NCBI GenBank assembly: GCA_023248215.1
Contig: JAHFEW010000048.1
Location: 1 to 33,266 of the forward strand
DNA from: Nitrospira sp.
Lineage (GTDB): Bacteria > Nitrospirota > Nitrospiria > Nitrospirales > Nitrospiraceae
Length of the DNA stretch: 33,266 nt
Reading direction: 5' to 3'
The notes beneath the pieces were generated by a model. It was not told the DNA's origin. It did no database searches and worked only from the letters and a program-made list of their open reading frames with translations. Position numbers and translations under genes: made by a program. The first letter of the stretch is position 1. The number at the start of each line of letters is the position of its first letter. This document shows positions 1 through 33,266 of this stretch, piece after piece.

Positions 1-136
1 GCGAACGATCTGCGGCCATCTGCGTCGTTCTCAGCCCGAAAAAATCCTCAATGTATTCCAGCGAATACACCTCCGGTTTTTCCGGGCCTGCGGCCTCGCA
101 CTTGGCCGCATCTCCTTCGCCTCGTCACGAACCGCA
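1..136. repeat. Dispersed palindromic repeat, copy A
   Basis: Non-coding stretch upstream of the first gene. It contains a perfect 7-bp hairpin (TGTATTC at 52-58, loop 59-62, GAATACA at 63-69) preceded by TCCTCA and followed by CCTCCGG. The 11-mer GCGTCGTTCTC at 22-32 recurs exactly at 7506-7516 in copy B. The same plan (CCTC, hairpin, CCTCGGG) occurs in copies B (near 7500) and C (near 30250). The left boundary may lie outside the window. Confidence 0.55.
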
Positions 137-169
137 ATGTCGGACAGGCTCCTAGTCCGGGAAGGATCA

Positions 170-604
170 ATGGAAGTTCGCAGCAAGGTCTATACCTATC
201 GAACAGCGGTGAAGTGGACTGAGCAGAAAAAAGGGATCATCTCCTGCGATGGGAAGCCTGAGATTCAGGTTGCGACACTCCCAGAGTTCAATGGGCACGA
301 GGGGATCTGGTCGCTTGAGGATCTGTCTGTCGCCGCGGCCAATCTCTGTGTCATGACGACGTTTCTGGTACTCGCTGAACGGGGGACACTAGCATTCACG
401 TCGTATCATTGTGACGCGGAAGGACGTTTGGAACCGGTGGATGGAAAGTTCCAGGTCACGGTCATGACATTGCGGCCCCACATTACACTGACACCCGGTG
501 GCGATGCGGGAAAAGCCAAAGGGCTGAGCGAAAAGGCCGAGGCCAATTGCCTGATTTCCATTTCCATGAAAACACGAGTCACGCTCGGAGCGACCATCGC
601 CTGA
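170..604 (+). CDS. OsmC/Ohr-family protein
   Basis: Probable thiol-dependent peroxide or organic hydroperoxide reductase of the OsmC/Ohr family, cytoplasmic, 144 residues. The two family cysteines are visible: one in the central helix segment (AAANLCVMTTF) and one near the C-terminus (EANCLISISM). Their placement matches the OsmC cysteine pair. An ATG at 137 is in frame, but the ATG at 170 has a good ribosome site (GGGAAGGA a few bases upstream), so the shorter protein is preferred. It stands apart from the cytochrome genes downstream by about 230 bp. A second OsmC gene lies at 5877. Substrate is not deducible; osmotic or lipid-hydroperoxide roles are both possible. Confidence 0.75.
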   Translation: MEVRSKVYTYRTAVKWTEQKKGIISCDGKPEIQVATLPEFNGHEGIWSLEDLSVAAANLCVMTTFLVLAERGTLAFTSYHCDAEGRLEPVDGKFQVTVMTLRPHITLTPGGDAGKAKGLSEKAEANCLISISMKTRVTLGATIA

Positions 605-838
605 ACCACGACACTGTGGCATCTTGCGCCAACGCGGGGCGAGAATTGGGGTGAATATCTCCATTTTGCGCCGACGGCTGCTCCGCCGGCTTCCTGTCTG
701 ACACGCTTGTTCTGGGAACATGTGCCTTCGCCGGATCTTCCGCCTCACTGGCACGAGGATCGCATTCTTGCTGGCGTAGTGCCGGAAGTATGCTTCAGAC
801 CAATGGCTTCGCGGAGATGAGTTGAAAGGGGTAGAGCG

Positions 839-1204
839 ATGAAAGTCAAAGCCATGGTCCTCTTTCTCTTGTCGATGCTCCTTGTATGTGTGGTGCCAAG
901 CGGTTTGTATGCGGTTGGCACAGACGCGGGGAAAGGAAAGTCGATCTACACCAATCTCTGTGCCCGGTGTCATGGAGTCGAAGGGAAGGGGAATGGGGTG
1001 ATGAAATTTACTCCGCCGGTCGCAGACCTCAGTTCTCCCGCGGTGCAAAGTAAATTGGATGCGACCCTCATGAAAGAGATTCATGACGGTCGAAAGAATA
1101 CAGCCATGGGAGCGTGGAAGTTTGTCCTCTCTGACGATGAGATCCGTGAGGTGACGGCTTACCTGCGAACGCTCAGCAGCGGTTCAAGCAGCACCCTTCC
1201 CTAA
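839..1204 (+). CDS. Monoheme class I c-type cytochrome
   Basis: Periplasmic electron carrier of 121 residues. A signal peptide occupies roughly residues 1-25 (hydrophobic MVLFLLSMLLVCVV, then SGLYA). The single heme site is CARCH, followed by the GVEGKGNG loop common in class I cytochromes. The methionine in NTAMGAW is the likely sixth heme ligand. The start has a strong ribosome site (GAAAGGGG). It is followed after 21 bp by a second small cytochrome and then by the Rieske/cytochrome b genes, so it may carry electrons from that complex. Confidence 0.85.
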   Translation: MKVKAMVLFLLSMLLVCVVPSGLYAVGTDAGKGKSIYTNLCARCHGVEGKGNGVMKFTPPVADLSSPAVQSKLDATLMKEIHDGRKNTAMGAWKFVLSDDEIREVTAYLRTLSSGSSSTLP

Positions 1205-1225
1205 GCGAATGGAGCGGATCGTCAT

Positions 1226-1693
1226 ATGAGTTGGCGCGTGCTGGGTTTGGGAGCTCTGGTTCTTTGGGTCATTACGCTGGGCGTTATGGTGGCCATGTTT
1301 GTTCAGGGGCATACTAGGCTTGGAGCAGATGGGCGCACGGAAATTGTCCTGGCACCGGCGGAACGAGACATGGTGTTGTCGGAGATGCGTCACTTGCTCA
1401 AAGCGGTGCATGGCGTCGTGACGGCGCTGAGCGAGCCGAATCAAAATTTCAAAGCGGCTGAAGGCGCGGCCCGCGCGGCCGGGATGCAGATGGCAGCGGA
1501 CGTCAACCCCACCATCATGCTGAAACTTCCCCTGGCCTTTAAACAAATGGGCATGTCGATTCACAAAGATATGGATCATCTGGCGGACGGTATTGCGCAG
1601 GGTGAATCCTCGGTTCAGATTCTCAACCGTTTGTCGAGCATGACGGCGCGATGCACAACCTGTCATGATATGTATCGGTTTGCGACACATTAG
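1226..1693 (+). CDS. Membrane-anchored class II (c'-like) cytochrome
   Basis: 155-residue protein with an N-terminal hydrophobic helix (about residues 5-27) and a mostly helical body. Its only heme motif, CTTCH, is close to the C-terminus. A C-terminal heme site after a helical bundle is the hallmark of cytochrome c'/c556-type proteins. The N-terminal helix has no clear cleavage site, so it is probably an uncleaved anchor facing the periplasm. GGAGCGG precedes the ATG. Role in electron transfer or small-ligand binding (for example NO) is inferred only from the family. A lipoprotein cytochrome of the same type occurs at 28097. Confidence 0.75.
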   Translation: MSWRVLGLGALVLWVITLGVMVAMFVQGHTRLGADGRTEIVLAPAERDMVLSEMRHLLKAVHGVVTALSEPNQNFKAAEGAARAAGMQMAADVNPTIMLKLPLAFKQMGMSIHKDMDHLADGIAQGESSVQILNRLSSMTARCTTCHDMYRFATH

Positions 1694-1817
1694 TGAGGCG
1701 TCAGGGGTCACCTGCCGGAAGGTGAGAGCAGGAGCCTGTCAATAATCTTCATGAATCTTTTTTCTCGCGCTGGGCTCACAGTAAGTAGTGGTCGATCACC
1801 TACGCCTCACACCTAAA
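1693..1817. repeat. Heptamer-built inverted repeat element (site 1)
   Basis: GTGAGGCGT (1693-1701) is repeated in inverted form as ACGCCTCAC (1802-1810). Both arms continue in 7-bp steps: AGGCGTC AGGGGTC on the left, and AGGTGTG AGGCGTA when the right arm is read on the opposite strand. The unit family (AGGCGTG) is the same as at site 2. The element fills the gap before the DUF2892-like gene. Confidence 0.5.
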
Positions 1818-1838
1818 CAAGTCAGAAGGGGGTGCACC

Positions 1839-2057
1839 ATGACAAGCAACGTGGGTGGAATTGAGCGGCCGATCCGAATCGTGCTCGGTATTCTGTTGAT
1901 AGGAATCGGTGCCTTTGCCGGCCTCCCGCCGGTTGGGACGGGAGTCATGCTGGCCGTCGGCGCCATCGCACTGGTCACCGGCGCCATAGGATTCTGCCCG
2001 GCCTGGAGCCTGTTCGGCATCAATACCTGTCCGATGAATACTGGGAAACGGCCATAG
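1839..2057 (+). CDS. Small DUF2892/YgaP-type inner-membrane protein
   Basis: 72-residue membrane protein with two hydrophobic helices (IRIVLGILLIGIGAFAGL, then VMLAVGAIALVTGAIG) separated by a short turn. The layout and the ending GFCPAWSLFGINTCP are typical of the DUF2892 transmembrane domain also found at the C-terminus of YgaP rhodaneses. The ATG at 1839 has the ribosome site AGAAGGGGG. An upstream in-frame GTG at 1788 would add residues that read through repeat sequence, so it is rejected. Function of stand-alone DUF2892 proteins is unknown; two cysteines are present. Confidence 0.75.
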   Translation: MTSNVGGIERPIRIVLGILLIGIGAFAGLPPVGTGVMLAVGAIALVTGAIGFCPAWSLFGINTCPMNTGKRP

Positions 2058-2094
2058 CCGAGCACGCAGGTCGAATGTGTAGCGGGAATTCTTC

Positions 2095-2646
2095 GTGAGC
2101 CATCAAAAACAGTCTGATCATCAATCGGCAGGAGGGTTCTCGACTCCGGTCGGGTCACGGCGGACGTTTTTTCAGTGGGTCACCCTTGCGGCGGCAGGGT
2201 TCGTCGGGATGGGGCTTGCTATTCCCCTGATCGGCTCGCTGATCTCACCGGCTTTTACACGTCGCCAACGCGATTGGGTGGATGTCGGATCCGTAGACGA
2301 ATTGCCCACCGGGCACCCCACACAATTGGACCATGTCACGACCATCCGCGACGGCTGGATGGAAGCCAAATCGCGCAAGGCCGTGTGGGCGGTGAAGCAG
2401 CCGCAGGGCGACGTGAAGGTGTTTTCACCGATCTGCACGCATCTCGGCTGTGGTTATCGCTGGGATGACATGGAGAACAAATTTCTGTGTCCTTGTCACG
2501 GCAGTGCGTATGACCTGAACGGCCAGGTGTTGGGCGGGCCGGCCCCGCGCCCGCTGGATGTGCTCCCGACAAAGGTGGAAAGCGGACGGCTCCTCGTCAT
2601 GTATAAGCAGTTCAAATCCGGCCTGCCACAAAGCGTGGAACTGTAA
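2095..2646 (+). CDS. Rieske [2Fe-2S] protein of a bc/b6f-type complex
   Basis: Iron-sulfur subunit of a quinol:cytochrome c oxidoreductase, 183 residues. The N-terminus carries a twin-arginine pair (SRRTFFQW) followed by one hydrophobic helix, consistent with Tat-dependent insertion. Rieske box 1 is CTHLGC (C114, H116) and box 2 is CPCHGS (C132, H135). C119 and C134 supply the usual disulfide. The following GGPAPRPLD matches the Rieske proline loop. The start is GTG at 2095 with only a weak ribosome site. It is followed, after a repeat hairpin, by the cytochrome b gene, its obligate partner. Confidence 0.93.
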   Translation: MSHQKQSDHQSAGGFSTPVGSRRTFFQWVTLAAAGFVGMGLAIPLIGSLISPAFTRRQRDWVDVGSVDELPTGHPTQLDHVTTIRDGWMEAKSRKAVWAVKQPQGDVKVFSPICTHLGCGYRWDDMENKFLCPCHGSAYDLNGQVLGGPAPRPLDVLPTKVESGRLLVMYKQFKSGLPQSVEL

Positions 2647-2650
2647 TCCA

Positions 2651-2730
2651 CGCAAGGCGTAAAGCGTGAGAGGTGAGGCGCACACAGGAGAAAGGGATTT
2701 CTCCTTACGCCTCACGGCTCACGCCTAACC
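2651..2730. repeat. Heptamer-built inverted repeat element (site 2)
   Basis: Left arm AGGCGTA AAGCGTG AGAGGTG AGGCG (from 2655). The right arm read on the other strand is AGGCGTG AGCCGTG AGGCGTA. Nested in the centre is a perfect 8-bp hairpin: AGGAGAAA 2686-2693, loop GGGA 2694-2697, TTTCTCCT 2698-2705. It lies between the Rieske and cytochrome b genes and would form a long stem-loop in the shared transcript. Confidence 0.6.
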
Positions 2731-2736
2731 AGGAAT

Positions 2737-4062
2737 ATGGCTTCGCGAATTTATACCTGGCTCGACAGCCGCCTGAATCTGAAACCGGTTCAGCGCACGT
2801 TGCTCGATGAGCCGATCCCCGGTGGAGCCAGCTGGATCTACGTCTTCGGCTCCGCCACCCTCTTCCTCTTTGTCTTACAAGCCGCCACGGGCATGTTCCT
2901 CGCCCTCTACTATGCCCCGACGCCGGATCACGCGTACGATAGCGTCCGATTCATTGAAACTGAGATCACATTCGGCTGGTTTGTGCGTGGGCTCCACCAT
3001 TGGGGCGCGTCGGCGATGGTCGTGGCGATTGGCCTCCACATGCTCCAAACGTTTCTCTATGGCGCGTATAAATCGCCGCGGGAAGTGATGTGGATGGTGG
3101 GCGTGGTGCTGTTCCTCATCGTGATGACCTTCGCGTTTACCGGCTACCTGTTGCCCTGGGATCAAACCGCCTATTGGGCGACACAGATCGGCATCAACAT
3201 GGTGGGGACGGTCCCGCTCGTCGGAGATCTGCTGTCTCGTGTCTTGCGTGGGGGAGAGACGCTTGGCGCGCTGACCCTCTCACGGTTCTTTGCGATTCAC
3301 GTATTATTCCTCCCGGCGATCCTCATCGGGGGGATTGCGTTGCACTTGTTCATCCTGCGGCGGGTGGGTCCCGCCGGCCCCTGGACCGACGATCGGGCGT
3401 CCTTGAGCAGTGAAACGTTTGCTCCGCGGCAGGTCTATATGGATGCGGTCGTCATCGCCGGAGTCTTTTCTGTGCTCGCGATGCTGGCGTTTTCCATTCC
3501 CTTGCCCTTGACGGATAAGGCCAACCCTTCCGATACGACCTTCGTGCCGGTGCCCGAATGGTACTTTCTGTTCTATTACGAACTGCTCAAGTATGTGCAT
3601 GGACCGCTTGAACCGCTGGCCACGTGGGTCTTGCCGCTCTCTGTCATCCTGATCATGCTGTTCTGGCCGTTCATCGATCGCAACCCGGTTCGGAATCCAA
3701 TCCGGCGGCCGGTTGCCTTGGGCAGCGGCCTGCTGTTCTTGCTTGCCGTATTCGGGCTGCTGGGGATCTCGATCAAGAACCTCTACGCCGTGCCGAGGAG
3801 CGATCCGGCGGTCGCGCGGGGCAAGGCCGTCTATGCCCAGTTCGGCTGTGTCGGCTGCCACCGTATTCATGGCGAAGGTGGGGCCGTGGCGCCGGACCTT
3901 TCCCTGATCGGGGAGACGAGATCCGATCGAGCTTGGCATCTCAAGCATTTCCGTGATCCTCAATCGGTGTCACCGGGATCGTTCATGCCGAAATTCCCCC
4001 TCACCGACCAACAGCTCAATGACCTGACCAGTTATATGTTGAGTTTGAGACGCGCTACCTAG
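2737..4062 (+). CDS. Cytochrome b (b6/subunit IV fused) with C-terminal cytochrome c domain
   Basis: Central membrane subunit of the quinol:cytochrome c oxidoreductase, 441 residues. Heme b ligands are H87/H101 and H188/H203. The second pair is 15 apart, the spacing of b6-type rather than mitochondrial-type cytochrome b. The quinol-site PEWY motif is at 273-276 in the subunit-IV-like half. After the last helix comes a class I heme c domain: CVGCH at 371-375, then a FMPKF segment that offers the axial methionine. The complex therefore carries its c-type heme on the b subunit instead of on a separate cytochrome c1/f. Together with the Rieske gene upstream it gives a complete two-gene catalytic core. 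Confidence 0.93.
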   Translation: MASRIYTWLDSRLNLKPVQRTLLDEPIPGGASWIYVFGSATLFLFVLQAATGMFLALYYAPTPDHAYDSVRFIETEITFGWFVRGLHHWGASAMVVAIGLHMLQTFLYGAYKSPREVMWMVGVVLFLIVMTFAFTGYLLPWDQTAYWATQIGINMVGTVPLVGDLLSRVLRGGETLGALTLSRFFAIHVLFLPAILIGGIALHLFILRRVGPAGPWTDDRASLSSETFAPRQVYMDAVVIAGVFSVLAMLAFSIPLPLTDKANPSDTTFVPVPEWYFLFYYELLKYVHGPLEPLATWVLPLSVILIMLFWPFIDRNPVRNPIRRPVALGSGLLFLLAVFGLLGISIKNLYAVPRSDPAVARGKAVYAQFGCVGCHRIHGEGGAVAPDLSLIGETRSDRAWHLKHFRDPQSVSPGSFMPKFPLTDQQLNDLTSYMLSLRRAT

Positions 4063-4143
4063 GTCCGTCTTGGACCGATGCGGCGGACGGCATGACAAGG
4101 GGATCCATGAACGGCGAATGATATAGTTCGGGCAGGCTAAGCT

Positions 4144-4578
4144 GTGAACCAGAAACTCCATATTGTCTGTCCGCATTGCCAGAGCATCAATCGGGTCCCG
4201 GTTACCCGCCTCACAGATCATCCCAACTGCGGTCAGTGCCATCACGCGCTGTTCACCGGACATCCGATCACCCTGACGGCGGCAGACTTCGACCGCCATG
4301 CATCACAGGCTGAAATCCCATTAGTCGTCGATTTCTGGGCGCCCTGGTGCGGTCCTTGCCAGATAATGGCGCCTGCCTATGAGCAGGCTGCGAAGGCGCT
4401 GGAGCCGCGCACTCGCTTGGCCAAAGTGAATACGGAAGAAGAACAGGCATTGGCGGCGCGGTTCGGGATCGTCAGTATCCCGACGCTGATTGTATTTCGC
4501 GGCGGACGTGAGGTGGCGCGCCAGCCCGGTGCGTTGAGCCCGCAGGACATGGTGCGCTGGATCCGTACTCATACCTGA
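4144..4578 (+). CDS. trxC: Thioredoxin 2 (zinc-finger thioredoxin)
   Basis: 144-residue cytoplasmic disulfide reductase. An N-terminal zinc-binding segment (CPHC at about residues 8-11 and CGQC at about 30-33) precedes a thioredoxin fold with the active site WAPWCGPC, which is the layout of TrxC/thioredoxin 2. The cis-proline region reads SIPTLIVF. The start is GTG at 4144. It lies about 80 bp after the cytochrome b gene and may be in its own transcription unit. Confidence 0.9.
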   Translation: MNQKLHIVCPHCQSINRVPVTRLTDHPNCGQCHHALFTGHPITLTAADFDRHASQAEIPLVVDFWAPWCGPCQIMAPAYEQAAKALEPRTRLAKVNTEEEQALAARFGIVSIPTLIVFRGGREVARQPGALSPQDMVRWIRTHT

Positions 4579-4601
4579 TACCGCCCCGCCATCCCGAGCC
4601 G

Positions 4602-4622
4602 CCTGGCAATTGGGCTGCCAGG
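4602..4622 (+). terminator. Stem-loop after the thioredoxin gene
   Basis: A perfect 7-bp stem CCTGGCA/TGCCAGG with a 7-nt loop lies 24 bp past the thioredoxin stop codon. No run of T follows, so it is at best a weak or factor-dependent terminator. The rest of the gap up to 4834 shows nothing recognisable. Confidence 0.3.
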
Positions 4623-4834
4623 ACGACCCAGGCGAAGGCCCCCGCGCGACTGTCCAAAGTCGCCCTCACAGTGCAGCCGGACACGGGCCATCAGAAGTGG
4701 CTGGTTCTTCGAATCCTTTCCTTGGAATCTGTCCCTAACGCCCTAGGTACTGGACTATTAGCGGATCCATGAAATGGGGCGTGATGCTGCAGCCATGAGG
4801 TGGTGACTGGTGCGTTTGTCCCCAGAGGTGATTG

Positions 4835-5770
4835 ATGGGCGTGATCGCTCATCCGATCGCGGCTCGAATGTTCTCAAGGGTGGCCACGATGGGGGTGGCA
4901 TACAGCTTGCGAGACTCTACCGGCATGCATAAAAGCTTTTTTATTGCCATGTTGGTCATGAGTTTCTTCGGAGGCTGCGTAGGTTCACAGGAACCGCGAA
5001 GCGGAGGGCAATCGCTCGTTCATCAGACGGAGTCTTCAGCACTTGATGCCGTCTTCAGTCATCCTTCCCCTGATTCCATCCCCGGCGGTCAGCGTGGCGA
5101 GCAGATCCGATTGGGCTATCAGCTGGTCGTCCACACCCAGGAATTCGCCGCGCCTTATGTGGGCAATGCACTCACCTGCGCCAATTGTCATTTAGACGCA
5201 GGACTCGATCCCAATTCGGCCTCCTATGTTGGGCTTTCGCGGATGTATCCGGAATATCGCGCGCGCATCGGGCGAGTCGTGACCTTGGCCGACCGCATCA
5301 ATGAATGTTTCGAACGGAGCTTGAACGGCAAGGCGATACCTCAGGACAGTCACAAGCTCCAGGCGATTGTGGCCTATATCGAATGGTTGTCGAAGGATGT
5401 TGCGCAAGGCAGTCGCATGGCCTGGCGCGGCATCCCACGTATTCAATCGACCAGGCCGCCGGATGGCGGGAACGGGATCAAGGTGTTTGCGGCTCGTTGC
5501 GCGTTTTGTCATGGCGCCGACGGACAGGGCACCATGGCTGCCCCTCCCTTGTGGGGACCTCGTTCTTACAACATCGCCGCTGAGATGGCGCGCATTCCGG
5601 TGGCGGCCTCGTTCATCAAATCGAATATGCCACGGACCAGGGGGTGGGCGCTGTCGGATCACGATGCCTATGACGTGGCGGCCTACATCAACTCCCAACC
5701 ACGCCCGGACTTTCCCGACAAGGCCAACGACTGGCCGAAGGGAGAGAAGCCGGCGGATGCACCCTACTGA
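4835..5770 (+). CDS. tsdA: TsdA-like diheme cytochrome (thiosulfate dehydrogenase family)
   Basis: Periplasmic diheme c-type cytochrome of about 310 residues. The first heme site is CANCHLDAG. It is followed by a YPEYR segment and by ADRINECFERSLNG, the block that in TsdA enzymes supplies the unusual cysteine ligand of the active-site heme. The second heme site is CAFCH, with a conserved-looking SNMP segment downstream. TsdA couples two thiosulfates to tetrathionate, or the reverse. A lipoprotein signal is visible as MHKSFFIAMLVMSFFGGC with the cysteine as lipid anchor; that methionine is at 4925. The ATG at 4835 has the better ribosome site (AGAGGTGA) but would give a long n-region. Which start is used is open. 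Direction of catalysis cannot be read from sequence. Confidence 0.82.
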   Translation: MGVIAHPIAARMFSRVATMGVAYSLRDSTGMHKSFFIAMLVMSFFGGCVGSQEPRSGGQSLVHQTESSALDAVFSHPSPDSIPGGQRGEQIRLGYQLVVHTQEFAAPYVGNALTCANCHLDAGLDPNSASYVGLSRMYPEYRARIGRVVTLADRINECFERSLNGKAIPQDSHKLQAIVAYIEWLSKDVAQGSRMAWRGIPRIQSTRPPDGGNGIKVFAARCAFCHGADGQGTMAAPPLWGPRSYNIAAEMARIPVAASFIKSNMPRTRGWALSDHDAYDVAAYINSQPRPDFPDKANDWPKGEKPADAPY

Positions 5771-5780
5771 GAATGTGACG

Positions 5781-5862
5781 CGCATCTCGTGAAGCATATC
5801 TCGTAAAACAGACCAGTCCCGGACGAACGCCGAGATACGCCATACGTAAAGCGAAATACGAG
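5781..5862. repeat. Heptamer-built inverted repeat element (site 3)
   Basis: Left arm in 7-bp steps: CGCATCT CGTGAAG CATATCT CGTAAAA (5781-5808). The right arm (5821-5862) read on the other strand is CGTATTT CGCTTTA CGTATGG CGTATCT. The units match those at site 4. It fills the gap between the tsdA-like gene and the OsmC gene. Confidence 0.5.
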
Positions 5863-5876
5863 TAGAGGAGGACGAG

Positions 5877-6293
5877 ATGAAGCTGAGCGTGGCCTACCAA
5901 GGGGGAACGCGCTACGACATTGTCAGTGATCGACATCGGGTGGTCACGGATCAGCCGGCGGACGAGGGTGGGGCTGATGCAGGCATGACTCCCGTGGAAT
6001 TGTTTGTCGGTTCCGTGGCGAGCTGCGTGGGCTACTTTGTCGGCCAGTTCTGCGCACGGCACGACATCTCACGCGAAGGGTTGAAGGTGGAAGCAGAGTG
6101 GACGATGGCAGAAGGGCCGCACCGTGTCGGGCAGATCCTCCTGGCGATTCGCCTGCCCCACCGAGTAACGCCCGAGCAGAGAGAGCGGTTGTTGAAAGTG
6201 GCGCAGGCCTGCACGGTGCATCAATCAATCGCGGTAGCGGCCAACATCGCCATCGACCTCAATCCACATAGTCACGTGGTCACTTCACCCTAA
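5877..6293 (+). CDS. OsmC family protein
   Basis: 138-residue OsmC-fold protein with both family cysteines: VASCVGYFVGQFC after the helix start, and QACTVHQS near the C-terminus. This Cys pair performs thiol-dependent peroxide reduction in OsmC/Ohr enzymes. Some family members instead handle persulfide or other sulfur species, which would suit the position between a thiosulfate dehydrogenase-like gene and a sulfite-oxidase-like gene. The ribosome site is strong (GAGGAGGAC). The next gene starts 9 bp downstream, so the two are co-transcribed. Confidence 0.8.
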   Translation: MKLSVAYQGGTRYDIVSDRHRVVTDQPADEGGADAGMTPVELFVGSVASCVGYFVGQFCARHDISREGLKVEAEWTMAEGPHRVGQILLAIRLPHRVTPEQRERLLKVAQACTVHQSIAVAANIAIDLNPHSHVVTSP

Positions 6294-6302
6294 AGGCCCA
6301 CG

Positions 6303-7484
6303 ATGACTGTTTCTCGGCGAGTATTGTTGCGGACCTTGTTGCAAGGAATCGGGGCCGGCCTCGTCCTAGGCCGTAGCCTTCAGACGGTCCAAGGCGGCCG
6401 AGGTGATGAGGCCGGCCAAGCGTCCGGACCCCTCACCGTGCGAGTCACGCGCCCTTTCGATGCGGAAACGCCGGTGCGAGAATTTGCCTCCTGGTTGACG
6501 CCCAACGAACGGTTTTTCGTACGCAGTCACTTTGGCCCGCCCAATGCCGACGCGGTACAGCCCGATGTCTGGCGGCTGACCGTGAAAGGGCTGGTCAAAG
6601 ATGGACTGAGTCTGAACCTCAAAGAATTACGACAGTTCGAAGAGGTGACGCTCACGGCGGTCCTGCAATGCAGCGGCAATGGTCGCGCACACCATCGTCC
6701 CAAGGTGCCTGGAGTTCAATGGGAGCGTGGGGCGGTCGGTAACGCGCAATGGACCGGTGTGCGGCTGCGTGACCTGCTGCAGCGAGCAGGGGTGAAACTG
6801 CAGGGGCTCCATGTGCAATTTCAGGGGGCGGATCGTCCGGCGCTCGCGACGGTGCCCCTGTTCACGCGCAGCATTCCTCTCGCGAAGGCCCTCCATCCCG
6901 ACACGCTCCTGGCCTATGAAATGAACGGACGCCCCTTGCCCCTGCTGCATGGCGCGCCGCTGCGCGTCATCACACCCGGATGGATGGCGGAATCCTGCAT
7001 GAAATGGCTGGCCGAGATCACGGTGCGCGCGGATGAAACTCCCGGCTACTACATGCAGCAGGCCTACCGCATACCGGAGACTTCCATCCATCCGAGTTCC
7101 GGCTTGCCGGGTACGGCGATGGTTCCCGTGGAACGGATGCTCGTTAAATCGCTCATTGCCGCACCGGCTGAGGGGGATACGGTGAGGAAGGGGCCGGTCA
7201 CGATTCAAGGAGTCGCCTGGGCCGGGGAGGCGCCGGTGGCGAAGGTCGAGGTTTCCTGTGACGACGGGTACACGTGGGAGCAGGCTCGTGTCATTGGTGA
7301 AGAGCAGCCCTATGCCTGGCGGCAATGGCGGTACATCTGGAACGCGAGAACCACCGGCCCAACCGCCATTCTCTGCCGCGCCATGGATGCGCGGGGTGAA
7401 CGACAGCCGGAGACGAGTCCGTGGAATCCCGGCGGGTTTCTGTGGAACGGATGGGATCGCCTGTCTGTGACGGTGGCGGCATGA
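6303..7484 (+). CDS. sorA: Sulfite-oxidase-like molybdopterin enzyme, Tat-exported
   Basis: Catalytic subunit of the sulfite oxidase/SorA family, 393 residues, probably periplasmic. A Tat signal is present (SRRVLLRTLL, then a hydrophobic stretch, residues 4-25). The molybdopterin domain has the expected CSGNGR segment with the Mo-ligand cysteine at about residue 123, followed by VPGVQWERGAVGNAQWTG. The C-terminal third, from about residue 275, matches the Mo-co dimerisation domain. The enzyme would oxidise sulfite to sulfate and pass electrons to the diheme cytochrome encoded directly behind it, which overlaps it by ATGA. The enzyme could also be a SoxC-type sulfane dehydrogenase or an uncharacterised SUOX-fold oxidoreductase; the SorB-like neighbour favours SorA. 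Confidence 0.8.
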   Translation: MTVSRRVLLRTLLQGIGAGLVLGRSLQTVQGGRGDEAGQASGPLTVRVTRPFDAETPVREFASWLTPNERFFVRSHFGPPNADAVQPDVWRLTVKGLVKDGLSLNLKELRQFEEVTLTAVLQCSGNGRAHHRPKVPGVQWERGAVGNAQWTGVRLRDLLQRAGVKLQGLHVQFQGADRPALATVPLFTRSIPLAKALHPDTLLAYEMNGRPLPLLHGAPLRVITPGWMAESCMKWLAEITVRADETPGYYMQQAYRIPETSIHPSSGLPGTAMVPVERMLVKSLIAAPAEGDTVRKGPVTIQGVAWAGEAPVAKVEVSCDDGYTWEQARVIGEEQPYAWRQWRYIWNARTTGPTAILCRAMDARGERQPETSPWNPGGFLWNGWDRLSVTVAA

Positions 7485-8263
7485 GAATGGTGCAAAAACC
7501 CTCCAGCGTCGTTCTCGCTTCACTCAAGCCCTCAACGTACACAAACCGTACGCCTCGGGCTGGGACACTGCCGGCTCACCGTCTCGCCGGCGTGAGCAAA
7601 CCTGACGCTCCTTACTCGTCGCGTCGCGCACCTCGCTGCGGCCTTGTTGGGCGAACTTTTTCACCATTCACCATTGTGCTGTTGGTTATTCTAGGCGGGG
7701 TCGTGGCGACGGCTGCTCAGGAGGATGAGCGTGCGACGGTCGAACCGACCTTGGCCCGCCGAGCGGCCACGTTGATTCTGGCCCGCTGCGCGGTCTGTCA
7801 CACGACCGACCTCATTGTGCAGCAGCGGTTGCCGGAAGATCGTTGGACGGCGACGGTGGAGAAGATGGTGCATTGGGGTGCCGATCTGACCAAGGACGAA
7901 GCTGCGGTGCTCCTGCAATATCTGACGGCGCGCTATCACCCCGGCGCCCCGGACCATCTGCCGTCCATCGAGAATGAGTTGGCCATGACGGAGCCTCTAC
8001 GTGGGCAGACCACCGCAACGGATGGTCCGCTCACCGGCCTGGCGGCCAGGGGGGCGGGTCTCTATGCGCACAACTGCCAGGCTTGCCACGGTGAAGGCGC
8101 CGTTGGTGGTGTGGGGCCGAAACTGGCGCGCAACACGATTCTCAAGAATGACGGCGTGTTCTGGGAAACGGTGCTTCATGGTCGCGGTCCGATGCCGGCC
8201 TGGGGATCGGTACTGAGCCATCAGGACATCGCAGATATTCATGCCTGGCTCGCAACGCGATAA
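7481..8263 (+). CDS. SorB-like diheme cytochrome c with repeat-derived N-terminal insert
   Basis: Probable electron acceptor of the upstream molybdoenzyme. Two heme sites: CAVCH, embedded in a segment resembling SorB proteins (TTDLIVQQRLPEDRWTAT), and CQACHGEGAVGG with GPMPAWG as probable axial methionine. ATG 7481 overlaps the upstream stop (ATGA), the coupling expected in a sorAB-type pair. About 60 codons after this start come from a dispersed repeat (7497-7655) that stays open in frame. The real secretion signal (FTIVLLVILGGVVATAAQ) lies beyond it. Translation may instead begin at GTG 7676, which has no good ribosome site. The mature part is intact either way. Confidence 0.78.
   Translation: MRMVQKPSSVVLASLKPSTYTNRTPRAGTLPAHRLAGVSKPDAPYSSRRAPRCGLVGRTFSPFTIVLLVILGGVVATAAQEDERATVEPTLARRAATLILARCAVCHTTDLIVQQRLPEDRWTATVEKMVHWGADLTKDEAAVLLQYLTARYHPGAPDHLPSIENELAMTEPLRGQTTATDGPLTGLAARGAGLYAHNCQACHGEGAVGGVGPKLARNTILKNDGVFWETVLHGRGPMPAWGSVLSHQDIADIHAWLATR
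7497..7655. repeat. Dispersed palindromic repeat, copy B, inside a gene
   Basis: Shares the 11-mer GCGTCGTTCTC (7506-7516) with copy A, and the plan CCTC / ACGTAC hairpin (CGTAC 7536-7540, GTACG 7548-7552) / GCCTCGGG with copy C. It continues through a GC-rich tail to GCTGCGGCCTTG. Directly after it comes a short direct heptamer repeat (TCACCAT twice, near 7661-7674). Boundaries are estimated. Confidence 0.6.
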
Positions 8264-8301
8264 GCAGGCCAATCGCTGAGAGTGGAAGAAAGGGGTGGGG
8301 C

Positions 8302-9717
8302 ATGGTTCAGAGACGGAGGGTGATGATCGGCTGTGCGTTGTTGTTGGTGGTGGGATTGGCGTCGTTCCCACGCCTGCTCTTGGGGAGCGATCAACCTCGG
8401 GCAAAGGAACTGATTCAGAGCAGCTGTGTGCAATGCCATCGATTGGAAGGCAAGCCGGATTCGCGCTTCAACCTGAAAGCGCCTGACCTCATGTGGGCCG
8501 GGAGCAAGTATCAGCGGGCTTGGTTGATCCGATGGCTGACGGGGAAAGAGGCGCCGCTCTATCCCAAAGGCTATCGTTGGGACTTGTCCGAAGGGCCGAT
8601 GAGGCACCCCGTCGTGATGGATGCAGAAGCCGAAGCCATTGCCGATTATTTCGAGCAGCACAATAAGGACCCACGCGTGACCGTAGGCGCTTTTGATCTC
8701 TCCAAGGTCAGCAAGTTCGAGGCAACCTTCGGCGGTATGGCCTACAAGGCTCACGCTTGTCTCGGCTGTCACCTGATCGAAGAAAACGGCAAGGTCATCG
8801 GCGGCCCGCAGAGTGCGTCGTTGGTGGCAGCCGGCCAACGGTACGACAAGGATTGGCTCTTCCGGTTCGGGCAGAATCCACAGGACTTTTCACCGCACAG
8901 CGGTGAGTTCCTCGCCGATGCCACGGAACCGCAACTCCGCGCGGTGATCGGGTTCCTCATGGTGCAGGGGGTGAAGGACTTCACATATTACGAGCCCTGG
9001 ACCAGCCAAGAGTTCGGACTGGCGAGTGTCGATCGCGGGAAGGTGATTTATAAGGAGTATTGCTCGCAATGCCACGGGGCGACCGGGAAAGGCGATGGTC
9101 CGGCTGCGTCCGGCTTGGAGCCCAAGCCCGCGATCCATGCCAACATTCCCTTCGACAAGCTGCCGATCGATTACCTCTACAACGTCATCAATCACGGCGG
9201 CGCGGCTATGGGGAAATCGCCGAACATGCCCTACTGGAGCCTTACCATCGGACAGCAGGGGGTGGCGGATGTGATGGCCTATTTGAAAGCGACCTTCAAA
9301 GGCGGAGCGGATGTGGCACAGGCGGCCGTGGGATCCGGCGGCGGGCCGACAGGCGTCTGTCCGCAGCCCAGGAAAACGGCCAAGGCGCCCCACGAGTTCC
9401 TGGCGAAGACCAATCCATTGCCCGACTCGGATGCCGCCATCCAAGGGGGGAAAACATTGTTCCTGCAGACGGCCCAACCGGTGGCTTGCGCAATGTGCCA
9501 TGGGGATAAGGGCAATGGGCAAGGGTTCATGGGCGCGGCGCTGATTCCACCGCCCCGAAACTTTACCTGTGGCTCGATGATGAAAGACATTCCTGACGGA
9601 CAACTGTTCTGGATCATCAAGAACGGCTCGCCTGGCAGCGGCATGATGTCCTTTGCCGGGTTGCCGGATGATCAGATTTGGCAGGTGATTCGTTACATCA
9701 GAAGTCTGGCGAAATGA
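8302..9717 (+). CDS. Tetraheme c-type cytochrome
   Basis: 471-residue exported protein with four class-I-like heme domains in a row. The heme motifs are CVQCH (about residue 37), CLGCH (about 153), CSQCH (about 254) and CAMCH (about 397). The signal peptide is MVQRRRVMIGCALLLVVGLA up to about residue 28. The fourth domain closely resembles the single domain of the cytochrome at 10310: both have PRNF, a (F/I)W(V/I)IK(N/H)GSPG block and FAG. It probably acts as a periplasmic electron conduit for the sulfur-oxidising genes upstream. The ribosome site is GAAAGGGGTGGGG. No enzymatic motif beyond heme sites is seen. Confidence 0.85.
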   Translation: MVQRRRVMIGCALLLVVGLASFPRLLLGSDQPRAKELIQSSCVQCHRLEGKPDSRFNLKAPDLMWAGSKYQRAWLIRWLTGKEAPLYPKGYRWDLSEGPMRHPVVMDAEAEAIADYFEQHNKDPRVTVGAFDLSKVSKFEATFGGMAYKAHACLGCHLIEENGKVIGGPQSASLVAAGQRYDKDWLFRFGQNPQDFSPHSGEFLADATEPQLRAVIGFLMVQGVKDFTYYEPWTSQEFGLASVDRGKVIYKEYCSQCHGATGKGDGPAASGLEPKPAIHANIPFDKLPIDYLYNVINHGGAAMGKSPNMPYWSLTIGQQGVADVMAYLKATFKGGADVAQAAVGSGGGPTGVCPQPRKTAKAPHEFLAKTNPLPDSDAAIQGGKTLFLQTAQPVACAMCHGDKGNGQGFMGAALIPPPRNFTCGSMMKDIPDGQLFWIIKNGSPGSGMMSFAGLPDDQIWQVIRYIRSLAK

Positions 9718-9727
9718 GCATGTGAAG

Positions 9728-9798
9728 CGTGAACCGTATCTCGTGAAGCGTTGCTCGTGGGCGGCAGACGAGATACGCTTCACGAACGACGATTCACG
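9728..9798. repeat. Heptamer-built inverted repeat element (site 4, clearest example)
   Basis: Two 31-bp arms around a 9-bp loop (9759-9767). Left arm 9728-9758 is CGTGAAC CGTATCT CGTGAAG CGTTGCT CGT. The right arm (9768-9798) read on the opposite strand is CGTGAAT CGTCGTT CGTGAAG CGTATCT CGT. The arms agree at 25 of 31 positions, and every unit begins with CGT at exact 7-bp spacing. It ends just before the ribosome site of the DsrE-like gene. Confidence 0.7.
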
Positions 9799-9810
9799 GA
9801 GGACTTATCG

Positions 9811-10170
9811 ATGGCGACATTTATTATTTCAGGAAGTCGAGGCACAGACGACCCCACGATGGCCACGCTGCCGTTCATGGCGGCGAAGACGGCCAAGGAG
9901 CAGGGGCACGACGTGGTGCTGTGGCTCTGGAACGAAGCGGTGACATTGGGACGGAAGGGCACTGCCGATCATGTGACCGGCGTGAATCTGACACCCCTAA
10001 AAGATTTGCTGGCTGCAGTCCAAGCGGCAAATATTCCCATATGGGTCTGCGGTGCTTGCGCCGTCGCGCGACAAATCAGTGGATCGGATCTGACGGCTGA
10101 TGCTGTGATTAAAGGCATGCCGGACTACATCAAAGCCGTGGCCGAACGCGATCGGAACGTGGCGTTTTAA
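9811..10170 (+). CDS. DsrE-like sulfur-relay family protein
   Basis: 119-residue cytoplasmic protein of the DsrE/YchN fold. It opens with a beta strand (ATFIISGSRGTDD) and contains the conserved cysteine segment IWVCGACAVARQI. In DsrE/TusD-type proteins a cysteine at this point carries a persulfide. The sequence more resembles the stand-alone DsrE relatives near rhodaneses and peroxiredoxins than the DsrEFH complex; no dsrF or dsrH is adjacent. Start ATG 9811 has the ribosome site GGAGGA; upstream in-frame codons fall in the repeat element. Position between two cytochromes in a sulfur block suggests a role in sulfur trafficking. Confidence 0.78.
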   Translation: MATFIISGSRGTDDPTMATLPFMAAKTAKEQGHDVVLWLWNEAVTLGRKGTADHVTGVNLTPLKDLLAAVQAANIPIWVCGACAVARQISGSDLTADAVIKGMPDYIKAVAERDRNVAF

Positions 10171-10255
10171 CGTCGCTCTCCGGGACCGTCTCTCGTGGAT
10201 CGTCAAGCGTCGCCCGGGCGAAACGCGCGACGAAATAACGGTCAATGAGACGAAT
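10171..10255. repeat. Heptamer-built inverted repeat element (site 5, degenerate)
   Basis: Left arm CGTCTCT CGTGGAT CGTCAAG CGTCGCC (10187-10214) at exact 7-bp spacing. The right arm read on the other strand starts CGTCTCA and ends CGTCGCG, with phase slips between. The match is weaker than at site 4. Confidence 0.4.
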
Positions 10256-10309
10256 AGCGAATGAAGAAAACAGACGGTGCAATATAGGCCATGTGAGAGG
10301 AGTCTGTTG

Positions 10310-10906
10310 ATGAGCCACCGGGCGTGTGGATTGATCTCAGCCACGGTTCTGCTGATGCTTCCGCTAGTCGTCATGGCCGCCGGTCCGGACATGATGCGAT
10401 CTCGTGTGCCGGCGGACAAACTGGCTGAAGCGCGGGCACTCACCAGTCCAATGCCGGATTTGCCTGACACGATCGAAAAGGGCAAAGCCCTCTATAACGG
10501 CAAGGGCACCTGTTTCAATTGTCATGGGAAGGACGGGGACGGGGACGGCGTGATGGCTAAGATGCTGGATCCGGCTCCGCGCAATTTTCAGCATCATGGA
10601 TTCTGGCGCCATCGCACAGAAGGCGAAATCTTCTGGGTGATCAAGCACGGCTCGCCCGGCACCAGCATGGTTGGATTCGCCGGCCAACTGACCGACGAAG
10701 AAATCTGGAGCCTCATTCAATACGAGCGGACCTTCAGCCGGCATCGAGGCCCGCATCAGGGTATGCGAGGGATGGGCGGTCGCGGTCCAATGGGCCAAAT
10801 GGGACCCCGAGGCGGCATGGGGCATGAACGCATGGGGGAGGGTGACGAACAGGGATCTGAAGCCCCGTCCCAGGAGGATGCCGGAAAGACGCGGTCTGCT
10901 CAATGA
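10310..10906 (+). CDS. Monoheme cytochrome c with Met/Gly/His-rich tail
   Basis: 198-residue exported cytochrome. The signal peptide spans about residues 1-23 (SATVLLMLPLVVMAA). One heme motif, CFNCHGKDGDGDG, is followed by PRNF and a FWVIKHGSPGTSMVGFAG block with the likely axial methionine. The domain is homologous to the last domain of the tetraheme cytochrome at 8302. The last 60 residues are unusual: about 30 residues rich in glycine, methionine and arginine (GMRGMGGRGPMGQM and on), then a charged end. Such Met/His-rich tails often bind copper, but this is inference. The ribosome site is GAGAGGAG; an in-frame upstream ATG at 10277 is less likely. Confidence 0.82.
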   Translation: MSHRACGLISATVLLMLPLVVMAAGPDMMRSRVPADKLAEARALTSPMPDLPDTIEKGKALYNGKGTCFNCHGKDGDGDGVMAKMLDPAPRNFQHHGFWRHRTEGEIFWVIKHGSPGTSMVGFAGQLTDEEIWSLIQYERTFSRHRGPHQGMRGMGGRGPMGQMGPRGGMGHERMGEGDEQGSEAPSQEDAGKTRSAQ

Positions 10907-10974
10907 TCGGGTGCTGACCGACCGCAGAAAAGCATCAGGGGCATCGAGATGCCTAGGGACAAACCGGGCGCCCG

Positions 10975-12327
10975 TTACCGCTTTTCCATGGGGCCATCAG
11001 GCTGATCTATGGTTTGAATGAAGTAGCCTGCCATGCGCTGAGGATTCAAAAAGTCCAGGGCCTCCTTGGGCACTTCCGTCCGGCGCAGAGTCTTTTCAAT
11101 GGAAAGATCCATGTCCTCAGCGAGATTCAGAACCACGACATTATCCTTGGAGATGCCCGGCTCGTACAGCATGACGATGGGTCGCGTCGTGGCATGGAAA
11201 TTAATGCTAATCACCATGGCGAGAGAGCCGTCTGACATGCGAACCATGGTGCCAGGTGGGTAGACGCTCAGGGTCCGGACCAGACCTACAATGACGTCGC
11301 CCGAAAACACCTTTTCCCTATTCACGTACATGTGGGAAAGCGCCTCCGCTGGGTGGAGGCTTTTGCTCGGATTATGATTGTTCGTCAGGTGGTCATACTC
11401 GTCAGCCACCATGACGATCTTGCTCAAGCGCGAGATGGCGTCATCCTTGAGCCTACATGGGTACCCGGATCCGTCCACACGCTCGTGGTGCTGGTAGACT
11501 ACCTGGGCACTGGCCGGCGGGAATGAGCAGAAACTCTGGACCATGCTTTGGCCATACTCGGGGTGAAGTTCAAAGAACGCTTTTTCAGCTCGGGTGAGGG
11601 GCGCTCCCTGGAGCCGCTTATTGAGCACCGGGGAAGGGATTTTCCGTTCGCCAATATCGTGGAGCAAGGCTCCTATTCCAAGCCATAGCAGCTCGTCGCG
11701 ACCGAGATCGAAATCCCGCCCCAACATCATGGACACCATGCACACGTTGAGCGAATGGAAGGAAGCAAAATCGCGCGCCTCGAAGCCCTTGGAATTGATC
11801 ACGTTGAACATCGCCGTAGCGGTGTCCTCCTTCTGGAGGACATCGGTCACGCGCTCTATCATTTGCGTGGCTGTTGTGACGCCCTCTTTGCGACCGGCAC
11901 TAACCTGGTCAATAACCTCTTTGTTCTGTCGTAGGGCGTTAACGTAGCTGGAATTGGCCTTCTTCACCTGTTCCTGGCAGCGAAGGAAAGCCTGTATCCG
12001 CTCCCCTTTCTTGATCTTAAGGGCCTTTTCCTCCTCAGATTCCTCAGGGATGATCGGTTCTGCCTGAATATGGCCTGGCTGGACTGTTGGGTCTGCTCCA
12101 GAGGCCGTGGCTTTCTTGAGAGACTCCGGGTCCGAGCGGGCGGGATCCATATGAATAGTCACTTGGCCAAGCCTGCGGATAGCGGCAAGTTCAGCGGCGG
12201 ATTTCACCTTAAACCTATTGAGGAGAAAGGGGTGTTTCAGCCAATGACAGTCTAACTGCACATACATACCCACCTTCAGATCCTCGATCTTGACTTGGAC
12301 GAGGCTGGACGCTGGGGACTGCGCCAT
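10975..12327 (-). CDS. HD-GYP domain protein (cyclic-di-GMP phosphodiesterase family)
   Basis: About 450-residue cytoplasmic protein. The N-terminal DUF3391 domain (KIEDLKVGMYVQLDCHW, LAAIRRLG) is typical of two-domain HD-GYP proteins. The catalytic domain shows LLHDIGE (the metal-binding HD pair), HPEYG, and HHERVDGSGYP containing the GYP-type signature, then ADEYDHLT. HD-GYP enzymes hydrolyse cyclic-di-GMP. An in-frame ATG at 12351 would add eight residues, but the ATG at 12327 has purine-rich GGAGAGAAGAGA upstream and is preferred. It is the only long minus-strand gene here, convergent with the monoheme cytochrome and divergent from copZ. Confidence 0.9.
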   Translation of the reverse strand: MAQSPASSLVQVKIEDLKVGMYVQLDCHWLKHPFLLNRFKVKSAAELAAIRRLGQVTIHMDPARSDPESLKKATASGADPTVQPGHIQAEPIIPEESEEEKALKIKKGERIQAFLRCQEQVKKANSSYVNALRQNKEVIDQVSAGRKEGVTTATQMIERVTDVLQKEDTATAMFNVINSKGFEARDFASFHSLNVCMVSMMLGRDFDLGRDELLWLGIGALLHDIGERKIPSPVLNKRLQGAPLTRAEKAFFELHPEYGQSMVQSFCSFPPASAQVVYQHHERVDGSGYPCRLKDDAISRLSKIVMVADEYDHLTNNHNPSKSLHPAEALSHMYVNREKVFSGDVIVGLVRTLSVYPPGTMVRMSDGSLAMVISINFHATTRPIVMLYEPGISKDNVVVLNLAEDMDLSIEKTLRRTEVPKEALDFLNPQRMAGYFIQTIDQPDGPMEKR

Positions 12328-12604
12328 GGCGTTATCTCTTCTCTCCGACATGCTGGGGCAACGGCCAGTACTCTTTACACTTCATCAAATGTTCGCGAGC
12401 TGATTGCCTGGGAATAATTCTCTACTATCCGCATCTCTATCGGATTAGGACACCGCTTACTTGAGCAACGATACCTCCTCATCAAAAAGGCTCTAAATCC
12501 CTCCCTGTAATAATCCGCCTCCTTTCCCGTCTAGGGAGATGACAGAGCGGCTTGATCGAGCATGGGGCTCGTCGAAGACCGTTCCTCAACCTAGGAGGCG
12601 CACC

Positions 12605-12823
12605 ATGGAAGATTTGATCCTGAAAATCGACGGAATGAGCTGCGGGCACTGCGTCGGCCAAGTCACGAAGGCATTGACCCAACTGGATGGCGTGCAGGTG
12701 AAAACCGTGAAGATCGGCGAAGCCCTCGTTGCCTATGACCAGCGGGAGATCACACCGGCGGACATTGCCCGGGCGCTAAACGAGGTGGGGTATGCGGCCC
12801 AGCCGGCCGGGAGGGCGGCATGA
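12605..12823 (+). CDS. copZ: Copper chaperone CopZ
   Basis: 72-residue heavy-metal-associated (HMA) domain protein with the metal site GMSCGHC near residue 11-17. It binds Cu(I) in the cytosol and passes it to the CopA ATPase. The ribosome site AGGAGG precedes ATG 12605; an upstream in-frame ATG at 12539 is disregarded. The gene overlaps copA by 4 bp (ATGA), indicating coupled translation. No CueR-type dyad was recognised in the 277-bp gap upstream. Confidence 0.88.
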
Positions 12824-15195
12824 ACAAGGTCGCATTGTCGGAAGGGAAGGTGGAGCTATCTGTCGGTGCGGAGGCGTCCGGCTCGCCCGTTCTGCGGAAG
12901 GTGACGATCCCGGTACAGGGCATGACCTGCGCCGCTTGCCAGAGCCGCGTCCAGCGGGTGCTGCAGGCGGAAACCGGGGTCGTCGATGCGTCCGTCCATC
13001 TCATGTTGAAGCAGGCCGTCATCACCTATGACTCCGCCGTCACCTCGGAGACATCGTTGGTCGAGGCGATCAACCGGACGGGGTATGAAGCCAAGCCTGC
13101 GGCTCAGAGCCAAACCTCGTTCGATGAACAGGCGGCGCAGGATCGGGCGCAGGAAGAGGAGTATCGTGCTGTGCGGCGTAAGGCCCTGTGGAGCGGAGCC
13201 GCCGGCCTGTCGGCCATGGTGCTGTCCATGCCGCTCATGGCGGCGAACGAGCCGGATGGCCATGCAACGGGGTTCTTCATGCCTTGGATGATGCAGGCGG
13301 CATCCTGGTTGTCTTTTGCCACTCCAGCCCAATGGTCCTACATTCTGATGGCGCTGACGGTCGTGGTGATGGGATCGACCGGGCGGCATTTTTATGTGCG
13401 GGCCTGGTCCGCGCTCCGGCATCGCGCAGCCGATATGAATACGCTGATTGCCGTGGGAACCGGCGCGGCCTTTTTCTATTCGGCTTTGGCCACCGTCGTT
13501 CCTGAATTCTTTCTGAACCACGGCGTCAGGCCGGATGTTTATTACGAGGCCGTGATTATGATCATTGCCCTGATCCTGACGGGCCATACGATGGAGGCTC
13601 GTGCCAAACGGCAGACCTCGGTTGCGCTGAGGCGGTTGGTGGCATTGCAACCAAGGACGGCCCGTGTGGTGCGGGAGGCAGTCGAGATCGATGTGCCGGT
13701 CGAAGCGGTGAGGAGCGGAGACATTGTCGTCGTGCGGCCTGGCGAGCGAATCGCGGTCGACGGAGATGTGCTGTCCGGGCAGAGCAGCGTCGATGAATCC
13801 ATGTTGACCGGCGAAGCGATGCCGGTCGCGAAGCAGGTGGGAGATCGGGTCATCGGCGGCACGATCAACAAGTCCGGCGGGTTCCGCTATCAGGCGACCA
13901 CGGTGGGTGCGGACAGTGTGCTGGCCCATATCGTCAAGCTGATGCGGGACGCACAGGGTTCACGGGCTCCGATTCAAAAACTGGCCGACCAAGTCAGCGC
14001 GGTCTTTGTGCCGATCGTGATGGCGCTGGCGCTCGCGACCTTCGTGGTCTGGTATGTCGCGATGGATCAGGCCTCGGTGGTGCAAGCCTTTGCTGCAGCC
14101 GTCGCAGTCTTGATCATTGCCTGCCCCTGCGCGATGGGGCTCGCGGTGCCGACCGCGCTGATGGTGGCGACCGGCAGGGGAGCCGAACAGGGCATCCTGA
14201 TCAAAGGTGGAGAAGCGCTGCAGCGGGCCGGTGGGATTACCACGGTCGCGCTCGACAAGACCGGCACCATCACGGAGGGGAAACCGGCGGTCACCGACGT
14301 AATCCTGACTCAAGGCAGCGAGTGGTCCGATCGTGAATTCCTCAGGCTCGTGGCCTCGTTGGAGGCCTCTTCGGAACATCCGGTGGCGGAGGCGATCGTG
14401 CGTGCGGCCGGAGAGCAGATGCTTCCTTCGGCGGAGGTGGAATCCTTCCAGTCCTTTGCGGGGCGAGGGGCTGCGGGCGTGGTGGAAGGCGCGGCGATCC
14501 TTGTCGGCAATGAAGGCCTGATGGATGACTATGCGGTGCCGTCGGAGGTGTTCCGCGCGCAAGCAGAGCAGTTGGCCGGAGCAGGGAAGACGCCTGTGTA
14601 TGTGGCCATCAACGGTGCGCCGGCTGGGCTTATCGCCGTGGCGGACCCGGTCAAGGCGACGTCATGCGAGGCGATCAGACAGCTCAAACAACTTGGTCTG
14701 ACGGTTGTCATGCTGAGCGGCGATCACGAGCGGACGGCTCAGGCGGTGGCTCGCGAGGTTGGCGTCGATCGAGTCGTGGCCGGGCGGTTGCCGGACGGCA
14801 AGGTGGCGGAGATCCGGCGTCTGCGCGAGGCCGGTCAGGTCGTCGCCATGGTCGGAGACGGCATCAACGACGCGCCGGCGTTGGCCCAGGCCGATGTGGG
14901 CATGGCCATCGGGACCGGAACGGACATCGCCATTGAGGCGAGTGATGTCACGCTGATGCGTGGCGACCTGCATGGCGTTGCGTCGGCGATCAGGCTCGCC
15001 AGGAAGACGATGCGCGTGATGAAGCAGAATCTGTTCTGGGCGTTCATGTATAACGTGATCGGCATTCCCGTCGCGGCCGGCGCGTTGTACCCGTTCACTG
15101 GTCTGATGCTGAGTCCCGTCCTGGCGAGCGCGGCCATGGCCTTCAGCTCCGTCAGTGTCGTGATGAACAGCCTGCGCCTCCGCCATATGCGGTGA
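12820..15195 (+). CDS. copA: Cu(I)-exporting P1B-type ATPase CopA
   Basis: 791-residue inner-membrane ATPase. One N-terminal HMA domain has the metal site GMTCAAC (about residues 38-44). The transmembrane metal site is CPC (from residue 435). The phosphorylation site is DKTGT (D479), the SEHP motif marks the nucleotide domain, and the hinge is GDGINDAP (679-686). The last helices carry YNVIGIP and an M-S-S-type segment (MAFSSVSVV), which are typical of Cu(I) pumps of class 1B-1. With CopZ and the Cus-type tripartite system downstream it moves copper from cytosol to periplasm and on to the outside. Confidence 0.95.
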
Positions 15196-15378
15196 TGTGA
15201 GGGGGTGCGGAGAGACGAAAGAAGATGGCATGACGCGCTTCGCCACAGATATCACATGGGAGAATGACCCGAAATGCCTCAATAGGATGCAAGTATGAGG
15301 TTCGTGGATTTGCGTGGAGATTGGCCTAAATTCTCGGAATCGCATGTGGTCCCAAAAACATCCTGTTTCTGTTCTTTC

Positions 15379-15394
15379 TGGCATTGCCCATGCT
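15379..15394 (+). promoter_or_regulatory. Possible sigma-54 promoter before the cus-type genes
   Basis: TGGCATTGCCCATGCT has the invariant GG, 10-bp gap, GC arrangement but departs from the consensus at the -12 element. It lies 100 bp before the start of the next gene. Nothing else recognisable was seen in the 298-bp gap 15196-15493. Confidence 0.25.
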
Positions 15395-15493
15395 CTAGAG
15401 ATAGGCGGATGAGCTGGCGAGGCTTGACGCGCCTGCTACGGTAATAGAGACTGTGTGTGCAGATTTGAGCAAAGCAGGCCTCTGAGGAGTCTT

Positions 15494-15859
15494 GTGAGTC
15501 CAATGATTCCACGAATGAGTATGCAATACCTTGCGGTGGGGGTTTTGTTTGCCTTCTGTCAGGTGATCAGAACGATGTGCGTCTTGCCTGACATCTCCCT
15601 CGCGGAAGAGGCGGCGTCACTCGTGGAAGACGTGATGATCTGCCCGATGGAGGGAACCACTATGTGTCCGCCGTCGGCAACCTCGTCACCCGAACGTCAG
15701 GGAAAGAGTAGTGCGGTCGCGGATGTTGATCATGCGCCGATTCTGTTGGATCTTTCCGCAGATCTCACAACTCACTCAGTCCCGACTCTGTGTTCCTGGA
15801 GCAGAGCGTTTTCTATTGTCCCTCTCTCCATAGATTCTTCCTCGGTCCTTCGAATCTGA
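15494..15859 (+). CDS. Small exported protein of unknown function in the metal-efflux operon
   Basis: 121-residue protein, not recognised. The start is GTG 15494 with the ribosome site TGAGGAG; an ATG lies three codons on. A hydrophobic segment (MQYLAVGVLFAFCQVI) followed by SLAEEA looks like a signal peptide. The rest contains a CPMEGTTMCPP segment with paired cysteines and methionines and an ASP/HIS stretch (DVDHAPILLDLS). The Cys/Met motif and the position just before cusCBA suggest periplasmic metal binding, but this is inference. It is 93 bp upstream of the TolC-family gene. Confidence 0.5.
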   Translation: MSPMIPRMSMQYLAVGVLFAFCQVIRTMCVLPDISLAEEAASLVEDVMICPMEGTTMCPPSATSSPERQGKSSAVADVDHAPILLDLSADLTTHSVPTLCSWSRAFSIVPLSIDSSSVLRI

Positions 15860-15952
15860 TCCCACACCTCCAGTTCTTTCGCTCGCTGTTCAGCTGCTTA
15901 ACCTGAGCGGCGATGATTTGTCTGTTCTTCACTGCACTCTGGAGGTGCTGCC

Positions 15953-17296
15953 GTGACACCACTTATTGCCCGCAATCGATCTTGGTCCGTTCCCCTATTC
16001 TTTTTTTTCATCGTGGGGCTCTCACCCTGGTCCGTTCGTGGAGAGGAAGATCGTGGGGTGGTCACCCCTGAGGGGACTGCTCATCCCTCGCATGGTGAGC
16101 TTCGTATCAACCTTTCGGACTTAATTGGAGAACTTGAAGCCGTCAATCCTGAGATCAAAGCGGCCCGTCAACGCTGGGAAGCGGCTAAGGCCGTCGTGCC
16201 GCAGGTCCAAACTCTACCTGACCCAACATTGCAGGTCGGCTATCAACGCATGCCGATGGTCCCTCCTGTTGTGGAAGGGGCGATGTATGGGTTTGGACAG
16301 GAGATTCCATTTCCCGGCAAGCTCAGTCTGAAAGGCGAGGTGGCTCAGCGTGAGGCTGAGCGACTGGAGCAGGAGTTTCATGCCACCCGCCTCAGGCTGA
16401 TTGCGACCTTGAAGGAAGCCTATTTCAATCTGCACTTTGTGCATAAGAGCATCGAGATCGTCGAGAAAAACAAAGCGCTCTTAATGCACTTTGAAAAGAC
16501 AGCGAAGGCACGCTACAGCGTCGGACAGGCCGCACAGCAGGATGTGTTTCGGGCTCAAGTGGAGATTTCGCGAGTCCTCGACCGGCTGGCAGTGCTCGAT
16601 CAACAGAAGGAAAGCCTGCATGCGGCGATCAATCGCATCCTCAATCGTCCGCCCGCTGGACCGCTGGGGACACCGGAAGAAGTGCACACCACCATCCTGA
16701 CGATTCTCTTGCAGGAACTCAGTCGGCGCGCCGATGCATTCTCGCCCGCGCTGCTGGCGACGGCGAAGGGCATCGATCGCTCCGAACGGTCCGTTTCGCT
16801 CGCCAAACGGCAGTACTATCCGGATTTCGATATCACCGCGCTCGGCCTTCGGAACGACAAGATCAACGATAACGGGTACCAAGTGATCGTGGGGATCAAG
16901 ATTCCACTCTTCTATGAGACCAAACAGAAGCAAGGGGTGCGGGAGGCCCTGGCCGGTCTTGAGGGAGCGCGAGAAAACTTTGCCGCGACGCGGCAGGACC
17001 TGTTGTTCCAAGTCAAGGACGGCTTTGTGCAGGCGCAGCGGGCTGAGCGGCTGATCACTATTCTGCGTGATGCGATCATCCCGCAAGCCACCTTGGCGCT
17101 TCAGGCGGCGCAAGCCGGCTACGGGGTGGGAAAGGTGGACTTTCTGACGCTGCTCAATAGTCTATTGACTCTTCAGGACAGCCAGCTCGAACTGCATGGG
17201 GAGATGGTGAACCACGAGAAAGCGCTCGCGCGACTTGAGGCCGTGACCGGCGGACCGTTGAATGGCGGGCTATCGGAAAGGAAGCCGGGATCATGA
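15953..17296 (+). CDS. cusC: TolC-family outer-membrane efflux protein (CusC/CzcC type)
   Basis: 447-residue outer-membrane channel of a heavy-metal RND system. The signal peptide is about residues 1-30 (SVPLFFFFIVGLSPW). Two outer-membrane-efflux repeats follow: AVNPEIKAARQRWEAAKAVVPQ marks the first and LAKRQYYPDFDITALG the second. The CzcC/CusC-like FGQEIPFPGKL motif is clear. The start is GTG 15953 behind the ribosome site GGAGGTG. It overlaps the adaptor gene by ATGA. It would span the outer membrane and receive metal from CusB/CusA. Confidence 0.9.
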   Translation: MTPLIARNRSWSVPLFFFFIVGLSPWSVRGEEDRGVVTPEGTAHPSHGELRINLSDLIGELEAVNPEIKAARQRWEAAKAVVPQVQTLPDPTLQVGYQRMPMVPPVVEGAMYGFGQEIPFPGKLSLKGEVAQREAERLEQEFHATRLRLIATLKEAYFNLHFVHKSIEIVEKNKALLMHFEKTAKARYSVGQAAQQDVFRAQVEISRVLDRLAVLDQQKESLHAAINRILNRPPAGPLGTPEEVHTTILTILLQELSRRADAFSPALLATAKGIDRSERSVSLAKRQYYPDFDITALGLRNDKINDNGYQVIVGIKIPLFYETKQKQGVREALAGLEGARENFAATRQDLLFQVKDGFVQAQRAERLITILRDAIIPQATLALQAAQAGYGVGKVDFLTLLNSLLTLQDSQLELHGEMVNHEKALARLEAVTGGPLNGGLSERKPGS

Positions 17297-18531
17297 CTCG
17301 CCGCAGCCTCATTGGATCGGGCGTGCTGCTCGTTCTCGTCATAGCGGGACTCGCCTGGCTGTGGTGGCGTCCGGCGTTGCTCCCGCCCGCGGATTCGAGA
17401 CAAGACGCAATGCCGGACATGCCGGGGATGGTATCCCAGTCCAGGCCGAGGACTGAGGAGCCGAGGCCGAACCCTAGACCTGAATCTTCGGCGCTCACCC
17501 CTGAGTTGCCGGGCATCGTTACGATCCCAGTCGATCGTCTACAGATGATCGGAGTGAAGTACCAACCAGTGGCCAGACGTCCGCTGGAGAAACTGATTCG
17601 GACCGTCGGGCGGGTCGCAGTCGACGAACGAAAGCTGGCGAGAGTCACCATCAAGTTTCACGGCTGGATCGAAGAACTGTTTGTGAGCGCGCTCGGCGAT
17701 CATGTGAAGAGAGGACAACAGCTCTTTACGATCTACAGCCCCGACCTGGTCGCGAGTCAGGAGGAATACCTCCTCGCGTTGCAGGGGCAGAAACAATTAG
17801 GGGCCAGCGAGTTTCCCGAGGTCGCGCGCGGCTCCCGGGATCTGCTCGAGGCGACCAAGCGTCGCTTCCAATTGTGGGATATCACGGAAGACCATCTTCG
17901 AGAGCTCGAACAAACCGGCAAAGTCATGAAAGCGCTCCCGATCCATTCGCCCATCACCGGGACGGTCATTAGAAAAGAAGCGCTGGCCGGTGCCCACGTG
18001 GACCCCGGCGAAGAACTCTATACCATTGCGGATCTCTCCCGCCTCTGGGTCTTGGCGGACATCTACGAATACGAGCTGTCCTTTGTGAAGATCGGGCAGC
18101 AGGCCGCCGTGACGCTCTCCTACGATCCGGGGACGGTCCTGACCGGACATGTGGGATTCATCTATCCGACACTCGATCCCAAAACACGCACGGCCAAAGT
18201 TCGCTTCGAACTCGACAACCGCGATGAGAAGCTCAAGCCGGACATGTATGCCAACGTGGAGCTGCGGGTGAACTTGGGCACTCGCCTGGCAATCCCGCAA
18301 GAAGCCGTCATCGAATCGGGCCAGAAACAAATGGTGTTTCTTCACCTGGGCGGCGGGAAGCTTGAACCACGCCTGATCAAGACGGGAGTGAAAACGGGAG
18401 AGTGGTCTGAAGTGCTCACAGGACTGAAGGAAGGGGAGCACATTGTGACTTCGGCGAATTTCCTGATCGACAGTGAAAGTCGGCTCAAGTCCGTGGTCGA
18501 GGGCATGGGCGGCATGCCGGGCATGAAGTGA
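17293..18531 (+). CDS. cusB: RND efflux periplasmic adaptor subunit (CusB type)
   Basis: 412-residue membrane-fusion protein. N-terminal anchor/signal around residues 9-26 (SGVLLVLVIAGLAWLWW), then a Met-rich segment (MPDMPGMV) and a proline-rich linker. The core has the CusB-like GRVAVDERKLARVTIKFHGW and ELFVSALGDHVKRGQQLFTIYSPDL (barrel-sandwich domain), an alpha hairpin, and beta-barrel segments (GFIYPTLDPKTRTAKVRFEL). It bridges CusA and CusC. The end is again Met/Gly-rich (GMGGMPGMK). ATGA overlap with cusC. Confidence 0.92.
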   Translation: MTRRSLIGSGVLLVLVIAGLAWLWWRPALLPPADSRQDAMPDMPGMVSQSRPRTEEPRPNPRPESSALTPELPGIVTIPVDRLQMIGVKYQPVARRPLEKLIRTVGRVAVDERKLARVTIKFHGWIEELFVSALGDHVKRGQQLFTIYSPDLVASQEEYLLALQGQKQLGASEFPEVARGSRDLLEATKRRFQLWDITEDHLRELEQTGKVMKALPIHSPITGTVIRKEALAGAHVDPGEELYTIADLSRLWVLADIYEYELSFVKIGQQAAVTLSYDPGTVLTGHVGFIYPTLDPKTRTAKVRFELDNRDEKLKPDMYANVELRVNLGTRLAIPQEAVIESGQKQMVFLHLGGGKLEPRLIKTGVKTGEWSEVLTGLKEGEHIVTSANFLIDSESRLKSVVEGMGGMPGMK

Positions 18532-18535
18532 AGAA

Positions 18536-18642
18536 CGTCAAACGTCATTGGTCATTCGTCAATCGGAAGAGCGAAGATGAGAGAAAAGCGGGAGCCGTGT
18601 CCTTTTTCCAGTCGAATGACGATTGACGGTTGACGAATGACG
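18536..18642. repeat. Heptamer-built inverted repeat element (site 6)
   Basis: Left arm CGTCAAA CGTCATT GGTCATT CGTCAAT (18536-18563). The right arm (18613-18642) read on the opposite strand is CGTCATT CGTCAAC CGTCAAT CGTCATT. Each unit is 7 bp and nearly every one begins CGTCA. A 49-bp purine-rich centre separates the arms. It fills the cusB-cusA gap. Confidence 0.65.
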
Positions 18643-18667
18643 CGCCGAGCGGCAGCGAGGCAGGGCC

Positions 18668-21600
18668 ATGGTTGCACAGATCATCGAATTCAGCGCGAGA
18701 AACCGCTTCATTGTCTTCCTGCTCGTCTTCTCGTGCTCCGCAGTTGGACTCTGGGCGATGTGGCAGACACCGATCGATGCCCTGCCGGATATTTCTGACA
18801 CGCAGGTCATTGTGTATACCACTTGGCCTGGGCGGTCTCCAGACCTCGTCGAGGATCAGATCACCTATCCGATCGTCACGGCGCTCCTGTCCGCGCCGAA
18901 CGTCACGGTCGTCCGTGGCTTCTCGGACTTTGGCTATTCCTATGTCTACATTCTCTTCAAAGACGGTACGGATATTTATTGGGCCAGGTCGCGCATCCTC
19001 GAACGGTTGAACCAACTCTCTGGGCGCATGCCGGAAGGGGTCACCCCGCAGCTGGGGCCTGACGCAACGGGCGTGGGCTGGGTCTTTCAATATGCCCTGG
19101 TCGATGAGACCGGCCAACAAGATTTGGCCGCTCTGCGCAGCTTCCAGGATTGGTACCTGCGGTATTGGCTGCGGGCCGTGGAAGGTGTGGCCGAGGTGGC
19201 CAGTATCGGCGGCTTCGTCCGGCAGTACCAAGTGAATCTCGACCCGACCAAAGTCTTGGCCTATCGCCTGTCTCTCCCTTCCATTGTGGAAACGATTCGG
19301 CAAAGCAACAACGACGTGGGTGGCCGCGTGGTGGAGTTTTCGGGGATTGAATATGTCGTGCGTGGGCGCGGCTACATCAAGAAGGTGGAAGACATTGAAA
19401 AGATTGCCGTGGGGGTCAACGAAAACGGGACGCCGATTCTCCTGCGTGATGTGGCGACGGTGCGGCTGGGGCCGGACATGCGACGTGGGTTGGTCGAATT
19501 GAACGGCCAAGGTGAGGTGGCGGGCGGCATCGTGGTCATGCGGTTTGGGGAAAACGCGCTCGCGGTGATCGAACGAGTCAAAGCGAAGCTCAAGGAGATC
19601 GAACCCTCCATGCCGAAAGGCGTCAAGGTCGTTACGACCTACGACCGCAGCGACTTGATCCACGAATCAATCGCGACGGCGAAAGAAAGTCTGATTGAGG
19701 AACTGGTCGTGACCGGCGTGTTGATCCTCATCTTCTTGCTGCATGTCCGTTCCGCGATCGTGCCTATCCTCACCCTGCCGCTTGCGGTGCTGATCGCGTT
19801 CATTCCGATGTACCTGATGGAGATCGGCATCAATATTATGTCGCTGGGCGGCATCATCGTGGCGATCGGCGACATGGTGGATGCGGCGATCGTGATGGTG
19901 GACAACGCCCACAAGCGCTTAGAGGACTGGGAACGGGATGGACGACAAGGCGATCGGCTGCAAGTGCTGATCGATTCTGCCAAGGAAGTCGGTCCGCCGA
20001 TTTTTGCCTCCGTGCTCGTCATTGCCATTTCGTTCATCCCGATCTTTGTCCTGGAAGCCCAGGAAGGTCGCATGTTCAAGCCGCTGGCCTGGACGAATAA
20101 CCTGGCCATCGCCGCATGCGCCGTGTTGGCGATCACGCTGGTGCCCGCCTGTTTGCCCACTTTCATTCGAGGCAAGATCTTCCCGGAACAGAAACATCCC
20201 ATAAGCCGCTCACTCCAACGGCTCTATACGCCTCTGCTGCGTACGGCCCTCCACTATCGAAAAGCGGTCGTCATCGGGGCCATCGTGCTCATGGCCAGTA
20301 TCGTGCCGCTCTATCAACAGATGGGCTCCGAATTCATGCCGCCGCTGTACGAAGGCACGATCCTCTACATGCCGACCACGCTGCCCGGGCTGTCGGTCAC
20401 GGAAGGCAGCCGACTCCTCCAGATGATGGACAGGAAGCTTCGCTCGTTCCCCGAGGTGGAGCAAGTCTTCGGCAAAGCTGGACGGGCCGAAACCTCCACC
20501 GATCCGGCGCCATTCAGCATGATGGAAGTGGTGGTATCGCTGAAACCCACAGAGCAGTGGCGACCCGGTCTGAGCTATGAGGGCTTGATTGATGAGATGG
20601 ACCGCACCCTACAGTTCCCCGGTGTGACGAACGCGTGGACCATGCCGATCAAGGCGCGGATCGATATGCTGACGACTGGAATTCGGACGCCGGTCGGGAT
20701 CAAGATCTTTGGCCCGGATCTCAAGCAGATCGAACAGATCGGCGAGCATCTGGAGAGGGTGCTCAAAGAGGTCCCAGGCACGCGGAGCGTATACGCAGAG
20801 CGGGTATCTGGCGGCTACTTTCTGGACTTCGACATCAATCGTGACGAGATCGCGCGTTACGGGCTCACGCTGATGGATGTCGGCAAGATCATCGAGACGG
20901 CCATCGGGGGTGAAAATATCGCCACCACGATCGAGGGCCGTGAGCGTTATCCAATCAACGTGCGGTATCTCCGTGAGTTGCGGGATGATCCTGAAAAGCT
21001 GAAGCGCGTGCTCGTGGATACCCCGACCGGCGCGCAAGTCCCGCTCGCGCAACTCGCGACGCTCCGATTCGTCAACGGGCCGCCTATGATCCGGGACGAA
21101 AACGGCCTGTTGGCCGGCTACGTCTTTCTCGACATGACGGGACGGGATGTCGGCGGTTACGTGGAGGATCTTAAACTGGTTGTGGCCGCACAAGTCGAAT
21201 TGCCGCCGGGCTATACGATTGTCTGGTCCGGTCAATATGAGTTCATGGAGCGGGCGAAAGAGCGGCTGAAGCTCGTCGTGCCGTTGACGCTCATCATCAT
21301 CTTCGTGATCTTCTATTTCACGTTCCAATCAGTTGCGAAAACCTTCATGGTGATGGTGGGTGTGCCGCTCTCCCTGGTGGGCGCGGTCTGGTATCTGTCG
21401 ATCCTCGGCTACAACATGAGCATTGCAGTGTGGGTGGGACTCATCACGGTCGTCGGCACGGCCGCAGAGACCAGTGCGGTGATGTTGGCCTATCTCGATG
21501 AAGCCTGTCAGCGGCGCAAAGCGGGTGGCGGGCTGAGAACGCTTGAAGATCTGATCGAGACGGTGCACCTCGGCGCGGTGGAGCGCATCCGCCCCATGGC

Positions 21601-21835
21601 GATGATCGGCCTTGTTGATGTCATCGGATTGTTCCCGGTGATGTGGGCGACCGGAACCGGCGCCGATGTCATGAAACGCATCGCGGCGCCCCAAGTCGGC
21701 GGCGTGTTCTCCGCCATGATCCTCACGCTGTTCGTCATTCCGCCCGTCTATGTGATGTGGCGCTGGTGGAAGGAACACCAAGAGAATTCGGTGAGGGAGA
21801 TAGGTCATGCGAGTCTACCAGAAGACAACATATAA
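18668..21835 (+). CDS. cusA: Heavy-metal RND efflux pump CusA/CzcA family
   Basis: 1055-residue inner-membrane transporter, the length expected for the HME-RND family. Recognisable blocks include the porter-domain TTWPGRSPDLVEDQITYPI, the TM4 segment AIGDMVDAAIVMVDNAHKRLE with the acidic residues used in proton relay, and the repeat-like second half with TM10-12 (GLITVVGTAAETSAVMLAYL). Cu(I)/Ag(I) specificity is favoured by the neighbouring copZ and copA, but Czc-type Co/Zn/Cd specificity cannot be excluded from sequence alone. Its 3' end overlaps the DMT permease gene by 29 bp. Confidence 0.93.
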   Translation: MVAQIIEFSARNRFIVFLLVFSCSAVGLWAMWQTPIDALPDISDTQVIVYTTWPGRSPDLVEDQITYPIVTALLSAPNVTVVRGFSDFGYSYVYILFKDGTDIYWARSRILERLNQLSGRMPEGVTPQLGPDATGVGWVFQYALVDETGQQDLAALRSFQDWYLRYWLRAVEGVAEVASIGGFVRQYQVNLDPTKVLAYRLSLPSIVETIRQSNNDVGGRVVEFSGIEYVVRGRGYIKKVEDIEKIAVGVNENGTPILLRDVATVRLGPDMRRGLVELNGQGEVAGGIVVMRFGENALAVIERVKAKLKEIEPSMPKGVKVVTTYDRSDLIHESIATAKESLIEELVVTGVLILIFLLHVRSAIVPILTLPLAVLIAFIPMYLMEIGINIMSLGGIIVAIGDMVDAAIVMVDNAHKRLEDWERDGRQGDRLQVLIDSAKEVGPPIFASVLVIAISFIPIFVLEAQEGRMFKPLAWTNNLAIAACAVLAITLVPACLPTFIRGKIFPEQKHPISRSLQRLYTPLLRTALHYRKAVVIGAIVLMASIVPLYQQMGSEFMPPLYEGTILYMPTTLPGLSVTEGSRLLQMMDRKLRSFPEVEQVFGKAGRAETSTDPAPFSMMEVVVSLKPTEQWRPGLSYEGLIDEMDRTLQFPGVTNAWTMPIKARIDMLTTGIRTPVGIKIFGPDLKQIEQIGEHLERVLKEVPGTRSVYAERVSGGYFLDFDINRDEIARYGLTLMDVGKIIETAIGGENIATTIEGRERYPINVRYLRELRDDPEKLKRVLVDTPTGAQVPLAQLATLRFVNGPPMIRDENGLLAGYVFLDMTGRDVGGYVEDLKLVVAAQVELPPGYTIVWSGQYEFMERAKERLKLVVPLTLIIIFVIFYFTFQSVAKTFMVMVGVPLSLVGAVWYLSILGYNMSIAVWVGLITVVGTAAETSAVMLAYLDEACQRRKAGGGLRTLEDLIETVHLGAVERIRPMAMIGLVDVIGLFPVMWATGTGADVMKRIAAPQVGGVFSAMILTLFVIPPVYVMWRWWKEHQENSVREIGHASLPEDNI

Positions 21836-22880
21836 AGGCGCTGGGTATGGTCTCGCCGCTGCGGCCCTGTTCGGCGTCGGTCTTCCGCTCGCCAAGCTCT
21901 TGCTGCCTGAAGCAAGTCCCCTGCTCATCGCCGGCCTGCTCTATCTTGGAGCCGGCTTGGGACTCCTTGTCTTTGAGCGGTTGTTCTACCGTGGATCTGA
22001 CGCCTCACGGCGAGAGGCACCAGTGGGGACAACCGATCGATGGTTATTGGCAGGCATTGTCATCACAGGCGGCATCCTAGGACCTGTCTTCATGCTGTGG
22101 GGGTTACAGCGCATGGCGGGAGTACTCGGCTCGCTGCTGTTGAATTTGGAAGCACCCTTCACGATTGTGTTGGCCGTGGCTCTCTTTCGAGAACACCTCG
22201 GGCGCGTGGAAGCAGTTGGCACCCTGCTGATCGTCGTCGCGGCGGGCTTCCTTCAGTACAGACCGGGCGATCTCCGTCCGGATGCATGGGGATTTTTCGC
22301 CATCGCCTGTGCCTGCCTCTCCTGGGCGCTGGATAACAATTTGAGTCAGCGATTGTCCCTTCGTGATCCGATCGTCGTGACGCGGATCAAGACATTAAGC
22401 GCGGGGGTCTGTACGCTGAGTCTCGCTGCCGTGGTCGATCACAACTTGCCCCGGCCCTCAATTGTTATGGCCGCGCTTGTGCTGGGCCTTTTCAGCTATG
22501 GCGTGAGCCTGATGCTGGATATGCAGGCGCTCCGTCTGCATGGCGCCGCTCGCGAGGCCGGATTCTTTGCGACCGCCCCCTTTATCGGCGCCCTCGCCGC
22601 TGTTCCCATTCTCGGTGAGCGCTGGGGAACCAGCGAGATGGTGGCGACCGTGGTCATGGGGGTGGGCGTCGTACTCCTTGTCCGAGCCCATCACAGCCAT
22701 TTCCATCTGCATGAGGAAGTGGAGCATGACCACGCACATGTGCACGCCGACCACCACGATCATGAGCATGAAAAGACGCAGGGGGTCGAGGAGCCGCATG
22801 CCCACCTGCACCGCCACTTGCCGTTGATGCATGACCATCCCCACCGCTCTGAGCTCCATCACCGCCATGAGCATAGATAG
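21807..22880 (+). CDS. DMT-superfamily (EamA) permease with histidine-rich C-terminal tail
   Basis: 357-residue inner-membrane protein with about ten hydrophobic helices in two EamA-type halves (starting GAGYGLAAAALFGVGLPLAK and GFFAIACACLSWALDNNLSQ). The last 65 residues are outside the family core and are dominated by His, Asp and Glu (HSHFHLHEEVEHDHAHVHAD and on to HHRHEHR), a likely metal-binding domain. The gene overlaps cusA by 29 bp with a ribosome site GAGGGAGATAGG inside it, so it belongs to the efflux operon. A role in metal transport or buffering is inferred; the EamA family itself is broad. Confidence 0.82.
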   Translation: MRVYQKTTYKGAGYGLAAAALFGVGLPLAKLLLPEASPLLIAGLLYLGAGLGLLVFERLFYRGSDASRREAPVGTTDRWLLAGIVITGGILGPVFMLWGLQRMAGVLGSLLLNLEAPFTIVLAVALFREHLGRVEAVGTLLIVVAAGFLQYRPGDLRPDAWGFFAIACACLSWALDNNLSQRLSLRDPIVVTRIKTLSAGVCTLSLAAVVDHNLPRPSIVMAALVLGLFSYGVSLMLDMQALRLHGAAREAGFFATAPFIGALAAVPILGERWGTSEMVATVVMGVGVVLLVRAHHSHFHLHEEVEHDHAHVHADHHDHEHEKTQGVEEPHAHLHRHLPLMHDHPHRSELHHRHEHR

Positions 22881-22960
22881 AACGTGGTCAACGGGGTAGG
22901 AATGTATGAAGAGTCGAATCCGAAACTCAAGAGCTCCGGTATCTGCTTGTCGCCTGCGGA

Positions 22961-23003
22961 GGATACAGAAAGGCAGCTCCCTTGGGGGAACTACCCTTCT
23001 GTC
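22961..23003. terminator. Imperfect stem-loop after the efflux operon
   Basis: CAGAAAGG and the CCC/GGG core pair with CCCTTCTG, giving an imperfect long stem that ends in GTCCTTTC. It lies 80 bp past the DMT permease stop. The tail is only weakly T-rich, so it is a candidate terminator, possibly for both directions. Confidence 0.35.
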
Positions 23004-23013
23004 CTTTCACGGC

Positions 23014-23129
23014 TTACTGATGAGGTCGCTAAATAGTGCGTGATTTAAGCCAGCAAGCGATGCGTTTATTGCGATTAAGGCTGAACCGCTTTTTTTGCGT
23101 TACGCACTATTTGATGGTCGGCTCAGTAA
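23014..23129. mobile_element. 116-bp element with 28-bp terminal inverted repeats (MITE-like)
   Basis: The left end is TTACTGA, 10 unrelated bases, AAATAGTGCGT (23014-23041). The right end is its inverse: ACGCACTATTT, 10 unrelated bases, TCAGTAA (23102-23129). The spacing is identical and 18 of 18 defined bases match. The 60-bp centre contains a T7 run and no coding sequence. No target duplication was found, so a conserved RNA or DNA stem rather than a transposon remnant is also possible. Confidence 0.5.
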
Positions 23130-23212
23130 CTGACCAGGCTTTGCAGCCAAGACCAGACTTTGGATGCAGCCCCATAGGGGCAAAAGCCAAACTGTTCGAT
23201 CCATGGACACAT
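23123..23212 (-). CDS. 29-residue peptide behind a mer-type promoter
   Basis: Small reading frame starting ATG at 23212 and ending TGA at 23123. It is preceded by AAGGAGGTGATC, an almost complete match to the 16S rRNA 3' end, 3 bases further from the ATG. The peptide begins MCPWIEQFGFCPYG, has two cysteines (positions 2 and 11) and three tryptophans, and ends QSLVSY. A mer-like promoter sits directly upstream, with a predicted leader of about 20 nt. No homologue is recalled. The stop codon lies in the outer end of the 116-bp inverted-repeat element, so the frame could be the truncated start of a longer gene. Confidence 0.5.
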   Translation of the reverse strand: MCPWIEQFGFCPYGAASKVWSWLQSLVSY

Positions 23213-23237
23213 GGCGATCACCTCCTTTCAGGGATGC

Positions 23238-23269
23238 ATCGTACAGGTTGTACTACGGTACCGAGTCAA
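23238..23269 (-). promoter_or_regulatory. mer-type promoter/operator facing the 29-residue peptide
   Basis: On the minus strand: TTGACT (-35, 23269-23264), a 20-bp spacer, TACGAT (-10, 23243-23238). In the spacer, GTAC-CGTA-GTAC sits at positions 3-14. The mercury operator of Tn501/Tn21 places GTAC-N4-GTAC at the same offset from its -35. Over-long spacers of 19-20 bp are characteristic of promoters activated by MerR-family regulators. Confidence 0.7.
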
Positions 23270-23297
23270 GGGGGGAGATCGACTCATGTTGGGATAA

Positions 23298-23329
23298 TTG
23301 ACTCTCTACCATAGTACAAGGTGTAGGGT
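23298..23329 (+). promoter_or_regulatory. mer-type promoter/operator of the MerR gene
   Basis: TTGACT (23298-23303), 20-bp spacer, TAGGGT (23324-23329). The spacer holds CTAC-CATA-GTAC at the same offset as in the divergent promoter. The two promoters share most bases (TTGACTC, TACC, TAGTACAA, TGTA). The predicted transcript starts about 12 nt before the regulator's ATG. Autoregulation is likely. Confidence 0.65.
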
Positions 23330-23347
23330 GGCTTTGATGGTGATGAA

Positions 23348-23788
23348 ATGGCTCACGAACTGACGATCGGTCAGCTCGCCAGACGTATCGGCGTGAACGT
23401 TCAAACTATTCGCTATTACGAGCGTCTGAAGCTGCTCAGACCATCAGCAAGGAGGCCTTCGGGGTACAGACTGTACAGTCACGAAGAGGAACGACGTTTA
23501 CGGTTCATCAAGAACGCCCAAACGCTCGGCTTCACGCTCCGCGAGATCGCTGAGTTGCTCGCTCTCCGGGTTGCCTCAACGGCTCGCTGTGGTGAGGTGC
23601 GGGAAAAGGCTCGGGCGAAACTAGTACAGGTGGAATCCAAAGTTGACGACTTGCAGGCCTTGGCCCGCGCGCTGAACAGTTTGATCCGAGCTTGCAGAGT
23701 TGGCCAGCCCACCGGTTACTGTCCGATTCTGATGAGCTTCGAAGAAGAAACAAGAGACGGAACGAAGAAGGGAATAGGAAAAGGATGA
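23348..23788 (+). CDS. MerR-family regulator with mercury-type cysteine triad
   Basis: 146-residue transcription factor. The N-terminal winged helix-turn-helix reads LTIGQLARRIGVNVQTIRYYERLKLL. A long dimerisation helix follows. Metal-site cysteines are C81, C116 and C125; the 35 and 9 residue spacings equal those of the Hg(II) sensor MerR (C82, C117, C126) and of the Pb sensor PbrR. Both promoters next to it carry mer-type operators. No merA, merT or merP was seen in the window. Hg(II) is the best guess, Pb(II) or another thiophilic metal is possible. It overlaps a 39-codon frame by ATGA. Confidence 0.88.
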   Translation: MAHELTIGQLARRIGVNVQTIRYYERLKLLRPSARRPSGYRLYSHEEERRLRFIKNAQTLGFTLREIAELLALRVASTARCGEVREKARAKLVQVESKVDDLQALARALNSLIRACRVGQPTGYCPILMSFEEETRDGTKKGIGKG

Positions 23789-23904
23789 CACCAAAACGCG
23801 CGAGTCTGTTCACGGAACTGCGCCGCTTGAGTCTACAGGTAACCGGCGGCTTGTTGCGCATGCGGCAAGAGGCCTATCGCGATGCGGCTGTCGAAGTCAT
23901 ATAA
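23785..23904 (+). CDS. Possible 39-residue protein overlapping the MerR gene
   Basis: ATG 23785 overlaps the MerR stop (ATGA) and has AGGAAAAGGA upstream, the arrangement of a translationally coupled gene. The product, MTPKRASLFTELRRLSLQV then TGGLLRMRQEAYRDAAVEVI, is basic and helical. It is not recognised. It could be a real small protein or the intact start of a decayed gene. Confidence 0.4.
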   Translation: MTPKRASLFTELRRLSLQVTGGLLRMRQEAYRDAAVEVI

Positions 23905-24239
23905 GTTGCTGGCAGCGAAGGAAGTGTTCGATGAGGCGCACAGTGTGCCGATGACCCTGTACTCGTAGGGGCGTTCATAGAAATCGATGCCGGGGGCGCT
24001 GCCCCACCTGTCGCCTTTTGGGACAGAACTGAGTCGGCGCCGGTTCTGGAATTCCCCAGTCTGTGACCCACCCGGAAGCCGCCGTCCGCCCGTCCCCTGA
24101 AAACCCTTGCCAAACTAGTGACTTGGTTGCTGTATTGGCCCTACATCCTGGCACGTCCTCTGCTTTCTCTGGAGAGGGGACTATCCAGGAGACAGGCTAA
24201 GGCCGGAAACACTTATCCAGTAGGGAAGGAGACGTCATC
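23905..24239. other. 335-bp intergenic region
   Basis: No gene was found here on either strand. It holds an imperfect stem around 24025-24050 (CAGAAC ... GTTCTG) and the sigma-54 promoter listed separately. Activator sites could lie in its first half, but none was recognised. Confidence 0.5.
24149..24164 (+). promoter_or_regulatory. Sigma-54 promoter of the YtxH/oxidoreductase/cytochrome genes
   Basis: TGGCACGTCCTCTGCT matches the RpoN consensus TGGCACG-N4-TTGCW at all but one base. The invariant GG (24150-24151) and GC (24162-24163) are 10 bp apart. It lies 76 bp before the YtxH start codon. Such promoters need an ATP-dependent enhancer-binding activator; none is encoded in the window. Confidence 0.6.
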
Positions 24240-24548
24240 ATGGCGGACCAACATGGGAGCTGTTCGGGAATGGGCCTGTCGATTGCGTTTTTGAGTGGGG
24301 CCATACTCGGGGCGGTGGCGGCCATCCTGTACGCGCCCACCTCCGGGGAAGAAACCCGTCGGGCCATCAAGGGCTATGCGCGCCGGACAGAGGAAGAGGT
24401 CATGGAGAAGGCGAAAGAGGTTCGCAAAGACATCTCCCACTCCGTCGATGAGGCCAAGCGTTTCCTGAAGGAGACTGAGGCGACCATTGCGGCCGCACTG
24501 GCGGCCGGGAAGGAAGCGTTCAAGAAAGAAAAGACGGACAGGGCGTGA
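24240..24548 (+). CDS. YtxH-domain protein
   Basis: 102-residue protein with a glycine-rich N-terminal hydrophobic segment (LSIAFLSGAILGAVAAILYAP) followed by the SGEETRR motif that defines YtxH (gas-vesicle/stress GvpP-like) proteins. A charged amphipathic helix then runs to the end. YtxH proteins are small stress-associated membrane or peripheral proteins without known biochemical activity. The ribosome site is AAGGAG. It is the first gene after the sigma-54 promoter and is followed by a DksA/TraR gene after 16 bp. Confidence 0.82.
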   Translation: MADQHGSCSGMGLSIAFLSGAILGAVAAILYAPTSGEETRRAIKGYARRTEEEVMEKAKEVRKDISHSVDEAKRFLKETEATIAAALAAGKEAFKKEKTDRA

Positions 24549-24564
24549 AGAGGGAGGGTTAGGC

Positions 24565-24921
24565 ATGTTGCCGCTGGCTAAGTTCCACGAAAAACTCCTT
24601 GCGGCCCGCCGAGATATGTTTCGACAGGCAGCCCAGACGGAGGACGAGCTCCTCTGGTTGGAAGCGGATGTTGAGAGTGAGGTCGAGGAGAGGGGCCAAG
24701 AAGAGCGGATGAAACAGATTCTCGATCGCTTGGACGCGCACTTGAAGTTGCAGATCGAGGCTGTCGACAAAGCGCTCGCAAAGATTGAAACCGGGCGGTA
24801 CGGACGTTGCGAGGGCTGTGGAGAGGAGATATCGGCCTCTCGTTTAGAGGCGTTGCCAAGCGCCGCATGGTGTCTCCCTTGCGCTCAGGCTAGAGAAGCG
24901 CACGAGGCCATAAGGAAATAG
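24565..24921 (+). CDS. DksA/TraR-family zinc-finger protein
   Basis: 118-residue protein with an N-terminal coiled coil and a C-terminal C4 zinc finger: CEGCG at about 84-88 and CLPC about 21 residues later, with the ISASRLEALP segment between, typical of the DksA/TraR family. DksA-type proteins bind the RNA polymerase secondary channel and adjust stress transcription, often with ppGpp. The coiled-coil tip acidic pair of true DksA (DxxDxA) is not evident, so regulatory activity is uncertain. The ATG at 24565 has the ribosome site GGGAGGG; it ends 4 bp before the next gene. Confidence 0.85.
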   Translation: MLPLAKFHEKLLAARRDMFRQAAQTEDELLWLEADVESEVEERGQEERMKQILDRLDAHLKLQIEAVDKALAKIETGRYGRCEGCGEEISASRLEALPSAAWCLPCAQAREAHEAIRK

Positions 24922-24925
24922 TGCG

Positions 24926-25843
24926 ATGCAAGCCGTGCGGTTTCATGGCCGCGGTGGACAGGGCGTGAAGACCGCCAGCCGGATTCTGGGGGCGGCTGCG
25001 TTCCTCGAAGGATTCAGGGCCCAGGACTCGCCCATCTATGGGGCCGAGCGGCGTGGCGCGCCTGTGTCCGCATTCACACGAATCGCCAAGGAGCCAATAC
25101 GCGAACGGGGCCTGATCGCCCATCCCAATCTTGTCGTCGTTGCCGACGCCTCGCTCATACAGGATCCCGCAGCTCGTGTGTTGGACGGGATCGATGACTG
25201 TACGGTCCTGTTCGTCAATTCACCGCTCAATCCCGATCAACTGCGTGCCCAGACCTCCCTTCCAGGCCGGCTGACGACGCTGGACTTAACGGGTATCGCC
25301 TTGCAACAGTTCGGCAAACGAGGAGCGATCAGCGCCCTCCTCGGCGCCGTCGCTGGTCGATTGGTTGGACTGCGGCAGGAGTCAATCCGAGAGGCCATCG
25401 CACGGGAGTTGGGGGATCTCGGGCTTGCTGCTTCGGCAATCGAGCGGAATCAGAAGGTGGCCCTGCAGTGTTACGACGCAGTTCCAGTGATGACTATCGA
25501 GAAAGGTGCCGGCCCGGCGCTGGTCGCGGCCCACCTTCACGTGCCGACGTATGAACCACCAACCAGAGGAAGCGCCAGGATCAGCGCCTCAGCGAATTCG
25601 GTCCTGCGTGAAACCGGCGGCTGGCGGACTTTCCGGCCGGTGCTGGTCCCCGACAAGTGCAACGGCTGCTGGTTGTGTTTCGCCTTTTGTCCCGACGGCG
25701 TGATCTCGATGACGAAAGACGACAAGCCCGTGATTGATTACGACCATTGCAAGGGATGCCAGATCTGCGTCCATGAATGCCCGACCGAAGCATTAGTGGC
25801 CGAGCGGGAGAAGGAAGGAGGGGTGGCATGGCGGGCGAAATGA
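24926..25843 (+). CDS. 2-oxoacid:ferredoxin oxidoreductase, fused gamma-delta subunit
   Basis: 305-residue cytoplasmic subunit. Residues 1-190 form the gamma domain (GRGGQGVKTASRILGAAAF; SPIYGAERRGAPVSAFTRI). Residues from about 245 form a ferredoxin-like delta domain with two 4Fe-4S motifs, CNGCWLCFAFCP and CKGCQICVHECP. With the alpha and beta genes downstream it forms a three-gene enzyme that interconverts a 2-oxoacid plus CoA with an acyl-CoA, CO2 and reduced ferredoxin. Such enzymes serve pyruvate synthesis or the reductive TCA cycle in Nitrospirota. Substrate is not fixed by sequence. It overlaps the alpha gene by 16 bp. Confidence 0.9.
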   Translation: MQAVRFHGRGGQGVKTASRILGAAAFLEGFRAQDSPIYGAERRGAPVSAFTRIAKEPIRERGLIAHPNLVVVADASLIQDPAARVLDGIDDCTVLFVNSPLNPDQLRAQTSLPGRLTTLDLTGIALQQFGKRGAISALLGAVAGRLVGLRQESIREAIARELGDLGLAASAIERNQKVALQCYDAVPVMTIEKGAGPALVAAHLHVPTYEPPTRGSARISASANSVLRETGGWRTFRPVLVPDKCNGCWLCFAFCPDGVISMTKDDKPVIDYDHCKGCQICVHECPTEALVAEREKEGGVAWRAK

Positions 25844-27057
25844 TGACCGGCAATCTCGCGGCTGCCTGGGGTGCTCGGTTGGCCGACGTGGATTACATCC
25901 CGGCGTTTCCCATCACGCCGCAGACGGAAATCGTGGAGGCGCTGGCCAAGTGGTGCGAGAGCGGCGCGATGGCGGCGCGGTTTGTGACCATGGATTCCGA
26001 GCATTCCATGATGACGGCAGCCGGGGCTGCTGAAGTCACGGGAGCCAGAGTCTTCACCGCGACATCCAGTCAGGGGTTGCTCTATGCCTTCGAAGTCCTC
26101 TATTCGGTGTCCGGCTGGCGCGCGCCGCTGGTGTTGGTCAATGTCTCGCGGGCGCTGGCTGCGCCCATTACGCTGGAGCCGGATCACAACGACGTGCTGG
26201 CCGCGCGGGACTCCGGATTTCTCCAGATCCACGCCGAGACCTGCCAGGAAGTGCTGGATTCGATCCTCATGGCCTATCGGATCGCGGAGGATGAGCGGGT
26301 CATGTTGCCGGCCATCGTGAATCTGGACGGCTTCTACCTTTCGTTCACCCGCGAGCCCGTGATCATGCCGGATCCGGAGCGGGTCAAGCTCTTCCTGCCG
26401 CCGTTCCATCCCGCCCACCTGGGCTTCACAGCGTCCGCGCCGCATGCGCTCGGTGTGGCGGTGCTGGGCGGGGTTCCCTATACTTATTTCCGCCATCAAA
26501 TGCATCTGGCCGCGATGAACGCCTTGGAAGTGCATCGGGAGGCGGCGGCTGCGTTCGAGCGCTTGTTCGGACGCCGGTACGATGTGATCGAGGGCTATCG
26601 ACTCGATGACGCTGAAGATGTGCTCGTCATGACCAATGCCTTTGCGAGCAAAGGCAAGGCCGCGGTCGATGCGGCCAGGGCACAGGGCCGACGAGTGGGA
26701 TTGCTGCGGCTGCGCGTGATCCGTCCCTGGCCGGCGGACGCCATCCGCCAGGCGCTGCAAGGCCGCCGGGCCGTGGCAATCCTGGATCAGAATCTGGCTC
26801 CGGGGCAGGGCGGCATTCTCTTTCAGGAAATTGCAGCCTGTCTCTATCACGAAGCGTTGCGGCCGCGGGCGCTTTGTTCCTTCATCGGAGGCCTGGGAGG
26901 AAAGAATCTTTCAGAAGGGGAGTTTCGGGCGATCTTCGAACAGACGGCACAAGCCGGAGTTCAAGGAAAGGGGATCGGGCCGGTCTTGCTCTACACAGAA
27001 GCCGAGCACCGCGAGATGGTGCAGCTCCAAGTCTTGGCAGGTGCTCTCAAGAGCTGA
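25828..27057 (+). CDS. porA: 2-oxoacid:ferredoxin oxidoreductase alpha subunit (PorA-like)
   Basis: 409-residue subunit with the pyrimidine-binding domain motif YIPAFPITPQTEIVE and the segment DSEHSMMTAAGAAEVTGARVFTATSSQGL, both hallmarks of pyruvate-type alpha chains. The C-terminal part (GLLRLRVIRPWPADAI) is the transketolase C-terminal-like domain. Start ATG 25828 has the ribosome site AAGGAAGGAGGGG inside the end of the gamma-delta gene. Pyruvate is the best guess for substrate because of the PorA-like length and motifs; other 2-oxoacids remain possible. Confidence 0.9.
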   Translation: MAGEMMTGNLAAAWGARLADVDYIPAFPITPQTEIVEALAKWCESGAMAARFVTMDSEHSMMTAAGAAEVTGARVFTATSSQGLLYAFEVLYSVSGWRAPLVLVNVSRALAAPITLEPDHNDVLAARDSGFLQIHAETCQEVLDSILMAYRIAEDERVMLPAIVNLDGFYLSFTREPVIMPDPERVKLFLPPFHPAHLGFTASAPHALGVAVLGGVPYTYFRHQMHLAAMNALEVHREAAAAFERLFGRRYDVIEGYRLDDAEDVLVMTNAFASKGKAAVDAARAQGRRVGLLRLRVIRPWPADAIRQALQGRRAVAILDQNLAPGQGGILFQEIAACLYHEALRPRALCSFIGGLGGKNLSEGEFRAIFEQTAQAGVQGKGIGPVLLYTEAEHREMVQLQVLAGALKS

Positions 27058-27143
27058 TGGCTGATAGGGAATGGCCGAGGAGAAGAGCATATGGCCGGTA
27101 GCGGAGTTTGGGACCATCAGCTACACGCCATGCGCTATAGGCT
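27052..27143. repeat. Heptamer-built inverted repeat element (site 7)
   Basis: Left arm AGCTGAT GGCTGAT AGGGAAT GGC (27052-27075), which includes the stop codon of the alpha gene. The right arm (27113-27143) read on the opposite strand is AGCCTAT AGCGCAT GGCGTGT AGCTGAT GGT. All units are 7 bp. It separates the alpha and beta subunit genes. Confidence 0.65.
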
Positions 27144-27158
27144 CTCTTAGGAGTTCAC

Positions 27159-28100
27159 ATGCCCTGGCAACGCGAGACATTCAAGAAGATCAAACAGATC
27201 CCCCGTGAAGAGCACGTGCTACCTGGAACAACTCTCTGTGCCGGCTGTGGAGGCCTGGAGGCGCTGCGGCTGGCCGCCAAGGTGTTGGGCGACGATGTCG
27301 TCTACGTGAATGCCGCCGGTTGCTTCACCATGCTGGCGACCTATCCCTTCACGCCATTTAAGGGCTCATGGCTCTATACCACGATGGGATCGGCGCCGGC
27401 CGGCGCGCAGGGCGTGCGCGACGCCTTGGATGTCTTGATCGCCAAAGGGCGATTGCCGAAAAACGAGAATCTGAAAGTCGTAGTGTTGGGAGGGGACGGC
27501 TCGACCTACGACATGGCCCTCTCATCGACCTCGGGCGCCATCTGTCGCGGGCTCGATTTTTATTATTTCTGTTACGACAATGAAGGCTACGGCAACACCG
27601 GCATGCAGCTTTCTTCGGCGACACCCTATGGCGCGCGGACGACGACCTCGCCCTGCAGCCTGCAGCACCCGACCGGCACCATGCAGGAAAAGAAAGACAT
27701 CTTTGAGATCTGGCGCGCGCACAAACCGCCCTACATCGCGACCGTCTCGCCGCGCTACCCGCTGGACTTGGAGGAAAAATTCGCGCGGGCAGCTACCTTC
27801 GCGGGACCTAAGTTGTTCCTCGCGCTGTCCGCCTGCCCCACCGGTTGGCTCTACGATCCGAGCGAAACACCGGAGGTCGCCAAGTTGGCGGTCGAGACCG
27901 GTCTCTGGCCCTTGAAAGTGGCTATCAATGGGGGGGTTACCCATACGTACATCCCCAAGCGAAAGCCGGTTGAAGAGTACCTCAAGTTGCAGGGACGCTT
28001 CCGGCACCTGTTCGAACCGACGAAGCAAGAAGCAGCCATTCACCACATTCAGGAACGGGTGGACGCCTATTGGGAACAGGCCACAGCGGAGAAATCATGA
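27159..28100 (+). CDS. porB: 2-oxoacid:ferredoxin oxidoreductase beta subunit (PorB-like)
   Basis: 313-residue thiamine-diphosphate-binding subunit. The N-terminal TTLCAGCGG and a later cysteine may ligate the proximal 4Fe-4S cluster. The TPP/Mg motif is GGDGSTYDMALSS followed by YDNEGYGNTGMQ. The SPCSLQHPTGT and PKLFLALSACPTGW segments match PorB. The ribosome site is TAGGAG. It overlaps the following cytochrome lipoprotein gene by ATGA, tying the enzyme to the cytochrome genes downstream. Confidence 0.92.
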   Translation: MPWQRETFKKIKQIPREEHVLPGTTLCAGCGGLEALRLAAKVLGDDVVYVNAAGCFTMLATYPFTPFKGSWLYTTMGSAPAGAQGVRDALDVLIAKGRLPKNENLKVVVLGGDGSTYDMALSSTSGAICRGLDFYYFCYDNEGYGNTGMQLSSATPYGARTTTSPCSLQHPTGTMQEKKDIFEIWRAHKPPYIATVSPRYPLDLEEKFARAATFAGPKLFLALSACPTGWLYDPSETPEVAKLAVETGLWPLKVAINGGVTHTYIPKRKPVEEYLKLQGRFRHLFEPTKQEAAIHHIQERVDAYWEQATAEKS

Positions 28101-28588
28101 CGCGACACAGCCGCTTTGGGAATGCGATCCTCAGCGTGATGATTCTGGCAGCGGTTGTCACGGCCGGTTGCATGGACCGTGGAGCCACAACGCGAAAGGA
28201 CGAGGTGCCAGCCGTGTATCTGCCGGATGTGCGAACGCCGATCTCGCTGGGAACCGATGCCCAGCAGGAGCATCGCGCGGTCATGCTGCAGCATCTGGAA
28301 ACGATCCAGGTGATTGTGAACGCCCTGGTCGATGAGGATTACGAGCTTGCGCGGGGGCTTACGGAAGCGCACCTCGGGTTCTTCATGCATCGGCAGGCCA
28401 TGGCGCGGCAGCAACCGGAGAAATTTCCACCGGCCTACCATGATCTGGCGATGGCTCATCACGAAGCTGCCGAACGATTGGCCGATGCCATGCCGTCGCA
28501 TGACCTGAAAAAGATTCTCCCCCATTTCAACAATGTGCTGAAGGCCTGCGTTGCCTGTCATTTGGAATACAAACTTAAAAGTTCATAA
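28097..28588 (+). CDS. Lipoprotein c'-like cytochrome
   Basis: 163-residue exported protein. A lipobox (AAVVTAGC, lipidated cysteine at about residue 25) follows a hydrophobic helix. The body is helical and the only heme motif, CVACH, is seven residues from the C-terminus, as in class II cytochromes c'. Sites for axial ligands other than the motif histidine cannot be assigned. ATG 28097 overlaps the porB stop. It may serve as a periplasmic electron carrier or NO/O2-binding protein; the adjacent hemerythrin gene makes a ligand-binding role worth considering. Confidence 0.78.
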   Translation: MTRHSRFGNAILSVMILAAVVTAGCMDRGATTRKDEVPAVYLPDVRTPISLGTDAQQEHRAVMLQHLETIQVIVNALVDEDYELARGLTEAHLGFFMHRQAMARQQPEKFPPAYHDLAMAHHEAAERLADAMPSHDLKKILPHFNNVLKACVACHLEYKLKSS

Positions 28589-28602
28589 CCAAGGAGAGCG
28601 GC

Positions 28603-29085
28603 ATGTCTGACGCGAAGATCAGTGTCACGTTTGAACAGGACCACGACCGGCTCGACGCCCTGTTCACATCATTCCAAGAGCAGAAGAGAAAGGACTTCGC
28701 CAAGGCCAAGGAGGCGTTCGTCGCTTTCAAGTTCGGGCTGCAGCGCCACATCGTGTGGGAGGAAGATATTCTCTTCCCCAAGTGGGAGGAGAATGCCGGC
28801 ATGGCGGAAGGCGGCCCGACGCAGGTCATGCGGACGGAGCATCGACTGATCGGCGACTGCCTGGAAGCCATTCATCAGAAGGTCCAGGAGCAGAATCCGG
28901 ACAGCGACAAGGATGAACAGAGGCTGTTGGACCTGTTGAAGTCGCATAACATGAAAGAAGAACGGATTCTCTATCCCTCGATCGATCAGGTGATCAGCGA
29001 TGAGGAGCGCGCATCGATCTATCAAGCCATGGAGGCAATCCCGGAAGAGCGATATCGCGGCTGCTGTGGGAGTGAGCACCCATGA
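28603..29085 (+). CDS. Hemerythrin-domain protein
   Basis: 160-residue cytoplasmic protein with a hemerythrin HHE fold. Probable di-iron ligands are seen in DHDRLD, the segment RHIVWEEDILFP, TEHRLIG and HNMKEERILYP, in the order expected. Hemerythrins bind O2 or store iron, and many bacterial ones sense oxygen or protect from NO and peroxide. The C-terminus ends in GCCGSEHP with a vicinal cysteine pair. The ribosome site is AAGGAGAG. It overlaps the next cytochrome gene by ATGA. Confidence 0.88.
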   Translation: MSDAKISVTFEQDHDRLDALFTSFQEQKRKDFAKAKEAFVAFKFGLQRHIVWEEDILFPKWEENAGMAEGGPTQVMRTEHRLIGDCLEAIHQKVQEQNPDSDKDEQRLLDLLKSHNMKEERILYPSIDQVISDEERASIYQAMEAIPEERYRGCCGSEHP

Positions 29086-29468
29086 ACTGGCGGGGAGCGG
29101 TCGTTCTGCTCTGGACGTTGTGCGTCCTGTCGGCAGCAGCAGGGGCGGGAAGGCTGCACGCCGGTCCGGATCATGACGCGGCTTCTTCGATTGCAGCTAG
29201 TCCGCTGCTCGGACTGACCGTCGCCGATACCGGCGGCATGACCGTCAATCCTCACAGCGACTTGATCTATCGGGCCACAGGCGCTACGTCTTGTCTGGAC
29301 TGTCACCGTGCAGACAAAGCGGGGCGAATGAACGTGCAAATCTTGGACAATGCGTTGGTCCAGGAACTCAAGGCCAAGGCCAAAGGCATCCATGGACCGG
29401 GCCGGTTCGCGGACTGTCTGCGTTGTCACGCCGGCGGCAACAAGGGCGTGGAGAAGTACCGGAAGTGA
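29082..29468 (+). CDS. Diheme c-type cytochrome
   Basis: 128-residue exported protein. The signal peptide is about residues 1-27 (VVLLWTLCVLSAAAGAG). Two heme motifs, CLDCH and CLRCH, are separated by about 43 residues. The stretch from VNPHSDLIYRATG to CLRCHAGG is clearly homologous to the last two heme modules of the pentaheme protein at 30360. ATG 29082 overlaps the hemerythrin stop. Probably an electron carrier in the same periplasmic chain. Confidence 0.82.
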   Translation: MNWRGAVVLLWTLCVLSAAAGAGRLHAGPDHDAASSIAASPLLGLTVADTGGMTVNPHSDLIYRATGATSCLDCHRADKAGRMNVQILDNALVQELKAKAKGIHGPGRFADCLRCHAGGNKGVEKYRK

Positions 29469-29473
29469 AAAAG

Positions 29474-29545
29474 AGCGTAGAGCCGATGGCTGATTCTTTC
29501 GATTCCGTCTCTTGGCTATAAGCCATAAGCCATATGCTATCAGCT
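29474..29545. repeat. Heptamer-built inverted repeat element (site 8)
   Basis: Left arm AGCGTAG AGCCGAT GGCTGAT (29474-29494). The right arm (29514-29545) read on the opposite strand is AGCTGAT AGCATAT GGCTTAT GGCTTAT AGCC. The units belong to the same AGCTGAT/GGCTGAT set as site 7. Located between the diheme cytochrome and the membrane b-type gene. Confidence 0.65.
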
Positions 29546-29564
29546 CTCCTCTTCTGAGAGACGA

Positions 29565-30161
29565 GTGTTTAGGATGACAGCTGTGCAGCGTCGCGTCCTG
29601 GTGATCAGTGCGGTTGCAGTCTCGGCGGTTGCGGGAGCGCTGGTCTTTGAAGCCGTGCTTAGTATCGGCGAGGCTTCTCCATTCGGTCATACGCGCTATG
29701 GCCATGCCGTCGGCTGGTTGGGTCTGGCCGTTACCCTGCTGGTGTTCGTATACCCTATCCGCAAGCGATACAGCCCCGCTCGTCGTTGGCCGCGCGGCTG
29801 GTTTCGCGTGCACATGGTCGCGGGTATTCTGGGGCCACTGCTTATTTTTCTCCACTCCGGCGCCCATTACCACGCACTGGTTCCAGTGCTGGCGATGGTG
29901 TCCATGGTCATCGTGGTGCTGAGTGGAAGTGTCGGCCAAGCGGTGCATGCCGTTGCCTTGAGGACGCTCAACGATCAACGTCACCGCTTCCAACAGGAAG
30001 GGCTTTCCGATAGCGACATCGAGATCAGGCTGCACAGGATGGCATCGCAGGAGGAAGCCTTCCGTATCTGGCAGGCGATCCATGCCCCGATGACCCTGAT
30101 GTTTCTGGCGCTGACCGTCCTGCACGTCGCGGGGGCGCTGTTCTTCGCGGGGTTTTTGTAG
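29565..30161 (+). CDS. Membrane protein with b-heme-like histidines
   Basis: 198-residue integral membrane protein with about five hydrophobic helices. Histidines are spaced through them (RYGHAVGW; RVHMVAGILGPLLIFLHSGAHYHAL; QAVHAVAL; AIHAPMTLMFLALTVLHVAGAL) as in small di-heme cytochrome b anchors. It would link the quinone pool or cytosolic donors to the periplasmic cytochromes encoded on either side. GTG 29565 has GAGAG at a usable distance; ATG 29574 is the alternative. Not assigned to a named family. Confidence 0.65.
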   Translation: MFRMTAVQRRVLVISAVAVSAVAGALVFEAVLSIGEASPFGHTRYGHAVGWLGLAVTLLVFVYPIRKRYSPARRWPRGWFRVHMVAGILGPLLIFLHSGAHYHALVPVLAMVSMVIVVLSGSVGQAVHAVALRTLNDQRHRFQQEGLSDSDIEIRLHRMASQEEAFRIWQAIHAPMTLMFLALTVLHVAGALFFAGFL

Positions 30162-30204
30162 GCCTGTATTATTCATGAACATTTCTGCTGCAATCGCGTA
30201 TTCG

Positions 30205-30345
30205 CTGCTGCGACAAGCCTATTGGCGGGTGTGCTCGCCGCTCAGTCCCTCGACGTACTGTTTCAAGTACGCCTCGGGCCCTTACGACTGCGCTCGCCCG
30301 TCTCGCCACGCGACTCCACGATTTCGCGACGAACCGTCATGAATA
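30205..30345. repeat. Dispersed palindromic repeat, copy C
   Basis: CCCTCG followed by the hairpin CGTACT (30254-30259), loop GTTTCA, AGTACG (30266-30271), then GCCTCGGGCC and a GC-rich tail with CGCCCGTCTCGCC. It occupies most of the 198-bp gap before the pentaheme cytochrome gene. The core pattern is shared with copies A and B. Boundaries are estimated. Confidence 0.55.
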
Positions 30346-30359
30346 ACACGGGCTAAGCG

Positions 30360-30917
30360 ATGCGCTATCACCCCTTGCCCAGAACCGCGATGCCGGTGGT
30401 AGCCCTGGCAACCCTTGTGCTGATCATTTGGATCGGCTGGGGATCAGTCCGAAGCCCGGCCGCCCTCTGGGCCCCGGGAGAACTGAGCCGGTATCATGTC
30501 GATATTGCCGGCTGCACCCACTGCCACGAGCCGTTCCGTGGTCCCAGTCAGGCGCGCTGTGTGGCTTGCCATTCCGACCGATCTTTTGAGAGTCGGTCTG
30601 CGCCCGCCGTCATGACATGGCACCGCGAGATGGTCGTGCAACAGACGGCCTGCACCGCCTGCCATACGGAACATCGCGGCGCGCTGGCTCAGATCACCGA
30701 CCGAGCGAAGGTGAACCCGCATGGTGAATTCGTATTCCGGGCGACGGGCACCAATTCCTGCAACACTTGTCATGAATTCGGCGCGAAGGTTGCCGAACAT
30801 CCCAGGCTCAAAGATGAACCGGTTGTGAGGCAGTTGTTCGAGAAAGGTCGAGGCGCCCACCAGACAGGACGAATGGCCGCATGCCTTACGTGCCACGGCG
30901 GGGGAGAGCAACCATGA
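30360..30917 (+). CDS. Pentaheme c-type cytochrome
   Basis: 185-residue protein with an N-terminal hydrophobic anchor (MPVVALATLVLIIWIGWG, no obvious cleavage site) and five heme motifs: CTHCH, CVACH, CTACH, CNTCH and CLTCH. The first three form a compact N-terminal triheme part. The last two match the diheme protein at 29082 (VNPHGEFVFRATG, GRMAACLTCHGGG). It looks like a membrane-tethered multiheme electron relay fused from two modules. Start ATG 30360 has no strong ribosome site. It overlaps the unknown gene downstream by ATGA. Confidence 0.85.
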   Translation: MRYHPLPRTAMPVVALATLVLIIWIGWGSVRSPAALWAPGELSRYHVDIAGCTHCHEPFRGPSQARCVACHSDRSFESRSAPAVMTWHREMVVQQTACTACHTEHRGALAQITDRAKVNPHGEFVFRATGTNSCNTCHEFGAKVAEHPRLKDEPVVRQLFEKGRGAHQTGRMAACLTCHGGGEQP

Positions 30918-31483
30918 CGATCCAATTGAATCTCGAGAAGGCATTTCCGAGCGAACAAGCATTACGGGATATGATCGTGAGTCGACAAGTCTGTTTCGAC
31001 CACGATCCATTCTATGTCAAAACCGGCGCCGGGAACGTCGTCCAGATCGGATTTCAACTGAACCTCTATGCCGCCTTCCAGGACCCGGCCCATCTGCCGG
31101 TCGGAGATGATGCCGAGCATCGCGAGATCCTGGGTGACCTGCAACGGCTCTGTCGGGTCTTCTTTCAATCGTTGGATCTCCTGAAACCCTGCGAGCATCC
31201 GCAGCCTCCTGCACATCGTATCGTCTTTTCGCCCGAGCGGAAGCATCGAGCCGAAGTGTGCCTGCAGGTGCCGATCTTCGATCTCGCGCACTATGCCGAT
31301 ACCTCCGCCCGCCACGTGCAGGAACTTGTGGCTACGGCGGAATGCCTGCTGAAGGCGGTAGGGGCACGGCGCGGCCGATGGGAAGAAGGGGCGACGACCG
31401 AGCAGGCCGGACCGGCCGGTCAATGCGAGGCGCAGGCGGCAGCGGCGCATGGACATTCCTCGCCGACACCGAGCGGTACCTGA
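30914..31483 (+). CDS. Hypothetical protein, last gene of the cytochrome cluster
   Basis: 189-residue protein, family not recognised. It has no signal peptide or membrane helix. It begins MTIQLNLEKAFPSEQALRDM and contains a well-ordered core with VVQIGFQLNLYAAFQDP and RIVFSPERKHRAEVCLQVPIFDL, followed by a low-complexity Ala/Gly/Pro tail from about residue 155. ATGA overlap with the pentaheme gene indicates co-translation. A cytoplasmic accessory or maturation role for the cluster is possible but unproven. Confidence 0.65.
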   Translation: MTIQLNLEKAFPSEQALRDMIVSRQVCFDHDPFYVKTGAGNVVQIGFQLNLYAAFQDPAHLPVGDDAEHREILGDLQRLCRVFFQSLDLLKPCEHPQPPAHRIVFSPERKHRAEVCLQVPIFDLAHYADTSARHVQELVATAECLLKAVGARRGRWEEGATTEQAGPAGQCEAQAAAAHGHSSPTPSGT

Positions 31484-31661
31484 TACGAGGCGACAAAGAT
31501 CTCGCCGCGCATCACGATCAATCCTGAAATCACTGATACGGTGGCATGCTCGTATCTCCTCCGCCTAAGGGTTGCAAAGAACAAATGACCATACTCATCA
31601 ATCTCGGTCGCTTTTATTGACCCTTGGCTTGCGCTATACTTCTTTAGGAGGAGTTCTTGCT

Positions 31662-31901
31662 ATGCCCAAAATGGTTCCCTCACCTCCTCCAGGTTTCGAC
31701 GATCTCTCGGTCGATGAACGAATCGATTTCGTGCAGTCTCTGTGGGACAGAATCGCGGCGACTCCTGAGCAAGTTCCCGTGCCTGAGTGGCACCGGCAGG
31801 TCATTCGTGAGCGCCTAGAGGCGTACCAGGCAAATCTCGCCACCGGTCGTCCCTGGATGGACGTTCGTGCAGATATCGAACGCAAGTTGCGAGATCGTTG
31901 A
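31662..31901 (+). CDS. Addiction-module antitoxin (TIGR02574/PF09720-like)
   Basis: 79-residue protein. The block LSVDERIDFVQSLWDRIAATP and the C-terminal EWHRQVIRERLEAYQAN are typical of the short addiction-module component family that pairs with RelE/ParE toxins. The ribosome site AGGAGGAG lies 8 bases before ATG 31662, and a TATACT box lies 22 bp upstream (31635-31640). The toxin gene follows with essentially no gap. It would neutralise the toxin and repress its own promoter. Confidence 0.85.
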   Translation: MPKMVPSPPPGFDDLSVDERIDFVQSLWDRIAATPEQVPVPEWHRQVIRERLEAYQANLATGRPWMDVRADIERKLRDR

Positions 31902-31909
31902 TCCGACGG

Positions 31910-32206
31910 ATGGCACGGCGACTGGTTGTCCAACCTCAGTCTGACCTCGACATCCAAGCAGCGGCTGTGTGGTACGAAGACCAGCGATCCGGCTTGGGTG
32001 TGCGATTTCTCGACGAACTCGAGCTGGTGTTCCGGCGCATCGAAAGCAATCCACGGCAATTCCCGCGACTGGAAGGCGAGGTTCGCCGTGCCCTCATCCG
32101 CCACTTCCCCTTCGGTGTGTATTTCATCGGAGAGTCGCAGGACATCGCAGTCCTGGCGGTTCTGCACCTGCACCGAGAACCCGATATGTGGAAGAGCCAG
32201 AATTGA
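31910..32206 (+). CDS. RelE/ParE-family toxin
   Basis: 98-residue toxin with the family pattern: VVQPQSDLDIQAAAVWYEDQ, GLGVRFLDELE, NPRQFPRLEGEVRRALIRHFPFGVYF, and VLAVLHLHREPDMW. The fit is best to ParE-like or plasmid-stabilisation toxins, which target gyrase; RelE-like ribosome-dependent RNase activity is less likely. ATG 31910 is chosen; a TTG at 31898 overlapping the antitoxin stop is also possible. The pair sits next to two broken genes, as mobile toxin-antitoxin modules often do. Confidence 0.85.
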   Translation: MARRLVVQPQSDLDIQAAAVWYEDQRSGLGVRFLDELELVFRRIESNPRQFPRLEGEVRRALIRHFPFGVYFIGESQDIAVLAVLHLHREPDMWKSQN

Positions 32207-32323
32207 TTGCTCTGAGACCAAACATCTCCAGGTCCAGAACCGAGTCGAGCACTGGATGGACAGTCACGTGCTTAGGCTACCGTGTCACGCTGCTCGTTCA
32301 GATCGCAGCAGATCTAATAATTA

Positions 32324-32918
32324 ATGATGCAGACAATTGAGGAAGCGATGCCTGACCGAGCTCTTGCCGTGTTTCTGGAGGCGCTCAAAAAAGCGACCCG
32401 TGAGGTGCCCCAGGACTACTTCCAACTCCCGGTGGCCGGAAAGGAAGCGCCGATCTACCGCGAGCGTGTCTACTGCTACGAGTTGTATCACCGCCTTCGA
32501 GTGGCCCTGCCGGCCGACTTTCACTACTCCTTGGCAGGAGAAGTGGACAAGAGAGGACACCCCATCATTCGGACTCCTCCACTAAACCGCAGGAAGCCGG
32601 ATTTCCTGGTGCACTCCGCCGGAAACATGAAGAGAAATCTCCTTGCCGTCGAAGTGAAGCCTGGCATCGCGAGGAGTCGCGACATCAAAAAGGACATCGA
32701 GACGCTCCTTTCCTGTCTTGACCAGCCCGCCGACTACGAGTATGGGATGTTCCTGATCTACGGGGGGGCGTCGTCCAGAATGGCTTGGTAAGTTGAAGCG
32801 ACTTGCGGGCCAGAATACCGAGTTCCGCGCTTTTCGCAATAAGCTCTTAGTGTATTGGCACGAGGTGGCAGGTGTCTCCGCATCCGCAGTAACTTGGGAC
32901 GAGATCATGGGAACATAG
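32324..32918 (+). pseudogene. PD-(D/E)XK-like gene frameshifted at a G7 run
   Basis: The frame starting at ATG 32324 has a nuclease-like core (PDFLVHSAGN, then LLAVEVKPG, a D-x(n)-ExK arrangement). It runs out of frame at seven consecutive G (32762-32768) and stops at 32791. With one G less, the frame continues as IYGGRRPEWLGKLKRL ... YWHEVAGVS to a stop at 32918, a sensible C-terminus of a 197-residue protein. So the gene is either broken, phase-variable, or affected by a sequencing error in the run. Family-level function is not recognised beyond the possible nuclease fold. The start has no ribosome site; ATG 32348 behind GAGGAAG is an alternative. Confidence 0.6.
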
Positions 32919-33026
32919 AACAGCCAGATGCAGCGGATAGCCGTGTGGCATGCGCTGGGCGTCCGCCTCTGAATGCGAGTGTGCGGCCCGTTCATCGGAC
33001 AGACCAATGCTAATGGGAACAGTTTC

Positions 33027-33266
33027 CTAATCCCCGGCTCTCGGCGCCGTCTGAGCTACCCGAATCCTCGCATCCACGATCTTGCAGCCCTGCCCTGGCG
33101 GTAAGGCGAAAATTGGATTCAGATCCAGCTCAACGATCTCAGGAACTTCTTCGATCAGTCGTAAGAGCCGGAGCAACAGCTTTGCGATCGCGCCGACATC
33201 TGCCGGCGGATAGCTGCCAATAGCCTTACCGTCACCGGTGCTTCATATGGGAAGTCGGCAGTCTAG
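33027..33266 (-). pseudogene. Decayed C-terminal fragment of an ATP-grasp acyl-CoA synthetase (ADP-forming)
   Basis: On the minus strand the end of an acetate-CoA ligase (ADP-forming)/Pat-like ATP-grasp domain is visible: YPPADVGAIAKLLLRLLRL, EEVPEIVELDLNPIFALPP, then VDARIRV and a stop at 33027. The preceding DFPYEAPVTVRL is in a different frame, and RL before it in yet another. At least two single-base shifts interrupt the coding sequence within 60 bp. The rest of the gene would lie beyond the window edge. Frame errors in the read could also explain it. Confidence 0.65.

Follow-up and report, generated by a model that had tools for sequence, protein, structure and literature searches.

A conserved CP-x7-CP microprotein gene beside merR in Nitrospira, tied to mercury and soft-metal resistance

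The merR–microprotein locus and its promoters

The window (the whole stretch of DNA analysed here, 33,266 nucleotides) belongs to a Nitrospira genome of 4.69 Mb in 199 contigs. The genes at 12539-22880, comprising a CopZ-like gene, a copper-type P-ATPase, CusCBA-type RND genes and an EamA-type transporter whose tail is rich in histidine, form a metal-resistance island around a divergent two-gene unit, in which a microprotein open reading frame is placed between the EamA-type gene (21807-22880) and merR (Table 1). The ribosome site of the microprotein gene is the sole occurrence of its sequence in the window with 1 mismatch allowed (0.03 expected from shuffles). A GTG start giving 32 residues was rejected, as its 3 added codons are unconserved and the ribosome-site spacing favours the ATG. 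The peptide had no match above curated cut-offs in Pfam or NCBIfam (a weak zf-CCCH hit reached 15.6 bits versus 30), and no Rfam match was found in the window. A hairpin lies directly 3′ of the stop codon in most of 14 aligned relatives; in the window, an 82-bp insertion, which may be a small mobile element, has moved it away from the stop codon, and part of this element recurs at 88% identity in another Nitrospira genome (G001). This element may explain why the window copy has 29 instead of 28 codons.

Table 1 Coordinates of the features of the divergent unit in the window and of a second microprotein at related loci
Feature	Position	Strand	Description
Conserved hairpin ending the microprotein unit	22960..23005	-	-33.5 kcal/mol, z -6.4; terminator-like or mRNA-protecting; no clear U-run
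Small element, 82 bp	23031..23112	.	Perfect 11-bp inverted ends (AAATAGTGCGT / ACGCACTATTT); between stop codon and hairpin; missing here in aligned relatives
Microprotein gene	23123..23212	-	29 codons + stop, MCPWIEQFGFCPYGAASKVWSWLQSLVSY; CP-x7-CP, then predicted amphipathic helix; basis: ORF, relatives, alignment, dN/dS
Shine-Dalgarno site	23216..23228	-	AAAGGAGGTGATC; almost fully complementary to the 3′ tail typical of bacterial 16S rRNA
mer-type promoter/operator of the microprotein gene	23238..23269	-	TTGACT (23269-23264), 20-bp spacer CGGTACCGTAGTACAACCTG with GTAC-N4-GTAC, TACGAT (23243-23238); conserved in relatives
mer-type promoter/operator of merR	23298..23329	+	TTGACT (23298-23303), 20-bp spacer CTCTACCATAGTACAAGGTG with CTAC-N4-GTAC, TAGGGT (23324-23329); conserved in relatives
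MerR-family regulator, 146 aa	23348..23788	+	Cys triad C81, C116, C125 with Hg-MerR spacing; basis: Pfam, NCBIfam, PDB, alignment, tree
CMD/AhpD-like gene remnant, frameshifted and truncated	23785..23904	+	39-codon frame versus ~120-130 codons in relatives, where it is intact after merR; PF02627 in a relative
Second microprotein (related loci)	L043:6348-6461	+	
Second microprotein (related loci)	L045 6313	-	
Second microprotein (related loci)	N. moscoviensis G442:C1:1523706-1523819		
Second microprotein (related loci)	G025:C17:248076-248186		

Both promoters carry a mer-type operator (a TAC-N4-GTA dyad) in an overlong spacer of 20 bp. When the pattern TTGAC-N4-TAC-N4-GTAC-N6-TA was searched with up to 2 mismatches, the window matched at these two promoters only (0.04 matches expected from shuffles); with 1 mismatch, the 4.69-Mb genome held one further, weaker site, on contig C183 ahead of another merR. 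An earlier note, made from the sequence alone, had described two divergent promoters that share the mer architecture, each with TTGACT, a 20-bp spacer, the dyad at its Tn501 offset and a -10 box; this architecture stands, with the qualification that the offset matches Tn501 whereas the spacer, at 20 bp, is 1 bp longer than in proteobacterial MerR sites. Spacers of 20 bp were found at every mer-type site listed among the loci, a tally that counts conserved sites and is not an independent measurement of spacer length, the search pattern having fixed the dyad and the first two -10 bases. Proteobacterial MerR sites have 19-bp spacers, and Firmicute MerR(Hg) sites carry GTAC-N4-GTACAGGGT within 20 bp (PMC1526738). 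Several Nitrospira sites read GTAC-N4-GTACAGGGT and are thus similar to those of Firmicutes. The further genomic site noted above (G000:C183:25450-25477, L088), a third mer-type promoter, precedes a cluster of a MerR gene, a CMD gene and a third gene, without the peptide.

In the regulator, PF13411, PF09278 and PF00376 (HTH and effector helix) scored above their cut-offs, and the best solved relatives were the Bacillus Hg-MerR (4ua1, the nearest) and Tn501 MerR (5crl), with whose Hg ligands C81, C116 and C125 (spacing 35 and 9), together with P126, align. The equivalent cysteines of Tn501 MerR bind Hg(II), and the proline after the last of them matters for induction (PMC5027573). The best NCBIfam model was TIGR02051 at 123.5 bits, under its equivalog cut-off of 150.85, with the ZntR model NF007069 second at 122.8, so that the regulator might instead respond to Zn, Cd, Pb or Cu. 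The alignment confirms the MerR/PbrR-exact triad spacing claimed in the earlier note, whose other readings here, a 29-codon frame with an almost complete anti-rRNA site and a peptide with two cysteines (C2 and C11), were likewise found.

Conservation and coding evidence for the microprotein

When 148 relatives were searched, many Nitrospiraceae matched the peptide strongly over its 28-29 residues, and an alignment-based search placed peptide relatives in 24 of the 175 Nitrospiraceae species genomes. In a scan that covered 84,980 species, 14 loci were confirmed, with titles all Nitrospira or Nitrospirae bar one Nitrosospira; the queries were sequence patterns of stand-alone copies only, so divergent forms may exist elsewhere. 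Among 395 genomes of the phylum, families other than the Nitrospiraceae yielded weak matches only (E above 1e-3, short or with stops), while searches for the peptide gave nothing convincing on plasmids and no match on viral contigs.

The relatives are nearly fixed in length, at ~28 codons (26-29), and keep the CP-x7-CP motif, with M1, C2, W4, G9, F10, C11, P12 and W22 invariant among 16 aligned stand-alone rows. We call them the Nitrospira CP-x7-CP microprotein family, a name given in the present analysis and defined by MC[P/H/Q]-x6-G[FY]CP, 26-29 codons, a strong ribosome site at a conserved start and purifying selection, all of which are found in the window peptide. The start codon occupies the same position in nearly every copy, 6-7 nt past a GGAGGTG site (TTG or GTG replaces ATG in two copies), and the ribosome site is kept at fixed spacing in nearly all relatives; in one copy (L051) the usual stop is missing and the reading frame continues. 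Across an alignment of 14 divergent loci, the merR start, both promoters, the ribosome site and the frame are all conserved, and the mer-type promoter is conserved before most stand-alone copies.

Among 23 distinct stand-alone copies, dN/dS was 0.16 in the microprotein frame, compared with ~1 or more, or stops in most copies, in the other frames, and third codon positions carried most of the differences (1309/901/2869 by codon position). Frame and ribosome site, whose absence from relatives would by the earlier note have counted against the idea, are kept in about two dozen Nitrospiraceae genomes, with purifying selection at the protein level, and the 29-codon frame is almost certainly protein-coding. 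That so short a frame, unannotated and lacking a family match, should be a leader peptide or a chance ORF, functionless as a protein, is very improbable: the low dN/dS comes with synonymous turnover and a conserved stop, a chance ORF was rejected on dN/dS and conserved context, and in the window no gene follows on the minus strand before the hairpin, so that the transcript stands alone with nothing downstream to attenuate. The peptide motif is also fused to MerT in one genome (see below). In an AlphaFold2 model, a helix starts immediately past C11 and extends almost to the C-terminus (pLDDT ~70-83), and the hydrophobic moment is high in stand-alone copies.

Mercury operons, efflux loci and the MerR clade

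Relatives of the peptide also occur as cistrons of mercury operons, the gene families of which were confirmed. In N. defluvii NOB1 (L042), a P-type ATPase gene and a peptide gene come before merR, which is followed by a second peptide (MCPFAEWLGFCPF...), merB::merT and merP, and in G387 (L107), G277 (L108) and N. moscoviensis (L106) merR is followed by a peptide (MCPYEEWLGFCPL... and close variants), merB::merT, merP and a CMD-family gene; merA comes next in G387 and N. moscoviensis, with none within the stretch of the G277 contig that was read. One genome (G014, L089) has a stop-free frame from MCPYEEWLGFCPFAVGRRVRALIKRLLGE into MerT, such that the peptide motif is the MerT N-terminus, with the ribosome site before the peptide start. 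Mer-operon and stand-alone copies share ~12 N-terminal residues and diverge in their C-terminal halves, and it is these residues, plus the matching context, that suggest kinship. An in-frame TGA stands at codon 7 of the mer-operon copies of N. moscoviensis (L106) and G357 (L105), a codon that reads TGG (Trp) in their siblings; in G357 a frame-broken MerT follows the copy, which makes decay likely. MerB (organomercurial lyase) and MerT are a single fused protein in several Nitrospira mer operons (L042:7633-8820, L107:2374-3465).

True merA was present in 9 of the 24 peptide-bearing genomes versus 8 of the 151 others (p = 5e-5), and merT was enriched too (p = 1e-3), although this co-occurrence with merA could stem from shared resistance islands. 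The window holds no mer gene, and thus no merA or mer transporter under the same promoter; the earlier note was right that neither is seen there, though merA and merF occur on another contig of the host genome (C11, 5.2 kb), which can therefore probably reduce Hg(II). The mercury reading of that note is strengthened by the peptide relatives, which occur as cistrons in merR-merBT-merP-merA operons and in a single genome form the N-terminal segment of MerT. The microprotein family is real, previously undescribed and tied to Hg/soft-metal resistance in Nitrospiraceae; its occurrence under the same promoters, in full mer operons and in a MerT fusion makes it probably an overlooked metal-handling part of that resistance.

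In a tree, the MerRs beside stand-alone peptides and those of peptide-containing mer operons form one clade (support 88/96), distinct from the classical merTPA-type MerRs also present in some of these genomes; cysteine positions are altered in the MerRs of several relatives. The tree bears on a possible but doubtful alternative, in which the microprotein–MerR unit senses and handles a metal other than mercury, namely Cu(I), Pb(II), Cd(II) or Zn(II), and the mercury link of its relatives is merely historical. Such a role would suit the CusCBA-type RND genes, copper P-type ATPase and CopZ-like gene next to the unit, the second-place ZntR profile and the classical-type MerRs of merA operons that coexist in several genomes, but the cysteine triad has Hg/Pb spacing, the dyad is of mer type and MerRs of the same clade stand at the head of true mer operons.

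Many stand-alone copies are located among copper and RND efflux genes, not mer genes, and in G045, G069 and N. moscoviensis they immediately precede a periplasmic Cys protein and CusCBA-type genes. These positions, the Trp-rich amphipathic helix and the one MerT fusion would also fit a small modulator that acts on a membrane transporter by protein contact, as AcrZ does on AcrB (PMC7267776), with cysteines that are structural and carry no metal. We consider this modulator unlikely, given that the invariant C2, C11 and P12 and the control by MerR indicate metal chemistry, and that the partners vary by locus (MerT, P-type ATPase, RND or none adjoining).

A candidate metal-handling role

The reading that we favour, somewhat above even confidence, is that of a MerR-induced cytosolic thiol microprotein for Hg(II) or other soft metals, which would buffer or relay metal beside Mer transporters and efflux pumps. 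The locus would then act as a two-gene metal-response unit, with MerR occupying two operators, each in a promoter whose 20-bp spacer is overlong for normal use; on binding Hg(II) or a similarly thiophilic metal via C81/C116/C125, MerR would untwist the DNA. Activation of overlong promoters by metal-loaded MerR is the established MerR mechanism. Metal-loaded MerR would turn on both its own gene and the strongly translated 28-29-residue microprotein, the transcript of which would stop near the conserved hairpin. In the cytosol, C2 and C11 (CP-x7-CP) would serve as metal ligands, and the Trp-rich amphipathic helix may anchor the peptide at the membrane or on a transporter, so that metal could be buffered or relayed between Mer importers, MerA/MerB and efflux pumps. 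Judged from sequence, the microprotein is likely a MerR target, and it is moderately likely to be a metal carrier. The N-terminus of MerT is cytosolic, and the MerT fusion and the position beside merB::merT suggest that Hg(II) may be handed on or buffered at the cytosolic side.

The metal-binding loop of Hg-MerR (4ua1, 5crl) resembles the peptide in its two cysteines nine residues apart, each followed by proline in 4ua1, and in a second cysteine that opens a helix; unlike that loop, the peptide is free, lacks the third cysteine of the MerR dimer and has no detectable homology to it. Homology was rejected because profile comparison found none (probability 0.5%), and a motif-level analogy was kept. 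This analogy raises a further alternative, which we regard as improbable: that the peptide acts as a co-regulator, a free-standing version of the MerR metal-loop motif that takes metal away from MerR and ends the response once it is abundant, with a MerD-like effect. The loop of Bacillus MerR (CPENKDIYECP, 4ua1) and the peptide (CPWIEQFGFCP) are both exactly CP-x7-CP, the proline after the second cysteine matters for Hg induction in Tn501 MerR (PMC5027573), and the peptide is usually near merR, with regulation usually common to both. Besides the negative profile comparison, however, mer-operon copies are positioned like structural genes, one of them within MerT, which fits metal transfer better. 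The favoured reading of a metal-handling thiol peptide can be carried further, if only tentatively: a metal-capturing peptide module with Hg-MerR loop spacing, present in Nitrospira in three forms (free and MerR-induced, mer-operon cistron and MerT arm), might carry Hg(II) from transporter to enzyme as a shuttle, either diffusible or tethered, or might reset MerR, and would thus be a mer component of an undescribed kind.

Among known systems, the mer accessory proteins (MerP, MerT, MerF, MerE, MerC and the NmerA domain) are like the peptide in standing under mer-type MerR promoters, in being small and Cys-paired, and in lying beside, or fused to, the Hg transport path, and close relatives of the peptide are mer-operon cistrons. 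Unlike them, the peptide has 28-29 residues, is predicted to be cytosolic, is without an HMA fold or transmembrane helix and has no Pfam or NCBIfam model. MerD is likewise a small extra product of mer regulons, but it is a ~120-residue MerR-like DNA-binding protein. The stress-induced AcrZ, MntS, MgtS and CydX, which tune transport, share with the peptide a length under ~50 residues, production on demand and a usual lack of annotation. Most of these are transmembrane proteins, and to our knowledge none is a CP-x7-CP thiol peptide under MerR control.

We found no description of the microprotein in the open-access literature. Mercury resistance is among the best-studied bacterial metal systems, and the gene callers behind its gene list usually miss 28-codon genes; a conserved microprotein controlled by MerR, and also found as an extension of MerT, would be a new mer part. 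It would raise the questions of the path of Hg(II) from transporter to MerA and of how MerR resets, and a short natural thiol peptide might serve in Hg sensing or capture. The hosts are nitrite-oxidising and probably also comammox Nitrospira, relevant to wastewater and drinking-water treatment.

Other small or metal-related genes adjoin some family members. In L039, an operon (L039:2674-6455) that encodes CsoR-like, MerF-like and CcdA-like proteins, along with a P-type ATPase containing two HMA domains, lies directly upstream of the peptide and may be a different system for transporting Hg or Cu. The MerF-like neighbour of the peptide in L039 and L042 (CPLYDETGLCG) was considered as a further fusion and not counted, its second cysteine coinciding with the MerF TM1 cysteines. 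At three loci, the peptide comes after a different MerR and a second small peptide rich in Cys, and is itself followed by a CusCBA-type operon. This second microprotein, of 38 aa with a C-terminal CPSCPFCP (MQYLLSLVPSTVIATLIRAWPAMGNIVSNVCPSCPFCP), lies just upstream of the first, is preceded by a strong ribosome site of its own in L043 and L045, and was found in 4-5 of the 175 family genomes.
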